Assembly (NCBI RefSeq): GCF_000381265.1 | Contig: NZ_KB906270.1 | Span: 1-64,000, forward strand | Source: Curvibacter lanceolatus ATCC 14669 | Lineage (GTDB): Bacteria; Pseudomonadota; Gammaproteobacteria; Burkholderiales; Burkholderiaceae_C | Length of the DNA: 64,000 bases | Direction of reading: 5' to 3' | Shown: positions 1-64,000 of the stretch, in pieces | Layout: each line of letters starts with the position of its first letter | Numbering within the stretch: the first letter of the stretch is position 1 | Translations under genes and position numbers: made by a program | Notes under the pieces: model-generated | Told to the model about the DNA's origin: nothing | The model's input: the letters and a program-made list of their open reading frames with translations, nothing else | The model's database searches: none

Positions 1-320
1 CCTCCCGTCGGGCACGGCGAGCAGCGCAGACTTGGGCGGATAAAGGGCTCGCGTCTGTTTGAGCGCAGCGAGTTTAGCGAGACCCCGCCCAAGTTGAGCA
101 GCGCAGCGGACCCTGCGCAGCAGGGCGTGCACGTCGGGTCGCCTTTCTTTGCTTACTTTCTTTGGCGAGACAAAGAAAGTGAGGCGCCCGCCGGGGCGCA
201 ATCCCGGCCTCCGCCCTCAAACGAAGCGCAAAGGGACCAGAGCGAAGCGGCGCAACAAGACCACAACCAAGTGGACAAGGCACATCATCCAGATGCAGCC
301 CGCCTCAATCCGCAGGATGA
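1..320. repeat. Intergenic repeat-type DNA with a perfect hairpin
   Basis: No gene is supported here. The stretch has the look of the intergenic repeat DNA that recurs in Comamonadaceae genomes (recalled, not searched). The clearest element is a perfect inverted repeat: ACTTTCTTTG at 155-164 and CAAAGAAAGT at 171-180, with a 6-base GCGAGA loop. It sits in a segment of the form GTCGGGTCGCC(hairpin)GAGGCGCCCGCCGGGGCGC. Open frames on both strands read as low-complexity Arg/Ala/Pro shadows. The right end abuts the OmpA-like gene stop, so the hairpin could also act as a transcript end or barrier. Confidence 0.6.
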
Positions 321-324
321 AAAG

Positions 325-978
325 TTACCCCTTCTCACCCACAAAAATCTCCACCCGCCGATTCCGCGCCCGCCCATCCGCGGTGTCATTGCTGGCCACC
401 GGCTGATGAGAACCCCGGCCCTCGACCATGAAGCGGTCGAAGGGCACGCCACGGGCCACCAGGTAGTCGCGCGTGCTGGCGGCACGGTCTTGCGACAGGG
501 GGTTGTTCACCGCATCGCTGCCGGTGCTGTCGGTGTGGCCCACGATGCGCACCTCGGCGCGCGGGTTGTTGCGCAGGCCCTCGGCAAAGCGGTCCAGGAT
601 GGGGCGCAGGTTGGGCTTGACCACGGCGCTACCGGTGTCGAACGAGATGTCGCTCGGGATGTCGAGCTTGAGCTGGTTGTCTGCGGTCTGCACCACCGTC
701 ACGCCGGTGCCCTGCGTGGCCTGCTCCATGGCGCGCTTTTGCTCGTCCATGTGGCGCGACCAGATGTAGGTGCCCAGGGCGCCGATGCCGGCCCCTACCA
801 CGGCCCCGGTGCCGGCGTTGCCGCCGGTGGCCGAGCTCAGCACCGCGCCGGCCAGGGCGCCGATGCCGGCACCGGCGCCGGTGCGGCGCTGGTTCTCGCT
901 CATGTCGGCGCAGCCGCTCAGCAGGCCAACGGCCAGCACGGGGATCAGAATCAATGAGGATGGGGTGTTCTTGCGCAT
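325..978 (-). CDS. OmpA-family outer-membrane lipoprotein
   Basis: Predicted 217-residue lipoprotein that links the outer membrane to peptidoglycan. The start at 978 is preceded by GGAGAG and opens a short lipoprotein signal ending in the lipobox LLSGC. After the signal comes a glycine-zipper region (about residues 33-70, repeated GAGIGAL motifs), as in YMGG/glycine-zipper proteins. It is followed by a C-terminal OmpA-like domain (about 105-215) with the peptidoglycan-binding signatures FDTGSA, VGHTDSTG, LSQDRAA and GRARNRRVEI. An in-frame start 90 bases upstream adds a segment that does not look like a signal peptide and is rejected. Substrate role is structural; no enzyme activity is expected. 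Confidence 0.9.
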   Translation of the reverse strand: MRKNTPSSLILIPVLAVGLLSGCADMSENQRRTGAGAGIGALAGAVLSSATGGNAGTGAVVGAGIGALGTYIWSRHMDEQKRAMEQATQGTGVTVVQTADNQLKLDIPSDISFDTGSAVVKPNLRPILDRFAEGLRNNPRAEVRIVGHTDSTGSDAVNNPLSQDRAASTRDYLVARGVPFDRFMVEGRGSHQPVASNDTADGRARNRRVEIFVGEKG

Positions 979-1095
979 GATGGGTTCTCTCCTGGATCCA
1001 ACAGACCGATGTCCGGCCAATCTACAGACCGCCCTGAAACGGACGGCGAACCCGCGTTGTAAGCGCAATTGCGGCGCAGTGCCGTGCCCAAAGTG

Positions 1096-1236
1096 CTATT
1101 TTTTGTGTGGTTTTTCGGCTTCAGCGCTCTCGGCACGCGCCGGTTCGCCGCCGCGGCGGCCCGAAAACATGGTCCACCAGACAATCGCCACCAGCACCAG
1201 CAAGGCCAGCAGGGCTTCAAGCAAAATCAGACCCAT
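1096..1236 (-). CDS. 46-residue single-pass membrane protein
   Basis: Small protein beginning MGLILLEALLALLVLVAIVW: one hydrophobic helix (about residues 2-23), then a basic SGRRGG turn and a charged tail ending EKPHKK. AGGAG lies about 9 bases upstream of the ATG on the minus strand, a good ribosome-binding site. The helix-then-Arg pattern predicts a single-pass inner-membrane protein with a cytoplasmic C-terminus. Its start codon overlaps the start region of the divergent mltA gene, and its Shine-Dalgarno lies inside mltA codons. No function is known to me. It could be a minor membrane-complex subunit, but that is speculation. Confidence 0.65.
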   Translation of the reverse strand: MGLILLEALLALLVLVAIVWWTMFSGRRGGEPARAESAEAEKPHKK

Positions 1237-1237
1237 G

Positions 1238-2410
1238 ATGAAAAGACTCCTGTGGAAGGCGGTGATGGCCGTCATTGTAGGAATGCTGGCTTCGTGCGCG
1301 AGCCCACCCCCCAGCAGCCCGACGGCCCCCGCCACCCCCCCGGCCACGCCCGGCGAACCCGCCACCCCCCTGCCGGGCTGGACGCTGAGCGAAGACGAAA
1401 GCCGCCCCTTGCCCCCGCCGCGTGTGCAGGGCAACAGCCGCTGGGTGCCGGTGCGCTGGGCCGAGCTGCCCGGCCTGGGGCAAGACCCGCTGTTCGAGGC
1501 CTGGAACGCCTGGATCAAGAGCTGCGAGCGCCCCGGCCCGGTGTTTGCCCCGCTGTGCGGCGAGGTGCGCCAGCTCAGCATCGCCACGCCCGAAGAGCAA
1601 CTGGGCTGGCTGGTGCGCCGCCTGCAACCCTACCGGGTGGAGAGCCTGGACGGGCAGGCCGAGGGCCTGCTGACCAGCTACTACGAGCCCGTGATCCCGG
1701 CCAGCCGCCTGCCCGGCAACGGCTACAACGTGGCCCTGTACCGTGCCCCTGCCACCCTCAACCAGCGCCGGCCCTGGTACACGCGCCAGGAGATCGACAC
1801 CCTGCCCGAGGCCCAGGCCGCGCTGCGCGGGCGCGAGATCGCCTGGATCGCCGACCCGGTGGAGGCCCTGGTGCTGCACATCCAGGGTTCGGGTCGGCTG
1901 CGCATCACCGAGCCCGATGGCTCGCAACGCCTGGTGCGCCTGGCCTTTGCCGGCACCAACGATCAGCCTTACAAGAGCGTGGGCCGCTGGCTGCTCGACC
2001 AGGGCCAGACCCGCGACGCCACCTGGCCCGGCATCCGCCAGTGGCTGGCGCAGAACCCGCAGCGCACCAACGAGCTGCTGTGGAGCAACCCGCGCTATGT
2101 GTTCTTCCGCGAAGAGGCGCTGTCCACCAGCGACGCCAGCCAGGGCCCGCGCGGCGCCCAGGGTGTGGAGCTGACGCCGGGCCGCTCGATCGCGGTGGAC
2201 CGGCAGAACATCCCCTACGGCACGCCCATGTGGCTGGCCTCCAGCGGGCCCACGGCCCAGCTGCAGCGCCTGGTGCTGGCGCAGGACACCGGCAGCGCCA
2301 TCATCGGCGCGGTGCGGGCCGACTACTTTGCCGGCTGGGGGGCCGATGCAGGCGAGCTGGCTGGGCGGCTCAAGCAGCCGCTGCGCCTGTGGGCGCTGTG
2401 GCCGCGCTGA
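1238..2410 (+). CDS. mltA: Membrane-bound lytic murein transglycosylase A
   Basis: 390-residue outer-membrane lipoprotein that cleaves the MurNAc-GlcNAc bond of peptidoglycan with formation of 1,6-anhydroMurNAc. The signal peptide starts MKRLLWK and has a lipobox ending ASC near residue 20, followed by a Pro/Thr-rich linker. The MltA domain shows SYYEPVIPASR, VLHIQGSGRLR, NPRYVFFRE and LTPGRSIAVD. The C-terminal 3D-type domain carries YGTPMWLAS and the AQDTGSAI segment with the catalytic aspartate, then RADYFAGWG. ATG codons at 1235 and 1238 are both possible. No good Shine-Dalgarno precedes either, unlike the divergent small gene whose ATG overlaps here. Transcription is independent of phoX downstream. 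Confidence 0.93.
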   Translation: MKRLLWKAVMAVIVGMLASCASPPPSSPTAPATPPATPGEPATPLPGWTLSEDESRPLPPPRVQGNSRWVPVRWAELPGLGQDPLFEAWNAWIKSCERPGPVFAPLCGEVRQLSIATPEEQLGWLVRRLQPYRVESLDGQAEGLLTSYYEPVIPASRLPGNGYNVALYRAPATLNQRRPWYTRQEIDTLPEAQAALRGREIAWIADPVEALVLHIQGSGRLRITEPDGSQRLVRLAFAGTNDQPYKSVGRWLLDQGQTRDATWPGIRQWLAQNPQRTNELLWSNPRYVFFREEALSTSDASQGPRGAQGVELTPGRSIAVDRQNIPYGTPMWLASSGPTAQLQRLVLAQDTGSAIIGAVRADYFAGWGADAGELAGRLKQPLRLWALWPR

Positions 2411-2439
2411 GGCACGCGGTGCGGTCTTTTCGGCTGTGC

Positions 2440-2473
2440 TCGTCATGAAGTTGTCATGACCTCGGCCTAGGCT
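2440..2473 (+). promoter_or_regulatory. Candidate Pho box and -10 element upstream of phoX
   Basis: Two 7-mers in direct repeat with the 4-base spacer expected of PhoB sites: TCGTCAT (2440-2446), GAAG, TTGTCAT (2451-2457). The enterobacterial consensus unit is CTGTCAT; matches are 5/7 and 6/7. A -10-like TAGGCT follows at 2468-2473, ten bases past the box, the spacing typical of PhoB-activated promoters. The box lies between the mltA stop (2410) and the phoX start (2544). It predicts induction of phoX by phosphate starvation. Confidence 0.65.
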
Positions 2474-2543
2474 GCCCGGCTTGGCTGGGCTCGTCTTGGC
2501 CCGCGCTCTTGCTCTCGCCAACCCCTACCGGAAAGTTTGCCCC

Positions 2544-4451
2544 ATGTCTGCAGATTCACACACCGCTTCACGCCGCCAGCTGCTGCGTGCCCTGGCCGCC
2601 GCCCCCCTGTTCCCCCTGGGGGGGCTGGCGGGTTGCGCCAGCGCCCCGGCGGCGCGCCCCGCGGCCTTTCGCTCGGTGCGTTTTGAAGGCATGGCGGCGC
2701 CCACGCTGGCCAACCCCCAGGCCATGGCCACGACCACGGTGCAGTCGGCCCTGAGCGTGACCCTGGCCGACGGCAGCCAGCGCACCCAGGCCCTGGCCTA
2801 CCAGCCCTTTTTCATGACAGGCGAGATGCTGCCCGACGGGCAGGGCGGCCAGGTGCTGGCCGGCGGGTACTACGACATCCGCAACCAGCCCATCCTGGAC
2901 CGCTCGCTGCCCGGGCGCGAGCGCCATTTCTACTCTGACTGCCCCGATGGCTCCTCGCTGCTGACCCTGCCCAAAGCCCAGGTGGCAGGGGTCAAGGGCA
3001 ACACGGTGTTTGCCGTGGTGCAGTTCGAGTACGCCACGCGCAACCAGGCCGGCGCCGCCACCTACGGCCAGCTGCCTTCGCCCATCGCCGTGATCACGCT
3101 GGACCAGAACCCCGCCACCGGCGCGCTCAGCGTGGTCAAGTACCACAACGTGGACACCTCCTCGGTGCAGGGCCTGTGGATCACCTGCGGCGCCAGCCTG
3201 TCGCCCTGGAACACGCACCTGTCCAGCGAAGAGTACGAACCCGATGCCTTCGCCCTGGCCAGCAACGCCCAGTTCAAGGCCTTCAGCCAGAACCTGTATG
3301 GCGACGCCGCCAAGGCCAACCCCTACCACTACGGCCACCTGCCCGAGGTGACGGTGCTGCCCGATGGCACGGGCCGCATCGCCAAGCATTACTGCATGGG
3401 CCGCATCTCGCACGAGCTGGTGCAGGTGATGCCCGACGAGCGCACCGCCCTGATGGGCGATGACGCCACCAACGGCGGCCTGTTCATGTTCGTGGCCGAC
3501 CGGGCCCGCGACCTCTCGGCCGGCACCCTGTACGTGGCCACCTGGAAGCAGACCTCCGGCGTGGGCGCGGGTGCGGGTGACATCGGCTGGATCCGCCTGG
3601 GCCATGCGACCAGCGCCGAGATCCGCGCCCTGGTGGACGGCGGCATCCGCCCCGGCGACATCATGGACGTCAAGACCAGCGACCCGGCCGACGCCAACTA
3701 CACCCGCATCCCGTTCAACGGCAAGTTCAACTGGGTCAAGCTCAAGCCCGGCATGGAGAAGGCCGCCGCCTTCCTCGAAACCCACCGCTACGCCGCCCTG
3801 GTGGGCGGCAGCCTGGGCTTCACCAAGATGGAGGGCACCACGGTCAATGCCAAGGACAAGCGCGCCTACTCGGCCATGTCCTACATCCAGACCAGCATGC
3901 TCGATGGTTCGGGTGGCATCCGGGTGCAGGGCCCCAAGGCGGGCGCGGTGTACGAGCACGTGCTGCAAGGCGGCCAGAAGGACAGCAGCGGCCAAGCGAT
4001 CGACAGCGAATGGGTGTCCACCCACATGGAGCCGCCAGCCGCCCTGGTGGGCGTGGACCTGAAGACCCCCGATGCGCTGGGCAACCTGGCGCACGCCGAC
4101 CACATCGCCAACCCCGACAACATCAAGTTCTCCGAGAAGCTGCGCACCCTGTTCATCGGGGAGGACAGCGGCATGCACGTGAACAACTTCCTGTGGGCTT
4201 ACCACGTCGACACGAAGCAGCTCACGCGCATCCTGTCGTGCCCCTCGGGGGCCGAGTCGACCGGCCTGCATGCGGTGGACGAGATCAACGGCTGGACTTA
4301 CGTCATGAGCAACTTCCAGCACCCGGGCGACTGGGAAAAGCCGCTGCATGACAAGGTCAAGGACACGTTGGACCCGCTGGTGCGCGCCAATTTCAAGGAC
4401 CGCTTCGGCGCCTCGGTCGGCTACCTGACCGGGTTCACGCCCAAGGCCTGA
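2544..4451 (+). CDS. phoX: PhoX-family alkaline phosphatase (DUF839)
   Basis: 635-residue exported phosphatase of the PhoX/DUF839 family, metalloenzymes that release phosphate from phosphomonoesters. The start at 2544 opens a twin-arginine signal (SRRQLLRAL) that ends in a lipobox-like LAGC, so Tat export and possible lipidation are predicted. Family-like segments include PFFMTGEM, YYDIRNQPI, GRISHELVQVMPD, DATNGGLFMFVAD, FTKMEGTT and LFIGEDSG. Metal ligands (Fe/Ca in characterised PhoX) are inferred from the family rather than assigned residue by residue. A Pho-box-like repeat lies 87 bases upstream. The gene converges with the Lrp-type regulator. It is distinct from the PhoA-type enzymes further on. 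Confidence 0.88.
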   Translation: MSADSHTASRRQLLRALAAAPLFPLGGLAGCASAPAARPAAFRSVRFEGMAAPTLANPQAMATTTVQSALSVTLADGSQRTQALAYQPFFMTGEMLPDGQGGQVLAGGYYDIRNQPILDRSLPGRERHFYSDCPDGSSLLTLPKAQVAGVKGNTVFAVVQFEYATRNQAGAATYGQLPSPIAVITLDQNPATGALSVVKYHNVDTSSVQGLWITCGASLSPWNTHLSSEEYEPDAFALASNAQFKAFSQNLYGDAAKANPYHYGHLPEVTVLPDGTGRIAKHYCMGRISHELVQVMPDERTALMGDDATNGGLFMFVADRARDLSAGTLYVATWKQTSGVGAGAGDIGWIRLGHATSAEIRALVDGGIRPGDIMDVKTSDPADANYTRIPFNGKFNWVKLKPGMEKAAAFLETHRYAALVGGSLGFTKMEGTTVNAKDKRAYSAMSYIQTSMLDGSGGIRVQGPKAGAVYEHVLQGGQKDSSGQAIDSEWVSTHMEPPAALVGVDLKTPDALGNLAHADHIANPDNIKFSEKLRTLFIGEDSGMHVNNFLWAYHVDTKQLTRILSCPSGAESTGLHAVDEINGWTYVMSNFQHPGDWEKPLHDKVKDTLDPLVRANFKDRFGASVGYLTGFTPKA

Positions 4452-4494
4452 TCAGCCATTTAGACGGACCTTCTCGGCGGGCGCTCTGGTTGGG

Positions 4495-4998
4495 TCAGCG
4501 CGGGCTGCTGGCCTTGCCGCCGGCCGGTGTCAGGTGCCCCAGGGGCAGGGCACTGCTGGCCTTGACCTCGCCCAGCGAGAAGCTGGTGTGCAGGTCTTTC
4601 ACATTGGGCAGGTTGATCAGGCTTTTCAGCGCAAAGCGCGAAAAGCTGTCCAGGTCTTGGGCCACCACCTGCAGCTCGAAGGTGCCGGTGCCGCTGATGT
4701 AGTGGCAGCTGATCACCTCGGGCAACTGGCGGATTGCGTCCTCCAGCTTTTTGGTGGCGTCGCCGGTGTTGCGCTCGGCATCCAGCCGCACAAAGGCCAG
4801 CACGCCCAGGCCGATTTTTTGCCGGTCGATCTCGGCCCGGTAGCCCTTGATGAAGCCCGCCTCTTCGAGCGCCCGCACCCGGCGCCAGCAGGGGGCCGCC
4901 GACAGGCCCACGCGCTGCGCCAGCTCGGCGTTGGTCACCCGGGCATCCGATTGCAGTTCGTTCAGGATGGCGATGTCGAATTTGTCGAGGGAGTCCAC
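4495..4998 (-). CDS. Lrp/AsnC-family transcriptional regulator
   Basis: 167-residue regulator. The N-terminal winged helix (about residues 3-60) reads DKFDIAILNELQSDARVTNAE and continues through RVGLSAAPCWRRVRALEEAG, the standard AsnC-type DNA-binding segment. The C-terminal RAM ligand-binding domain follows, with ISCHYISGTGTFELQV. GTG at 4998 is chosen because upstream sequence, although open, does not resemble the family; the Shine-Dalgarno is weak. The ligand is probably an amino acid, as in the family, but cannot be named. The gene converges with phoX and lies downstream, in the same orientation, of the phosphatase operon. No target operator was identified. Confidence 0.9.
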   Translation of the reverse strand: MDSLDKFDIAILNELQSDARVTNAELAQRVGLSAAPCWRRVRALEEAGFIKGYRAEIDRQKIGLGVLAFVRLDAERNTGDATKKLEDAIRQLPEVISCHYISGTGTFELQVVAQDLDSFSRFALKSLINLPNVKDLHTSFSLGEVKASSALPLGHLTPAGGKASSPR

Positions 4999-5110
4999 GG
5001 GCTGAGGGGGCGAAAAGGTCGATCGGTTGGGGTGAGGGCCGCAGCATAGCCGACAAACAAAAAGAAAGGCCGGCGCAGGGCGCCGGCCTTCGGGGGCTGA
5101 ATCCAGGGGC

Positions 5111-5848
5111 TCAGTCGAGGTAGTCGGAGTAATCCTTCTTGCCGTAGCCATCCAGCCGCGTCCAGGGTGGGGTGGCGGGGGCCGGGATGGCCTGCACCAC
5201 GGTCTTGCGCGAGCCCTGGGGCCCGCTGGACTCCACGCTCACCGGCACCATCAGCTTGTGGTTCCAGACCACGGTCAGGCGGTTGTTGGCCTCCTGGCGT
5301 GTGTAGGTGGTGGTGTCGCCCACCGGCGCGGCGGCCTTGAGCTGCTGCAGCACGGCCGGGTCGATCAGGTGCCAGGCGGCGGGCCAGGAGCCATCGAAGC
5401 CCACGTTGCCGTAGTCGGTGCGGGCGATGTCGATCACCACCTTGTCTTCGGCCGACACCAGGCGCAGGCGCGGCTCGCCGCGCTCGTCGCGGGTGACCCA
5501 GCGTGCGGCGGCGGCCACGTCCAGGTGCTTGTGGGCCTTGTGGCCCTTGGCGTGCTCTTCGTCCGAGTGGGCGTGCGGCGGGATCACACGTTCGATCCAC
5601 ACCATCTGTGGGCGGCGGTGCACGCGCTCGCTGAACTCGGCGGTGCGCTTGACGCCATCGGCGCCCAGCGACACGCTGGTGTGGCGCACCTGCAGGTCCA
5701 GGCTGGGGCCGGAGCCGACGGCCTGGGCCCCACCCTGGGCCCCAGCTTGTGGCGTGCTCTGGGCCGTCGCCCAGGGCGCTGCGGCGGCCAGGCCGCAGGC
5801 CAGTGCGGCCTGCAGCAGGTGGCGGCGCGATGCGGTGTGGGTGCGCAT
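5111..5848 (-). CDS. Tat-exported His-rich protein of the phosphatase operon
   Basis: 245-residue protein I do not recognise. The N-terminus has a twin-arginine signal (ASRRHLLQAALACGLAAAA, cleavage likely near AQS), so it is probably periplasmic. A cluster of His and acidic residues, PHAHSDEEHAKGHKAHKH, lies near residues 91-108 and looks able to bind metal. No catalytic motif was seen. It is the third gene of an operon with two alkaline phosphatases; its ATG overlaps the upstream stop (TGATG at 5846-5850), indicating translational coupling. A role in metal supply to the phosphatases, or as a phosphate-starvation exoprotein, is inferred only from context. Confidence 0.8.
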   Translation of the reverse strand: MRTHTASRRHLLQAALACGLAAAAPWATAQSTPQAGAQGGAQAVGSGPSLDLQVRHTSVSLGADGVKRTAEFSERVHRRPQMVWIERVIPPHAHSDEEHAKGHKAHKHLDVAAAARWVTRDERGEPRLRLVSAEDKVVIDIARTDYGNVGFDGSWPAAWHLIDPAVLQQLKAAAPVGDTTTYTRQEANNRLTVVWNHKLMVPVSVESSGPQGSRKTVVQAIPAPATPPWTRLDGYGKKDYSDYLD

Positions 5849-7284
5849 CAGAAGCCGAAGGCCTGGCGCACCAGGGCGTTCACGCGGGTGTTGTCCAGCG
5901 TGCCCTTGAACGGGGCCTTGCCGGCGCCGGTGGCGAACAGCATCACATCGCCGCCGCCGTGGGTTTCCGAGCCGGCGCTGCCCAGCTGCACGCCCACTTC
6001 CTGCAGGTAGTCCTTGTTGCCCGAGGTGTCGACGTTGCTCAGGTCGTCACGCACCGACTTGCGCGGGCCGCCGCCGTTGCCGAACACCAGGGTGGTGTAG
6101 GGCTTGCCGTCGGCCGCCAGGGCGGTCTGCTTGGTGCGGTTGTTGGTGCTCTTGCCCAGGATGTCGTTGCCCTTGTGCGAGTAGCCGTTGAAGGCCATGG
6201 TGTGGTCGTGGTCGGCCGTCACCACCACCAGGGTGTTGCTCAGGTCGACCTTGGCCAGCACGGCCTTGATGGCGTCGTCGAAGGCGATGGTGTCGGCCAG
6301 GGCGCGCTTGGCATTGGTGCCGTGCAGGGCGTGGTCGATGCGGCCGCCTTCGACCATCAGGAAGTAGCCGCTGCTGTTTTTCGACAGCACGTCCACCGCC
6401 TTGGTGGCCATCTGGGCCAGGCTGGGCTCCTTGGCCGGATCGCGGTCCAGTTCGTAGGACATGTGGCCTTGCGACAGGGCCTGATCAAACAGGCCCAGCA
6501 GGCGGCCGTTGGGGGCTGCGTTGAGGCTGGCGAGGTCGTTCACGAAGGTGTAGCCCTGGCCCTGCATCTCGGCCACCAGGTCGCGCCCGTCGGGGCGGCC
6601 CTTGGGCGTGGTGCTGGCGTTGAAGGGGCGCCAGAAGTAGCTGATGCCGCCCAGCATCACGTCCACGCCCTTGCCCAGCGCGGTGTTGAAGCCGGCGCCA
6701 CCGGGCACGGCCTGGCGCGAGATGTGGTACTCGGCATCGCGGTGGCAGATGTGCGAGTAGGTGGCGGCCGGGGTGGCGTGGGTCAGGCGGGCGGTGGTCA
6801 CCACGCCGGTGGCCTTGCCGGCGGCAATGGCCTGTTCCAGCAGCGTGGGCACGCTGGCGCCGTTGCCGCTGGCCGGGCAGTTGTTGATGGCGTTGCTCAC
6901 GCTGGGGCTCACGCTGGTGTCGGCGCCGGGCTTGATGGCCTGGGTGTTGCCGTCCATGGACAGCACTTCGTTGCGCATCTTCACGCCGGTCATGTAGGCC
7001 GCCATCGAGGGGGCGCTGTCGGTGGTCTGGGCGTCCAGCGAGTAGGTCTTGATGCGGGCGGTGCGCGGCAGGGTTTCCATGGTCAGCTGGCCCGACTCGC
7101 CGTATTTGTAGATGCGGCTGGCGGTGACGGTGACCGGGCCCATGCCGTCACCGAGGAAGAAGATCACGTTCTTGGCTTCACCGGCGGCGAAGGCCTGGCC
7201 GGCGCACAGGGCGCCCAGGGTGAGGGCCAGCAGGCGGTGTGCAAAGCGCGGGCCACGGGGCAGGGAGAGGTTCAACGGGTTCAT
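5848..7284 (-). CDS. Alkaline phosphatase, PhoA superfamily (second paralogue)
   Basis: About 478 residues; periplasmic alkaline phosphatase hydrolysing phosphomonoesters with Zn/Mg. After a Sec signal (ending GQAFAAG) come FFLGDGMG (metal Asp), TDSAPSM (nucleophile Ser), THATPAATYSHICHRD, MVEGGRIDHALHG, TADHDHT and SETHGGGDV, the full set of family metal and catalytic segments. ATG at 7284 gives a normal signal. An alternative ATG at 7321-7323 overlaps the stop of the upstream gene (TGATG), mirroring the overlap with the downstream gene. The protein is clearly paralogous to the upstream phosphatase, consistent with a tandem duplication followed by divergence of the export signal. Confidence 0.92.
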   Translation of the reverse strand: MNPLNLSLPRGPRFAHRLLALTLGALCAGQAFAAGEAKNVIFFLGDGMGPVTVTASRIYKYGESGQLTMETLPRTARIKTYSLDAQTTDSAPSMAAYMTGVKMRNEVLSMDGNTQAIKPGADTSVSPSVSNAINNCPASGNGASVPTLLEQAIAAGKATGVVTTARLTHATPAATYSHICHRDAEYHISRQAVPGGAGFNTALGKGVDVMLGGISYFWRPFNASTTPKGRPDGRDLVAEMQGQGYTFVNDLASLNAAPNGRLLGLFDQALSQGHMSYELDRDPAKEPSLAQMATKAVDVLSKNSSGYFLMVEGGRIDHALHGTNAKRALADTIAFDDAIKAVLAKVDLSNTLVVVTADHDHTMAFNGYSHKGNDILGKSTNNRTKQTALAADGKPYTTLVFGNGGGPRKSVRDDLSNVDTSGNKDYLQEVGVQLGSAGSETHGGGDVMLFATGAGKAPFKGTLDNTRVNALVRQAFGF

Positions 7285-7322
7285 GGCAGTGTTTCCAGAT
7301 CTGGGGTGTGTGGCGGCGCTCA

Positions 7323-8729
7323 TCAGAGGCCCATGGCGTTGCGGATCAGGCCGAACACGGCGGTGTTCTCGATCACGCCGGTGAAGCTTTCGGCGCCCTT
7401 GCCGATGGCGCCCAGGAACACGTCGGCGCCGCCGTGGGTCTCGCTGCCGGCGGCCACCGGGATGGTGGCTTCCTGGTGGTAGGTCTTGTCGAACACCTGG
7501 GCGTCGGTGAGCGCGGTGCGGGTGGCCTGGCGGTTCTCACCGTTGCCGAAGCCGATGATGGTGAAGGGGTTGCCGCCGGTGTCCTTGGCCAGCAGGCCGT
7601 CCACATAGCTGCGCAGCAGGCCCAGCACGCCAGGGTTGCTGTCGGAGGTCTTGCCGGTGCGGGCGGCGTAGCCGTTGAGCACCAGGGTGTGGTCGTGGTC
7701 GGCGGTGACGACGATCAGCGTGTTCTTCAGGCCCGGGTCCAGGGCCTGCATCTTGTCGATGGCGGCCTTGATGGCGTTGTCGAAGGCCACGGTGTCCTGC
7801 AAGGCCTTGCGGGCGGTGGTCTCGTGCAGCGCATGGTCGATGCGGCCGCCTTCCACCATCAGGAACATGCCGTTCGAGTTGCCCTTGAGCTGGTCGATGG
7901 CGCGGGTGGTCATTTCGGCCAGGCTGGGTTCCTTGCTGCTGTCGCGGTCCAGGTCGTAGGACATGTGGCTGGACGTGAACAGGCCCAGCAGCTTGCCGCT
8001 GGCGGGCAGGGCGTTGAACTCGGTGCGCGAGCCGGCAAAGTTGTAGCCGGCCTTCTTCATCTCGGCCACCAGGTCGCGGCTGTCGCTGCGGCTGCTGCCG
8101 GTGCTGCCCTTGGGCTGGAAGTGGCGCAGGCCGCCACCGAAGACCACGTCCACGCCGTCACCCAGCGCGGTGTTGAAGCCACTGCCGCCGGGCACCATCT
8201 GGGCGGCGATGGCGTTTTCGCCGTCGCGGTGGCAGATGTGCGAGTAGGTGGCGGCCGGGGTGGCGTGGGTGATGCGGGTGGTGGTGACCACACCCGTGGC
8301 CAGGCCCTTGGACTTGGCGATCTCCAGCAGCGTGGGCACGCTGCTGCCATTGCCGCTGGTGGGGCAGGTGCTGTCGGCACCCGACACGTAGTCGGCAAAG
8401 CTGGTCTTGTTGTAGGCCGAGGTGTCCGGGCTCATCGAGATGACTTCGTTGTTCATCTTCACGCCGGTCATGTAGGCCGACATCGAGGGGGCGCTGTCGG
8501 TGACCTGGGCATCGGCCGAGTAGGTCTTGACGAAGGCGCTTTCGGGCAGGGTGTCGATGGTCAGGCTGCCGTCTTCGCCGGCCGCGTAGATGCGGGCAGC
8601 GGTCAGGGTGGTCAGGCCCATGCCGTCGCCGAGAAAGAACAGCACGTTCTTGGGCGGGGTGCTGCTGCTGCCGCCGCAGGCCGTCAGGGTGGCCACCGCC
8701 AGGGTGGACGCGATCAACCAGGATTTCAT
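7323..8729 (-). CDS. Alkaline phosphatase lipoprotein, PhoA superfamily (first paralogue)
   Basis: 468-residue enzyme and first gene of a three-gene operon. A short signal ends in the lipobox LTAC, so it is predicted to be membrane-anchored, unlike its paralogue downstream. Catalytic segments are intact: FFLGDGMG, TDSAPSM (nucleophilic Ser), THATPAATYSHICHRDGE, MVEGGRIDHALHE, TADHDHT and SETHGGADV. A good Pho-box-like repeat with a -10 element lies at 8767-8798, about 40 bases upstream of the start, predicting PhoB control of the whole operon. The 3' end overlaps the upstream alternative start of the next gene. Confidence 0.93.
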   Translation of the reverse strand: MKSWLIASTLAVATLTACGGSSSTPPKNVLFFLGDGMGLTTLTAARIYAAGEDGSLTIDTLPESAFVKTYSADAQVTDSAPSMSAYMTGVKMNNEVISMSPDTSAYNKTSFADYVSGADSTCPTSGNGSSVPTLLEIAKSKGLATGVVTTTRITHATPAATYSHICHRDGENAIAAQMVPGGSGFNTALGDGVDVVFGGGLRHFQPKGSTGSSRSDSRDLVAEMKKAGYNFAGSRTEFNALPASGKLLGLFTSSHMSYDLDRDSSKEPSLAEMTTRAIDQLKGNSNGMFLMVEGGRIDHALHETTARKALQDTVAFDNAIKAAIDKMQALDPGLKNTLIVVTADHDHTLVLNGYAARTGKTSDSNPGVLGLLRSYVDGLLAKDTGGNPFTIIGFGNGENRQATRTALTDAQVFDKTYHQEATIPVAAGSETHGGADVFLGAIGKGAESFTGVIENTAVFGLIRNAMGL

Positions 8730-9073
8730 GAGGTACTCCGCAAGGGGTCTTTACAAAGTCTTCAAATTTGTAACTTCTTCATGAAAGCCCTGTGACAGCC
8801 TTGGCCCGTGTGTTGGTATTCGGTGAATCCAGGAGCGTCGTCATCATTTTGTAGATTGCTGACTCTTTTCTGATTTTGAAATAATCTTTCTTTTAAGGCG
8901 ATATTTAGAAAGATATTGAATTTTAAAAGCCTTTCCTGGGCACTATTCGCAAAGACTTATCAGGGCAGGCCGCATACACTTTCCCGAGCCGGCGGTCGCG
9001 TTTATTACCGCCTGTCACCCTCTGACAAATTCCCGCCCAGGGCCGCCCGAGTCGGCCCGCCAGGAGACAAGCC
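8730..9073. other. Divergent A+T-rich regulatory region
   Basis: Gap between the phosphatase operon (leftward) and the oxidoreductase gene (rightward). The left third carries the Pho box described separately. The middle (about 8840-8930) is strikingly A+T-rich for this genome and likely carries promoter or UP-element sequence. A possible sigma-54 site near 8937-8952 was checked, but its GG-to-GC spacing is nine rather than ten bases. No convincing sigma-70 promoter for the rightward gene could be fixed. No small gene was seen. Confidence 0.5.
8767..8798 (-). promoter_or_regulatory. Candidate Pho box and -10 element of the alkaline phosphatase operon
   Basis: Read on the minus strand: CTGTCAC (8798-8792), spacer AGGG, CTTTCAT (8787-8781), each matching the PhoB unit CTGTCA(T/C) at 6 or more of 7 positions with the correct 11-base period. 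A weaker third unit, AAGTTAC, follows four bases further on. A -10-like TACAAA (8772-8767) lies eight bases past the second unit. The position directly upstream of the lipoprotein phosphatase start makes this a strong PhoB promoter candidate. Confidence 0.75.
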
Positions 9074-12000
9074 ATGAATGCCCCTTTGCCCGAACACATC
9101 CGCCGTGCGCTCGAAACCGTGACGCTGGATGACAAATACAGCCTGGACTACGGTCGGGCCTTCATGAGCGGGGTGCAGGCCCTGGTCAAGCTGCCCATGC
9201 TGCAGCGCCTGCGCGATGCCCAGATGGGCAAGAACACGGCGGGCTTCATCAGTGGCTACCGGGGCTCGCCCCTGGGGGGTTACGACCAGGCCCTGGTCAA
9301 GGCCAGCCCCTACCTGAAGGCGCAGAACATCGTGTTCCAGCCGGGGGTCAATGAAGAGCTGGCCGCCACCGCGCTGTGGGGCACCCAGCAACTGGGTTTT
9401 GCCCCCGCCGGCACGCAGAAGTTCGACGGCGTGTTCGGCATCTGGTACGGCAAGGGCCCGGGGGTGGACCGCTGCTCCGATGTCTTCAAGCACGCCAACA
9501 TGGCGGGCACCACGCCCTGGGGGGGGGTGATCGCCGTGGCCGGTGACGACCACATCTCGAAAAGCTCCACCGCCGCCCACCAGAGCGACCACATCTTCAA
9601 GGCCTGTGGCTTTCCGGTGTTCTTCCCGTCCACGGTGCAGGAGATCCTGGACCTGGGCCTGCATGCTTTTGCCCTGAGCCGGTACGCCGGCGTGTGGTCG
9701 GGCCTGAAGACCATCCAGGAGATCGTCGAGTCGAGCGCCACCGCCATGATCGACCCGGACCGGGTGCAGATCCAGATCCCCACCGACTTCGAGATGCCCC
9801 CGGGCGGCGTGCACATCCGCTGGCCCGACCATGCCCTGGACCAGGAAGCGCGCCTGTTCGACACCAAGTGGTACGCCGCCCTGGCCTACATCCGCGCCAA
9901 CCGCCTCAACTACACCGCCGTGCAGGGAGCCAACGACCGCCTGGGCATCATGGCCAGCGGCAAGGCCTGGAACGACACCCGCCAGGCCCTGCTGGACCTG
10001 GGGCTGGACGACAACGCCTGCCGCGCGCTCGGCATCCGCCTGCACAAGGTGGGCGTGGTGTGGCCACTGGAGGCCCAGCTCACGCGTGAATTCGCCACCG
10101 GCCTGCAGGAGATCCTGGTGGTCGAGGAAAAGCGCCAGGTCATCGAGTACCAGCTCAAGGAAGAGCTGTACAACTGGCGGCCCGATGTGCGCCCCAACGT
10201 GGTGGGCAAGTTCGACGAGGGCGAGGGTGATTTCAGCGGCGGCGAGTGGGCCCGCCCCAACCCCACGGCCAACACCTTGCTGCGCGCCAATGCCGATCTG
10301 ACCCCGGCCCTGATCGCCCGCGCCATCGCCAAGCGCCTGCGCCGCCTGGGCCTGCTGCCCGCCGGCGCCGACCTGACGGCACGCATCGACGCCCAACTGG
10401 CCATCCTGGAGGCCAAGCAGAGCGCCTTGAACGTGATCGAGGTGGCAGGCGTCAAGGGTGCTGACCGCCAGCCCTGGTTCTGCTCGGGCTGCCCGCACAA
10501 CACCAGCACCGTGGTGCCCGAGGGCTCGCGCGCCATGGCCGGCATCGGCTGCCACTTCATGGCCACCTGGATGGACCGCGCCACCGTCGGCTTCACCCAG
10601 ATGGGCGGCGAGGGCGTGCCCTGGACGGGCCAGCAGCCCTTCAGCACCGAAAAGCATGTGTTCGCCAACCTGGGCGACGGCACCTACTTCCACAGCGGCC
10701 TGCTGGCGGTGCGCCAGAGCATCGCGGCCGGCGTCAACATCACCTACAAGATCCTCTACAACGATGCGGTGGCCATGACCGGTGGCCAGCAGGTGGGCGA
10801 GCGCCCCGAGGGCCACTCGGTGGTCCAGATCGCCCAGAGCATGCGCGCCGAAGGGGCGCAGAAGATCACCATCGTCACCGACGAGCCCGAGAAGTACGAG
10901 AGCGTGCAGGGCCTGCCCGCGGGCATCGCCATCCAGCACCGCGACACCCTGGACGCGGTGCAGCGCGAGTTCCGCGAGCTCAGCGGCACCACCGTCATCA
11001 TCTACGACCAGACCTGCGCCACCGAGAAGCGCCGCCGCCGCAAGCGCGGCAGCCTGGTCGATCCGGCCAAGCGCGTGGTCATCAACGAGCTGGTCTGCGA
11101 AGGTTGTGGCGACTGCGGCGTGCAGTCCAACTGCCTGAGCGTGGAGCCGCTGGAGACCGAGTTCGGCCGCAAGCGCACCATCAACCAGAGCAGCTGCAAC
11201 AAGGACACCTCCTGCCTCAAGGGCTTCTGCCCCAGCCTGATCACGGTGGAGGGCGGCCAGCTCAAGAAGAAGGCCAAGGGCCAGGCCCCGTCGCCGTTCG
11301 AACTGGCCCAACTGCCCCAGCCCACGCTGCCCACCCTGACGCCCGAGCACGGTGGCGTGTGGGGCATCGTGGTGGCCGGTGTGGGGGGCACCGGGGTCAT
11401 CACCATCGGGCAACTGCTGGGCGTGGCCGCCCACCTGGAAGGCAAAGGCATCGTCACCCAGGATGCGGCCGGTCTGGCCCAGAAGGGCGGCGCCACCTGG
11501 AGCCATGTGCTGATCGGCGAGCGCCAGGACGACATCCGCACCACCCGGGTGGGCATGGCCGCGGCCGACCTGATCCTGGGCTGCGACCCCCTGGTGGCCG
11601 CCGGCAAGGAAACCCTGATGCGCATGCGCGAGGGCCGCACCCATGTGGCGCTCAACTCGCACAGCACGCCCACCGCGGCCTTTGTGCGCAACACCGACTG
11701 GCAGAACCCGGCCGAGGCCTGCGCCGCCCAGATCGCGCGGGCGGTGGGCGAAGGCCTGGGCGCCTTCGACGCTGAAACCCTGGCCACCCGCATGATGGGC
11801 GACAGCCTGTATGTGAACCCCATGATCCTGGGCTATGCCTGGCAGCGCGGCTGGATTCCGTTGGGCCTGGCCTCCCTGACCCGCGCCATCGAGCTCAACG
11901 CGGTGGCGGTCGAGGCCAACAAGACGGCCTTCCACTGGGGCCGTCTGGCCGCGCACGACCCGGCGCTGGTGCGCCAGGTGCTGGCGCCCAGCCAGGTGGT

Positions 12001-12667
12001 GCAGTTCAAACCCCGCGAGACGGTCGAGTCGCTGGTGGCGCGCCGGGTCGAATTCTTGACCGCCTACCAGAACGCCGCCTATGCCGAGCGCTACCGCGCC
12101 CTGGTGGGCCGGGTGCAGCAGGCCGAGGCGGCCCTGGGCAAGACCGCGCTGAGCGAAGCCGTGGCCCGCCAGGCCTTCAAGCTGATGGCCTACAAGGACG
12201 AGTACGAGGTGGCCCGCCTGCACAGCGATCCGGCCTTCCTGGCCCGCATCGGGGAGCAGTTCGAGGGTGATTACAAGCTCAACTACCACCTGGCGCCGCC
12301 GCTGTTCGCCAAAAAGGACGCCAAGGGCCACCTGGTCAAGCAGTCTTTCGGGCCGGCCATGCTCACCGGCTTCCGCCTGCTGGCCCGGCTCAAGGGCTTG
12401 CGCGGCACGGCCTTCGATGTGTTTGGCCGCACCGAAGAGCGCCGCACCGAGCGCGCCCTGATCGCCGAATACCAGGCGCTGGTGGAGGAACTGTGCGCCG
12501 GCCTGAGCGCCGAGCGCCATGCCCTGGCGCTCGATCTGGCCCAGGTGCCCGAGCAGATCAAGGGCTATGGCCACGTCAAGGAGCGCAACCTGGCCGCGGC
12601 GCGCCAGCGCTGGAGCCAGCTGTTGGCTGAATGGCGCCAGGGCAGTGCCGCACGCAAGGCGGCCTGA
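9074..12667 (+). CDS. Fused indolepyruvate ferredoxin oxidoreductase family protein
   Basis: 1197-residue single-chain 2-oxoacid:acceptor oxidoreductase of the IOR family, which decarboxylates aryl-pyruvates (or related 2-oxo acids) to acyl-CoA using thiamine diphosphate. The N-terminal half resembles IorA: GYRGSPLGGYDQAL near residue 60, FCSGCPHNTS near 470, and the TPP-binding LGDGTYFHSG near 535. A cysteine-rich stretch near 676 (CEGCGDCGVQSNC, then CNKDTSCLKGFC) should bind Fe-S clusters. The C-terminal gamma/IorB-like domain starts near 765 (VAGVGGTGVITIGQLLG). A DUF6537-like C-terminal region probably follows. The start follows a CAGGAGACAAGCC ribosome-binding site. Exact substrate is uncertain. 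Confidence 0.92.
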   Translation: MNAPLPEHIRRALETVTLDDKYSLDYGRAFMSGVQALVKLPMLQRLRDAQMGKNTAGFISGYRGSPLGGYDQALVKASPYLKAQNIVFQPGVNEELAATALWGTQQLGFAPAGTQKFDGVFGIWYGKGPGVDRCSDVFKHANMAGTTPWGGVIAVAGDDHISKSSTAAHQSDHIFKACGFPVFFPSTVQEILDLGLHAFALSRYAGVWSGLKTIQEIVESSATAMIDPDRVQIQIPTDFEMPPGGVHIRWPDHALDQEARLFDTKWYAALAYIRANRLNYTAVQGANDRLGIMASGKAWNDTRQALLDLGLDDNACRALGIRLHKVGVVWPLEAQLTREFATGLQEILVVEEKRQVIEYQLKEELYNWRPDVRPNVVGKFDEGEGDFSGGEWARPNPTANTLLRANADLTPALIARAIAKRLRRLGLLPAGADLTARIDAQLAILEAKQSALNVIEVAGVKGADRQPWFCSGCPHNTSTVVPEGSRAMAGIGCHFMATWMDRATVGFTQMGGEGVPWTGQQPFSTEKHVFANLGDGTYFHSGLLAVRQSIAAGVNITYKILYNDAVAMTGGQQVGERPEGHSVVQIAQSMRAEGAQKITIVTDEPEKYESVQGLPAGIAIQHRDTLDAVQREFRELSGTTVIIYDQTCATEKRRRRKRGSLVDPAKRVVINELVCEGCGDCGVQSNCLSVEPLETEFGRKRTINQSSCNKDTSCLKGFCPSLITVEGGQLKKKAKGQAPSPFELAQLPQPTLPTLTPEHGGVWGIVVAGVGGTGVITIGQLLGVAAHLEGKGIVTQDAAGLAQKGGATWSHVLIGERQDDIRTTRVGMAAADLILGCDPLVAAGKETLMRMREGRTHVALNSHSTPTAAFVRNTDWQNPAEACAAQIARAVGEGLGAFDAETLATRMMGDSLYVNPMILGYAWQRGWIPLGLASLTRAIELNAVAVEANKTAFHWGRLAAHDPALVRQVLAPSQVVQFKPRETVESLVARRVEFLTAYQNAAYAERYRALVGRVQQAEAALGKTALSEAVARQAFKLMAYKDEYEVARLHSDPAFLARIGEQFEGDYKLNYHLAPPLFAKKDAKGHLVKQSFGPAMLTGFRLLARLKGLRGTAFDVFGRTEERRTERALIAEYQALVEELCAGLSAERHALALDLAQVPEQIKGYGHVKERNLAAARQRWSQLLAEWRQGSAARKAA

Positions 12668-12800
12668 GCTCTCCTGGGTGCGAGGGGCCCTCGCCCTGGC
12701 CACCCTGGCCGAAAGGCCCTCAACCCGGCTCGGCTTTGCGCCGGGCCGGCCTGTGGGCGCGGCCCGGGCCGGCCATGCCGTGGGGGCATTGGCGCCCCGA

Positions 12801-12828
12801 TTGCCGCCGCAGCGGCCCGACATACAAT
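12801..12828 (+). promoter_or_regulatory. Candidate sigma-70 promoter for yajC-secDF
   Basis: TTGCCG (12801-12806) and TACAAT (12823-12828) are separated by 16 bases, about 80 bases upstream of the yajC start, within a 243-base gap that holds no gene. The -10 matches consensus at five of six positions and the -35 at four. It is the best promoter match in the gap. Confidence 0.45.
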
Positions 12829-12910
12829 CTTGCCAGCACCCGCCTGCCCGCCTTGCTGCGGTCAGCCTGCGGGCTTTCCTATTTATTTGTTACCCCCTGT
12901 GGAGTCTTCA

Positions 12911-13246
12911 GTGTTCATTTCTTCCGCTTTTGCCCAGACTGCCCCCGCTGCTGCCGCCGGTGGCGGCGACATCATGTCGTCGGTGACCAGCATGCTGCCT
13001 CTGGTGCTGATGTTCGTGGTGCTGTATTTCGTGATGATTCGCCCCCAGATGAAGCGCCAGAAGGAACACCGCGCCATGATCGACGCGCTGGCCAAGGGCG
13101 ACGAGGTGGTGACCTCGGGTGGCCTGCTGGGCAAGGTGTCCAAGATGGGCGAAACCCATCTGAGCCTGGAAGTGGCCGCCGGCGTTGAAGTGCAGATCCA
13201 GCGCAGCGCTGTGGTGCAGGTCTTGCCCAAGGGCTCGGTGAAGTAA
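12911..13246 (+). CDS. yajC: Sec translocase auxiliary subunit YajC
   Basis: 111-residue single-pass membrane protein associated with SecDF and SecYEG. GTG at 12911 is chosen: GGAG lies six bases upstream, and the product begins VFISSAFAQ, the usual short N-terminus of the family in this group. The transmembrane helix (about residues 27-47) reads LPLVLMFVVLYFVMIRPQMK, including the hallmark FxxIRPQxKRxKEH. The YajC core continues with LAKGDEVVTSGGLLGKV. It is the first gene of yajC-secD-secF, 83 bases before secD. Confidence 0.95.
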   Translation: MFISSAFAQTAPAAAAGGGDIMSSVTSMLPLVLMFVVLYFVMIRPQMKRQKEHRAMIDALAKGDEVVTSGGLLGKVSKMGETHLSLEVAAGVEVQIQRSAVVQVLPKGSVK

Positions 13247-13329
13247 GTCTTACCGTGCGATTCCGGCAGTGGCCCAGCCCCAGGCGGGCGGTCACTGCGT
13301 CTCTTCATTAGTCAGGTACCAGCGCGATC

Positions 13330-15216
13330 ATGAACCGTTATCCGGTCTGGAAGTACGCGATCATCTTGATCGTGTCGCTCTTCGGGGTGCTCTACACCCT
13401 GCCCAATTTCTTTGGCGAGTCGCCCGCGGTGCAGGTGTCTTCGGGCAAGGCCACCCTCAAGCTGGATGCCTCCATGCTCAAGCGGGTGGATGAGGTGCTT
13501 GGTGCGGCCGGCCTGAAGGCCGAGGCCACCAGCTTTGACGGCAACTCCGTCAAGGCCCGCTTCAACACCACCGACGATCAGCTCAAGGCCAAGGATGCGC
13601 TGCAGCACGCCCTGGTGCCCGATGCCAACGACCCCTCCTATGTGGTGGCGCTGAACCTGTTGTCGAGCACGCCCGAATGGCTGCGTGCCGTGCGCGCGGC
13701 CCCGATGTACCTGGGCCTGGACCTGCGCGGTGGCGTGCACTTCATGCTGCAGGTCGACATGGAGGCGGCGCTGACCAAGAAGGCCGAATCCCTGTCGGGC
13801 GACATCCGCACCCTGCTGCGCGAGAAGAACGTGCGCCACGGCGGGATTTCCCGCAACGGCCAGACGGTCGAGGTGCGCGCCCGCGACACCCAGACCCTGC
13901 AGGCCGCCCGCGCGGTGATCGCCGACCAGCTGCCTGATCTGCAGATGGTCGAGTCGCCCGATGGCAGCGATTTCAAGCTGACTGCCACCCTCAAGCCCGA
14001 GGCCGCGCGCAAGGTGCAGGAGATGGCGCTCAAGCAGAACATCACCACCCTGCACAACCGGATCAATGAGCTGGGTGTGTCCGAGCCGGTGATCCAGCAG
14101 CAGGGCCAGGACCGCATCGTGGTGCAGTTGCCCGGCGTGCAGGACACGGCCAAGGCCAAGGACATCCTGGGCCGCACTGCCACCCTGGAAGTGCGCATGG
14201 TCGACGAAAGCTCGGACGCTGGCGCCGCCGCCATTGGCCGCGGCCCGGTGCCTTTCGGCAGCGAGCGCTACCCCGACCGCAACGGCCAGGCCCTGGTGGT
14301 CAAGAAGCAGGTGGTGCTGACCGGTGAGAACCTCACCGACGCCCAGCCCGGCTTCGAGAGCCAGACCCAGGAGCCCACCGTCAACCTGACGCTGGACGCC
14401 AAGGGCTCGCGCATCTTCAAGGACGTCACGCGTGAGAACGTGGGCAAGCGCATGGCCATCATCCTGTTCGAAAAGGGCAAGGGTGAGATCGTGACCGCGC
14501 CGGTGATCCGCTCCGAAATCGGGGGCGGCCGGGTGCAGATCTCGGGCCGCATGACCGCCATGGAGGCCACCGACACCTCGCTGCTGCTGCGTGCCGGTTC
14601 GCTGGCCGCTCCGATGGAGATCATCGAAGAGCTGACCATCGGCCCCACGCTGGGGGCTGAGAACATCGCCAAGGGCTTTCACAGCGTGACCTGGGGTTTC
14701 CTGGTCATCGTGGCCTTCATGTGCCTGTACTACATGATGTTCGGCGTGTTCTCCTGTCTGGCCCTGGGCCTGAACCTGCTGCTGCTGGTGGCGGTGCTGT
14801 CGATGATGCAGGCCACCCTGACCCTGCCGGGCATTGCGGCCATGGCGCTGGCGTTGGGCATGGCCATCGACTCCAACGTGCTGATCAACGAGCGCGTGCG
14901 CGAAGAGCTGCGCAGCGGCGCCTCGCCGCAGGCGGCCATCCATGCCGGTTACGACCGTGCCTGGGCCACCATCCTGGACTCCAACATCTCCACGCTGATC
15001 GTGGGCCTGGCCCTGCTGGCCTTCGGCTCGGGCCCGGTGCGGGGCTTTGCGGTGGTGCACTGCATCGGCATCCTGACCTCGATGTTCTCGGCCGTGTTCT
15101 TCTCACGTGGCCTGGTCAACCTCTGGTATGGCCGCAAGAAGAAGCTCAAGTCCGTGGCCATTGGCACGGTGTGGCGCCCTGATGGCGACGGCACGGCCGT
15201 GGCCCAGGCCGATTGA
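13330..15216 (+). CDS. secD: Protein translocase subunit SecD
   Basis: 628-residue inner-membrane protein that uses the proton gradient to assist late steps of Sec export. N-terminal helix at about residues 8-25, large periplasmic P1 domain with the family signature LGLDLRGGVHFML near residue 130, then the C-terminal RND-type membrane domain. That domain carries the conserved ALGMAIDSNVLINERVREEL (near 512-531), which contains the Asp of the proton relay. Length is normal for beta-proteobacterial SecD. It lies between yajC and secF in the standard order, with 62 bases to secF. Confidence 0.97.
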   Translation: MNRYPVWKYAIILIVSLFGVLYTLPNFFGESPAVQVSSGKATLKLDASMLKRVDEVLGAAGLKAEATSFDGNSVKARFNTTDDQLKAKDALQHALVPDANDPSYVVALNLLSSTPEWLRAVRAAPMYLGLDLRGGVHFMLQVDMEAALTKKAESLSGDIRTLLREKNVRHGGISRNGQTVEVRARDTQTLQAARAVIADQLPDLQMVESPDGSDFKLTATLKPEAARKVQEMALKQNITTLHNRINELGVSEPVIQQQGQDRIVVQLPGVQDTAKAKDILGRTATLEVRMVDESSDAGAAAIGRGPVPFGSERYPDRNGQALVVKKQVVLTGENLTDAQPGFESQTQEPTVNLTLDAKGSRIFKDVTRENVGKRMAIILFEKGKGEIVTAPVIRSEIGGGRVQISGRMTAMEATDTSLLLRAGSLAAPMEIIEELTIGPTLGAENIAKGFHSVTWGFLVIVAFMCLYYMMFGVFSCLALGLNLLLLVAVLSMMQATLTLPGIAAMALALGMAIDSNVLINERVREELRSGASPQAAIHAGYDRAWATILDSNISTLIVGLALLAFGSGPVRGFAVVHCIGILTSMFSAVFFSRGLVNLWYGRKKKLKSVAIGTVWRPDGDGTAVAQAD

Positions 15217-15278
15217 GCCCGCAAGACTGATGAACGGCCAGCCCCGGGGTCGGGTGCTGGCCCAGCAAGGACAAAGCG

Positions 15279-16232
15279 ATGGAATTTTTCAAGATCCGCA
15301 AAGACATCCCGTTCATGAAGAACGCGCTGGTGTTCAATGTGATTTCCTTTCTCACCTTCGCCGCGGCGGTGTTCTTCCTGCTGACCCGGGGCTTGCACCT
15401 GTCGGTGGAGTTCACCGGGGGCACGGTGATGCACGTGGCCTACGTGCAGGCGCCCGAGCTCGAGAAGGTGCGCAGCACCGTCACCGGCCTGGGCTTTGAC
15501 GATGTGCTGGTGCAGAACTTCGGCAGCTCCAAGGACGTGATGATCCGCCTGCCGGCCCAGAAGGGCGTGAGCTCGGCGCAGCAAAGCGACAAGGTCATGG
15601 GCGCCCTGAAGGCGCTGGACGCTGAAGCCAGCCTGCGCCGCACCGAGTTCGTCGGCCCACAGGTGGGCGAAGAGCTGGCGCACGACGGCCTCAAGGCCCT
15701 GGGCATGGTGGTGCTGGGCATCATGGTGTACTTGGCCTTCCGCTTCGAGTGGAAGTTCGCGGTGGCCGCCATCATCGCCAACCTGCACGATGTGGTCATC
15801 ATCCTGGGCTTTTTTGCCTTCTTCCAGTGGGAGTTCTCGCTGGCGGTGCTGGCCGCGGTGCTGGCCGTGCTGGGTTACTCGGTCAACGAGTCGGTGGTGA
15901 TCTTCGACCGGATCCGTGAGAACTTCCGGCGCTTTCGCAAGATGAACACGGTGCAGATCATCGACAACGCGATCACCTCCACCATCAGCCGCACCATCAT
16001 CACCCACGGTTCGACCCAGATCATGGTGCTGTCGATGCTGTTGTTCGGTGGCCAGACTTTGCATTACTTTGCCATGGCCCTGACCATCGGCATTCTGTTC
16101 GGCATCTATTCTTCGGTGTTCGTGGCCGCGGCGATTGCCATGTGGCTGGGCATCAAGCGCGAGGACCTGATCAAGGGCCCGGTGCGCAAGGAAGGCGACC
16201 CAGACGATCCGAACGCGGGTGCCACGGTCTGA
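15279..16232 (+). CDS. secF: Protein translocase subunit SecF
   Basis: 317-residue partner of SecD. N-terminal MEFFKIRKDIPFMKNA precedes the first helix; the short periplasmic domain contains VEFTGGTV (family LSVEFTGG motif). The membrane domain carries GYSVNESVVIFDRIRENFR, the SecF counterpart of the SecD helix-4 signature with the conserved Asp. AAGGA lies about eight bases before the ATG. The gene closes the yajC-secD-secF unit, and the DUF1631 gene follows after 32 bases, so co-transcription is possible. Confidence 0.97.
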   Translation: MEFFKIRKDIPFMKNALVFNVISFLTFAAAVFFLLTRGLHLSVEFTGGTVMHVAYVQAPELEKVRSTVTGLGFDDVLVQNFGSSKDVMIRLPAQKGVSSAQQSDKVMGALKALDAEASLRRTEFVGPQVGEELAHDGLKALGMVVLGIMVYLAFRFEWKFAVAAIIANLHDVVIILGFFAFFQWEFSLAVLAAVLAVLGYSVNESVVIFDRIRENFRRFRKMNTVQIIDNAITSTISRTIITHGSTQIMVLSMLLFGGQTLHYFAMALTIGILFGIYSSVFVAAAIAMWLGIKREDLIKGPVRKEGDPDDPNAGATV

Positions 16233-16264
16233 GTTCCCGTCTCTGAGTTCCTCACGGCCCTGCG

Positions 16265-18682
16265 ATGGTCTTCAGCCCCTCTCCACCCCCCCCAGAGCTG
16301 GGCGCCCAGGTGCGCCGCCGCTTTGTGGATGTGCTGGTCCAGGGTCTGCCTGCCTTGGCCGAGGGCTGCGAAACCCAGTTGCTGGCACTGGCCAGCCAGA
16401 CCGGCACGGCGCGCGACATGCAGATGCACCGCGATGCCTGGCTGGGTTGGCAGCAACACCGCAAGGCCTTCGTCGAAGGCCTGCAGGCGGCTTGGCTGAA
16501 GGCCTTGCATCCGCCCGGCTCGGCAGCACCGCGTGCCGAGCCGCTCGACATGATGAACCTGCAGCTGGTGGGCGACGATGTGCTCGACAACCAGATCACC
16601 GCCTCGCGCATGGCCCAGGCCCTGTCTGATCGTGTAGGTGCGGGCTTTCAGGAGTTGCGTGGCAAGCTGCAGGAGCTGCCGCGGGGGGGGGATCTGAGCG
16701 CCGACGACGTGCTGCGACCCGAAACCCTGTGCCAGCACCTGATCGAGCAATGGGTGGCCAGCGGCTTGAACCGCGAGGTTCTGCTGCTGCTGTCCGAGCG
16801 CCTCAAGGAGAGCCTGGCGCCCCAGATCCAGGAGGCTTACCGCCAGGCCAACCAATGGTTGCAGCAGCGTGGCGTGGTCGCGTCCGATGATCTGCGCAGC
16901 CGCGTCAAGCGTGCGCCCGCCTCACCTGGGGTGATGGACGCGGGTGCTTCGGGCGCGGTCCCGGTGTCGGCCAATGCTGAGCTGAGCGGCCGGCCCGGTG
17001 CTTCCGGTGACGGCTCGGCCCGCATGCAGGCGGCTCGCGCCACCGGTGATGAGACCCAGTTGCTGTCCGGCAGCTCGCCGCTGATGCGCGCTCGGGCCCG
17101 GGCACATGGCTTGATCGGCCAGTTGCAGCGCCTGCTGGTGCGCTCTGTGGGCGATGTACCCGCCGTGGCCGCCTTGTCCTCCCAGGGCTTCAGCCTGGGC
17201 TCTGTGGAGGCGGGGGGCGGTGCGGGCCTGGCGCAGGGGCTGATGGCGGTCCGTGGCAGCGCACCGGCCAGCGAGGCTCTGGCCCAGGCCCTCACGCCCA
17301 TGCTGACCACTGGGGCCAGCATGGGGGGTATCGGCCAGCGCATGGCTGCGGTGCAGAACCTGTTCATGATGGAGGCCACACCGGCCGGAGTGGCGGCTGC
17401 AGCCGGCGCCTTGCGCGACAAGTCGGCCGAGCTCAAGAAGAAGACGGCCAACCCGGCTGAAAAAGCCACCATCGAGATCGTGGCCTTGATGTTCCAGAGC
17501 ATTCTGTCCGAGGAGCGCCTGCCGCCGGCGATCCGGGTCTGGTTTGCCCGGCTGCAGGTGCCCGTGCTGCGGGTGGCCCTGGCCGAGCCCGAGTTCTTTG
17601 ACAACCTCAGCCACCCGGCGCGCCTGCTGATCGACCGCATGGGCTCGTGCGTGCTGGGCTTTGACGACAACGCAATAGCCGACTCTGCCCTGGAGGCCGA
17701 GATCCGGCGCGTGGTGCAGGTGATCGAGCAGTACCCCGAGACCGGTCGTCGCGTGTTCCAGCTGGTGCACGATGAGTTCCAGAAATTCCTCAACCGCTTC
17801 CTGACCGAAAAAGGCAAGACGGCACGTCTGGTGACCGTGGCCCAGCAGGTCGAGCAGAAAGAGGCGCTGGCCATCCAGTACACCATCGAGATGCGCAACA
17901 TGCTCAAGGACATGCCGGTGCGCGACGAGATCCGCGATTTCCTGTTCAAGGTGTGGTCCGAGGTGCTGGCCCTGTCGGCGGTGCGCAGCGGCCCGCAGCA
18001 CGAGAGCACGGTGGCGTTCAAGAAGGCTGCGGCCGATCTGGTGTGGGCCGCCAGTGCCAAGCCCAACCGGTCTGACCGCGCCCGCGTCATCCATGACCTG
18101 CCCATGCTGCTGCAGCACCTGCGCAAGGGCCTGGCCATGCTGGGGGTGACCGGGGCGCCGCAAGAGGCGCACATCAAGATCCTCAGCGAGACCCTGGCCG
18201 ATGCCTTCCTGTCCAAGACCGAGGCCATCCCGCAGGCCACCATCGATGCGATGGCCAAGCGCCTGACCCACCTGGAAGACTACGTCACCGAAGAGGGGCT
18301 GGACGAGCTGCCGCTGGATGCCGAAAGCCTGGAGGTGATGCTGGGGGTGGATGGCGCCGCGCTCACCGTGGTGGCTGGCGGAGGCACCCAGCCCAGCGAG
18401 GACATGCTGGCCTGGGCTCTGGAGCTGCAGACCGGGCTCTGGTTCTCGCTGGACCACAACGGTTCGGTCAAGCAGGTGCAGTACGCCTGGCGCAGCGACC
18501 GGCGCCAGTTGCACCTGTTTGCGGCCATGGATGGCACCAGCTACCTGATCCAGCTGCGCCGCCTGGCGGCCTACCTGCAGGCCGGCCTGATGGTGCCCCA
18601 GGAGGAAGAGACCCTCACCTTGCGGGCCACCCGCGACGCCCTGGCCAAGCTCGACGCCAATCCCGAACGCCTGCTCAACTGA
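16265..18682 (+). CDS. DUF1631 family protein
   Basis: 805-residue cytoplasmic protein of the DUF1631 family, widespread in beta- and gamma-proteobacteria and sometimes mislabelled thymidine phosphorylase. It is largely helical, without signal peptide or membrane segments. A middle region (about 270-390) is rich in Gly/Ala. The conserved core begins near 400 with TIEIVALMFQSILSEE and IRVWFARLQVPVLRVAL. The C-terminal module (TGLWFSLDHNGSVKQVQYAW near 719-738) is beta-rich and PilZ-like in appearance. Function is unknown. The position behind secDF is the main contextual clue. Confidence 0.88.
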   Translation: MVFSPSPPPPELGAQVRRRFVDVLVQGLPALAEGCETQLLALASQTGTARDMQMHRDAWLGWQQHRKAFVEGLQAAWLKALHPPGSAAPRAEPLDMMNLQLVGDDVLDNQITASRMAQALSDRVGAGFQELRGKLQELPRGGDLSADDVLRPETLCQHLIEQWVASGLNREVLLLLSERLKESLAPQIQEAYRQANQWLQQRGVVASDDLRSRVKRAPASPGVMDAGASGAVPVSANAELSGRPGASGDGSARMQAARATGDETQLLSGSSPLMRARARAHGLIGQLQRLLVRSVGDVPAVAALSSQGFSLGSVEAGGGAGLAQGLMAVRGSAPASEALAQALTPMLTTGASMGGIGQRMAAVQNLFMMEATPAGVAAAAGALRDKSAELKKKTANPAEKATIEIVALMFQSILSEERLPPAIRVWFARLQVPVLRVALAEPEFFDNLSHPARLLIDRMGSCVLGFDDNAIADSALEAEIRRVVQVIEQYPETGRRVFQLVHDEFQKFLNRFLTEKGKTARLVTVAQQVEQKEALAIQYTIEMRNMLKDMPVRDEIRDFLFKVWSEVLALSAVRSGPQHESTVAFKKAAADLVWAASAKPNRSDRARVIHDLPMLLQHLRKGLAMLGVTGAPQEAHIKILSETLADAFLSKTEAIPQATIDAMAKRLTHLEDYVTEEGLDELPLDAESLEVMLGVDGAALTVVAGGGTQPSEDMLAWALELQTGLWFSLDHNGSVKQVQYAWRSDRRQLHLFAAMDGTSYLIQLRRLAAYLQAGLMVPQEEETLTLRATRDALAKLDANPERLLN

Positions 18683-18692
18683 GGCCGGGGCT

Positions 18693-18711
18693 GGCCGCGT
18701 TGGCGGCCCTT
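18693..18711 (+). terminator. Weak terminator-like hairpin after the DUF1631 gene
   Basis: GGCCGC (18693-18698) and GCGGCC (18703-18708) form a six-pair stem with a GTTG loop followed by CTTTC. The T-run is short, so efficiency is doubtful. It lies in the 48-base gap between the convergent DUF1631 and smg genes. Confidence 0.35.
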
Positions 18712-18730
18712 TCAAGACGTCAATGCGCTT

Positions 18731-19237
18731 TCAGTGCAGCGTCTGCGTGCTGCGGTCGTGGCACAGCTCGTCGAGCACCAGGGCGCAGGGCTCGTGGTCG
18801 AACTGCCAGAACACCATGCGGATGATGATCTTCAGCTCGTCCAGGGTCAGCGGGCGGTCGTGCGCGGCGGTGGCGCGGTCCATCACCACCTCGTGCAGCT
18901 CGGTCGGCAGGGCCTTGGCGGCCTGCAGGAACAGCAGAAAGCCCAGGCCTTCGGAGCCCAGGTGCTCGATCTCGCGCGGCAGGTAGGCGCGCACGCTGTC
19001 GTGGCGCGCCGCCTGCACGCGGGGGCGGGTGAGCGGGGGTGTGCTGCTGCCATGGCGCGGCACCACGGCGCGCATGCCCGCGGCGGTCTGTTGCAGATCC
19101 TCCAGCCAGTCGAGTGCCTGCTCGATCTCCTCCGACTCGAATCCGACCGCTGTCAGCTTGTGGCTCAGCTGCGTCAGTTCGGGGCAGGCGTCGCTGCGCC
19201 CATAGTTTTCGTACACAAAGACCAGAACATCCATCAT
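18731..19237 (-). CDS. smg: Smg family protein (DUF494)
   Basis: 168-residue protein of the Smg/DUF494 family, whose gene typically lies next to dprA in proteobacteria. It starts MMDVLVFVYENYG, the family N-terminus. Conserved features are the acidic LTAVGFESEEIEQALDWLEDL and the C-terminal LTLDELKIIIRMVFWQFDHE. Function is not established; a link to RNA processing or DNA uptake has only been inferred from neighbours. Adjacent ATGs at 19237 and 19234 are equally possible, and sequence upstream is open but unrelated. It follows dprA on the same strand. Confidence 0.93.
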   Translation of the reverse strand: MMDVLVFVYENYGRSDACPELTQLSHKLTAVGFESEEIEQALDWLEDLQQTAAGMRAVVPRHGSSTPPLTRPRVQAARHDSVRAYLPREIEHLGSEGLGFLLFLQAAKALPTELHEVVMDRATAAHDRPLTLDELKIIIRMVFWQFDHEPCALVLDELCHDRSTQTLH

Positions 19238-19305
19238 CCGGGCAATATAGCCGAGTTCGCCAGACGGCCCTTGGGGCCTGCCGAGGCTGGCGCTTTCGTT
19301 GCCTT

Positions 19306-20484
19306 TCAAGCCATGCCGATGCGCTGAAAGCGCCCACCCGGCAGGCGGCTGAGCTGGCCGTTGAGTTCCAGCGTCAGCAGCCGGGCCTGCAGCGCCGGGG
19401 TGGGCCAGCCGCAACGGGCTTGCAGGGTGTCCAGCGTGCAGGGCTCCTGGCCCAGGGCGACCAGCACCTCGTCGGCGCTGTCGGCCTCAGCATCGCTGTC
19501 GGCCTCTTCGCTGCTGGGAGCCATCGGCAGGCCCAGCTGCACGGGATGGCTTGAGGCCGCGGGCAGTTCTTCCAGGATGTCGTGCACGGTCTCCACCAGT
19601 TTGGCGCCTTGTCGAATCAAGGCATGACAGCCTTTGGACTGAGGTGAGTGGATGGAGCCGGGGATGGCAAACACCTCCTTGCCCTGTTCTGCAGCCAGCC
19701 GGGCCGTGACCAGTGAGCCCGAGGCGAGCGCGGCCTCCACCACCAGGGTGCCGCGCGACAAGGCCGCGATCAGCCGGTTGCGTTTGGGGAAGTTGGCCGC
19801 CAGGGGCGGGGTGCCCAGCGGGTACTCGCTCAGCATCACCCCCTGCAACGCCACGCGGTGGGCCAGGTCGCGGTGCTGGCGTGGGTACACGCGGTCCAGG
19901 CCGGTGCCCACCACGGCCAAGGTGGGCCACAAGGCGGCGTCTGCGCTGCCGGTCGCGGCGCTCAGGGCCCCTTCGTGCGCTGCCCCATCAATGCCCAGGG
20001 CCAGGCCGGACACCACGCAGAAGCCCTGGCCGACCAGGCTGGGGGCAAAGGCCTGTGCATTCTCCAGGCCCTGGGCGCTGGGGTTGCGGCTGCCCACCAC
20101 CGCCACGGCCTGCAGCGGCCCGTCGCTGCGTGGCAGCGGCTGGCCACTCAGGGCATACAGCATCAGAGGGGGATCGGCCAGTTGCAGCAGGTCGGCCGGG
20201 TAGGCCGGGTCACCCAGGGTCAGCACCTGGTGGCACAGGCCTTCGGCCGGGGTCTGCAACCAGCGCCAGGTGTGCTCCAGCAGGGCCTGCAGGCCTGCGG
20301 GGGGCTGGCTCAGGGCCCGGGCCTGGGCGGGTGTGACGAGTTCGTTCAGGCGGCTGGGCGTGACCTCGAACACGGCCTCGGCCGAGCCCAGGGCCGCCAG
20401 CAGGCGCCGGGCGCTCTGGTTGCCCACGCCCGGGCTCAGCGTCAGGCGCAGCCAGGCTTGGAGTTCTTCGCGTTGCAGCGCCAT
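19306..20484 (-). CDS. dprA: DNA-processing protein DprA
   Basis: 392-residue protein that loads RecA onto incoming single-stranded DNA during natural transformation. The N-terminal helix-hairpin-like domain (residues 1-60, LSPGVGNQSARRLLAALG) is followed by the Rossmann-type core with VVGSRNPSAQG, VSGLALGIDGAAHEGAL, VVGTGLDRVYPRQH and FPKRNRLIAALSRGTLVVEA, all standard DprA signatures. The C-terminal winged-helix-like domain (about 330-392) ends in RLPGGRFQRIG. It lies between the lysM gene and smg on the same strand, with 36 bases from the lysM stop. Length is normal. Confidence 0.96.
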   Translation of the reverse strand: MALQREELQAWLRLTLSPGVGNQSARRLLAALGSAEAVFEVTPSRLNELVTPAQARALSQPPAGLQALLEHTWRWLQTPAEGLCHQVLTLGDPAYPADLLQLADPPLMLYALSGQPLPRSDGPLQAVAVVGSRNPSAQGLENAQAFAPSLVGQGFCVVSGLALGIDGAAHEGALSAATGSADAALWPTLAVVGTGLDRVYPRQHRDLAHRVALQGVMLSEYPLGTPPLAANFPKRNRLIAALSRGTLVVEAALASGSLVTARLAAEQGKEVFAIPGSIHSPQSKGCHALIRQGAKLVETVHDILEELPAASSHPVQLGLPMAPSSEEADSDAEADSADEVLVALGQEPCTLDTLQARCGWPTPALQARLLTLELNGQLSRLPGGRFQRIGMA

Positions 20485-20520
20485 GGCGGGTACACGGGCA
20501 CCGACGGTGGGGGGCCGCGA

Positions 20521-21810
20521 TCAGCGCGGGTTGACCAGGCGGTCGCCCACCCGCACGGCCTGCTTGATCTCCAGGATCAGCGCGTACGAGATGCGGTCGA
20601 AGCAACGGAACACCATCAGCAGGCCGTTGCGTTCGTCGGGCAGCTTCATCTTGACGCGCGAGCCGTCGCTGGTGTCCAGCAGTCGGGCCCCTTCGCTGAG
20701 GATGGCCAGCACATGGCCGGGTTCGATGCCGTCGCGCGTGCCCAGGTTGATGGCCACGATCTGGTTCTGCGCCGCATTGGCCACCGCGCTGCCATAGATC
20801 GAGGCCACGCGGCCGCGCTCGGTGGGCACCAGGGGGGCGCGTGGCACGTAGTTCATCAGCTGGCGGGGCGGCTCGGGCAGCAGCCGGTCGCCAGCGCGGA
20901 TCTCTTCCTTGATCGAGGTGATGTCGATCGAGGCGGGGATGACCTCGGTCGGTGGCGGCGGCTTCTTGGCGGCCGGGTAGCCGCCCTCGCTGACGTTGCT
21001 GGCCGGGAATTCGCGCAGGACCGGGGTGTCGTCGGGCTCGTCCTGTGCGCCTTCGGCGCGGATCAGGCGGGCGCGGCCCAGGTACTGGGCCTCGTAGCCC
21101 AGGATCTTGCCGTCGTTCGGGTCCTTGATGGGGGTGGCGCTGCGGAACACCCGGAAGTCGCGGGGCATGCCTGGGTTCATCAGCAGTGGGGTGCTGGCTT
21201 CACCCCGGGCGTAGGCGCGGTCGCCACGGCTCATCAACACCCGGTCGTCCTGGGCGGCCACGATGTGGGGCGCCTGCAGCAGGGTGTTTTCGTCGACCAC
21301 CACGGGCTCGGCCAGAAAGGGCTCGATCAAATGGCTGCGCAAGGTGGGCAGGGCGTTGTCGGCCAGCGATTCGTAGCGCGAGCGCGGGGACACACGCACG
21401 GTAGGGATGTCGGCAGAGCCGTCGGCGGGACTGAGGCTCAGGCGGGCCAGGCCGTTCTGGCGGATCAGGTAAAGGGTCTGGCCGGGGTAGATCAGGTGCG
21501 GGTTGCTGATCTGTTCGAAGTTCATGCCCCACAGCGCTGGCCAGCGCCAGGGCTTTTTCAGGAACACGCCCGAGATGCCCCACAGGGTGTCGCCGCCTTT
21601 GACGGTGTAGGTGTTGGGGGCGTCGGTGGCCAGTTCGCCTTCGGGAACGCCGTTCTGGGCGGCTTGTTGGGCACTGGCTTTTTGGTCGCTGGTGATGGGG
21701 TAGCGCTGCGCCCAGGCGGGCGCAGTGGCAAGGCCCAGCATCGAGAGGGCGGAGAACGTGATCAGCCGTCGGTCGCTGCGCACGGGCTGATGGTGGTGGT
21801 CTTTTGGCAT
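20521..21810 (-). CDS. LysM-domain peptidoglycan-binding protein
   Basis: 429-residue exported protein. The signal peptide (about residues 12-35) ends TAPAWAQ. A single LysM domain at about 66-115 reads TYTVKGGDTLWGISGVFLKK and continues to IYPGQTLYLIR, so it binds peptidoglycan. The remainder has no recognised catalytic domain; a repeated beta-rich pattern (GDRLLPEP near 300, VGDRLVNPR at the end) suggests SH3-like or LysM-associated folds. The gene typically precedes dprA and diverges from def in Burkholderiales. GGGAG lies about eight bases before the start. Confidence 0.88.
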   Translation of the reverse strand: MPKDHHHQPVRSDRRLITFSALSMLGLATAPAWAQRYPITSDQKASAQQAAQNGVPEGELATDAPNTYTVKGGDTLWGISGVFLKKPWRWPALWGMNFEQISNPHLIYPGQTLYLIRQNGLARLSLSPADGSADIPTVRVSPRSRYESLADNALPTLRSHLIEPFLAEPVVVDENTLLQAPHIVAAQDDRVLMSRGDRAYARGEASTPLLMNPGMPRDFRVFRSATPIKDPNDGKILGYEAQYLGRARLIRAEGAQDEPDDTPVLREFPASNVSEGGYPAAKKPPPPTEVIPASIDITSIKEEIRAGDRLLPEPPRQLMNYVPRAPLVPTERGRVASIYGSAVANAAQNQIVAINLGTRDGIEPGHVLAILSEGARLLDTSDGSRVKMKLPDERNGLLMVFRCFDRISYALILEIKQAVRVGDRLVNPR

Positions 21811-21879
21811 TCCTGCAGCTCCCGGGGTCCGCCGTCAAAGCTCGGCTTTAACCCGGCGGAACGTCACAAAACGGGTCAG

Positions 21880-21908
21880 ATTTTGCGCCCAAGCCCTTGA
21901 TTGGGCAA
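21880..21908 (-). promoter_or_regulatory. Possible sigma-70 promoter for lysM-dprA-smg
   Basis: On the minus strand, TTGCCC (21908-21903) and CAAAAT (21885-21880) are separated by 17 bases, about 70 bases upstream of the lysM start in the lysM/def divergent gap. Both hexamers are imperfect. Confidence 0.35.
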
Positions 21909-21979
21909 TGAAAAATGAACCCTGGCCCGGAGGGGCCAGCCAAAAGTGGCGAAAATAGCGACAACTGCTGCGAAACGCC

Positions 21980-22486
21980 ATGGCTCTTCTACCTATTCTC
22001 TGTTACCCCGACCCCCGCCTGCACAAGGTGGCCAAGCCCGTCACCGTGTTTGACGAGCGCCTGCAACAACGCGTTGCCGACATGTTCGAGACCATGTACG
22101 ACGCCAAGGGCATCGGCCTGGCCGCCACCCAGGTGGATTTCCACGAGCGCCTGATCGTGATCGATGTGTCCGAGGACCGCGACCAGCCCCTGGTGCTGAT
22201 CAACCCCGAAATCACCTGGGCCAGTGAAGAGCACCACGTGGGTGATGAAGGCTGCCTGTCGGTGCCGGGCATCTACGACGGCGTCGAGCGCTCGGCCGCG
22301 GTGCGTGTGAAGGCGCAGGACGCCCAGGGCCAGTCGCGCGAGATCAGTGCCGAGGGCCTGCTGGCGGTGTGCATCCAGCACGAGATGGACCACCTGCTGG
22401 GCAAGGTGTTCGTGGAATACCTGTCGCCGCTCAAGCGCAACCGCATCAAGACCAAGATGCTCAAGCTGCAGCGCGAGGCCCGCTGA
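21980..22486 (+). CDS. def: Peptide deformylase
   Basis: 168-residue metalloenzyme that removes the formyl group from the N-terminal methionine of new proteins. All three motifs are intact: GIGLAATQ (residues 44-51), EGCLS with metal ligand Cys92, and HEMDH with ligands His134 and His138 and catalytic Glu135. Length matches type 1B deformylases. It begins the def-lipoprotein-fmt unit: its stop overlaps the next ATG (TGATG at 22484-22488), and the functionally paired fmt follows. Confidence 0.97.
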
Positions 22487-23004
22487 TGAGGCTGCTCCGG
22501 GCTTGGCACGGTCTGGCTTCGTGCCTGCTGGCGCTGGGCCTGGCGGGCTGCGCCGGCGGGGTGGGGCCGCGCTTTCCGATGTCGCAGCCGCTGGGCTCGA
22601 CCCGGGCTGAGGTGCTGACTCGCTTGGGCGCGCCCACGGCCAGCTACCCCCTGCCTCAGGGCGAGCGGCTGCAGTACTCGTTTCTGCCCGCCGGGGTGAC
22701 GGTCTACAACCTGGACCTGGATACCGAAGGCCGGCTGCAGCGTGTGGACCAACCCCTGCTGAAAAGCCGCATCGACACTGACATGGTGATCGACCAGACC
22801 CGGGCCGAGGACATCCGCCTGCTGTATGGCCAGCCCTTGCGCGTCGACCAGGTGGCCCGCTTCGAGGGCACGGTCTGGGTCTACCAGTTTCTCGATCTCA
22901 ACGAACCTTTCTATGCCTACCTGCACCTGGATCCCCAAGGCGTGTTGCGCCGCGTGGTCTACCAGCCGGTTCGCAACCCGCCCAATGGGCACCACCGTGG
23001 ATGA
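22486..23004 (+). CDS. Putative outer-membrane lipoprotein between def and fmt
   Basis: 172-residue protein with a lipoprotein signal ([20 protein letters not shown], then GCAGG), lipidated Cys near residue 21. The mature part carries PLGSTRAEVLTRLGAPTASYP and LYGQPLRVDQVARFEGTVWVYQF, two repeats resembling the SmpA/BamE-like fold (GxTxxEVxxxLGxP), so a BamE-related outer-membrane role is plausible but unproven. ATG at 22486 overlaps the def stop, indicating translational coupling. fmt begins 28 bases later. Confidence 0.75.
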   Translation: MRLLRAWHGLASCLLALGLAGCAGGVGPRFPMSQPLGSTRAEVLTRLGAPTASYPLPQGERLQYSFLPAGVTVYNLDLDTEGRLQRVDQPLLKSRIDTDMVIDQTRAEDIRLLYGQPLRVDQVARFEGTVWVYQFLDLNEPFYAYLHLDPQGVLRRVVYQPVRNPPNGHHRG

Positions 23005-23031
23005 CACCCGCCCTCGGGCGGCGCTGAACGC

Positions 23032-23991
23032 ATGAGAGTGATTTTTGCCGGTACGCCGGAGTTTGCCCGTGTGGCACTGGAGCGGCTGCATGCCGCCGGG
23101 TTCGAGGTACCGCTGGTGCTCACCCAGCCCGACCGGCCTGCCGGTCGGGGCCTGAAGCTGCAACCCTCACCCGTCAAGCAATGGGCGCTGGAGCAGGGCG
23201 TGGCCGTGGCCCAGCCGCGCAGCCTGCGGCTCGACGGCAAGTACCCCGATGAAGCGGCGGCGGGACGCGAGGCCATCCTGGCGGCCCAGGCCGACGTGAT
23301 GGTGGTGGCCGCCTACGGCCTGATCCTGCCGCAGTGGGTGCTGGACACCCCGCGCCTGGGCTGCCTGAACATCCACGCTTCGCTGCTGCCGCGCTGGCGC
23401 GGGGCCGCCCCCATCCACCGCGCCATCGAGGCGGGTGACGCCGAGACCGGCGTCACCATCATGCAGATGGACGCCGGCCTGGACACGGGCGACATGCTGC
23501 TGGTGGAGCGCCTGCCCATCACCGACACCGAAACCACGGCCGGTTTGCACGACCGCCTGGCCGCCCTGGGCGGCCGGATGATCGTCGAAGCCTTGGAGCT
23601 GGCCGCCTGTGGCGGCTTGCGCGCCGTGCCGCAACCGGCGGAGGGCGTGAATTACGCGCACAAGATCGAGAAGGCCGAGGCCGCGATCGACTGGGCTCTC
23701 CCGGCCGAGGTCATTGGCCGCCGGGTGCGTGCCTTCGATCCTTTCCCGGGCGCCCAGACGGTGCTCGGGGCCGAGGTGATCAAGGTCTGGTCCGCCACGC
23801 CAGAGGTCGGCGAGGGTGACACTCCGGGGCGCATCCTGGCGGTGGATGAGCGCGGTGTGCTGGTGCAGTGCGGTAACGGCCGGCTGCGCCTGGACGTGCT
23901 GCAGCGCGCCGGCGGCAAGCGCCTGCCGGTGGCTGATTTTCTGCGCGGCTTCCCCTTGCAGGTGGGTGCCGTGCTGGGCGCGGCTGCCTGA
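23032..23991 (+). CDS. fmt: Methionyl-tRNA formyltransferase
   Basis: 319-residue enzyme that formylates initiator Met-tRNA using 10-formyl-tetrahydrofolate. It begins [19 protein letters not shown]. The catalytic domain carries [38 protein letters not shown] (catalytic Asn-His), [18 protein letters not shown] (catalytic Asp), then the C-terminal tRNA-binding domain. Length is normal. It functions with def two genes upstream, the common pairing. azlC follows after 14 bases, possibly by read-through. Confidence 0.97.
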
Positions 23992-24005
23992 GTCCGGACG
24001 CCCCG

Positions 24006-24743
24006 ATGTTTCTGCGCCCCACCCACTACCGCCACCCGGCCTTCTCGGCCGGCATGGCCCAGATGTGGCCCCAGGCCCCGGGCATTGCCGCCTGGGGGCT
24101 GATGACGGGCGTGGCCATGGTCAAGTCGGGCATGAGCGTGTTCGAGTCGGTGCTCATGACCCTGCTGGTGTTTGCCGGCAGTTCGCAACTGGCGGCCATT
24201 CCGCTGCTGGTGGCCGGCGCGCCGGCCTGGGTCATCCTGGCCACGGGCTTTTGCGTCAACCTGCGCTTTGTGGTGTTCAGCCTGCACATGCGCCCGTACA
24301 TGATGCATCTGCCGCTTTGGGAGCGCCTGATGCATGGCTACCTGACGGCCGATCTGACCTATGTGCTGTTCACCCGCCAGTACCCCAAGCCGGGCGCGAC
24401 CGCTGATGAGCGCCTGGCCCAGACGGCCTATCTGGCCGGCAACTGCGCAGTCAACTGGGGCAGCTGGATCTCGGCCAGCCTGGTCGGTGTGGTGGCGGCC
24501 AATTTCATTCCCACCCAATGGGGGCTGGGCTTTGCGGGCATTCTCTGCCTGATCGGCATCCTGTGTTCGCTGGCCAGCACCCGCTTGCGGCTGGTGGCGG
24601 TCGGCGTGGCGGGCGTGGCGGCCGTGGTGGCCTATGCCTTGCCGCTCAAGCTCAACATCGTGGCGGCCATCGCGATCGCCGTGCTGCTGTGCCTGAGCCT
24701 GGAGCGTTTTGAACCCCAGCGCCCGGCCGGCGCCCCCCACTGA
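24006..24743 (+). CDS. azlC: AzlC-family branched-chain amino acid exporter subunit
   Basis: 245-residue inner-membrane protein, large subunit of the AzlCD two-component amino acid efflux system. Hydrophobic helices fill most of the chain; signatures are AWGLMTGVAMVKSGMS, LLVFAGSSQLAAIPLL and GFCVNLRFVVFSLHMRP, typical of AzlC. The small subunit azlD follows after 23 bases. The substrate is inferred from the family (branched-chain amino acids or analogues), not visible here. Confidence 0.92.
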   Translation: MFLRPTHYRHPAFSAGMAQMWPQAPGIAAWGLMTGVAMVKSGMSVFESVLMTLLVFAGSSQLAAIPLLVAGAPAWVILATGFCVNLRFVVFSLHMRPYMMHLPLWERLMHGYLTADLTYVLFTRQYPKPGATADERLAQTAYLAGNCAVNWGSWISASLVGVVAANFIPTQWGLGFAGILCLIGILCSLASTRLRLVAVGVAGVAAVVAYALPLKLNIVAAIAIAVLLCLSLERFEPQRPAGAPH

Positions 24744-24766
24744 AGCGCATCGCTCGAAAGCACCTG

Positions 24767-25102
24767 ATGGGTACCACCGACCTCTGGACCGTTGCCGTCA
24801 TCATCGGCCTGGCCTGCGTGACCGTGATCGCGCGCAGCTTCTTCTTCATGTCGAACAAGCCCTGGGGCCTGCCGCACTGGGCCCAGCGGGGGCTGCAGTA
24901 CGCGCCCATCGCGGCCCTGGCTGCGGTGGTGGTGCCCGAGGTGGTGATGGTGCAGGGCCACCTCACGCCCTCGCTGCAGGACGCGCGCCTGTATGGCGCC
25001 TTGGCCGGTGCGGCGGCCTACTACTGGAAGAAGAACGTGCTGCTGACCATCGTGCTGGGCATGGCGGTGTACCTGCCGCTGCACATTGGCCTGGGCTGGT
25101 AA
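24767..25102 (+). CDS. azlD: AzlD-family small subunit of amino acid exporter
   Basis: 111-residue membrane protein with about four helices, the partner of AzlC. It opens MGTTDLWTVAVIIGLACVTV; the characteristic segment is LQYAPIAALAAVVVPEVV. Length and position directly behind azlC fit the family. The gap to pgk is 93 bases and contains no clear terminator. Confidence 0.9.
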   Translation: MGTTDLWTVAVIIGLACVTVIARSFFFMSNKPWGLPHWAQRGLQYAPIAALAAVVVPEVVMVQGHLTPSLQDARLYGALAGAAAYYWKKNVLLTIVLGMAVYLPLHIGLGW

Positions 25103-25195
25103 GGGGCAGGCCTGGCCGATGGCCAGTGCTCTGTCAGTTTGGCGAAGCCCATGCTTCTAGAATGGAAGGGTTTTGTCCAGAACCGAAGCCAAGCC

Positions 25196-26392
25196 ATGAA
25201 CGTCATCCGATTTTCCGACCTGTGCGCCAGCGGCCAAGCCCGCGACAAGCGCGTCTTCATCCGAGCCGACCTGAACGTGCCCCAGGACGACGCCGGCCAC
25301 ATCACCGAAGACACCCGCATCCGCGCCAGCGTCCCCTGCATCCAGATGGCGCTGCAGGCTGGCGCCGCCGTGATGGTCACCTCGCACCTGGGCCGCCCGA
25401 CCGAGGGTGAGTTCAAGCCCGAAGACTCGCTGGCCCCCGTGGCCAAGCGCCTGGGCGAGTTGCTGGGCCGCGACGTGCCCCTGGTCTCCAACTGGGTGGA
25501 TGGCGTGACCATTGCCCCGGGCCAGGTGGTGTTGCTGGAAAACTGCCGCCTCAATGTGGGCGAGAAAAAGAACAAGGAAGAGCTGGCCCGCAAGCTGGCC
25601 GCCCTGTGCGACATTTTTGTGCACGATGCCTTTGGCACCGCGCACCGCGCTGAAGGCACCACCTACGGCATCGCCCAGTACGCCCCCGTGGCCTGTGCCG
25701 GCCCGCTGCTGGCCGCCGAGATCGATGCCATCACCCAGGCCCTGGCCAACCCCAAGCGCCCGCTGGCGGCCATCGTGGCGGGCAGCAAGGTCAGCACCAA
25801 GCTGACCATCCTGCAAAGCCTGGCCAAGAACGTCGACCAGCTGATCGTGGGCGGCGGCATCGCCAACACCTTCATGCTGGCCGCCGGCCTGAAGATCGGC
25901 AAGAGCCTGGCCGAACCCGATCTGCTGGGTGAGGCCACGGCCGTGATCGCGGCCATGAAGGCGCGTGGCGCCGAGGTGCCGATCCCTACCGATGTGGTGG
26001 TGGCCAAGACCTTTGCCATCGATGCCCCGGCCACGGTCAAGAAGGCCACCGAGGTGGACGATGACGACCTGATCCTGGACATCGGCCCCGAGACGGCTGC
26101 CCGCCTGGCCACCCAGCTCAAGGCCGCCGGCACCATCGTCTGGAACGGCCCGGTGGGCGTGTTCGAGTTCCCGGCCTTCGAGAACGGCACCAAGGTGATC
26201 GCCCAGGCCATCGCCGAATCGAGCGCTTTCAGCATCGCCGGCGGTGGCGACACCCTGGCCGCGATCGCCAAGTACGGCATCGAAAAGCAGGTGGGCTACA
26301 TCTCCACCGGCGGTGGCGCCTTCCTGGAAGTGCTGGAGGGCAAGACCCTGCCGGCCTTCGAGATCCTGGCTCGCCGCGCCAGCGAGCAGTGA
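25196..26392 (+). CDS. pgk: Phosphoglycerate kinase
   Basis: 398-residue glycolytic enzyme interconverting 1,3-bisphosphoglycerate and 3-phosphoglycerate with ATP. ATG at 25196 is chosen because [20 protein letters not shown] fits the family N-terminus; the upstream extension does not. Motifs include [12 protein letters not shown] (substrate Asp/Asn), [57 protein letters not shown] and [12 protein letters not shown] near the end. It is followed by a strong bidirectional terminator. pyk and fba lie within 5 kb, a partial glycolytic grouping. Confidence 0.97.
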
Positions 26393-26437
26393 TTTCCCGG
26401 CCCGAACCTGAGCCCTTCCAGGGCCAGGGTCGGACAC

Positions 26438-26467
26438 AAAAAAGCCCCGTCATCGACGGGGCTTTTT
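26438..26467. terminator. Bidirectional terminator between pgk and the desaturase gene
   Basis: GCCCCGTC (26444-26451) and GACGGGGC (26455-26462) form a perfect eight-pair stem with an ATC loop, flanked by A5 on the left and T5 on the right that extend the pairing. It can end transcription from both converging genes. Confidence 0.9.
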
Positions 26468-26487
26468 GTTGGGCGGGCCGGAGGTGA

Positions 26488-27594
26488 TCAGGCCGGCATC
26501 GGTTGCGGCACGCTGGTGGCCTGGCCCTTGAAGTCGGTCCAGCAGCGGCGCGTGAAGTCGTACAGCTTGCAGGCGCGGGCGGTCTTGAAGTACCAGCTCC
26601 AGGAGAAGGGCTGGATGATGATGCGGCCCGGCAGCAGGTCTTCCAGCATCTTTTGCGCGTCTTTCAGGCGGTACAGCGGGATGCTCATGTCCACGTGGTG
26701 GGCGGTGTGCTCCATGATGTGGTGCAGCACGGCGCCGATCTGCAGCGGGAAGGTCAGGTGCACGGTGGTCGACACGAAAGGCTGGGCGCGGGTCCAGGCT
26801 GCCTTGTTGTCATGCCAGGACACCTTCACGTGGGTGTGGTGCACGTACACCACGAAACCGATCATGGCGAACCAGAACATCATCGGCACCACGAAACCCA
26901 GCAACAGCAAGGTGGTGATCGATTGGCCGGTGCTCAGGGCCGAGGCCACCAGGGCGCCGATCCAGGCCACGCCGTAGGCCGACACGCCCACGCAATCCCA
27001 GAAGAACAGCGGGCGGCGCGTGCCCATGCTCGACTTGGATGGGAAGAACATCTTCTTCCACCAAATTTCGATCATGTAGTACAGGCCGGGCGCCCAGCCA
27101 CTGCGGTACAGGCGCTCCATGAAGCGACGACCCGGGGTCATGGCTTCAAACTCGGCCTGGGTCTTGGGTTCCCAGACGAAGTCCACACCCTTGAGATTGG
27201 TGAAGCCGTGGTGCACCACGTTGTGGCCCACGTCCCACAGGCTGTAGGGGGTGATCGAGGGCAGGAAGGCAATGCGGCCCAGCCATTTGTTCAGGCGGCG
27301 GTGCGGTGTGAGGCTCTGGTGGCAGGCATCATGGCCGATGATGAAGAGGCGGCCCAGCATGAAGCCGGCGGCCAGGCCGCACAGCAGCTTGAGCCAGACC
27401 GAGCCCAGCAGCACCACGCCGCTGAGGAAGGCGCCCAACACGGCGTAATCGAAAGCCAGCAGCACAAAGGCCCACAGTGTGGTGCGCTCGGACAGGGGGA
27501 TCAGCCACGAGCGGATGATCTTGCGATGCGGCAGGGGGACGTCCGGAGCCAGCGGCGCGGGCAGCGGTTGAGGGGAGTTCTGAGTGACGTTCAT
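26488..27594 (-). CDS. Membrane fatty acid desaturase
   Basis: 368-residue di-iron membrane desaturase. The three histidine boxes are complete: HDACH (residues 88-92), HNVVHH (124-129) and HHIMEHTAHH (near 285-294), the last matching the omega-6/delta-12 type. Hydrophobic helices occur at about 42-65, 70-88 and 200-250. It probably introduces a double bond into membrane acyl chains to tune fluidity; regiospecificity is inferred. The gene converges with pgk across the shared terminator. Confidence 0.93.
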   Translation of the reverse strand: MNVTQNSPQPLPAPLAPDVPLPHRKIIRSWLIPLSERTTLWAFVLLAFDYAVLGAFLSGVVLLGSVWLKLLCGLAAGFMLGRLFIIGHDACHQSLTPHRRLNKWLGRIAFLPSITPYSLWDVGHNVVHHGFTNLKGVDFVWEPKTQAEFEAMTPGRRFMERLYRSGWAPGLYYMIEIWWKKMFFPSKSSMGTRRPLFFWDCVGVSAYGVAWIGALVASALSTGQSITTLLLLGFVVPMMFWFAMIGFVVYVHHTHVKVSWHDNKAAWTRAQPFVSTTVHLTFPLQIGAVLHHIMEHTAHHVDMSIPLYRLKDAQKMLEDLLPGRIIIQPFSWSWYFKTARACKLYDFTRRCWTDFKGQATSVPQPMPA

Positions 27595-27993
27595 GGTCGC
27601 CTAAAGGATTCTGCGAATTTAGCGGCAGGTGCGGATGGTAGGGCTTTGTCAAGACAGGCCGTTGACGCGCCTCAAAGCCGGTGCATTTGTCCTGTGGCAA
27701 AGCCCCCAGGAACGACTGGGGATTGCCGAGGGGGGCCGGGCTTCGAAACCGGAATTTTGAACCATCCGCTCCGGCCGCTGAGCCGTTGATCGAGACCGAT
27801 GGGTTGTCCCGCCCAGCCGAGGCCCGGGCGCCCCGCGGCCCGCCAGTGTTCTGCCGCCCGGCCTGTCCGGGCCCGCGCACAATGCAGGCCGGATCGAATG
27901 TCCCGGCCCGCGAGGCGGGCATTGCGGGCGGCATGTTCCGCGTTGGTAACTCGATCCGTGTGAAAATAGAAACTAAGTTACAGGAGACACTGC
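27595..27993. other. Gene-free gap between desaturase and pyk
   Basis: About 400 bases between divergent genes. It should hold both promoters, but no convincing hexamer pair could be fixed. A weak candidate for pyk is TTGGTA at 27943-27948 with AATAGA at 27965-27970. AGGAGA before the pyk ATG is a clear ribosome-binding site. No small gene or RNA was seen. Confidence 0.4.
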
Positions 27994-29430
<1,437 letters not shown>

Positions 29431-29608
29431 CGCGCGGCTTGTCAGGCACCGGCGCCCTTGAGGGCGCCAGCTTGCCGCCCTGGGAGCCCGTCTGGGCATG
29501 GCGTGGCGTGGCGACATCCGGCTAAAATCGCCGCAGTTACAGCGGGGTTACCAAGCCGGGGCTTGCCCGCGTTCACCGATTCATCATTACCTCCCAGGGA
29601 TCTACACC

Positions 29609-30673
29609 ATGTCTCTCGTTTCCATGCGCGAACTGTTGGACCACGCCGCGGCCAACGGCTATGGCATTCCAGCCTTCAACGTCAACAACCTGGAGCAGGT
29701 TCAGGCTGTGATGGCTGCGGCCGACGAAGTGGGCGCCCCGGTCATCCTGCAGGCCAGCGCCGGTGCCCGCAAGTACGCCGGTGAGTCTTTCATCAAGCAC
29801 CTGATCCAGGCCGCCACCGAAGCCTACCCCCACATCCCGCTGGTGATGCACCAGGACCACGGCACCAGCCCCAAGATCTGCGCCGGCGCCATCGACCTGG
29901 GCTTTGGCTCGGTGATGATGGATGGCTCGCTGCGTGAAGACGGCAAGACCCCGGCCGATTTCGCCTACAACGTCGAGGTGACCCGTCAGGTCGTGGCCCT
30001 GGCCCACAAGGTGGGTGTCACCGTTGAAGGCGAGCTGGGCTGTCTGGGTTCGCTCGAAACCGGCGAAGCCGGCGAAGAAGACGGCATCGGTGCCGTCGGC
30101 AAGCTCGACCACAGCCAGATGCTGACCGACCCGGAAGAGGCGGCCCGCTTCGTGCAAGAAACCCAGCTCGACGCGCTGGCCATCGCCATCGGCACCAGCC
30201 ACGGCGCCTACAAGTTCAGCCGCCCGCCCACCGGCGACGTGCTGGCCATCAGCCGTGTCAAGGAAATCCACGCCCGCATCCCCAACACCCACCTGGTGAT
30301 GCACGGCTCGTCGTCGGTGCCGCAGGAACTGCTGGCGCTCATCAACCAGTACGGCGGCAAGATGAAGGAAACCTACGGCGTGCCCGTCAGTGAAATCCAG
30401 GAAGCCATCAAGCACGGCGTGCGCAAGATCAACATCGACACCGACATCCGCTTGGCCATGACCGGCGCGGTGCGCAAGTTCCTGGCCGAGAACCCCGACA
30501 AGTTCGACGCCCGCGAATGGCTCAAGCCCGCCCGCGAAGCCGCCAAGGCCGTGTGCAAGCAGCGTTACCTCGAGTTCGGTTGCGAAGGCCAGGGCGCCAA
30601 GATCAAGGGCAGCAGCCTGCAGATCCTGGCTGCGCGCTACGCGGCCGGCGAACTCGCTCAAGTCGTGAATTGA
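29609..30673 (+). CDS. fba: Class II fructose-bisphosphate aldolase
   Basis: 354-residue zinc-dependent aldolase cleaving fructose 1,6-bisphosphate to the two triose phosphates. ATG at 29609 is chosen: [20 protein letters not shown] is the family start and CAGGGA lies upstream. Motifs: [12 protein letters not shown] (zinc His and catalytic Asp), [38 protein letters not shown] (zinc His), [10 protein letters not shown] (zinc His) and [19 protein letters not shown]. Belongs to the Calvin-cycle/CbbA-like subtype by length, which is inference. It ends at a strong terminator region. Confidence 0.96.
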
Positions 30674-30677
30674 GGCT

Positions 30678-30729
30678 GTGTGGCCCCTTGGGGGCCACAC
30701 CCATCAAGGGGCCCTGCGGGGCCTTTTTT
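30678..30729 (+). terminator. Double hairpin terminator after fba
   Basis: A perfect ten-pair stem at 30678-30687/30691-30700 with a three-base loop is followed by a second hairpin, GGCCC (30709-30713) with GGGCC (30718-30722) and a TGCG loop. That hairpin runs directly into T6 and is extended by G-U and A-T pairs. The second element is the classical intrinsic terminator. Confidence 0.85.
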
Positions 30730-30792
30730 CATGCCCGGCCCCGGGCTTGAGGCCGCCTGCCGGGCCGCTTCGTGGCGTGGCCGGCCGACTCT

Positions 30793-30845
30793 TGCGATAA
30801 TCGGGCCGAATAGCGCGGGCCCGTTGACTGTTCAGCGGGCTTTTT
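30793..30845 (+). promoter_or_regulatory. Extended -10 promoter and terminator-like hairpin in the purC leader
   Basis: TGC-GATAAT at 30793-30801 resembles an extended -10 element without a good -35. Downstream, 30819-30840 forms a hairpin (GCCCG/CGGGC, a G-T pair, then TGA/TCA with a CTGT loop) followed by T5 at 30841-30845. It lies 40 bases before the purC ATG and has the form of an intrinsic terminator inside the leader. It could be an attenuator, or end read-through from fba. Confidence 0.5.
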
Positions 30846-30884
30846 CATTTCCGGGTTTCCGCCGTTTTCTCTGAAGTCAAAACC

Positions 30885-31793
30885 ATGTCCACCGCCTTGC
30901 ACACCTCTGCCCTCCATTCCCTCTCCCTGCTGGCCCGTGGCAAGGTGCGCGACAACTATGCCGTGGGCACCGACCGCATCCTGATGGTGGCCAGCGACCG
31001 CCTTTCTGCCTTCGACGTCATCATGGGCGAGCCGATTCCGGGCAAGGGCGAGCTGCTGACCCAGATGGCGCTGTTCTGGTTCGACAAGCTGGGCCACCTG
31101 TGCCCCAACCACCTGACCGGCGACGCCCCCGAGAGCGTGGTGGCCGCCGACGAAGTGGCCCAGGTCACGGGCCGTTCGATGCTGGTCAAGCGCCTCAAGC
31201 CCATTCCGGTCGAGGCCGTGGTGCGCGGCTACCTGGCCGGCAGCGGCTGGAAGGAATACCAGGAAAGTCGCTCGGTCTGCGGCGTGCCCCTGCCCGAAGG
31301 CCTGAAGAACGCCTCGCGCCTGCCCGAGCCCATCTACACCCCCGCCGCCAAGGCCGAGATGGGCGAACACGACGAGAACATCACCTTCGAGCGCACGGTC
31401 GAGATGATCGGCCTGGACCTGGCCACCCGCATCCGCGACATCAGCATCGCCATCTACAAGGCCGCGGCCGAGATCGCGCTGACCAAGGGCATGATCATTG
31501 CCGACACCAAGTTTGAATTCGGCCTGGACACCGATGGCACCCTGGTGCTGATGGACGAGGTGCTGACCCCCGACAGCTCGCGCTACTGGCCCGTCGAAGG
31601 CTACGACGCCGCCTTTGCCGCCGGCGAAAACCCGCCCAGCTACGACAAGCAATTCGTGCGCGACTGGCTCGAAGCCGTGCGCGTCAACGGCGCGCCCTGG
31701 AACAAGACCGCCCCCGCACCACGCCTGCCGCGTGAGGTGATCGAGAACACGGCGGCCAAGTACCGCGAAGCCCTGCAACGCCTCACGGCCTGA
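30885..31793 (+). CDS. purC: SAICAR synthase (phosphoribosylaminoimidazole-succinocarboxamide synthase)
   Basis: 302-residue purine-pathway enzyme joining CAIR and aspartate with ATP. It shows [13 protein letters not shown] near the N-terminus, [55 protein letters not shown] and [10 protein letters not shown], the standard signatures of the longer yeast-type PurC found in beta-proteobacteria. The leader carries a terminator-like hairpin described separately. purE and purK lie 2.5 kb downstream, separated by unrelated genes. Confidence 0.97.
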
Positions 31794-31919
31794 TCCCGGG
31801 CCTCGTGCGAGCGGGGCGCGCAACCGCCCCCTCGCTTGGCCTTGTAGTAACCCGATAACACCCGCCCATCGCGGGTAGCCCGAACAATCAGGTCGCCTCA
31901 ATCAACACAGGAGACCGAC

Positions 31920-32501
31920 ATGGCGGGCAAGAAGATTCTCATGATCTGCGGGGATTACTGCGAAGACTACGAAGTGATGGTGCCTTTCCAGGCGCTGCTG
32001 GCGGTGGGCCACACCGTGCATGCGGTGTGCCCTGACAAGAAGGCGGGCGACGCCATCAAGACGGCCATCCATGACTTCGAGGGCGCCCAGACCTACAGCG
32101 AAAAGCCCGGGCACAACTTTGTGCTCAACGCCAGCTTTGCCGAGGTGAGCCCCGAGCAGTACGACGCCCTGGTCGTGCCCGGCGGCCGCGGCCCCGAGTA
32201 CCTGCGCACCTACCCCGCCGTGGTGGCCGCCGTGCGCCATTTCTTCGACACCGACAAGCCCGTGGCCGCCATCTGCCATGGCGCCCAGCTGCTGGCTGGC
32301 GCCGGCGTTCTGAAAGACCGCACCTGCTCTGCCTACCCGGCCTGCCGCGCCGAGGTCGAACTGGCCGGTGGCCATTACGCCGACATCGCCGTCGACAAGG
32401 CCCACACCGACGGCAAGCTGGTTTCCGCCCCCGCCTGGCCGGCCCACCCCGACTGGATCGCGCAGTTCCTGCACGTGCTGGGCACCCGCATCACTCACTG
32501 A
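31920..32501 (+). CDS. DJ-1/PfpI family protein
   Basis: 193-residue protein of the DJ-1/PfpI superfamily, which includes chaperones, glyoxalases and proteases. It begins [20 protein letters not shown], the family strand-turn with the conserved Glu/Asp. The nucleophile elbow is [14 protein letters not shown] with the reactive Cys and adjacent His; [10 protein letters not shown] precedes it. AGGAGA lies just before the ATG. The activity is uncertain; glyoxalase III-like or stress-protein roles are both possible. Confidence 0.9.
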
Positions 32502-32599
32502 GACCACACACTGAGGTCGCCCACTCTGCAGCAAGGGCCGTCTCTTGACGGCCCCGCCGGCCCGCCGCCAAGATGCAGGCCTGCCCAGGAGACAACAAC

Positions 32600-32974
32600 A
32601 TGTGCCAGGTGTTCATCAGCGCCGACCCGCGCCTGTACGACAACCGTGCCCGATCCGTGCGCCTGCACGGCGTGGCCACCAGCATCCGGCTGGAAAACCT
32701 GTTCTGGCAGGTGCTCGAAGAAATCGCCGCCCGCGACGGCATGAGCGTGCCCCAGCTCTGCGCCCGCCTGCACGACGAGCTGCAGGCCGAACGCGGCAGC
32801 GTGGAGAACTTTGCGTCCTTCCTGCGCGTGTGCTGCGGCCGCTACATGGCCCTGCAACTCAGCGGCGGCATCCCCCAGGACACCAGCATCCCCATCCGCA
32901 GCCTCAACCCAGAGCGCGTGCTGGCGACAGAGCACCTCCGTCCCACTCTACCTGCCGCCCGCCACGCTGCCTGA
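32600..32974 (+). CDS. Ribbon-helix-helix domain protein
   Basis: 124-residue protein with a ribbon-helix-helix DNA-binding-like fold of the RHH_4 type: RSVRLHGVATSIRLENLFWQ then VLEEIAARDGMSVPQLCARL. ATG at 32600 is chosen because AGGAGA stands nine bases before it; the upstream in-frame extension is not supported. Family members are found with DNA-binding or small regulatory functions, but the target is unknown. The C-terminus runs up to the start of a repeat region. Confidence 0.75.
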   Translation: MCQVFISADPRLYDNRARSVRLHGVATSIRLENLFWQVLEEIAARDGMSVPQLCARLHDELQAERGSVENFASFLRVCCGRYMALQLSGGIPQDTSIPIRSLNPERVLATEHLRPTLPAARHAA

Positions 32975-32994
32975 CCGCCCCTGGGCCCAAGGGC

Positions 32995-33280
32995 GCGACA
33001 CGCAGTAAGCGAACGTGGGGCCGTCAGGCCCCGGTCTTCCTTCAGCAGGCCAGCAACGAAGTGAACAGGCCGGCACCGGGCCGCCCCAAGGCGGCCTGCG
33101 GCCCCCCGGGATCAACGGAGCGACACGCAGTGAGCGAGCGTTGGGGGCCGCCAGGCCCCGGTCTTCCTACAGCAGGCCTGCAACGAAGTGATCAGCCCGC
33201 CGCCGGGCCGCCCCAAGGCGGGCTGGGCCCCCTCGGGGGGCAGGGAGTGACACGAAGTGCATGACCGTGGGGGCCGTCAG
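32995..33280. repeat. Tandem repeat of about 125 bases, 2.3 copies
   Basis: Two imperfect copies start at 32995 and 33120 with GCGACACGCAGT(G/A)AGCGA and a third partial copy starts near 33246 (GTGACACGAAGTG). Each copy carries GGGGCCGTCAGGCCCCGGTCTTCC-like and GGGCCGCCCCAAGGCGG-like blocks. These blocks resemble the abundant intergenic repeats of Comamonadaceae (GGGCC-rich, CGAAGTGA). The right end touches the stop of the ybbN-like gene, so it may form multiple hairpins there. Confidence 0.75.
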
Positions 33281-34236
33281 TTCAAGGACATGCTCAGCTT
33301 GCGCCGGTATTTCGACACCAGCTCGGCCTGCGGGTCCAGCTCGGCCACCGATTTGCCGGCCAGTTCGATGCCGCCCGCGCTCTTGCCACTGCCATCGGCC
33401 GCGCTGGCCTTGGGCTTGGGCGGGGTCAGCAACTCCAGGATGGCCACAAAGGTCTTGCGCGCCGCTTCCTGGTTCCAGGTTTTGTCGCGCATGATGATCT
33501 CCAGCAGCTCGTCCATGGCGCCGGTCCAGTCGCCCAGCGCGATCAGCATGCGGCTCTTGGCAAAGCGGGTGTCGAAGTCGCGCTTGTTCTCGGCGATGCG
33601 GGCGTCGAAATCGGCCAGTGCCCATTGGCCACGCTCATCCGTGCCCACGAACTCCAGGGCTTCCATCCAGTGCAGCAGGGCCTCAAAGCGCAGCGGCTTG
33701 GGGATGCGGGTCAGCGGCTCGGCCAGCAGGGCTCGGGCTTCCTCAAAGCCGCCCTCGGCGATCAGCAGGCGGGCGTAGTCGAAGCGCGCCTCGTCATTGC
33801 CCGGGTCGGCGGCCACCGCGTCGGCCAGCTTGGCCATGGCGGCTTCGGTGTCGCCCGATTCGAGCAGGGCCTCGGCCTCTTCGGTTTCGCTTTCGGCCAG
33901 CAAAGCCTCTTCAGAGGGGATGTGCTTGTCCAGAAAGGCCCGCAGTTCTGCAGGGGGAATCGCGCCCATGAAGCCATCCACCGGCTTGCCGCCCATCAGC
34001 AAAATGCAGGTGGGCAGGCTGCGGATGCCGAAAGCCCCCGCCAGCTGCTGTTCCTCATCGGCGTTGATCTTCACCAGTTTGAAGCGGCCCGCGTAGTCTT
34101 CTTCGAGCTTTTCGAGCAGCGGGCCCAGCTGTTTGCAAGGCCCGCACCAGTCGGCCCAGAAGTCCACCAGCACGGGCGTGCTCATCGAAGCGGCAATGAC
34201 TTCGGTTTCAAAGTTTTGGATCGTGACGTCAATCAT
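33277..34236 (-). CDS. ybbN: Thioredoxin-domain co-chaperone, YbbN/CnoX type
   Basis: 319-residue protein with an N-terminal thioredoxin domain (about 1-110) and C-terminal tetratricopeptide-like helices (about 115-270). The active site is WCGPC (30-34), a full redox pair, unlike E. coli CnoX which lacks it. Helical repeats include EAEALLESGDTEAAMAKLAD and ARFDYARLLIAEGGFEEARA. The family transfers oxidatively damaged proteins to GroEL/DnaK and can act on disulfides. It diverges from purE; the 3' end lies in the tandem repeat. Confidence 0.93.
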   Translation of the reverse strand: MIDVTIQNFETEVIAASMSTPVLVDFWADWCGPCKQLGPLLEKLEEDYAGRFKLVKINADEEQQLAGAFGIRSLPTCILLMGGKPVDGFMGAIPPAELRAFLDKHIPSEEALLAESETEEAEALLESGDTEAAMAKLADAVAADPGNDEARFDYARLLIAEGGFEEARALLAEPLTRIPKPLRFEALLHWMEALEFVGTDERGQWALADFDARIAENKRDFDTRFAKSRMLIALGDWTGAMDELLEIIMRDKTWNQEAARKTFVAILELLTPPKPKASAADGSGKSAGGIELAGKSVAELDPQAELVSKYRRKLSMSLN

Positions 34237-34342
34237 TTCGTAGCCTTCTGGGCCTAAAAGTAAAATTCAGGGTTGCAACCCGGTGTCCCCGGCTGTGGCG
34301 GGCCCAAACGGACCCGCTGGCCCGCACCGAACCTTACAGCCT

Positions 34343-34846
34343 ATGACAAGCAGCAGCATTCAAATCGGCGTGGTCATGGGTTCCAGCAGTGACTGGGACA
34401 CCATGCAGCATGCAGTCCAGATTCTCCAGCAATTCGGCATCGCCCACGAAGCCCGGGTGGTTTCGGCGCACCGGATGCCGGACGACATGTTCGCCTACGC
34501 CGAAGCCGCCGTCGGCCGCGGTCTCAAAGCCATCATTGCCGGGGCCGGGGGCGCTGCCCACCTGCCCGGCATGATCGCCGCCAAGACCACCGTGCCCGTG
34601 CTGGGCGTGCCGGTGGCCAGCCGCCACCTGCAAGGCGTGGATTCGCTGCACAGCATCGTGCAGATGCCCAAGGGCATCCCGGTGGCCACCTTTGCCATCG
34701 GCACGGCGGGTGCCGCCAATGCGGCCCTGTTCGCGGTGGCCCTGCTGGCCAATGAAGACCCGGCGCTGCGCCAGCGCCTGGAGGCCTTCCGCGCCGAACA
34801 AACCGAAGTGGCCCGCGCCATGACGCTGCCGCCTGTCGCAGGATGA
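34343..34846 (+). CDS. purE: N5-carboxyaminoimidazole ribonucleotide mutase
   Basis: 167-residue class I PurE that moves the carboxyl group of N5-CAIR to give CAIR for PurC. Signatures: [27 protein letters not shown] (catalytic His), [34 protein letters not shown] and [23 protein letters not shown] at 34343 is preferred over an upstream GTG. Its stop overlaps the purK start, so the pair is translationally coupled. Confidence 0.96.
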
Positions 34847-36039
34847 TGATGACGAACACACCACGCCAGCCCCTTCTGCCTGCCTCCCAGGGCGAAACCA
34901 CCCTGGGCGTGCTCGGCGGCGGCCAACTGGGCCGCATGTTCGTGCACGCCGCTCAGCAAATGGGGTATTTCACCGCGGTGCTGGACCCGGACCCGACCAG
35001 CCCGGCCGGCCGCGTCAGCCACCACCACATCCAGACCGATTACCTGGACCCGCAGGGCCTGGCCGAGTTGAGCCGCCTGTGCAGCGCGGTGACCACCGAG
35101 TTCGAGAACGTGCCGGCGCAGGCGCTGGCCACCCTGGCCGAGCAGCTGCCGGTGGCGCCGGCCGCCTCGGCCGTCTCCATCGCCCAGGACCGGGCCCGCG
35201 AGAAGGCGCACTTCGTGCGCTGCGGCGTGCCCTGTGCCCCGTATGCCGTGATCGAGACCGAAGCCCAACTGGCGGCGCTGGATGACGCGGCGCTGCTGCC
35301 CGGCATCCTCAAGACCGCCCGCATGGGTTATGACGGCAAGGGCCAGGTGCGCGTCAAGACCCGCGCCGAGCTGGCCGCCGCCTGGCAGGGCCTGAAGCAG
35401 GTGCCCTGCGTGCTCGAAAGGATGCTGCCCCTGGCGGCCGAATGTTCGGTCATCGTGGCGCGTGATGCAGCCGGTCAGCAGGTCAACTTCCCGGTGCAGC
35501 GCAACCTGCACCGCGACGGCATCCTGGCCGTCACCGAGGTGTTCGAGGGCAATGTGAGCGCCGCGGTGGCCGCACAGGCCGTGGCGGCCGCCCGTTCGGT
35601 GGCGCAGGGCCTGGACTACGTGGGCGTGCTGTGTGTCGAGTTCTTCGTGCTGCAGGACGGCTCGCTGGTGGTCAACGAGATCGCCCCCCGCCCGCACAAC
35701 AGCGGTCACTACACGATCGACGCCTGCGACCTGTCGCAGTTCGACCTGCAGGTGCGGGCCATGGTCGGCCTGCCCCTGGTGCAGCCGCGCCTGCACAGCC
35801 CCACCATCATGCTCAACCTGCTGGGCGATCTGTGGTTCGAGCCCGGCGGCGACCAGCAACGCACCCCGGCCTGGGACCGCATCCTGGCCTTGCCCGGCGC
35901 GCACCTGCACCTGTACGGCAAGCTTGATGCCAAGCGGGGCCGCAAGATGGGGCACCTGAACTTCACCGGCCCCAGCCCCGAGGCGGTGCGCGAGCAGGCC
36001 TTGCAGGCCGCCGCCATCCTGGGCATTGCGCCTTTCTGA
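34843..36039 (+). CDS. purK: N5-carboxyaminoimidazole ribonucleotide synthase
   Basis: 398-residue ATP-grasp enzyme forming N5-CAIR from AIR, bicarbonate and ATP, the substrate of PurE. It begins with a Met-rich stretch (three alternative ATGs at 34843, 34846, 34849) then [22 protein letters not shown]-grasp features include [55 protein letters not shown] and [13 protein letters not shown]. It overlaps purE by four bases. Confidence 0.96.
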
Positions 36040-36059
36040 GCCGGCCGGAGTGCGACACC

Positions 36060-37049
36060 ATGATTCTTGATGGGCAAGACCCCGCCGCGGTGCTGAGCGC
36101 CGCCCAGGCGCTGGCGCGTGGCGAACTGGTGGGCCTGCCCACCGAGACGGTGTACGGCCTGGCGGCCGATGCCGGCAGTGACGCGGCGGTGGCCCGCATC
36201 TTTTCGGCCAAAGGGCGGCCCAGCGACCACCCCCTGATCGTGCACGTGGCCGGGGTCGAAGGCGTGAACGCCTTTGCCCACGATGTGCCGGCCTTTGCCC
36301 AGCGGCTGATCCAGGCCTTCTGGCCCGGCCCGCTGACCCTGATCCTGCCGCGCCGCCCCGAAGCCGGTGCGGCCGCGGCGGCCGGCCAGGATTCGGTGGG
36401 CCTGCGTTGCCCCTCGCACCCCGTGGCCCATGCCCTGCTCAAGGCCTGCGAAGCCCTGGGTGTGCACGGGCTGGCGGCGCCCAGCGCCAACCTGTTCGGC
36501 CGGGTCAGCCCGACCACGGCGGCCCACGTGCAGGGCGAGTTCGGTGACGGTCTTCTGGTGCTCGATGGTGGTGCCTGCGAGGTGGGCATTGAATCCACCA
36601 TCGTCGACTGCACCCGCGGGGCCCCGGTGCTGCTGCGCCCCGGTGGCGTCACGCGCGAGCAGATCGAGGCCGCGTGCGGCCAGCCCCTGCGCACGCGCGA
36701 AGAGCTGGCCAGCCCCGATCCGCGAGCCTCAGGCACCCTCGAGGCCCACTACGCCCCCCAGGCCAAGGTGCGCCTGATGGAGGCCCAGGCCCTGCAGACT
36801 GCTCTCGACGTGCTCGGCCCCCAGGCCAGTGCGGTGGCGGTCTATGCCCGCAGCCCCTTGCGCACGCCTGCGCCGGGTGTGCTGCTGCGGCCCATGCCCG
36901 CGCAGGCCGAAGACGCCGCCCGCGAGCTGTTTGCGGCCCTGCGCGGCTTCGACGAGGCTGGCGTGAAACTGATCTGGGTCGAAACCCCACCCGCCACCCC
37001 GGCTTGGGAAGGGGTGCGCGATCGCTTGCAACGGGCTGCTGCGGCCTGA
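36060..37049 (+). CDS. tsaC: L-threonylcarbamoyladenylate synthase, Sua5 type
   Basis: 329-residue enzyme making threonylcarbamoyl-AMP from threonine, bicarbonate and ATP, the first step of t6A tRNA modification. The YrdC-like domain shows GELVGLPTETVYGLAADA, IFSAKGRPSDHPLIVHV, FWPGPLTLILPR and AAPSANLFGRVSPTTAAHV. The additional C-terminal Sua5 domain (about residues 225-329) includes PGVLLRPMPAQAEDAARELF, so it is the long form. The later t6A partner tsaB is also in this window at 43.5 kb. It starts 21 bases after purK. Confidence 0.94.
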   Translation: MILDGQDPAAVLSAAQALARGELVGLPTETVYGLAADAGSDAAVARIFSAKGRPSDHPLIVHVAGVEGVNAFAHDVPAFAQRLIQAFWPGPLTLILPRRPEAGAAAAAGQDSVGLRCPSHPVAHALLKACEALGVHGLAAPSANLFGRVSPTTAAHVQGEFGDGLLVLDGGACEVGIESTIVDCTRGAPVLLRPGGVTREQIEAACGQPLRTREELASPDPRASGTLEAHYAPQAKVRLMEAQALQTALDVLGPQASAVAVYARSPLRTPAPGVLLRPMPAQAEDAARELFAALRGFDEAGVKLIWVETPPATPAWEGVRDRLQRAAAA

Positions 37050-37092
37050 GGCCGGCCCTCGTTAAACTACCCGCTATCTTTTGGAGATTTCA

Positions 37093-38034
37093 ATGACTGG
37101 AAAATGGTTGCGCCGCGCTGTGTTGCTGGCGGCTTGTGCATCGGCCGCCGTGCTCTCGGCTTGCGGCTCCAGCACCATCGAGTCGGCCTTGGCGCCCTCG
37201 CGTTTCATCGCCTTCGGTGATGGCCTCAGTGATCTGGGCCAGTCCGGCTCGCGCTACACCGTCAACGACGGCACGGTCAACGTCTGGACACAGCAAGTGG
37301 CCACCAGCTATGGCGGCACCCTGGTCACCCAGGCCTCGGGCGGCACCAGCTATGCCCGTGGCCATGCCCGCATCGTGGGCACGCCCGACGACGTGAACGG
37401 CAGCACCCTGACCGTGGTGCAGCAGGTCGACAAGTTCCTGGCCGCCGACAAGTTCGGTGCCAATGACGTGGTGCTGCTCAACGGCGGCCTGGGTGATCTG
37501 CTGGTCAGCTACAACGCCAACAGCAGCAACTCGGCCAGCTTCGCGGCGGCCATGACCCAGGCCGGCACGGACCTGGGCACCCAGGTGCGTCGACTGGTCA
37601 CGGCGGGCGCCAAGTACGTGGTGGTGTCGGGCATGTACGACGTCAGCAAGTCGCCCTGGGGCGTGGGCACCGGCCAGGCCAGCATGATCAGCAACGGCGT
37701 GCTCAAGTTCAACAGCGCGCTGCTGCTGGCGATCAACGACCTGGGCGCCAACGTGCTCTACATCGACGCCGCCTACTACTACAACCTGGTCATCGCCTCG
37801 CCCAGCAGCTACAGCCTGACCGATTCGACCAACATCGCCTGCACCTCGACCGACAGCGGCGCGGGCATCGGCATCGGCAACGGCCAGGTCAACTCCAGCC
37901 TGTGCACCACCAGCACCCTGGCCAGTGGCGTGGATTACACCAAGTACACCTTTGCCGACAAGCTGTACTTCACCCCTGCGGCCCAGACGCTGTACGGCAC
38001 CTACGCCTACGGCCGCATGAAGTCGCGCTGGTAA
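37093..38034 (+). CDS. SGNH/GDSL-like lipoprotein lacking catalytic residues
   Basis: 313-residue lipoprotein (signal ending LSAC, Cys24) with the fold signature of SGNH/GDSL esterases. The start at 37093 has GGAG ten bases upstream. Block I reads [13 protein letters not shown]: the nucleophilic Ser of the GDS motif is Gly44. Block III reads [12 protein letters not shown], where the family usually has GxND. Block V reads [14 protein letters not shown], with Phe where the D-x-x-H catalytic His is expected. All three catalytic positions therefore appear altered, so this is probably a non-enzymatic, binding or structural member. Similar GDG-type proteins are recalled from related bacteria. Confidence 0.8.
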
Positions 38035-38086
38035 GTCAGTGCACGCACACGGCGCGCTGCGCAGGCAGCGTGGCCGGCACAGAACA

Positions 38087-38107
38087 GGGGGCTCAGGCCC
38101 CCTTTTT
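38087..38107 (+). terminator. Terminator after the SGNH-like gene
   Basis: GGGGGC (38087-38092) and GCCCCC (38097-38102) form a six-pair stem with a TCAG loop followed by T5. It ends the rightward SGNH-like gene. Confidence 0.85.
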
Positions 38108-38147
38108 CATGGGCCAGCCGATGGCTGCGGCTGGCCCATGAAAAAGG
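38101..38147. repeat. 19-base inverted repeat nested between two terminators
   Basis: Arms at 38101-38119 and 38129-38147 are perfectly complementary with a nine-base loop. The T5 and A5 tracts inside the arms serve as the T-runs of the two flanking terminators, so the whole forms a bidirectional termination zone. Confidence 0.8.
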
Positions 38148-38163
38148 CCCCGCAAGCGGGGCC
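38141..38163 (-). terminator. Terminator for the leftward ompW-type gene
   Basis: On the minus strand, GGCCCCGC and GCGGGGCC (38163-38156 and 38153-38146) form an eight-pair stem with a two-base loop followed by T5 (38145-38141). It ends the ompW-like gene. Confidence 0.8.
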
Positions 38164-38186
38164 TCAGGGCGTGGGGCCGTTCAGTC

Positions 38187-38894
38187 TCAGAACCGGTAGC
38201 CTGCCGTCATCGTGAGCACCACGGGGTGGAAGGTGATGTCCATCACGCGGGCGGCACCCGCGGTGGTGGCCGTCAGCGTGGTCTTGACGCGGGCGGTGGC
38301 CACCGAGCCATGGAGCGACCATTTGTCATTGATGCGGTATTCCAGGCCCACCTGGGCGGCCAGCCCCCAGGAGTCGCTGAGCTGGATGTCGGTCGGCCCG
38401 CCATTGAGCGAGTTGCCGATGCTGGTGGAGCTGCGTTGGTCGAACTTGGTGTAGTTGACGCCCACCCCGACAAAGGGGCGCAGCGCGCTGCTGCTGTCGC
38501 CAAAGCTGTAGTTCAGGAACACCGTGGGCGCAAACTGCCTGATCTTGGCAATCGTCTGCCCCTGGTAGGCCGAGACGATGTAGCCCGGCACGATGGCCGG
38601 GTTCAGCTTGGCCGCGATGTCGTGGGTGGGCGGAACGCCCATGGCCAGTTCCACTTCCAACTGATCGTTGAGCTTGCGGGCGTACGAGAAGAACAGCGTG
38701 CTCTGGTCTTTCACGGTCAGGCTCACGCCCGAGTTCGGCTTCAACAGGAAGGGGCCGGTGGCATCGGTGGCGGACGAGTTGGGTTGTACCTGGGTGTAGC
38801 CCACCCTGAAGATGTTGTCCTGGGCCCAGGCCGTTGTGCCACCCAGCAAGAGGGGGGCGAGGGCCAGGGCGAGAGGGTTCAGCCGGAATGTCAT
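38187..38894 (-). CDS. ompW: OmpW-family outer-membrane protein
   Basis: 235-residue eight-stranded beta-barrel of the OmpW family, which forms narrow hydrophobic channels for small molecules. The signal peptide ends TTAWAQD. Family features: NIFRVGYTQVQPNSSAT, VELAMGVPPTHDI, RQFAPTVFLNYSFGD, RPFVGVGVNYTKF and the C-terminal TMTAGYRF with terminal Phe for Bam recognition. AGGAGA stands eight bases before the ATG. It is the gene downstream of the lipase-like hydrolase, with 27 bases between, so co-transcription is likely. Confidence 0.92.
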   Translation of the reverse strand: MTFRLNPLALALAPLLLGGTTAWAQDNIFRVGYTQVQPNSSATDATGPFLLKPNSGVSLTVKDQSTLFFSYARKLNDQLEVELAMGVPPTHDIAAKLNPAIVPGYIVSAYQGQTIAKIRQFAPTVFLNYSFGDSSSALRPFVGVGVNYTKFDQRSSTSIGNSLNGGPTDIQLSDSWGLAAQVGLEYRINDKWSLHGSVATARVKTTLTATTAGAARVMDITFHPVVLTMTAGYRF

Positions 38895-38921
38895 GTTTGT
38901 CTCCTGCGTCTTGGGTGGGGC

Positions 38922-40538
38922 TCAGAGGCCGGCGGCCAGCACTTGCTGGAAGAAGCCGCGCGCAGCGACCGTGCAGAACGGCGGCACCAGGCTGCCGTGG
39001 TAGGCCTGCACCACGGCGCTAGCACCCCCATCGGTGGCCCCGGCGGCCACAGCGGCCGCGGCGGTGGAAGCCTTCAGGGTGGCAAAACCCACCTTGGCGG
39101 CCGCGAACGGGTCGCTGGCGCTGGTCACGGCCGAGTCCACGTCGAGCACATTGAGCAGGCCGGTGCCCATGGCCATGGGCGACGGTGCGCTCCACAGCTT
39201 GGCCAGCAACTGGGTGTTGACGCTGTAGAACACGGTGGGGTCACCATTGCCGCCGCACATCAGCACCGGGCGCGTGGGCGTCCAGTTGCGCAGGTCGTTG
39301 GTCTTGAAGGCCTGGCGCATGGTGTTGGTGGGGGCACTGGCCGGCAGGCCGGTCGTGGTGTTGGGCACGGCGCCGTCCGGGTTGGCCATCGCATCCAGCA
39401 GGAAGGCCAGGCGTGCGTTGTTGGTCACCAGCGGGTTGCTGCCGAAGCCCAGCGCAAACAGCGGCGCCTGAGCGGCCGGGGTGGTGGGCGGTGTGATCGC
39501 GTTCAGGGTGGCTTGCAACGCAGCCGGGGAGCCGGCCGGTGCGGTGGGGGGCGTGCTGCTGAACAGGGCCGTCTGCGGCAGCTTGCCCTGGCTCAGCAGG
39601 GTGCTGATCGAACTTGTCGACGGCAGCAATGATTCGATGCCCGTGGCAAAGTTGCTGCTGTAGATGTCGCTGGGGGTGCTGTAGATGTTGCCGTAGGCCT
39701 TCTGGTAGCTGGTGCTCAGCATCGGGGTGAAGATGGTCGAGCCCAGGTTCACATTGCCGTAGTACACCGCGTCCACCAGCGCAGCCAGGGCGTAGGGGCC
39801 CGACAGCGGTGCCGAGGCGGTCACGCTCTTGCCCTGGGCTTGCAGGGCCCGGTGGGTGGCCATGGCCACGTGGCCGCCTTGCGAGTAGCCGGTGATGAAC
39901 AGCTTGCCGGAATCGCTGCCGCCCACATTGGGCAGGGCGGTGCGGGCCGCGGTCAGGGCGTCGATCATGTCCTTGGACTCTTGATCGGCGTTCAGGTAGG
40001 GGTGGTAGCTGAGCTTGGAGGCGTCGTAGCCGGCGTAATTGGGGGCCACCACGATGAAGCCCTGTGCTGCAAAGGCCGCGGCCACCAGCACGCTTTCGCC
40101 GTAGGCGTCGTTGCTCGAGTCCAGGATGTTGGCGATGTTGTAGGCCTTGGCCGTGGTGGTGCCGTGGGCATACAGCACGATGGGGCGGGCCCCGGAGCAG
40201 GCGGGGTCGGTGCCTGTGGGCACCATCAAGGCGCCCGTGCCATTGGTGGCTTCGCCCGCGCCGCCCACGGTGCCGTACTGGATGTAGTGGAAATTGATCC
40301 CGCATTTCGGCGTGCCGGCCACCGCCAGCAGGCCCTTGCCCGTGCTGCTGGCATTGAGCTGCGCCTGGAAGTCGGTGGCGCTCAGGCCGGTGACGCGCAG
40401 GGGCGGGTTGTACTGCAGCGAGCCGCGGCTGCCGCTGTTGTCCGTGGTGCTGCTGCCCCCCGAGTCAGAACCGCCCCCGCCGCACCCTGCCAGCAAGAGG
40501 GCCGCAACAATGGGCGCAAGGCCGATGAAATGGCGCAT
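38922..40538 (-). CDS. Secreted alpha/beta hydrolase, secretory-lipase type
   Basis: 538-residue lipoprotein (signal ending LLAGC, then a Gly/Ser linker). The alpha/beta-hydrolase core contains the oxyanion segment IVLYAHGTTTAKAYN, NYAGYDASKL, and the nucleophile elbow FITGYSQGGHVAM (Ser in GYSQG). A Cys-rich C-terminus includes VLMCGGNGDPTVFY, where the catalytic Asp is expected. It resembles the secretory lipase/LIP family. Substrate is unknown: a lipid, ester or polyester is plausible. A TetR-type palindrome lies in the promoter, and CAGGAGA precedes the start. ompW follows on the same strand, suggesting uptake of the released product. Confidence 0.85.
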   Translation of the reverse strand: MRHFIGLAPIVAALLLAGCGGGGSDSGGSSTTDNSGSRGSLQYNPPLRVTGLSATDFQAQLNASSTGKGLLAVAGTPKCGINFHYIQYGTVGGAGEATNGTGALMVPTGTDPACSGARPIVLYAHGTTTAKAYNIANILDSSNDAYGESVLVAAAFAAQGFIVVAPNYAGYDASKLSYHPYLNADQESKDMIDALTAARTALPNVGGSDSGKLFITGYSQGGHVAMATHRALQAQGKSVTASAPLSGPYALAALVDAVYYGNVNLGSTIFTPMLSTSYQKAYGNIYSTPSDIYSSNFATGIESLLPSTSSISTLLSQGKLPQTALFSSTPPTAPAGSPAALQATLNAITPPTTPAAQAPLFALGFGSNPLVTNNARLAFLLDAMANPDGAVPNTTTGLPASAPTNTMRQAFKTNDLRNWTPTRPVLMCGGNGDPTVFYSVNTQLLAKLWSAPSPMAMGTGLLNVLDVDSAVTSASDPFAAAKVGFATLKASTAAAAVAAGATDGGASAVVQAYHGSLVPPFCTVAARGFFQQVLAAGL

Positions 40539-40553
40539 GGATGTCTCCTGTTA

Positions 40554-40575
40554 AAAATAGAACGACCGTTCGTTT
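40554..40575 (-). promoter_or_regulatory. TetR-like operator palindrome upstream of the hydrolase
   Basis: GAACG-AC-CGTTC at 40560-40571 is a perfect palindrome with a two-base centre, flanked by A/T-tracts. It lies about 22 bases upstream of the hydrolase ATG. On the minus strand it occupies the spacer ahead of a -10-like TATTTT, a typical repressor position. The half-site resembles TetR-family operators. No TetR gene is adjacent, so the regulator is unknown. Confidence 0.5.
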
Positions 40576-40677
40576 TTGCGTCGCTCCATCGTAACGCTGG
40601 CGATACTTGCGCCGTCAGCGGGAAACTACCAAGCCCTTTGCGGCCGTTGTCAACGCCGCCCAGGTGTGTCTGTCGAC

Positions 40678-40932
40678 CTACCGGTAGCGCAGCTTCATGG
40701 CCAGGATGCTGGCGGCCAGGCTCAGGGTGACCGCATTGGCCGCGACGATGGGCCAGGCCTCCAGGGCCAGGCCATACAGCAGCCACAAGGCCACGCCGCA
40801 GGTGAACACGCTGTACATGCCCAGCGAAATGCCGCGCACATCACGGGTCTTGAAGGTCAGCCAGGCCTGGGGCACAAAGCTGCAGGTGGTGAGGCAGGCG
40901 GCCAGGTAGCCGATCAGATCGGTGAGTGACAT
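40678..40932 (-). CDS. SemiSWEET-family small transporter
   Basis: 84-residue, three-helix membrane protein of the SemiSWEET family (half-SWEET, PQ-loop type), which acts as a dimer to move sugars. It reads MSLTDLIGYLAACLTTCSFV, PQAWLTFKTRDVRGISLGMY with the PQ motif at 21-22, and a third helix of about 63-80. Start at 40932 has a weak Shine-Dalgarno. It lies downstream of dacB (14 bases), so probably co-transcribed. The substrate is unknown. Confidence 0.88.
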   Translation of the reverse strand: MSLTDLIGYLAACLTTCSFVPQAWLTFKTRDVRGISLGMYSVFTCGVALWLLYGLALEAWPIVAANAVTLSLAASILAMKLRYR

Positions 40933-40946
40933 GGGGTGAGGCCGGT

Positions 40947-42422
40947 TCAGGGCAGGTTCTGATCCCGCGCGGTCCAGGCGATCAAGGCCTCGATCACCGG
41001 GCGCAGGGCGTTGGCATTGGGGTGGTTGGCCATGGCCACCAGGGTGTAGCGGCGGCCGCTGGCGCCGTGCACCACGCCGGCCACGGCGGTCACATCGCGC
41101 AGGCTGCCGGTTTTCAGGTGGGCAGCGCCCTGCACGGCCGCGTTGTCCTTGCCCAGCCGCCGCAGCGTGCCGTCCACCCCGCTGAGCGGCAGGGACGACA
41201 ACAGCTCCGGCATCGTGCCGCCGGCCCAGGCGGCCTGCAGCAGCCGGGTCAGGGCCTGGGCGCTCACGCGGGTGTCTCGGCTCAGGCCCGAGCCGTTCTC
41301 GAGGCTGGGCAGATCGGCCTCGCCAAAGCGCCGCCGCCACCACTGGCTCAGCACCTCACGCGAGCCCGCCGGCGTGCCCAGCCCTTTTTGCTGCAGGCTC
41401 AGCGTCAGGAACAACTGCTGCGCCATCACGTTGTTGCTGTACTTGTTGATGTCACGGATCACTTCGGCCAGCGGGGGCGAGGCCAGGCTGAAGACAGGCT
41501 GCAACCCGGCCGGCACCAGCCCGTCGCGCACCTGGCCGCCCAGTCGGCCGCCCATGTCCTTCCACAGGCCTTCCAGGGCACGGGCGTTGTAGCTCGCCGG
41601 CTCGGCATAGGCCAGGGGCCAACTGCGCTCGCCGCAGCTGGCCGGGTAGCCACCGGCAAAGCTCAGGCGGTTGGGGTCGGCCAGCTGGGCCTTGAGCTGG
41701 GTGCGCCAGTCGCCGCATTCGCCGGCCAGCAGCGGCACGCTGGGGCTGAACTGCACGCCGGCCATCGGTGGGTCGAGCTGCACCCGTGCCAGGCCGGCGG
41801 CCGGGTCGGGCACCCAGGTCAGCACCAGCGAGCGGAAGTTGATCAGCAGCGCGTCGGCCGCCGCGTTGTAGGGCTTGAGCGGCTCGCCATCAAAGTCGGC
41901 CGGGTTGACCGCGGGCAGCTCGAAGGCGCTGTGGTCCAGCACGATGTCGCCACTGATCTGGCGGATGCCCAGGCCCTGCACCCGGCGCAGCAGCAGCCAC
42001 AGGCGCTCCAGCACCAGCTTGGGGTCGCCCTGGCCCTTGATGACCAGGTTGCCCTGCAGCGTGCCCTCGCGAATCGGGCCATCCAGGTACACCGGGGTCT
42101 GCCAGCTGAAGGCCGGCCCCAGCAGCTCCAGGGCCGCCTCGGTGGTGATCAGCTTGGTCACCGAGGCCGGGTTCATGGGGGTGGCCGGGTTCAGCGCCAG
42201 CCGGGGCGGGCGCTGGCCTTGCACCTCGCTCACCAGCAGGGTCACAGAATCCCGTGGCAGGCGCGAGCGTTGCAGCGCAGCCTCGATTTCGGGGGGCAGG
42301 GCGGTGGCGGCGTGGGTGCACAGGGCATGGGCCAGCAGGAGCGTGCCGCCCAACAGTGAACGCAGGCGGGCGCGGGCCAGGGGGGAGAAGGTTGACGGCG
42401 GCATCAAACGGCTTGGTTTCAT
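40947..42422 (-). CDS. dacB: D-alanyl-D-alanine carboxypeptidase/endopeptidase, PBP4 family
   Basis: About 491 residues; periplasmic penicillin-binding protein of the S13 family that trims or cleaves peptidoglycan cross-links. Active-site motifs are the SxxK box ASVTK (Ser87, Lys90 from this start), SNN (in NKYSNNVMAQQ) and KTG (HLKTGSLRD). The signal peptide ends THAA. ATG at 42422 is chosen, with 42458 and 42404 as alternatives; longer open sequence upstream is antisense to the neighbouring transporter. SemiSWEET follows. Length is typical. Confidence 0.92.
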   Translation of the reverse strand: MKPSRLMPPSTFSPLARARLRSLLGGTLLLAHALCTHAATALPPEIEAALQRSRLPRDSVTLLVSEVQGQRPPRLALNPATPMNPASVTKLITTEAALELLGPAFSWQTPVYLDGPIREGTLQGNLVIKGQGDPKLVLERLWLLLRRVQGLGIRQISGDIVLDHSAFELPAVNPADFDGEPLKPYNAAADALLINFRSLVLTWVPDPAAGLARVQLDPPMAGVQFSPSVPLLAGECGDWRTQLKAQLADPNRLSFAGGYPASCGERSWPLAYAEPASYNARALEGLWKDMGGRLGGQVRDGLVPAGLQPVFSLASPPLAEVIRDINKYSNNVMAQQLFLTLSLQQKGLGTPAGSREVLSQWWRRRFGEADLPSLENGSGLSRDTRVSAQALTRLLQAAWAGGTMPELLSSLPLSGVDGTLRRLGKDNAAVQGAAHLKTGSLRDVTAVAGVVHGASGRRYTLVAMANHPNANALRPVIEALIAWTARDQNLP

Positions 42423-42497
42423 CGCAAGGGAGATCAGTCTGGCCTCGGATATTGACATGGCACCGCCTGCCTGGAGCCATTTCGGGATAATCCCCCC

Positions 42498-43490
42498 ATG
42501 CGTTTTTCTCCGCGAGCGGTGGGCCTGGCGTCCGCCCTCGTCACGGTCCTGATCTGGACCGCCTTCATCGTGATCGCCCGAGCCTCGGCCCAGCGCACCC
42601 TCAGCCCCTTCGACATCGCCTTTTTGCGCATTGTCGGGGCCTCGGTCGTGCTGATGCCCTGGGCGCTGTGGCGCGCCCGGCGTGAGCGGCGCAGCCCGGC
42701 GGGTTTCAGTGGTTCGCTGGGCGGCTTGTCGCCACTGCCGCTGCGGCCCACGCTGGTGCTGGGCCTGTTCGGCGGGCTGGCCTATGCCGTGCTGGCCTAC
42801 AGCGGTTTCTTTTTTGCTCCGGCCGCCCACGGCTCGGTGCTGATGCCCGGCAGCCTGCCTTTGTGGGCCTCGCTGCTCAGCATCTGGCTGCTGGGTGATC
42901 GGCCACCCGCGGCGCGGGTGTTCGGCCTGGGTCTGATCCTGCTGGGCGACCTGCTGGTGGGTGGGGCCAGCCTGCTGGGCGCCTTGTCGGGCCAGGGCAC
43001 GGTCTGGAAGGGCGATCTGCTATTCATGGCGGCCAGCAGTTGCTGGGCCACCTACAGCGTGCTGGTGCGCCGCACTGGGGCCGATGCGGTGCGGGCCACG
43101 ATGGCCGTCACCGCCCTGGCCCTGCTGAGTTTTGTGCCCGTCTTTGCGCTGCTGACGCAGTCGGGCCTGCTGCCCACCCGCCTGGGCTCGGCACCCTGGG
43201 GCGAAATTGTCTTTCAGCTGCTGTTCCAGGGTGTGGGCTCGGTGGTGATCTCGGGCATCGCCTTCACGCGCATGATCCAATACTTCGGTCCGGTGCGCTC
43301 CACCATGATCACGGCCCTGGTGCCGGGGTTGTCGGCCCTGGGCGCGGTCTGGCTGCTGGGCGAGCCCATGCACTGGAACCTGATGCTGGGCCTGGCCCTG
43401 GTCACGGCGGGCATTGCAGCCGGCGTGCTGCCGTCGCGGTCGGCCGGGTGGCTGCCACTTTTTTCCAAGCCGGCCAAAGGCCTGCGTTGA
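42498..43490 (+). CDS. EamA-family DMT transporter
   Basis: 330-residue inner-membrane protein with about ten helices in two EamA repeats of the drug/metabolite transporter superfamily. Signatures include VLIWTAFIVIARASAQ, PLWASLLSIWLLGDRPPAARV (repeat 1 end) and ALVPGLSALGAVWLLGEPMHW (repeat 2 end). It diverges from dacB; tsaB starts 15 bases after it. Substrate unknown, possibly amino acids or nucleosides by analogy. Confidence 0.9.
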   Translation: MRFSPRAVGLASALVTVLIWTAFIVIARASAQRTLSPFDIAFLRIVGASVVLMPWALWRARRERRSPAGFSGSLGGLSPLPLRPTLVLGLFGGLAYAVLAYSGFFFAPAAHGSVLMPGSLPLWASLLSIWLLGDRPPAARVFGLGLILLGDLLVGGASLLGALSGQGTVWKGDLLFMAASSCWATYSVLVRRTGADAVRATMAVTALALLSFVPVFALLTQSGLLPTRLGSAPWGEIVFQLLFQGVGSVVISGIAFTRMIQYFGPVRSTMITALVPGLSALGAVWLLGEPMHWNLMLGLALVTAGIAAGVLPSRSAGWLPLFSKPAKGLR

Positions 43491-43505
43491 ACCCTTTCCC
43501 TGATT

Positions 43506-44195
43506 ATGAATTTTCTTGCTTTTGACACCAGCACCGAACGCCTCTCGCTGGCCGTGGGGCGGGGCGAGGTCGTGTGGCAGCAGGAGGGGGCTGGCGGCGC
43601 CCAGTCGTCGGCCACCCTGATCCCGGCGCTGCTGGCGCTGCTGGCCCAGGCCGGGCTCACGTTGCAACAGCTCGATGCCATCGTGTTCGGCAGCGGCCCG
43701 GGTTCGTTCACCGGCCTGCGCACCGCCTGTTCGGTGGCCCAAGGGCTGGCCTTCGGGGCCGGTCTGCCGGTGCTGCCGGTCAGCACCCTGCTGGCGGTGG
43801 CCGAAGAGGCCCGCCACCAGCACGGCTGCACCCGCGTGGTGGCCGCGCTGGACGCCCGCATGAACGAGGTCTACAGCGCGCCCTGCGAATGGCAGAACGG
43901 CCAGTGGCAGGTGCCTGCCGACTTCGCCCTGGGTGCGCCCGAGAGCGTGGCCGTGCCCCCGGGCTGGACTTTGGCCGGCAGTGCCGCCGCGGCCTACCCC
44001 GGGCGGCTGGCCGGTGCGCCGGGCCTGGCGCTGTTGCCCACCGCCACGGCGCTGCTGCGCCTGGCTCCGGCGCTGTGGCAGGCGGGGCAGGCGGTGCCGG
44101 CCGACCAGGCCCTGCCCCTGTACATCCGCGACAAGGTGGCCCAGACCACCGCTGAGCGTGAGGCCGACAAGGCGGCCCGCCAGCCCCAGGCCTGA
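43506..44195 (+). CDS. tsaB: tRNA threonylcarbamoyladenosine modification protein TsaB
   Basis: 229-residue ASKHA-fold partner of TsaD in t6A synthesis. It starts MNFLAFDTSTERLSLAV and shows FGSGPGSFTGLRTACSVAQG, the family hallmark, and VVAALDARMNEVY. Length is normal. It begins tsaB-rimI-UDG-like, a common Burkholderiales order; rimI starts nine bases later. The first t6A enzyme is at 36 kb. Confidence 0.95.
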   Translation: MNFLAFDTSTERLSLAVGRGEVVWQQEGAGGAQSSATLIPALLALLAQAGLTLQQLDAIVFGSGPGSFTGLRTACSVAQGLAFGAGLPVLPVSTLLAVAEEARHQHGCTRVVAALDARMNEVYSAPCEWQNGQWQVPADFALGAPESVAVPPGWTLAGSAAAAYPGRLAGAPGLALLPTATALLRLAPALWQAGQAVPADQALPLYIRDKVAQTTAEREADKAARQPQA

Positions 44196-44203
44196 GGTGC
44201 CCC

Positions 44204-44656
44204 ATGTCCGTGAGCGAAGCCCGATTCGAAACCCTGACCGAGGCCTGGATGGACGCCGTGCTGGCCGTCGAGCAGCAGGCCTACACCCACCCCTGGAGCC
44301 GGGGCAACTTCCTGGATTCGATCCGTTCGGGCTACCAAGCCCAGGTGCTGGTGGGCGATGACCAGTTGATCGGCTACTTTGTGGCCATGAAAGGGGTGGA
44401 CGAGGTCCATCTGCTGAACATCACCGTGGCCCCGGCATTTCAGCGCCAAGGCTGGTCGCGGGTGATGCTCGATGCCCTGGCCACCTGGTCGCGCGGGCAG
44501 GGCGCCCAGTGGCTGTGGCTGGAGGTGCGCGTGTCCAACACCCGGGCGTATTCGGTGTACCTGGCCCATGGCTACCAGCGGGTGGGGGTGCGCCGGGCCT
44601 ACTATCCAGCCTTTGAAGGGCGTGAAGACGCGATTGTGATGAGCCTGAAACTATGA
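44204..44656 (+). CDS. rimI: Ribosomal protein S18-alanine N-acetyltransferase
   Basis: 150-residue GNAT acetyltransferase acting on the N-terminus of ribosomal protein S18. It reads VEQQAYTHPWSRGNFLDSI, LLNITVAPAFQRQGWSRVML (acetyl-CoA loop) and LEVRVSNTRAYSVYLAHGYQ, RimI signatures. The acetyl-CoA loop is QRQGWS rather than the usual QRxGxG/A. It overlaps the next gene by four bases (ATGA). Confidence 0.93.
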   Translation: MSVSEARFETLTEAWMDAVLAVEQQAYTHPWSRGNFLDSIRSGYQAQVLVGDDQLIGYFVAMKGVDEVHLLNITVAPAFQRQGWSRVMLDALATWSRGQGAQWLWLEVRVSNTRAYSVYLAHGYQRVGVRRAYYPAFEGREDAIVMSLKL

Positions 44657-45393
44657 GCCTGAACCTCGACGCGCGCCAGCGCGCCATGCTGGACGAGATG
44701 CACATCCCCTACTGGTGGCCCGAGCCCCCGGTGGTGGGCGAGCTGCTGGTGCGCGCGCCGGAGCAGGCCCCGGTCCAGGCACCGGCCCACACACAGGTCC
44801 AACCATCGGTCCAAACACCGACCCTGGCACCGCAGCGCATGAGTGCGCCCGCAGCCCCCCCAGCAGCCGCCTCGCAGGCGCCGTTGGCTCGCCCCACCCC
44901 GGCCCCTGGCCGCGTGCTGGCCGGCGCGGCCAGCACCTGGCGCCTGCTGCCGGCCCAGGCCTTGTATGCCAGCCCCGCCGCCCCGGGCGGCTGGCTGGTG
45001 GTCACCGAGGCGATCTGGCCGGGGGACGACCCGCTGGCCGAAGACGGCGGCCCGGCGGCCCGCCTGCTGGACAACATGCTGCGCGCCATGGGCCTGCACA
45101 AGACGCCCCAGGTGTGGGTGGCCGGCCTGGCCCGGCGTGGCGCCGACGAGGCGGCCGAACCCCTGGCCTGGGCCGAGCTGCTGCAGGCCCGCCAGCCGCA
45201 GCGGGTGCTGCTGATGGGGCGCACCGCGGCGCGCGAAGCCCTGGGCACCGATGAGCCGCTGGGCCGGCTGCGCGGGCGCGTGCACGATCTGCACGGGGTG
45301 CCCGCCGTGGTCACCTACGACGCCCCCTACCTGCTGCGTGCCCAGGCCGACAAGGCACGCGCCTGGGCCGACCTGTGCCTGGCCCTGGGTTGA
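44653..45393 (+). CDS. Uracil-DNA glycosylase-like protein, probably inactive
   Basis: 246-residue protein with the C-terminal half of a family 4-type uracil-DNA glycosylase fold preceded by a Pro/Ala/Gln-rich linker (about 36-90). Recognisable pieces: VVTEAIWPGDDPLAEDGGPA and RLLDNMLRAMGLHK, VLLMGRTAAREALGTDEPLG, RLRGRVHDLHGVPAVVTYDA, then PYLLRAQADKARAW. The active-site GEAPG is replaced by TEAIWPG, and the HPSYLLR-type motif by DAPYLLR, with the His lost. The iron-sulphur cysteines are absent. It is probably catalytically dead and kept for another role. It overlaps rimI. Confidence 0.8.
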   Translation: MSLNLDARQRAMLDEMHIPYWWPEPPVVGELLVRAPEQAPVQAPAHTQVQPSVQTPTLAPQRMSAPAAPPAAASQAPLARPTPAPGRVLAGAASTWRLLPAQALYASPAAPGGWLVVTEAIWPGDDPLAEDGGPAARLLDNMLRAMGLHKTPQVWVAGLARRGADEAAEPLAWAELLQARQPQRVLLMGRTAAREALGTDEPLGRLRGRVHDLHGVPAVVTYDAPYLLRAQADKARAWADLCLALG

Positions 45394-45458
45394 GCTTTCG
45401 TTGCGCCAGATCGCCCGTCGATCGAACTTAGATCGGGCACCTCTTTAAAATGGCGCCC

Positions 45459-46283
45459 ATGACCTTCCTCGACATGCTCCGCAACGCCGAGCAACAAAAC
45501 GGCTCCATGCTCTGCGTGGGCCTGGACCCTGAGCCCGCCCGCTTCCCGGCCCAGCTCAAGGGCGATGCCAACAAGATCTACGATTTCTGCGCCCGCATCG
45601 TCGATGCCACGGCCGATCTGTCGATCGCCTTCAAACCCCAGATCGCCTACTTTGCCGCCCACCGCGCCGAAGGCCAGCTGGAGCGCCTGATGGAGCACAT
45701 GCGCCGTGTCGCGCCCCACGTGCCCATCATCCTGGACGCCAAGCGCGGCGACATTGGCTCGACCGCCGAGCAGTACGCCAAAGAGGCGTTTGACCGATAC
45801 GGCGCCGATGCCGTCACCCTGTCGCCCTTCATGGGCTTTGACTCGGTGCAGCCCTACCTCAAGTACGAAGGCAAGGGCGCCTTCCTGTTGTGCCGCACCT
45901 CCAACCCCGGCGGTGACGACCTGCAGAACCAGCGCCTGGCCTCGGTCGAGGGCCAGCCCCTGTTGTACGAACACGTGGCCCGCCTGGCCCAGGGCCCCTG
46001 GAACCTGAACGGGCAGCTGGGCCTGGTGGTGGGCGCCACCTACCCGGCCGAGATCGAGCGCGTGCGGGCCCTGGCCCCTACACTGCCGCTGCTGATCCCG
46101 GGCGTCGGGGCCCAGGGGGGCGACGCCGTGGCCACGGTGCGCGCCGGCTGGAAGCCCGGTGCCCCCATCGTCGTCAACTCCTCGCGCGCCATCCTGTACG
46201 CCTCGTCGGGCGATGATTTCCAGGACGCGGCCCGCCGCGAAGCCCTGCGCACCCGCGACCTGCTGCAAGCCGCGCGCGGCTGA
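45459..46283 (+). CDS. pyrF: Orotidine 5'-phosphate decarboxylase, type 2
   Basis: 274-residue enzyme converting OMP to UMP. Signatures: [20 protein letters not shown] near the N-terminus, [40 protein letters not shown] (catalytic Asp-Lys-Asp network) and [14 protein letters not shown]. The type 2 (long) form is normal here. ATG at 45459 is chosen; 45450 is an alternative. TTAAAAT just upstream could be a -10 very close to the start, so a short-leader or leaderless transcript is possible but weakly supported. Confidence 0.95.
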
Positions 46284-46317
46284 CCCCCCGTCCGGCCGCT
46301 GATCACCGCCCATCGCC

Positions 46318-47220
46318 ATGCAGGTCAAGTGGCTCGAAGACCTGGTGGTGCTGGCGCAGACGCGCAGCTTCACCCGCGCCGCCGAGCTGCGCCATGTCAC
46401 CCACCCGGCCTTCGGCCGGCGCATCCGGGCGCTGGAGGAATGGGCCGGCACGCCCCTGGTGCAGCGCGGCCCCGGACCGGTGGCGCTGACCGCCGCGGGC
46501 GACAGCCTGCTGCAGGATGCCCGCCACCTGCTGCAGGGCCTGAACCAGGCCCATGACGCCCTGCGCGGCGCGGCCGGGCGCGAGCAGCAGACCCTGAGCC
46601 TGGCCACTGGCCGGACCCTGGCACGCACCCTGGTGGCCGATTGGCTGTGCCGGCTGCAGCCCGAGCTGGGCCAGGCCGAGGTGCTGATCCGCACCCGGGC
46701 CCTGGCCGACACCACCCGCCTGCTGGAGCGCGGTGAGGTCGACTTCATGCTCACCTACCACCACCCGCTGCTGGCGCTGCAGATCCCGGCTCGCCAGTAC
46801 AGCCACCTGACCCTGGCACGCGACGAGCTGGTGCCGGTCAGCCAATGCGATGCCGGCGGCGCGCCCCTGCATGCCTTCGCCCCCGGCATCGCCAGCCCCA
46901 CCCCCTACCTGGCCTATGCCGACAGCCTGGCGCTGGGTCGCCTGGTGCAGGACCACCTGGCCCACCACCCGCAGGCCCCGGCCCTGCGCCGGGTCATCGA
47001 GTGCGACTCGGCCGATGCCTTGCTCGAGTACGCCCTCAAAGGCCTGGGCGTCGCCTGGCTGCCCGTCTCGCTGGCGGCCGGGGCGCTGCAGGAGGGCCGC
47101 CTGGGCCGGGTCGGCGATCCGCGCCTGAGCGTGCGTTTCGAGGTGCGGCTTTACCGCGCCAAGCGGCGCCTGTCGGACCTGGCCGAGCAGGTCTGGCAGC
47201 GCAGCGAGAGCCTGCTCTGA
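46318..47220 (+). CDS. LysR-family transcriptional regulator
   Basis: 300-residue regulator. The N-terminal winged helix (about 1-60) reads MQVKWLEDLVVLAQTRSFTR and RRIRALEEWAGTPLVQRGPG, standard for LysR. The effector-binding domain (about 90-300) has the two-lobe periplasmic-binding fold. It is encoded 180 bases upstream of tctC, and a perfect palindrome sits in that gap, so tctC is a plausible target. The effector is unknown. Confidence 0.92.
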   Translation: MQVKWLEDLVVLAQTRSFTRAAELRHVTHPAFGRRIRALEEWAGTPLVQRGPGPVALTAAGDSLLQDARHLLQGLNQAHDALRGAAGREQQTLSLATGRTLARTLVADWLCRLQPELGQAEVLIRTRALADTTRLLERGEVDFMLTYHHPLLALQIPARQYSHLTLARDELVPVSQCDAGGAPLHAFAPGIASPTPYLAYADSLALGRLVQDHLAHHPQAPALRRVIECDSADALLEYALKGLGVAWLPVSLAAGALQEGRLGRVGDPRLSVRFEVRLYRAKRRLSDLAEQVWQRSESLL

Positions 47221-47237
47221 GGGGGGGATGTTAAAAA

Positions 47238-47255
47238 CAGCACCACCTGGTGCTG
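47238..47255. promoter_or_regulatory. Perfect palindrome upstream of tctC
   Basis: CAGCACCA-CC-TGGTGCTG, eight-base arms with a two-base centre. A T5 tract follows on the minus-strand side only, so it is not a normal rightward terminator. Its position between the LysR gene and tctC fits an operator for a dimeric regulator. It could also be a leftward terminator. Confidence 0.4.
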
Positions 47256-47401
47256 CTTCGGCACCGGAGGTCGGTCTGCAGGCCGGACAATCGTCGGGCT
47301 GCAGGCGATCGTTGCACGGGCCTCACTTGCGCGGCCCTTGCCTCTGCCCCTCTCCTCTGCCCCTCTCCTCTGTCACGTTTTGTCTTGTCCGGAGCCTGTC
47401 G

Positions 47402-48400
47402 ATGAACACTGAATCTCCCCTGTCCTTGCGCCGCCGTGCGCTCTGGCCCTTGTTGAGCACGCTGGGTGCTCTGACCGCGCTGGCTCCGCTGGCCCAGGCC
47501 GAGGGCTATCCCGACAAGCCTGTCACCCTGGTGGTCGGCTACCCGGCCGGTGGCAGTACCGACCTGATGGCGCGTACCATCGGCCCCGAGCTGTCGCGCC
47601 GCCTGGGCACGCCGGTGGTGATCGAGAACCTGGGCGGCGCCGGTGGCGCCATCGGGGCCCAGAAGGTGGCCAGCGCCGCGGCCGACGGCTACACCTTGCT
47701 GGTGGGTGCCAACAACGAGATCGCCATCAAGCGTCTGGTGGCTCCGGCCTCGGTCAAGTACGAGCTGCGCGATTTCACCCCCCTGGGGCTGATCGCCTCG
47801 CAGCCCATGGTGCTGGTGGCTTCGCCGCGCACGGGGGTCAAGACCGTGGCCGACTTCATGAAGCAGGTCAAGGCCAACCCGGGCAAATTCACTTATGGCA
47901 GCTCAGGCGTGGGCACGGCCTTGCACCTGGCCGGCGAGATGATCAAGGACCAGGGCGGGTTGTTCATGACCCACATCCCCTACCGTGGCGTGGCCCCGCT
48001 GACCACCGACTTGCTCGGCAGCAATGTGGACTACGGCGTGTTCGTGCTGTCCAGCGGCCTGCCGCTGATCAAGAGCGGCAAGCTGTTGGCCCTGGGCACC
48101 ACCGAGCGCAAGCGCTCGCAAGCCACCCCCGACGTGCCCGCCGTGGCCGAGACGCCTGCGCTCAAGAACATCGACATCAGCTCCTGGTTCGCCTTGCTGG
48201 GCCCGGCCCGCCTGCCCGAGCCGGTGGCTGCCCGCCTGAAGAAGGCCCTGGCCGAGACCCTGCAGGCCCCCGAGGTGCGCAAGAAGCTCGAAGAGACCGG
48301 CTCCACCGTGGCCAACCCGCAGCTGGACCTGGCCCGCTTCATGGCCGAGGAAAGCGCCAAGTACAAGCGCATTGTTGAATTTGCCCGCATCGAGGAGTGA
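47402..48400 (+). CDS. TctC/Bug-family periplasmic substrate-binding protein
   Basis: 332-residue binding protein of the Bug family, which captures carboxylates for tripartite tricarboxylate transporters. ATG at 47402 opens a signal peptide ending LAQAEG. Family signatures: YPDKPVTLVVGYPAGGSTDL, VVIENLGGAGGAIGA, LAGEMIKDQGGLFMTHIPYR, and GPARLPEPVAARLKKAL. No membrane transport subunits follow, which is common for Bug proteins in Burkholderiales. GTG of the next gene starts four bases after its stop. Confidence 0.93.
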   Translation: MNTESPLSLRRRALWPLLSTLGALTALAPLAQAEGYPDKPVTLVVGYPAGGSTDLMARTIGPELSRRLGTPVVIENLGGAGGAIGAQKVASAAADGYTLLVGANNEIAIKRLVAPASVKYELRDFTPLGLIASQPMVLVASPRTGVKTVADFMKQVKANPGKFTYGSSGVGTALHLAGEMIKDQGGLFMTHIPYRGVAPLTTDLLGSNVDYGVFVLSSGLPLIKSGKLLALGTTERKRSQATPDVPAVAETPALKNIDISSWFALLGPARLPEPVAARLKKALAETLQAPEVRKKLEETGSTVANPQLDLARFMAEESAKYKRIVEFARIEE

Positions 48401-48404
48401 CCCC

Positions 48405-49370
48405 GTGACCGCATCCCCTGAATTCGCATTGCCCTGTCCCGACCTGGGCCCCTGGCGCACCGGCAACACCGGAGTCGAAGGCGTGTGGCAGTTTGACGGC
48501 GACCAGCCCGGCCGCCACGTGATGATCAGCGCCCTGGTGCATGGCAACGAGCTGTGCGGTGCCTGGGCCCTGCTGGGCCTGCTGCAGGCCGGTCTGCGGC
48601 CGCAGCGCGGCCGCCTCACGCTGGCCTTCTGCAACCTGGCCGCGTTCGACCGTTTTGACCCCCTGAACCACGATGCCTCGCGCTTTGTCGACGAAGACCT
48701 GAACCGCCAGTGGCTGGTCGAGCGCATCGAGGCCGGGGGCAGCCAGGAGCGCCGGCGCGCCGCCCAGCTGCGCCCCTTTGTCGAACAGGCCGACTGGCTG
48801 CTCGACCTGCACTCCATGCACGAGCGCGGCCAGCCCCTGCTGCTGACCGGCGTGCAGCCGCGCAACCGGGCGCTGGCCCGCGCCCTGGGCGCGCCTGAGC
48901 ACATCGTGGTCGACGCCGGGCACAAGGATGGCGTGCGCATGCGCGACTTCGGCCGCTTCGGCGAGCTGGCCGACAACGGCACGCATTCGCTGCTCATCGA
49001 GTGCGGCTTCCATGGCGACCTGTCCAGCCGCAGCGTGGCCCAGGACGCCTGCCTGCGCTTTCTGCGCGAGTCCGGCACGGTTGATGAGGCCGTGCTGCTG
49101 GCCGCCCTGCCGGGTTGGCTGCAGCCGCCCGCCCCGCGCCAGTGGGCGCTGGAGGTGACCGGCCCCGTGGTGGCCCGCAGCCCGGCCTTCCGTTTTGTCG
49201 AGCCCTTCCAGGGCCTGGAGATGATCGAGAAAGCCGGCACCGTGATCGGCTGGAACGAGGGCGAGTCCGTCACCACCCCCTACGACGACTGCGTGCTGGT
49301 GATGCCCTCGGTGCGCCAGGCCCGCGCCGGCGTCACCGTGGTCCGCTTCGCCCGCCGCAGCCCCTTGTGA
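48405..49370 (+). CDS. Succinylglutamate desuccinylase/aspartoacylase family hydrolase
   Basis: 321-residue M14-like zinc amidohydrolase. Zinc ligands appear as ALVHGNELCGAW (HxxE) and LDLHSMHE (His). The catalytic Glu is likely in LLIECGFHGD. GTG at 48405 is used: GAGGAG ends eight bases before it, right after the tctC stop, so both genes are translated as an operon. Coupling to the Bug protein suggests it hydrolyses an N-acyl amino acid or related carboxylate taken up by that system, which is inference. Confidence 0.85.
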   Translation: MTASPEFALPCPDLGPWRTGNTGVEGVWQFDGDQPGRHVMISALVHGNELCGAWALLGLLQAGLRPQRGRLTLAFCNLAAFDRFDPLNHDASRFVDEDLNRQWLVERIEAGGSQERRRAAQLRPFVEQADWLLDLHSMHERGQPLLLTGVQPRNRALARALGAPEHIVVDAGHKDGVRMRDFGRFGELADNGTHSLLIECGFHGDLSSRSVAQDACLRFLRESGTVDEAVLLAALPGWLQPPAPRQWALEVTGPVVARSPAFRFVEPFQGLEMIEKAGTVIGWNEGESVTTPYDDCVLVMPSVRQARAGVTVVRFARRSPL

Positions 49371-49379
49371 GGCGGTGAG

Positions 49380-50321
49380 TCAGCGCAGGCGGCGGTTTTT
49401 CAGAAGACCATCGCCGCCCAGCACGCAAGCCAGGGCCATCACCACCAGCGTGATGCCGCCCCATTGCCAGGGCGTGATGCCCTCGCCCAGCAGCAGCATG
49501 CCGGCGCTCAGGCCCACCACCGGCACCCCGAGGCTGAAAGGGGCGACGCGGTTGGCCGGGTGGCGCTGCAGCAGCCGCGTCCACAGCGCATAGCCCAGCA
49601 CGCTGGCCATCCAGGCCAGGTAGGCCACGGCGGCCCAGGCCAGCAGAGGGGCCTGCAGCCAGTGCCAGCGCAGCTCGGGCGGGTCCTGCCACCAGGACAG
49701 GGCGGCAAACGGCAGCACCGGCACCAGGCAGCTCCACACCACAAAGCCCAGCGGGTCCATGTCGGGGCTGTGTTCGCGCGCCTTGCGGATCACGATGTTG
49801 GAGCTGGCCCACATGGCCGCAGCGCACAGATTGAGCACAAAACCCCAGAAGGTGGTGGCCCCGGCCCCGCCGCCCGGCGCCAGGTAGTTGAGTGCAAAGC
49901 ACAGCAGGCCGGCGCAGGCCAGCAGCAGGCCCAGCTGCAGCGCCCGCCCGGCGCGCTCGCCCAGCAGCACAAAGCTCAGCACGGCGGTGATGAAGACCTG
50001 GGTCTGCAGCAGCACCGAGGCCAGGCCGGCGCTCATGCCCACCTGCATGGCGCAAAACAGAAAGCCGAATTGGCCCACGCCCTGGGTCAGGCCATACAGC
50101 AGCAGCCAGCGCCAGGCCACCTGCGGGCGCCGCACCAGCAGCACCAGCGGAAAAGCCGCCACCAGGTAGCGCGCAGCGCCGAGCTGGAAGGGCGTGAAGT
50201 CACGCAGCCCCACCTTCATGGCCACAAAGTTCAGCCCCCACACCACCACCACGCACAGCGCGGCCAGCAGGTCGGTGCGGCTCAGGCCCGCGGCGGGGAT
50301 GGGGGCAGGGGCCGCCGTCAA
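49380..50321 (-). CDS. EamA-family DMT transporter (second)
   Basis: About 313 residues, ten predicted helices in two EamA repeats: DLLAALCVVVVWGLNFVAMK, RYLVAAFPLVLLVRRP, and VGLSAGMLLLGEGITPWQWG near the end. A TTG at 50321 is taken as start because it overlaps the upstream stop (TTGA) and leaves a normal N-terminus; longer open sequence upstream overlaps the thioesterase and is arginine-rich nonsense. The start remains uncertain. Substrate unknown. Confidence 0.83.
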   Translation of the reverse strand: MTAAPAPIPAAGLSRTDLLAALCVVVVWGLNFVAMKVGLRDFTPFQLGAARYLVAAFPLVLLVRRPQVAWRWLLLYGLTQGVGQFGFLFCAMQVGMSAGLASVLLQTQVFITAVLSFVLLGERAGRALQLGLLLACAGLLCFALNYLAPGGGAGATTFWGFVLNLCAAAMWASSNIVIRKAREHSPDMDPLGFVVWSCLVPVLPFAALSWWQDPPELRWHWLQAPLLAWAAVAYLAWMASVLGYALWTRLLQRHPANRVAPFSLGVPVVGLSAGMLLLGEGITPWQWGGITLVVMALACVLGGDGLLKNRRLR

Positions 50322-50770
50322 TGCGGCGCCTGGGGGTTGGCCTTGGCGGCCTCGATGTGGGCCTTGGCGCGCTGGGCCAGGGCGATGTCGCCCGGGGTTT
50401 CGGGCGAGAAGGTGTCCACCGGGATGGTGTGGCCGTGCGAATCGAGGGACACGAACACGATCAGGCATTCGGTGGTCTTGGCCATCTGGCCGCTTTTCAT
50501 GTCACCGCTGCGCACCTCGACCGAGATGTTCATGCTGGTGGTGCCGGTGTAGGCCAGGCGGGCTTCGACCTCGACCAGGTCGCCGATCATGATCGGGCGG
50601 TGGAAGCGGATGCCGCCCACGAAGACGGTCACGCAATAACGTTTGGACCAACTGGTGGCGCAGGCATAGCCGGCCTCGTCGATCCACTTCATCACGGTGC
50701 CACCGTGCACCTTGCCGCCGAAATTGACGGTGCTGGGTTCGGCGAGAAAGCGCAGGACGATGGAATGCAT
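50318..50770 (-). CDS. Hotdog-fold acyl-CoA thioesterase
   Basis: 150-residue thioesterase of the YciA/BFIT-like hotdog family, hydrolysing acyl-CoA. It shows NFGGKVHGGTVMKWIDEAGY (hotdog core with catalytic Asp), VFVGGIRFHRPIMIGDLVEV and NISVEVRSGDM. Its stop overlaps the start of the EamA gene. The 260-base gap to the EAL gene carries the divergent promoters. Confidence 0.93.
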   Translation of the reverse strand: MHSIVLRFLAEPSTVNFGGKVHGGTVMKWIDEAGYACATSWSKRYCVTVFVGGIRFHRPIMIGDLVEVEARLAYTGTTSMNISVEVRSGDMKSGQMAKTTECLIVFVSLDSHGHTIPVDTFSPETPGDIALAQRAKAHIEAAKANPQAPH

Positions 50771-51030
50771 GGTGGGGGTAAGGAGTCGCTGAAAGTCGCA
50801 TTATTCCCGACCAGCGGTTGTCTTGCTGGGGCGCTTGTGGTGGGGCGCGCCACAGCGGGGCCCGCTGGTCGGTTGGCCGTGTGAAAAAACGAGGGGTGGT
50901 GTCAAAAATCCACCGGCGTTCCTTTGAAGCAGGCCGTTGGTCCTGATTTCGGAGGGCGTGCCTGGGCTGTTTCCCTGCTGCCAAGTTGGTCAAGCGTGCG
51001 GTCCTTTCTTCTACCCGACCTGGAGCCCGA

Positions 51031-53022
51031 ATGGCCACAGCCCTGTATGAATTGCTGCAGCAGCCGCTGTCCGGCCTCTTGCGCCTGCTGCCGCCCGACA
51101 CCCCGCTGCTGTGCCTGCAGGGTGCCGCCTTGGTGGGCTTGCTGGCCGCGGTGCTGCTGGTGTGCCGCCGCCATGGGCTGCCGCTGCGCCAGCGCAGTCT
51201 GGCCCTGGGTCTGGCCGTGGGGAGCGCGGGCTATGTGATTGGGGCGATGGTGTCCAACTACGGCGAAAGCGAAGTGCGCCCCACCCTGGTGATCGACTTT
51301 CTGTACCTGGGGGCCTACCTGGGAGGCTGGCGCGGCGGGCTGCTCAGCTTTGCCATGGTCGAGTTGGCCCGCTGGCAGTACGGCGGCATCATGCACCTGG
51401 GGGCGGCACTCGCCGATGGTTCGATCCATGTGCTGTGCGGCTGGGTGTTGCGCCTGCTGATCGATCCACGTGCCTTGCTGCACCTGCAGGCCCACACCGT
51501 GCTGTGGGTCTGGGCCGGTCGCCTGCTGTCGACCGCTCTGGGGGCCTGGGTGGGCATGGTGCTTTCCGACACCCCCTTTGAGACTCTGGTGCTGTTGTGG
51601 CAGGGGCGTGCCGCGGTGTTGCCCATCTCCTTGCTGGTCATTTACTGCACCTTGCTGCTGCTGGCCACCGATGCCCAGATCGATGCCCAGCAGGCCCGTG
51701 AGCACGCCTTGCTGCGCCGCGATCCGGTCAGCGGCCTGGCCAATCGCCGTGCGCTGAGTGAGTGCGTGCAGGCCCATTGGCGCCTTGAACCCTCCCGGGC
51801 GGCCTGCCTGGTGGTGGTGGAGCTGGGCAATCTGAGCGACTTCCTGTCGCGCCATGGCCATGAGCGGGCCTGGCAGCTTTGGAAGAGCGGCGGGCTGGAG
51901 CAAGGGGGGGCCTTGCTGCGCGAGGTGCTGGCGGCCCTGAGGGACTACCGGCCGACCCCCTTTCAATACAGCGATTTCTCGTTGGCCCTGTTCCTCGAGG
52001 GGGTAGCACTGGCCGAGCTGGAAGACCGTGGCGAGCTGGAGGCTGCGCTGCGGCGTTGTGAAGTGGGCCTCAGTCGGGCCTGGCCAGGCTATCGGGCCGC
52101 CGTCCGCTGTGCGGTGGTGGATCTGGCCCCGGCCCACGAGGCACCAGCACCGCACCTGCCCTACCGCGAGATCACCCTGGCGCTGAACTCGCTGCCGCGC
52201 GGGGTGGCGTATTTCAACAGCCTGATGCGCCAGGACCAGGCCCTGGATGCCTTCATCGAAAGCCAGATCAACCGCTGGGCGGATCCGCGCACGGTGCCGA
52301 TCTGGCTGCAGCCCAAGCTGCACCTGGCCAACGGCCAGGTGGGGGGGGCCGAGGCCTTGTTGCGGCTGAATGAGCCCGAGGGCCGGTCCGTCTCACCCAT
52401 GCGGGTGATCACGGTGGCGCGCCGCTGCGGGCGGCTGGCCGAGGTCGAATGGGCCACCGTGGCGGCCACCGCGCACCTGTTGCAAGGTCTGGCAAATCGC
52501 TTGCCCGGCGTGTCGATGGCGGTCAATGTCTCGGCCGAGTCGCTGCGCATCCCTGGGTTTGCACAGCAGGTGCAGGCCTTGCTGGCGCAGTGCCGGGTGC
52601 CGTCCGCCCTGTTGCGCCTGGAACTGGTGGAGTGGTCGGATCTGGTCGACGATCCCCTGGTGCAAGCCAATCTGGCGCAACTGACGGCCCTGGGTGTGCC
52701 CTTGTCGATTGACGATTTCGGCACGGGCTACTCCAACCTGCTGCTGCTGACCCGCTTCTCGTTTTCCGAGGTCAAGATCGACCGCAGTCTGGTGATCTCG
52801 CTGGGGGAGCTGAAGTCGCTGGTGGTGGTGCAGCACATCGTCGAGCTGGCCCACCGCTGCGGTGCCACCGTGGTGGCCGAGGGGGTGGAGACCACCGCCA
52901 TGGCCACCCAGGTGCGAGATCTGGGGGTGGACATGGGGCAGGGCTACCTGTTCTCGCGCGCCTTGCCGCCCGAGGAGTTCCTGGCCTATTGCCGCAGGCC
53001 GCGGCTGGTGTTGCCGGTCTGA
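51031..53022 (+). CDS. Membrane EAL-domain c-di-GMP phosphodiesterase
   Basis: 663-residue protein. The N-terminal membrane part (about 1-220, five or six helices, with GAYLGGWRGGLLSFAMVELA) resembles 5TM-type sensor domains. A degenerate GGDEF domain follows (LRRDPVSGLANRRALSECV), with YSDFSLAL where GGDEF should be, so no cyclase activity is expected. The C-terminal EAL domain (about 405-655) keeps AEALLRLN, AVNVSAESL, LELVEWSDL, SIDDFGTGYSNL, EVKIDRSLV and VVAEGVET. These include the Mg ligands, so phosphodiesterase activity is likely. The start follows TGGAG. Confidence 0.92.
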   Translation: MATALYELLQQPLSGLLRLLPPDTPLLCLQGAALVGLLAAVLLVCRRHGLPLRQRSLALGLAVGSAGYVIGAMVSNYGESEVRPTLVIDFLYLGAYLGGWRGGLLSFAMVELARWQYGGIMHLGAALADGSIHVLCGWVLRLLIDPRALLHLQAHTVLWVWAGRLLSTALGAWVGMVLSDTPFETLVLLWQGRAAVLPISLLVIYCTLLLLATDAQIDAQQAREHALLRRDPVSGLANRRALSECVQAHWRLEPSRAACLVVVELGNLSDFLSRHGHERAWQLWKSGGLEQGGALLREVLAALRDYRPTPFQYSDFSLALFLEGVALAELEDRGELEAALRRCEVGLSRAWPGYRAAVRCAVVDLAPAHEAPAPHLPYREITLALNSLPRGVAYFNSLMRQDQALDAFIESQINRWADPRTVPIWLQPKLHLANGQVGGAEALLRLNEPEGRSVSPMRVITVARRCGRLAEVEWATVAATAHLLQGLANRLPGVSMAVNVSAESLRIPGFAQQVQALLAQCRVPSALLRLELVEWSDLVDDPLVQANLAQLTALGVPLSIDDFGTGYSNLLLLTRFSFSEVKIDRSLVISLGELKSLVVVQHIVELAHRCGATVVAEGVETTAMATQVRDLGVDMGQGYLFSRALPPEEFLAYCRRPRLVLPV

Positions 53023-53055
53023 ACGTTGACGCGTGTGTGGAGGGTGGCGGCGGCC

Positions 53056-56001
53056 TCAGGCGTGGGGCGTCAGCAGCCGCGCCAGGTAGCGCCCGGTGTG
53101 GCTGGCCGGCAGGGCGGCCAGGGCTTCGGGCGTGCCCACGCCCACCACGGTGCCGCCGCCGGCGCCGCCCTCGGGGCCCATGTCGATCAGCCAGTCGGCG
53201 GTCTTGATCACGTCGAGGTTGTGCTCGATCACCACGATGGTGTTGCCCGCATCGCGCAACTGGTGGATCACCTTGAGCAGCAGGTCGATGTCGGCAAAGT
53301 GCAGGCCGGTGGTGGGCTCGTCGAGGATGTAGAGCGTGCGCCCCGTGTCGCGCTTGGACAGCTCCAGCGCCAGTTTGATGCGCTGGGCCTCACCGCCCGA
53401 CAGGGTGGTGGCCGACTGCCCCAGCTTGATGTACGACAGGCCCACCTCCAGCAGGGTGTGCAGCTTGCGGGCGATGGCGGGCACCGCCTTGAAGAACTCG
53501 TGGGCCGTCTCGACCGTCATGTCCAGCACCTGGGCGATGTTGCGGCCCTTGTACTGCACCTCCAGGGTTTCGCGGTTGTAGCGCTGGCCTTGGCACACAT
53601 CGCAGGGCACGTAGACGTCGGGTAAAAAGTGCATCTCCACCTTCACCACGCCGTCGCCCTGGCAGGCCTCGCAGCGCCCGCCGGCCACGTTGAAGCTGAA
53701 GCGGCCCGGGCCGTAGCCGCGCTCGCGTGCGGTGGGCACCTCGGCCATCAGTTCGCGGATGGGGGTGAACAGGCCGGTGTAGGTGGCCGGGTTGCTGCGC
53801 GGCGTGCGGCCGATGGGCGACTGGTCGACGTTGATCACCTTGTCGAACTGCTCCAGCCCCTCGATGGTGTCGTGCTCGGCGGGTTCGTCGTGGGCGCGGT
53901 GGATCTGGTGAGCCGCCGCGGTGTACAGGGTCTCGTTGACCAGGGTTGACTTGCCCGAGCCCGAGACCCCGGTCACGCAGGTCATCAGGCCCACCGGGAA
54001 CTCGACCGTCACGTTCTTCAGGTTGTTGCCACGCGCGCCGGTGATGCGGATCACCTGGGCCGGGTCTTTCTGCACGTGGCGCTGGGTGGGCACCTCGATG
54101 CGGCGTGCCCCGCTGAGGTACTGGCCGGTGAGCGACTGCGGGTTGGCGCGGATGTCGTCAAACGTGCCCTGGGCCATCACGCGCCCGCCGTGCACGCCCG
54201 CGCCCGGGCCCATGTCGATCACGTGGTTGGCGGCGCGCATCATGTCCTCGTCGTGCTCGACCACCAGCACGCTGTTGCCGATGTCGCGCAGGCGTTGCAG
54301 GGTGCTGATCAGGCGGTCGTTGTCGCGCTGGTGCAGGCCGATGCTGGGCTCGTCCAGCACATACATCACGCCGGTCAGGCCCGAGCCGATCTGGCTGGCC
54401 AGGCGGATGCGCTGGGCCTCACCGCCCGACAGGGTCTCGGCACTGCGGTCCAGGCTCAGGTAGCTCAGGCCCACGTCGTTGAGGAACTTGAGGCGCGAGC
54501 TGATCTCGCGCACCACCTTGTCGGCGATCTCGGCCTTGGCGCCGTGCAGGTGCAACTGCTGAAAGTACTCGTGGCACTCGCGCAGCGTCAGGTGGCTGAC
54601 CTGGAAGATGGCGCGCGCCTCGGGCCCCTCGCCCAGGCGCACGTGGCGTGCCTCGGTGCGCAGCCGGGCGCCGCCGCAGTCGGGGCAGGGCTGGGTGCTG
54701 CGCAGGCGGGCCAGTTCTTCGCGCACCACGGGTGAGTCGGTCTCGCGAAAGCGCCGCTGCATGTTCGGGATGATGCCCTCGAAGGGGTGCTTCTTGGTCA
54801 CCTTGCGCGGCGCCTTGCCGGCGGCGCCTTCGAGCTCGTAGCTGAAGCGGATCTCGTCCATGCCCGAGCCATAGAGAATGGCCTGGCGGGTGGCCTCGGG
54901 CAGAGTCTCGAAAGGGCTGTCGATGTCGAAGCCGTAATGCTCGGCCAGGCTTTCTAGCAACGCGAAGTAGTGGGCGTTGCGCCGGTCCCAGCCCTTGATG
55001 GCGCCGCTGGCCAGGCTCAGTGTCGGGAAACCCACCACGCGCTGCGGGTCGAACACATCGGTGGCGCCCAGGCCATCGCAGGCCGGGCAGGCGCCCACCG
55101 GCGAGTTGAACGAGAACAGCCGCGGCTCCAGCTCGCTGAGTGAGTAGCTGCACACCGGGCAGGCGAAGCGGGCGTTGAACAGGTGCTCGGCCGGGCGCAG
55201 CGCGGCCGGGTCGGCGTCCATCTCGAGCGCGATGGCGCGGCCATCGGCCAGGCGCAGGGCGGCTTCGAAGCTTTCGGCCAGGCGCTGCTGCATGTCGGGG
55301 CGCACCTTCAGCCGGTCGATCACCACGTCGATGTCATGCTTTTCGTTCTTCTTGAGCGCGGGCAGCTGGTCGAACTCGTGCGACACGCCATCCACCCGGA
55401 AGCGCACATAGCCCTGGGCCTGCATGCTGGCAAACAGCTCGACGAACTCGCCCTTGCGCTCGCGTGCCACCGGGGCCAGGATCATCACCTTGGTCTCTTC
55501 GGGCAGGGCCAGCACGGCGTCGACCATCTGGCTCACGGTCTGGGCCTGCAGCGGCAGGCCGTGGGTGGGGCAGTGCGGGGTGCCGGCGCGGGCGAACAGC
55601 AGGCGCAGGTAGTCGTGGATCTCGGTCACCGTGCCCACGGTGGAGCGCGGGTTGTGCGAGGTGGCCTTCTGCTCGATCGAAATGGCCGGCGACAGGCCCT
55701 CGATCACGTCCACATCGGGCTTGTCCATCAACTGCAGAAATTGCCGCGCGTAGGCCGACAGGCTTTCCACATAGCGGCGCTGACCTTCGGCGTACAAGGT
55801 GTCGAAGGCCAGGCTCGACTTGCCCGAGCCCGACAAGCCGGTGATCACCACCAGCTGGTTGCGCGGGATGTCGAGGTCGATGTTCTTCAGGTTGTGGGTG
55901 CGCGCCCCGCGAACGCTGATGCGCTGCTGCCGCTGCTCGTTGACGAGGCTGGCCAGGTAGGGGCCGTCGGTAGAGGCGCTGTCGGGGGCAATGGGGTTCA
56001 C
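53056..56001 (-). CDS. uvrA: Excinuclease ABC subunit A
   Basis: 981-residue nucleotide-excision-repair ATPase that recognises damage with UvrB. Two ABC modules show Walker A segments ([20 protein letters not shown] and [18 protein letters not shown]), ABC signatures [16 protein letters not shown] and [15 protein letters not shown], and two zinc fingers with CPVC/CPAC and CEAC/CDVC pairs. Length is in the usual range. It starts with GTG at 56001. No LexA-type SOS box was found in the 140-base gap upstream. Confidence 0.97.
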
Positions 56002-56143
56002 GGTGATCCGGGCTGGGAAAAACCCACCATGATAGACACCACGTCACCGTTTGGCACAGGCCGGCTTGGCGGGCTTCGCTGACAATATGGCTTTTGTGCC
56101 TGAATGCCACGCGCATTCGCTTCTCTCCCCCTTTTCACACTCC

Positions 56144-57361
56144 ATGACCGCATCAACCGCTATGACAGCGCTGGAGCGCCGCTCCACCCAGTCGCTGGCG
56201 TTCATCTTTGCCCTGCGCATGCTGGGCCTGTTCCTGGTGCTGCCCGTGTTTGCCCTGGAGGCGCGCAAATACCCAGGGGGCGATGACCCGGCCCTGGTGG
56301 GCCTGGCCATGGGCATCTACGGGCTCACCCAGGGGGTGCTGCAGATTCCCTTCGGCATCGCCTCCGACCGCTTCGGGCGCAAACCCGTGATCGTGGTCGG
56401 CCTGTTGCTGTTTGCGTTGGGCGCCTTCATCTCGGCCGGTGCCAGCACGCTGCACGGCCTGGTGCTGGGGCGGGCCCTGCAGGGCGCCGGGGCCATTTCG
56501 GCGGCGGTCACCGCCTTGCTGGCCGACCAGACCCGCGACGAGGTGCGCACCAAGGCCATGGCCCTGATCGGCGCCAGCATCGGGCTGATGTTTGCGCTGT
56601 CGCTGGTGCTGGCGCCGGTGCTGACGGCCTGGCTGGGCCTGTCGGGCCTGTTCGTGCTGATCGCCCTGCTGGCCTTGAGCGGCGTGGCCGTGGTGCTGTG
56701 GCGTGTGCCCACGGCGCCGCCGCTGCCGGTGGACGCGCCCCGTGGCAGCCTGCGCGAGGTGCTGGCCCTGGGCTCGCTGCTGCGGCTTGATTTCGGTGTG
56801 TTCGTGCTGCACGCGGTGCAACTGGCCATGTGGGTGGCCGTGCCCTCGATGCTGGTGCAGGCGGGCCTGGAGAAAAGCCTGCACTGGCAGGTGTACCTGC
56901 CGGCCGTGCTGGCGTCTTTCGTGGTCATGGGCGGCACGCTGTTTCCGCTGGAGCGTCGAGGCCACCTGCGCCCGGTGTTCCTGGCCGCCATCGTGCTGAT
57001 CGGCCTGGTGCAACTGGGCCTGTGGGCGGTGGTCGATCACCAGCCCGGCTTGCTCACCCTGGGCGGCCTGCTGTTCATCTTCTTCTGCGGCTTCAATGTG
57101 CTGGAGGCCAGCCAGCCAAGCCTGGCCTCGCGCCTGGCGCCGGCGCGCCTGCGCGGCACGGCGCTGGGCGTCTACAACACCCTGCAATCCCTGGGTTTGT
57201 TTGCCGGTGGCGCCCTGGGGGGGCTGCTGGCTCGGTCGGTGGGCCTGCATGGCCTGTTCCTGGTCAGCACCCTGGCCAGCGCCGTGTGGCTGCTGGTGGC
57301 CTGGCCCATGAGCACCCCGGGGCGTGTCGCCGCGCCCAGTAACGCCATAATCTCGCCCTGA
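56144..57361 (+). CDS. MFS transporter, YajR-like
   Basis: 405-residue major-facilitator transporter with 12 predicted helices. The loop 2-3 motif reads GIASDRFGRKPVIVVGLLLF, and AGASTLHGLVLGRALQGAGA (helix 4 to 5) follows, as in YajR and related drug or sugar exporters. The second half includes LARSVGLHGLFLVSTL. ATG at 56144 is preferred over two upstream in-frame ATGs (56051, 56087). It ends 16 bases before ssb; CATAAT at 57346-57351 near its end may be the ssb -10 element. Confidence 0.9.
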   Translation: MTASTAMTALERRSTQSLAFIFALRMLGLFLVLPVFALEARKYPGGDDPALVGLAMGIYGLTQGVLQIPFGIASDRFGRKPVIVVGLLLFALGAFISAGASTLHGLVLGRALQGAGAISAAVTALLADQTRDEVRTKAMALIGASIGLMFALSLVLAPVLTAWLGLSGLFVLIALLALSGVAVVLWRVPTAPPLPVDAPRGSLREVLALGSLLRLDFGVFVLHAVQLAMWVAVPSMLVQAGLEKSLHWQVYLPAVLASFVVMGGTLFPLERRGHLRPVFLAAIVLIGLVQLGLWAVVDHQPGLLTLGGLLFIFFCGFNVLEASQPSLASRLAPARLRGTALGVYNTLQSLGLFAGGALGGLLARSVGLHGLFLVSTLASAVWLLVAWPMSTPGRVAAPSNAIISP

Positions 57362-57377
57362 ATCGGAGAATTGAGCC

Positions 57378-57950
57378 ATGGCATCTGTCAATAAAGTCAT
57401 CATCGTCGGCAACCTGGGGCGCGACCCCGAGATCCGCACCTTCCCCAGCGGCGACCAGGTGGCCAACGTCACCATCGCCACCACCGACCGCTGGAAAGAC
57501 AAGCAGTCGGGCGAGATGAAGGAAGCCACCGAGTGGCACCGCGTGGTGTTCAACGGCCGCCTGGCTGAAATCGCAGGCCAGTACCTGCGCAAAGGTTCGC
57601 AGGTTTATGTGGAAGGCTCGCTGCGCACGCGCAAGTGGACCGACCAGGCCGGCGTCGAAAAATACAGCACCGAAATCCGCGCCGACCAGATGCAGATGCT
57701 GGGCAGCCGCCAAGGCATGGGCGGTGGCGGCGGTGACGAGGGCGGCAGCTATGGCGGCGGTCAAGGCGGTGGCTACGGTGGCGGTCAGGGTGGCGGCCAA
57801 GGCGGTGGCTACGAAAGCGCCCCGCGCCGCGCCCCGGCTGCAGCCCCTGCCGCACGCGCCCCGGCCCCACGCCCGGCCCCAGCCCCAGCCCCCATGGCCA
57901 GCCGTCCGTCGTCGGGCTTTGACGACATGGACGACGACATCCCCTTCTGA
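57378..57950 (+). CDS. ssb: Single-stranded DNA-binding protein
   Basis: 190-residue protein. The OB fold (1-110) starts [20 protein letters not shown] and contains [20 protein letters not shown] and [17 protein letters not shown] Gly/Tyr-rich and then Pro/Ala-rich linker follows (about 113-175), ending in the acidic partner-binding tip DDMDDDIPF. Intact tail and fold suggest the housekeeping copy. GGAG lies 12 bases before the start, and a terminator follows. Confidence 0.97.
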
Positions 57951-59644
57951 GGATGAGCTTTACCGCACCTTGATGAGGTGCGCCGACAGGGCCTCATGCC
58001 GGCAACGGCTGGCATGATGAGCCGCTGGGCCCCATGGTCGCGGGGCCGTTTTTGAACGTGGGGCGCCGACTGGATTCGACATGGGTGACAACCCATCCAC
58101 TTGGTCCACAAGGGGGCTGTCTCTGCCAAGGGACGATGGCCTCGTGCGCAGGCCAACGTGCCAGAAGATCCACCTGACCCGCTTTCACATGCGGGTTGCA
58201 AGCCCGGCCTGTGGTTTCGCGACACCCGCATCGAAGGGTGTGGCCCCCCCCGGCGGGCCGGGCACCGTTCTGCACTTTCCAAGCTCTCAGGCCATCGGGC
58301 CCGGTTTGTCCCCGATCTCGGTGGCAGTCGATCAACTTCTGGTTCCTCCTGCGCGGGTCTTCTTGTCTGGCGAAAGAGCCCGCGCTGTCCCGGGCGGGTC
58401 GACGCCCTGACCATGCCCCCCGTGCGTGCCTTGCTGCGCCACCCGCCGGTCTCCCAGGCAGGGGTGGGCGCTCGCTGGAGCGTCGGCCGGCCAGACCCCA
58501 CGCGTGCGACACCTTCATGAAAACCATGTTTCCAGTCGTCACGCCCATGGCTATTCTTTGAATGCATTGGCAAATTTTTACTTTTCCACCTCAATTTCCG
58601 CAGTGATTGAGTGCTTGTATTTGATAAATATGTAAAAAAATATCAATTTAAAGATGAAAGGTATAAAATATGCGCGTGAAGCATCAGTGAGTGGTCTTCT
58701 TGACAAGGAAGGAAGCAAATTGTTACATTCTGTAAGTGACCGTGCTGATGACGGTGGCACCGGGGCCTCAAAGCCCGATGTCTGCGACGCCGGTCTGAGT
58801 TCTCCGGCCCGGTGTAAGGGGATGGACGTGGCTAGAGGGCTCGTCACACCCCTTGCCCCATCAACTGATTCGGCTGACAGACTGATGGCACAGGAGGCGG
58901 TGATCGCCGCTGGAATCCATGACTGACATGAAGAGCGTCGACAGGCTCTTGCCTGGGCTGGATACGGCATCGACCACGGGGCTGCATTGGAGCCCGGTGC
59001 AGCCTGAAGTTCTGGATTGCATGACGCGGGATCACGGTCGCGCCGAACGGCCTCCGCGAAAGCCCGGGTGCCGTGTGGGCCCTGCCACCGCACAGTCTGC
59101 TTCAAAGCAGCATGGCATTCTCCCATCGGTGCCGCTTTCATCTCCAGAACTGGAGTGCGGTCCGTGGTCATCGGGTGTGTGTCCGGCGACCCGGGCTGGC
59201 TGCCGCGATGCCGCTCGCCGTGAGCCTGGCGCGCGCGCCCCCCGCCAATCAGTGAACTATTACCGTATATGAAAAGATTGATACATCATTTATTCCCCCC
59301 CTCATGACGGCATCCGTCTGCGTTTCTAGAATTCGAGACAGTTTGCTAAAACCATCGGTCGGCCACGGGGTCGAGGTGGTCTGTCGATCCCTTGGCAAGG
59401 CCCGAAAATGCCCCATATCCCGAACGAACCGCGACAGCCTCCCAGCATCGGATCCACCATGAGTCAACGCACGTATGCCAGCGCAGCCTGCGCCATCAGG
59501 ATGAAGCGCCTGCCAAGTGACCTCCGGGCAGAAGGCCTTCTGCCGGGGGGGGCTCGCCTGCGGTCTGGGATGGCTTCGGTTGGGGTGGCGACTGGAGTCT
59601 GCATACAGGTTCATGGTGACCATGGGCTCCGGCGCGGCGATGTC
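57951..59644. other. Gene-poor stretch after ssb
   Basis: About 1.7 kb without a convincing gene. It contains the ssb terminator and, just after it, a segment GACTGGATTCGACATGGG that recalls the 5' end of tmRNA, but no matching 3' part. A hairpin ATGGGT-GACA-ACCCAT lies at 58081-58096. An A+T-rich island runs at about 58560-58740 and includes a perfect TTGACA (58700-58705) with TACATT (58724-58729), 18 bases apart, which may be a rightward promoter. Open frames here are short or arginine-rich shadows; one leftward frame (59249-59623, CGGAG before its ATG) is doubtful. Confidence 0.5.
58028..58053 (+). terminator. Terminator after ssb
   Basis: GGCCCC (58028-58033) and GGGGCC (58042-58047) form a six-pair stem with an eight-base loop, followed by GT5. 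It closes the ssb transcript and marks the left edge of a gene-poor region. Confidence 0.8.
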
Positions 59645-59830
59645 CTAAGGAGGCAGTCGGATGAGCACGCCAAGAATCTCGAGATAGGCGGAAGAACAGA
59701 AAGGGCAGCCGAAATGACAGGCGGTGGGAATGCACGACATCCATCGCCGCGGCGGCTGCTTGCTCAACTGCGTGCCACATTGGCTGCACACCGTGAAGAA
59801 GCTGGCTCTTGACAGTTCTGCGTCATACAT
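59645..59830 (-). CDS. Small Cys4 zinc-ribbon protein
   Basis: 61-residue protein with two CxxC knuckles, CSQC (15-18) and CPFC (42-45), spaced as in a zinc ribbon, and additional Cys33 and Cys38. GGAGGG lies five bases before the ATG, a very strong ribosome-binding site. The C-terminus is hydrophobic (LEILGVLIRL). No known family could be named; it may bind nucleic acid or a protein partner. Its ATG is only 14 bases from the start of the divergent winged-helix gene, so the two transcripts must overlap or be mutually exclusive. Confidence 0.5.
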   Translation of the reverse strand: MYDAELSRASFFTVCSQCGTQLSKQPPRRWMSCIPTACHFGCPFCSSAYLEILGVLIRLPP

Positions 59831-59844
59831 AAAACCCTCCAATC

Positions 59845-60300
59845 ATGGAATCCATATACCCTTCGAATTGTGATGACCCACTGATGCCTGTATTAATAAG
59901 TCAACCCGGCCAGTCCTCGGAATTCACATCGACCAAAGCATCAAATGGTATGGATGAGAATCCCAAAAAACCGCTGTCTGCCGCGTATTTCCGTTTTCTT
60001 CAAGTGGCGCGGGTCATTCAGTCAGAAACCTTGTCGAATCATCTGGATGTCAATTCATTGGCGCTTCTGGAGACAATCACCCTGTGCTGGTTCGAGGGCA
60101 AGCCCCTGACGATCAGCCAGGTCATCGGCCTGAGCGAACTGGGTTCGCCGGCCACTTTGCACAAGCGCCTGGCCAAGCTTCGGGAAAACGACCTGGTCAT
60201 TGCCCAATCCATCGAAGGCGACACCCGCTCGAAATTGATTGTTCCGTCCGAAAAATCGATGGCTTATTTTGAGCGGCTTGGTTATTACTTCAATAATTGA
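59845..60300 (+). CDS. Winged-helix (MarR-like) transcriptional regulator
   Basis: 151-residue protein. An N-terminal variable part (1-40) is followed by a winged-helix domain: LDVNSLALLETITLCWFEGK, LTISQVIGLSELGSPATLHK (recognition helix) and RLAKLRENDLVIAQSIEGDT with the wing, then RSKLIVPSEKSMAYFERLG. This resembles MarR-type regulators that respond to ligand or partner. Starts at 59845, 59884 or 59950 are all possible, with no clear Shine-Dalgarno. Its 3' end overlaps the antisense membrane-protein gene. Confidence 0.75.
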   Translation: MESIYPSNCDDPLMPVLISQPGQSSEFTSTKASNGMDENPKKPLSAAYFRFLQVARVIQSETLSNHLDVNSLALLETITLCWFEGKPLTISQVIGLSELGSPATLHKRLAKLRENDLVIAQSIEGDTRSKLIVPSEKSMAYFERLGYYFNN

Positions 60301-60888
60301 TTTCTTGGATGTGATTCGGAGTATGAATATCAAAAAACGAAGCTGAATAACCGCGAGTCCGATTCCAAGCAGATTGCTGATCAAATCTTGGCGAAAATAA
60401 TCGGTATACGACAACGGTCCTTCGATGATTTTATTTATTGCGCTGAATAGCAGCGATTGAAAGAGCGAATAGCAAAAGGCCAGACTGGAAAATTTTCCAA
60501 TGCTGAGTCGGATCAGGTTCGGGTCGATTTCGAGCAGTTTGAATGACGCCATTCGGCACACCAATGGTGTCACTGCAAGCAGGATCTGAGCCCATTGCTG
60601 GCTCATGAGGGGCAGTGCCTCGTGCACGCCCTGCGCCATGTAGCCCTGCGCCACGCCGATGGCGATGGCACCGCTTTTCGAAAAAATAACCACCAGGATG
60701 AAGCTGATGCCGCGATTCAGGGTGCTCAGCACCAGTTCCGCATCGCTGTGCTGCACCGAAAGAAGGGCTGCTGAGTGCTCCAACACACAGGCCAGCATGA
60801 AGATGACGCTGCAGATGCAGAAGTGCTCAAGACCAAAGCGCCAAAACTGGGGCCCCTGCTCCCTCGCCCATTCGAGGTAACGCTTCAT
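60055..60888 (-). CDS. Multi-pass membrane protein of unknown function
   Basis: 277-residue frame. Residues 1-195 look like a genuine integral membrane protein: helices at about 22-42, 55-78, 95-112 and more to LGIGLAVIQLRFLIFILRIT. About 80 further residues continue antisense to the winged-helix gene and read like a shadow (NQFRAGVAFDGLGNDQVVFP), so the natural stop may have been lost. I do not recognise the family; the layout recalls membrane sensor modules. It lies 203 bases after the PAS gene on the same strand, so the two may form one unit. Confidence 0.6.
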   Translation of the reverse strand: MKRYLEWAREQGPQFWRFGLEHFCICSVIFMLACVLEHSAALLSVQHSDAELVLSTLNRGISFILVVIFSKSGAIAIGVAQGYMAQGVHEALPLMSQQWAQILLAVTPLVCRMASFKLLEIDPNLIRLSIGKFSSLAFCYSLFQSLLFSAINKIIEGPLSYTDYFRQDLISNLLGIGLAVIQLRFLIFILRITSKKSIIEVITKPLKISHRFFGRNNQFRAGVAFDGLGNDQVVFPKLGQALVQSGRRTQFAQADDLADRQGLALEPAQGDCLQKRQ

Positions 60889-61091
60889 CGCCGGGCCAGG
60901 GAGGAGGGGGGCGTGTCACGCGTTGGGGCCTGACGACCCTCTGCCGCCGTGAGTCTGTTCCAGCTGGGGGGGGCGGGTGAGCCATGAGTGGCCCGATGTG
61001 TGTGAGTTTGTTTTTTTCATTTCCCTCTCCTGTGCTCTGGATCCTCCGTGAAGCTCTGCCGGAACTCCAGAGGTGCATGGCTGCTTGGCGC

Positions 61092-61916
61092 TCAGGTCTC
61101 GGCTTTGTCCAGGCCGTAGACCTCATTGAAATACTGACGCAAATCTTCGTCGGTCTTGATGTGGCTTCTCTTCTGCTTTTCCGCTTCCATGACGGAATGT
61201 GTGACGTCGCGGAAGAACAAAATGCCGGAGATGGATTCTGAACGGATGGTCATGCGTGACAGTTGAACCAGCGTCTTCCGGGGCCAATCGATCTCGATGA
61301 TGCATTGGTAGTTGGGTGTATTCAAAGATGAGTTCAGCATCTTCTCGTAGAGGTATCCGAATTGTGGAAACGGCTTGAGCGGTTGGCAGTTCAATTGGAC
61401 GGCGGCCAGGATTTCCGCCGGTGGCATGTGCATCAGATCCTGGATGTGCAGGTCGAAAAGTGTGCTGAAACTTTCGTTGATGCGGGTGCATTCTCCGTTG
61501 GCATCCAGCAGAACCCAGGCGTCCAGGGCGGGCTCGCTGGCGGCGACAGGCCCTTTGGTCTTGGTGTTGTGTCGCACCTGACCACGCATGGGTCGCGCGA
61601 CGATGGCTTCTTCAGGTGCGTGTGCTCGACCTGGTTGTCCTAACCACGAGGTCTCTGGTGCCACGAAGGCCGTGGCGTTGGGTGAGGGCTGGATCCGCAG
61701 GTGCGCGGAGAGCCACTGCAACACGGCCCTGATGGGGTGGATGGCACCCCTGAAGCCTGGTTTCAGGGGGACCTCGAACGAGGGCCAGTGGAATTCTGAA
61801 TCGGCAAAAAATGGTTTGGAGCGCTCTTTGGCACGGCCGATCCTCCCGCTTCTGGCCGCGGTCTCTTCCCGGGTGAATGGGTGAAGGCGCGTTGGTGTCT
61901 TGGCAAAGACGTGCAT
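61092..61916 (-). CDS. PAS-domain protein without output domain
   Basis: 274-residue soluble protein. The N-terminal 120 residues are not recognised. A PAS fold follows (about 128-250): DAWVLLDANGECTRINESFS, TLFDLHIQDLMHM, MLNSSLNTPNYQCIIEIDW and SISGILFFRDVTHSVMEAEK, the last being the typical PAS C-cap. No kinase, GGDEF or DNA-binding output domain is present. GGAG stands eight bases before the ATG. Adjacent genes encode a membrane protein and a winged-helix regulator, so a small signalling unit is possible. Confidence 0.75.
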   Translation of the reverse strand: MHVFAKTPTRLHPFTREETAARSGRIGRAKERSKPFFADSEFHWPSFEVPLKPGFRGAIHPIRAVLQWLSAHLRIQPSPNATAFVAPETSWLGQPGRAHAPEEAIVARPMRGQVRHNTKTKGPVAASEPALDAWVLLDANGECTRINESFSTLFDLHIQDLMHMPPAEILAAVQLNCQPLKPFPQFGYLYEKMLNSSLNTPNYQCIIEIDWPRKTLVQLSRMTIRSESISGILFFRDVTHSVMEAEKQKRSHIKTDEDLRQYFNEVYGLDKAET

Positions 61917-62842
61917 AGGAACTCCAACTCTTGGTATTTATTGTTTACAACCCTCAAGCACACTGGCATATATATCATTTATAATATTTAATCATTTTTT
62001 CAAATGACTAAATTGATTTTCCCCCGTCGCCAATAGTGCTTGTTTATATAATTTATAAGTAAAATCGGGGCTTGTCAAACGATCTTTGAAAAGCGCGGCA
62101 CAGCGTCAGGGCGCGGCCTCAATGCTGGCTGGGGGATGCTTCCACCGTGCCCTGCGATGCGGGGGGATGGTGCTGGCATGGAGCCGCTCTCGGCGGCGTT
62201 CGCCGCGAGCTTTATTGGGGAAGCCCGCCAGCGCTGGGGGCCGGTCTTTGCGGTACCCGCGCCTGTCCATGCAGCTCGCTGAAAGTTGGGACAGAATCAG
62301 ACCGTGTTTTGCTGTGATTCAAGAGTCCGGCGAGCAAGTGTTGGAGATTCCCGGTTTGGCGAATGAGCATTTCGGGCCGGTGAGGCACCTCTTTTCGCAT
62401 TGGAGGAATGGGTTGAACCTCGTGAGCAAATATTTCATATTTGATTTTTGAGTGTCACTTTCATTCACTCGGAGCAAAACTTTCCGGTGAAAGGCCCCCG
62501 CCGACCTTTGCTTCGAATTTGCCGTGGAAAAGGCCTGCTGAGTTGGCAGCGCCATGGACTTCGAGGCGAGGCTGGGCCCCTCAGATTCACGGCATGGGGC
62601 CTTGGTTTCGCTTCCATTCTGGCGGCGTCTCCAGGCGCGTTGGTGTGCGAACCGCCGTTGCGCAGGTTGTGCAACCGCTGCGCGGTGTCCTTTGTGGTGG
62701 GGCTTTCGTGACAATGTTGTCTCAGCGGGCGGGCGTGCGCGGGTGGGCCGGGCCAAAGCCTGTAACATCGCGTAAGTTTGCTTTGGGGCGGCCTGTGTCT
62801 GCGCCAAGGTCGGGGGCTGCGGCTGTCACGAGGATCACGCAA
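61917..62842. other. Gene-free, partly A+T-rich stretch
   Basis: About 930 bases. The left part (about 61930-62080) is strongly A+T-rich with several TATAAT-like hexamers (for example 61980-61985), probably promoter DNA for the leftward PAS gene. The remaining GC-rich part holds only open frames that read as shadows (low-complexity Arg/Ala/Ser). GAGGA just before 62843 is the ribosome-binding site of the next gene. Confidence 0.45.
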
Positions 62843-64000
62843 TTGAAGTTACTGAAGCTAAAACATTGGGTTCCTGCCCTTGGCCTGTTGGCCCTGGCGG
62901 GTTGCGGCGGCGGCAGCACCGGGGACACCTCCAACGTGGGGGCGGTCACGGGCACGCAGCAGTTCATGGACGGCATCTGGACCGGTACCACTGGCACTGG
63001 CTCGGCCCAGCGCAATGTGGTGGGCTATGTCAGCGGTGGCAGCGATGGCAAGGGCGGAGATTTCTACCTGGCCAAGGGCGCTGCCGGCACCTCGGGCTAT
63101 GACAGCATCTACGGGCTGCTGCGGGTCGATGTGGCCTCGGTGGCGGCCACGAATGTCACCTATTTCTCGGTGCAGGACGGCAAGTTCGCCACCGGGCTGA
63201 GCCTGGCCGGCACGGCCAGCACCAGCACGGGGGCCGCGCGCACCGACACCTTCAGCGGCAACTACAGCAACCCGGCCAACACGGCAGCGGCCACCGGTGC
63301 GGTCACCTCGATCAAGATGACCTACAGCACCTTGAACAACTTTGGTGCCACCTACGCCAAGCTGCAGGGTAAATACACCGGTGGCGCGCTGTTCGGCGGC
63401 AGCTGGGTGCTGACCGCAGACGCGGTGGGCAACCTGAGCGGCACGGTGTCGGGTTGCACCGTGGCCGGCACGGCCACGCCCCAAACGGTGGCAGCCAACA
63501 GCACGGCATCCCCTGCGATCTATAACGTGGTGCTCAACCTGTCGGGCGGTATTACCACCTGTGCGGCCACCGGAACCACCCAATCCGGTGTTGCCTTCCT
63601 GAAATACGACACGGTGGGCAACAAGACCGGCATCTGGATGTTCACCCGCAGCAGTACCACCACCCTGAACACCTATGTGCTCGATGGCGTGCTGGTGGCG
63701 GGCAGCACCTCAACGCCGGCGACCACCCAGCAGGTGGCGGCGGGCTTCTGGAAGAGTTCCACCAGCACCAGTTCGGGCGATGTGTTCGCCATGGTTCTGC
63801 CGGACAACTCGTATTTCTTCTACAAGCGAGTGGGGGGCGGCTATGACGCGCTGTATGGCAATCTGGTCGTCGCCACTGGCACCAGCATCCTGAGTTCGAC
63901 CGATGGTGTGTACTTTGCCAACCAGAACCTGGCGTCGACCCAGTACACGGGGGGCATCCTCATCAGCGGTGATGTGCGCACCCAGAGCAGCCTCACCGGC
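62843..64000 (+). CDS. Large repeat-containing lipoprotein (partial at window end)
   Basis: At least 386 residues, open to the window end. It uses a TTG start: GAGGA stands eight bases before it, and no ATG or GTG fits. The lipoprotein signal reads LKLLKLKHWVPALGLLALAG followed by Cys21 and a Gly-rich linker. The mature part is rich in Ser/Thr/Gly with recurring GIW/GFW modules, for example DGIWTGTTGTGSAQRNVVGY and AGFWKSSTSTSSGDVFAMVL followed by PDNSYFFYKRVGGGYDALYG. Such modules, about 150-260 residues apart, look like repeated beta-rich domains known from Burkholderiales surface lipoproteins. Function unknown. Confidence 0.8.
   Translation, partial: MKLLKLKHWVPALGLLALAGCGGGSTGDTSNVGAVTGTQQFMDGIWTGTTGTGSAQRNVVGYVSGGSDGKGGDFYLAKGAAGTSGYDSIYGLLRVDVASVAATNVTYFSVQDGKFATGLSLAGTASTSTGAARTDTFSGNYSNPANTAAATGAVTSIKMTYSTLNNFGATYAKLQGKYTGGALFGGSWVLTADAVGNLSGTVSGCTVAGTATPQTVAANSTASPAIYNVVLNLSGGITTCAATGTTQSGVAFLKYDTVGNKTGIWMFTRSSTTTLNTYVLDGVLVAGSTSTPATTQQVAAGFWKSSTSTSSGDVFAMVLPDNSYFFYKRVGGGYDALYGNLVVATGTSILSSTDGVYFANQNLASTQYTGGILISGDVRTQSSLTG

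Follow-up and report, generated by a model that had tools for sequence, protein, structure and literature searches.

Why does a stretch of unusual composition separate ssb from a lipoprotein gene in this genome, and do the few genes within it work together? The window (the whole stretch of 64,000 nucleotides analysed here) had been described in a first-pass annotation as holding, at 57951-62842, an accessory island of unfamiliar genes that could form a single four-gene signalling circuit. We find instead that its genes form two pairs, one of which recurs across the bacterial order, and a vague accessory island thereby becomes a defined hypothesis.

Results

The private block runs from 57953 to 62702 (~4.7 kb). 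In the two closest relatives (G194 and G202), the ssb-lipoprotein spacer is ~230 bp long and 57953-62702 is absent; a DNA search of eight other genomes of the genus found the block in none, and its own genome holds no second copy (best other match, E = 0.05). Composition changes over the same interval: the GC content of 58053-62702 is 0.566, compared with 0.679±0.014 (minimum 0.652) for equal-sized windows of bases 1-57950, and the tetranucleotide distance is 0.460, compared with 0.146±0.021 (maximum 0.195) for the same reference, with A+T-rich dips at ~58.6, 59.85, 60.3 and 62.0 kb. The block is lineage-specific DNA that replaces a short ssb-lipoprotein spacer. The empty sites and the atypical composition bear out both the island and the compositional shift of the earlier description. 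Its extent stands for 57953-62702 only: the remaining 62703-62842 belongs to the upstream region of the lipoprotein gene, which is shared with G194, G202, G200, G201 and G203 (in part), and DNA identity from 62.7 kb onward is 88% with G202 and 93% with G194.

The empty site in close relatives and the composition are features of a genomic island; no integrase or other recombinase family was detected among the block frames scanned, no att repeats at the block ends and no tRNA in the window, in keeping with the earlier remark that mobility genes were not seen. A mobile element with end repeats was considered and set aside, since no terminal repeats were seen at the block. In the searches made, which paired some of the proteins with some of the collections, plasmid origin gained no match for the block DNA or the PAS protein, and phage origin no match for the winged-helix protein. 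A string at 58059 resembling a tmRNA 5' end, GGGGCGCCGACTGGATTCGAC, was likewise rejected: ARAGORN and Rfam find no tmRNA here, and the tmRNA of this genome lies on contig C27. The source of the block is probably a Limnohabitans-like relative; its tetranucleotide distance to Limnohabitans loci is 0.22 at best, versus 0.46 to its own window, a comparison confounded by GC. The features of the region are as follows.

57378-57950, plus strand: ssb, left flank, a core gene present in 9/9 genomes of the genus
57953-58052: left edge of the private stretch; a terminator-like hairpin (58028-58047) and T run replace the relatives' post-ssb terminator
58053-59640: ~1.6 kb without a recognisable gene; frames have no family or outside homologue
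59645-59842, minus strand: Cys4, zinc-ribbon-like small protein; its paralogue on contig C19 has four Cys in common
59843-59949: spacer from which the Cys4 and wHTH genes diverge; it may hold a promoter used by both
59950-60300, plus strand: wHTH, MarR-like winged-helix DNA-binding protein, 116 aa; reading frame opens at 59845
60301-60888, minus strand: MEM, diverged stand-alone membrane protein with a predicted MASE1-like/S-component fold (family profile and model)
60055-60300, minus strand: run-on of the MEM frame, 246 nt, antisense to the wHTH gene; the stop is missing where homologues end
61092-61916, minus strand: PAS-domain protein without output domain; sub-threshold PAS matches, C19 paralogue
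61917-62702: A+T-rich region upstream of the PAS gene that forms the block's right arm; minus-strand promoter-like sites at 61.97-62.08 kb
62703-62842: lipoprotein gene upstream region, outside the block, conserved in relatives
62843-64000, plus strand: lipoprotein gene, right flank, continuing past the window end

All four genes seen earlier are present and have homologues elsewhere. They are unfamiliar in that the window copies all stay below the curated Pfam and NCBIfam cut-offs, but not in the sense of lacking relatives. About 2.8 of the block's 4.75 kb has no recognisable gene. Matches of the other block frames among the compared loci are either the window copies L041 and L140, which were left in that search, or frame shadows of the wHTH gene; six of these frames matched no PHROGs family, and ten matched no Pfam family, bar one at E = 0.09. 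The frame extension at 59845-59949 has a GC3 of 0.43, unlike the wHTH gene, and homologues start near 59950.

The wHTH and MEM families form a recurring two-gene unit. Among 384 genomes of the order, wHTH (E≤1e-5) occurs in 39, MEM in 31, both in 26 and neither in 340, and the two genes lie within 1 kb of each other in 21 of the 26 genomes holding both, counts that ignore shared ancestry. In a 200-genome sample of the family, MEM is strongly matched (E<1e-10) in 12 genomes; each of these has wHTH, and in 7 the two genes are adjacent. MEM lies directly downstream of wHTH at 44 of 80 named wHTH loci, and the genes overlap by 4 nt at 36 of these 44 Limnohabitans-type loci. A hemW-like gene neighbours many of the Limnohabitans-type loci. 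The window holds a diverged, convergent copy of this unit (59950-60888). The 26 adjacent order-wide pairs include 11 divergent and no convergent arrangements; divergent gene order is typical of local regulators. Convergent order is rare; one case is found in congener G092, where the first membrane gene runs against the wHTH gene (L150). Searches of an open-access library turned up no description of the pair, and the unit is apparently undescribed. Co-occurrence, suggested earlier as a check on the quartet, holds for the wHTH-MEM pair and fails for the four genes together.

PAS and Cys4, the remaining two genes, make up the other pair; one paralogous copy of it, with the two genes side by side, is located on contig C19 of this genome. 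The window PAS protein is 36% identical over 111 aa to the stand-alone PAS protein on C19; it falls below all PAS cut-offs (TIGR00229, 13.1 versus 22.9), while its paralogue passes (23.7 versus 22.9). A solved-structure search with the PAS pair gave no match. These data bear directly on the proposal that Cys4, wHTH, MEM and PAS constitute one circuit. Their arrangement is compact, with Cys4 and wHTH diverging from one gap and PAS lying ~200 nt upstream of MEM on the same strand, as one circuit would suggest. Yet relatives of PAS and Cys4 are found near none of the 80 named wHTH loci, neither wHTH nor MEM is matched in the 13 kb read for the C19 pair, and no comparable PAS accompanies Cys4 at the 7 further places examined, out of 22 that lie neither in the window nor on C19. 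We therefore regard a single four-gene circuit as very improbable.

The window wHTH protein is 45-50% identical to its nearest relatives, its LGSPATLHKR core is intact, its recognition region is unchanged, and it has no membrane stretch. The tree places it within a Limnohabitans-type group of 23 rows (100/97), separate from both G092 copies; because its branch length is 1.13 and few alignment columns are available, the donor and the placement are unsure. The tree-nearest copies (L211, L213 and L217) have no adjacent MEM, which is also missing at 36 of the 80 named loci (some of them short contigs), indicating that wHTH can occur alone. No MarR model is among the matches of the window protein (best, 13 bits for HTH_20, cut-off 27), and a relative in L080 stays below the MarR cut-off (17.4 versus 24.6). 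The sole match to a defence system, Csa3 at E = 0.0045, was taken as a generic wHTH match and discarded. In 21 of the 44 coupled wHTH genes, the upstream region has a TCGATAAAAT-like -10 element near the start codon; by eye, these regions show no operator palindrome, and the Cys4-wHTH gap of the window has no such element.

The window MEM protein is diverged. On a 19-sequence family profile it scores 23.8 bits, compared with 11.0 for the best of 1000 shuffles. It was not among the matches of the order-wide and family profile searches, an early hhalign comparison (probability 6.8%, E = 0.005) counts against the assignment, and a direct search of the genome contigs with MEM gave no match. It departs from 6 of 8 positions that are invariant or near-invariant in family alignment A10 (N29, P48, G66, M159, G162 and D163, compared by eye in A2/A9). 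Its gene lacks its own stop, and the frame stays open to 60055; tblastn matches of this long frame to wHTH loci reflect the antisense run-on and were excluded from MEM homology. Because most family-invariant residues and the stop have been lost, the window MEM may be altered or decaying. This raises the possibility that the whole locus is a relic, acquired DNA in decay whose genes are functionless remnants, as the gene-free tracts and the absence from all eight congeners would also suggest. Against this, all four frames are open, GC by codon position looks like that of coding sequence in the wHTH and MEM cores (GC3 0.65-0.66, GC2 0.37), and the recognition region of wHTH is retained; we consider a relic unlikely.

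Structure prediction suggests that the MEM family folds like the S-components of ECF transporters. For the family model (pLDDT 86), the 14 top-ranked VIA rows are ECF S-components or S-type subunits, assigned by entry title except for 4huq and 4m5b, which we take to belong with them. The top row has Z 13.1, rmsd 3.3 and 158 aligned residues; Z declines to 8.9 over the 14 and is 7.8 in the next row, and by the structure tool's own note a Z under ~13 can mean a common helical arrangement. The window MEM model also has an S-component as its best row (Z 11.1, rmsd 4.3, 159 aligned), but it is not independent because it was built on family rows, and Lnt accounts for 4 of the 16 rows in which its Z exceeds 8. 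Foldseek against the PDB gave no MEM match at E≤0.001 (best 0.12). Resemblance to MASE1 (PF05231, cut-off 29.8) is weak: the best of five family members scanned reaches 22.4 bits, and the window MEM gives no match. Below threshold, one member matches MASE1 over 166 residues (E = 7.6e-5) and another matches CbiM (E = 3.8e-4). An AXXXA motif occurs near the N terminus in 20 of 33 family rows, in several registers, and is missing from the window row.

These features allow another reading, in which MEM acts as a transporter S-component on its own and the role of wHTH is limited to regulating the MEM gene, as a local repressor beside an uptake protein. The predicted fold, the CbiM match and the frequency of divergent pairs all fit. 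The MASE1 match of the other member argues against it, as does the lack of a fixed AXXXA register: according to PMC11109136, AXXXA in helix 1 is the motif by which S-components dock onto the ECF module. We rate this reading as quite unlikely.

Discussion

The explanation we prefer, to which we give an even chance, is that the core of this acquired block is a split regulator: an S-fold (MASE1-like) membrane sensor that controls a winged-helix protein. MEM would bind a small ligand or report the state of the membrane; its contact with the wHTH protein would alter the latter's grip on DNA; and the targets of the wHTH protein would include, at a minimum, its own divergent promoter region. A second input could come from the PAS protein (in the single chain of E. 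coli DgcE, PAS domains come after a MASE1 domain), and the window copy would still be working. The data establish the insertion, the composition and the pairing of the families, and the fold is a prediction; ligand, contact, DNA target, PAS role, donor and continued function of the window copy are inferences.

More tentatively, and with somewhat less than even likelihood, wHTH and a free-standing S-fold MEM may represent a class, not yet described and spread across the order, of split units that signal from membrane to DNA, a "transceptor" without a kinase, in which a protein resembling a vitamin transporter directly captures or releases a transcription factor; the island version would be an antisense-overlapping convergent pair with an added PAS protein. 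S-component/MASE1-type membrane sensors have been described in fusion with kinases or cyclic-di-GMP enzymes. With a stand-alone sensor encoded beside the gene of a transcription factor, and often translationally coupled to it, the signal would have a very short way to travel. Such a path would be frequent in Limnohabitans-type freshwater bacteria and genetically easy to probe.

Several known systems are instructive for comparison. In VtrA/VtrC and ToxR/ToxS, DNA is bound by a membrane-spanning protein whose partner receptor is periplasmic. In contrast, the wHTH protein lacks a membrane stretch, and its partner is a multi-pass membrane protein. What these co-component systems (PMC9214523) share with the pair is small paired genes encoding one DNA-binding and one sensing partner. 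The wHTH protein shares a winged-helix region with the MarR-type regulators ZitR and AdcR (PDB profile search, E ~0.005), but its family (116-123 aa) falls below Pfam MarR cut-offs where it is matched at all. MEM shares its predicted fold with ECF S-components and 5TMR histidine kinases and, like the latter as reported in PMC11109136, has no fixed AXXXA; it has no kinase, and its partner is the product of a separate wHTH gene. A word search of the same article finds no mention of MASE, helix-turn-helix or transcription. The MASE1 domain of E. coli DgcE is, like MEM, an integral membrane sensory domain and, according to PMC6510439, is bound by a separate protein, RdcA, a precedent for the contact proposed here. 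MEM differs in standing alone as a chain of ~190 aa that carries no GGDEF, EAL or kinase domain, and in having a DNA-binding partner.

Composition and extent of the ssb-lipoprotein island

The island is real. At 0.566, the GC content of 58053-62702 lies below that of every equal-sized window in bases 1-57950 (mean 0.679, sd 0.014, minimum 0.652). Its tetranucleotide distance, 0.460, exceeds all of theirs (mean 0.146, sd 0.021, maximum 0.195). Both values bear out the composition change reported by the first-pass annotation; the A+T-rich dips that it named are likewise present in the composition profile. That annotation had also proposed comparing the ssb-lipoprotein interval across relatives, here a genus sample of nine genomes, the window's own included. 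In congener G194, whose ssb is 98% identical, DNA identity with the window holds until 57952, is lost, and is back at 62703; in congener G202 it returns at 62691, 12 bases before the G194 point. The interval is ∼230 bp in both, and a DNA search found the block in none of the eight congeners. Of the extent first proposed, 57951-62842, the private block (57953-62702) therefore stands and the right end does not, because five of the eight congeners share the lipoprotein upstream region, from 62691-62705 as far as 62842. The left edge is 57953 or lies directly past a hairpin at 58028-58052, because this different hairpin replaces the post-ssb terminator of the relatives. The site is variable, since congeners G200 and G201 carry other genes there, one resembling a short-chain dehydrogenase by eye and another a small exported protein (fetched loci L066 9360-11120 and L067 2910-5035); the other four congeners gave no lipoprotein match within the 10-12 kb fetched. 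Family, phage and plasmid searches found no transfer gene in the block.

We matched the 83 stop-to-stop frames of at least 35 codons in the block against the loci of other genomes. The frames that matched were the four genes below and out-of-frame or antisense shadows of the winged-helix gene; the leftover matches were two window copies present in the loci searched.

59645-59842, minus strand, Cys4 protein
59950-60300, plus strand, MarR-like winged-helix protein (wHTH)
60301-60888, minus strand, stand-alone MASE1-like membrane protein of predicted S-component fold (MEM)
61092-61916, minus strand, PAS protein

PHROGs gave no family for six other block frames and Pfam none for ten, bar one at E 0.09. 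Because these other frames gave no outside match or family, ∼2.8 of the 4.75 kb is without a recognisable gene. A look-alike of the tmRNA 5' end at 58059-58090 is a chance likeness; the tmRNA gene sits on contig C27 of the same genome.

Conservation of the four genes

The four genes had been put forward as one possible undescribed signalling circuit. Within the material searched, the four do not form a conserved system: neither PAS nor Cys4 was found at E 1e-3 in 80 named wHTH loci (L167-L246; a looser search gave three Cys4-like matches, E 0.03-0.05), and this PAS was absent beside Cys4 at all seven places inspected (L142-L148, the genome's own C7 copy included) of 22 outside the window and contig C19. 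An eighth Cys4 place, L149, gave no Cys4 match with the profile used. Co-occurrence thus failed for the quartet as a whole and held for wHTH and MEM, which recur together; this pair is the more interesting object, and the window holds a deviant copy of it.

The best relative of the window PAS protein is a stand-alone PAS protein on C19, where a Cys4 gene follows ∼160 nt downstream, its product matching the window Cys4 at all four cysteines and at WM..IP; this locus (L081 6110-7309) also lies in a low-GC patch. Other PAS matches sit in long frames of 510-983 codons, that of genome G022 aligning to the N-terminal part only. A search of 399 family genomes at E≤0.01 located 24 Cys4 places, spread over 22 genomes, and few scored strongly. 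A third Cys4 relative in the genome and its G194 counterpart (L143 528-842, L142 6769-7035) adjoin a small gene of unknown function.

The wHTH-MEM pair

wHTH relatives occur in 15 of 200 family genomes, the own genome included, and in four of the first 13 relatives with neighbourhoods inspected a ∼190-aa protein with several transmembrane stretches adjoins wHTH. A MEM profile from those four matched 15/200 genomes at E≤0.01, 12 strongly (E<1e-10), and all 12 also carry wHTH; among the 14 non-own wHTH genomes, G097 and G173 have no strong MEM match. The genes are adjacent by coordinates in seven of the 12 (G189, G087, G057, G128, G161, G184, G092). A named-genome scan with the wHTH alignment gave 104 relatives, 80 of them kept, labelled nearly all Limnohabitans, Comamonadaceae or Burkholderiales. 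MEM lies directly downstream of wHTH on the same strand in 44 of these 80 loci and was not found near it in 36, some of the 80 being short contigs. With script-chosen start codons, 36 of these 44 loci show a 4-nt overlap (ATGA) of the two genes, which suggests translational coupling. Many of 21 aligned loci have a TCGATAAAAT-like -10 element ∼10 nt ahead of the wHTH start codon, a position that suggests very short leaders. A hemW-like gene adjoins wHTH in several inspected loci; in a Limnohabitans MAG (L213 3536-5513), two wHTH copies surround a gene that is MerR-like by eye, beside a hemW-like gene.

At the level of the order, the wHTH and MEM scans covered one draw of 384 genomes, identical by genome handles: 39 carried wHTH, 31 MEM, 26 both, 13 wHTH only, 5 MEM only and 340 neither; the own genome counts as wHTH only because its MEM gene is too diverged. 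Because it takes no account of shared ancestry, the Fisher P of 7e-26 is no test on its own; a better case for pairing is that the genes are neighbours in several different arrangements. Among 39 MEM places listed, 37 entered the distance count, and 26 lie ≤1 kb from a wHTH place, spread over 21 of the 26 genomes with both: wHTH then MEM in 13, divergent in 11, MEM then wHTH in 2, convergent in none. Searches of an open-access library turned up no title or abstract describing the pair, and nothing on MASE1 with MarR family and operon or on Limnohabitans with MASE1; given this mainly open-access coverage, the absence is weak evidence of novelty.

Predicted fold and proposed mechanism of MEM

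The model of a Limnohabitans MEM member (mean pLDDT 86) found nothing in the PDB at E≤0.001 by Foldseek, the best match (0.12) being an ECF S-component. With VIA-align 2, whose Z values of this size can, the tool warns, come from helical bundles, its 14 top-scoring rows all belong to S-components or S-type subunits, Z 13.1 to 8.9 (top row rmsd 3.3, 158 aligned), before a first further row at Z 7.8; twelve are so titled, and two with bare titles (4huq, 4m5b) we take to be such. The model of the window MEM itself, for which family rows were used, is less confident (pLDDT 76, pTM 0.58); its 16 rows at Z>8 comprise 12 S-components (BtuM in two cases) and 4 Lnt (best Z 11.1, rmsd 4.3, 159 aligned). 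One MEM member matches MASE1 (E 7.6e-5) and another CbiM (E 3.8e-4), both under the curated cut-off. S-components dock on the ECF module through an AXXXA motif, according to PMC11109136; this motif has no fixed position across the MEM alignment rows. The same paper reports the S-component fold for 5TMR histidine kinases and MreD, and a word search of it found no mention of MASE.

Most likely, MEM would be the sensor and wHTH the output. The MEM-wHTH contact, ligand and target are all proposed; for the contact there is a precedent in E. coli DgcE, to whose MASE1 domain RdcA binds (PMC6510439). In the window the PAS gene lies ∼200 nt upstream of the MEM gene on the same strand, and its protein could add redox or ligand input.

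Origin and state of the window copy

A tree of 73 wHTH sequences, 22 of them from the 80 named loci, places the window wHTH in a supported clade of 23 rows of Limnohabitans type (100/97), on a long branch (1.13) and with few alignment columns; the two copies from congener G092 fall elsewhere. Its closest rows (L211, L213, L217) have no MEM gene beside wHTH. The tetranucleotide distance of the block is 0.22 at best (median 0.28) to Limnohabitans-type loci, against 0.46 to its own surroundings, partly a GC effect.

Judged by its profile score, the window membrane protein is a distant MEM member: it reaches 23.8 bits against a 19-sequence profile (E 4e-5, six-frame set), when 1000 shuffles reached at most 11.0 and the reversed sequence 8.5. 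The four-row profile and the searches under stricter limits missed it, and hhalign, run on the four-row alignment, returned a probability of just 6.8% (E 0.005). It differs, by eye, at six of eight invariant or nearly invariant positions of the family alignment, including the P of LPAG and the GD of GDxxG; the LGSPATLHKR core of the window wHTH is intact. The two genes are convergent. MEM homology stops ∼16 nt short of the wHTH stop, and the frame continues for 246 nt (60055-60300) antisense over the 3' part of wHTH, with codon-position GC that is not gene-like; transcripts would therefore overlap tail to tail. Given the convergence, the run-on frame and the altered positions, the window MEM gene appears to have been turned round and diverged, or to be decaying. 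The sole other convergent case met, in G092, has no overlap; there (L150 4636-6320), one wHTH gene lies between two MEM genes, forming a convergent pair with the first and a divergent pair with the second.
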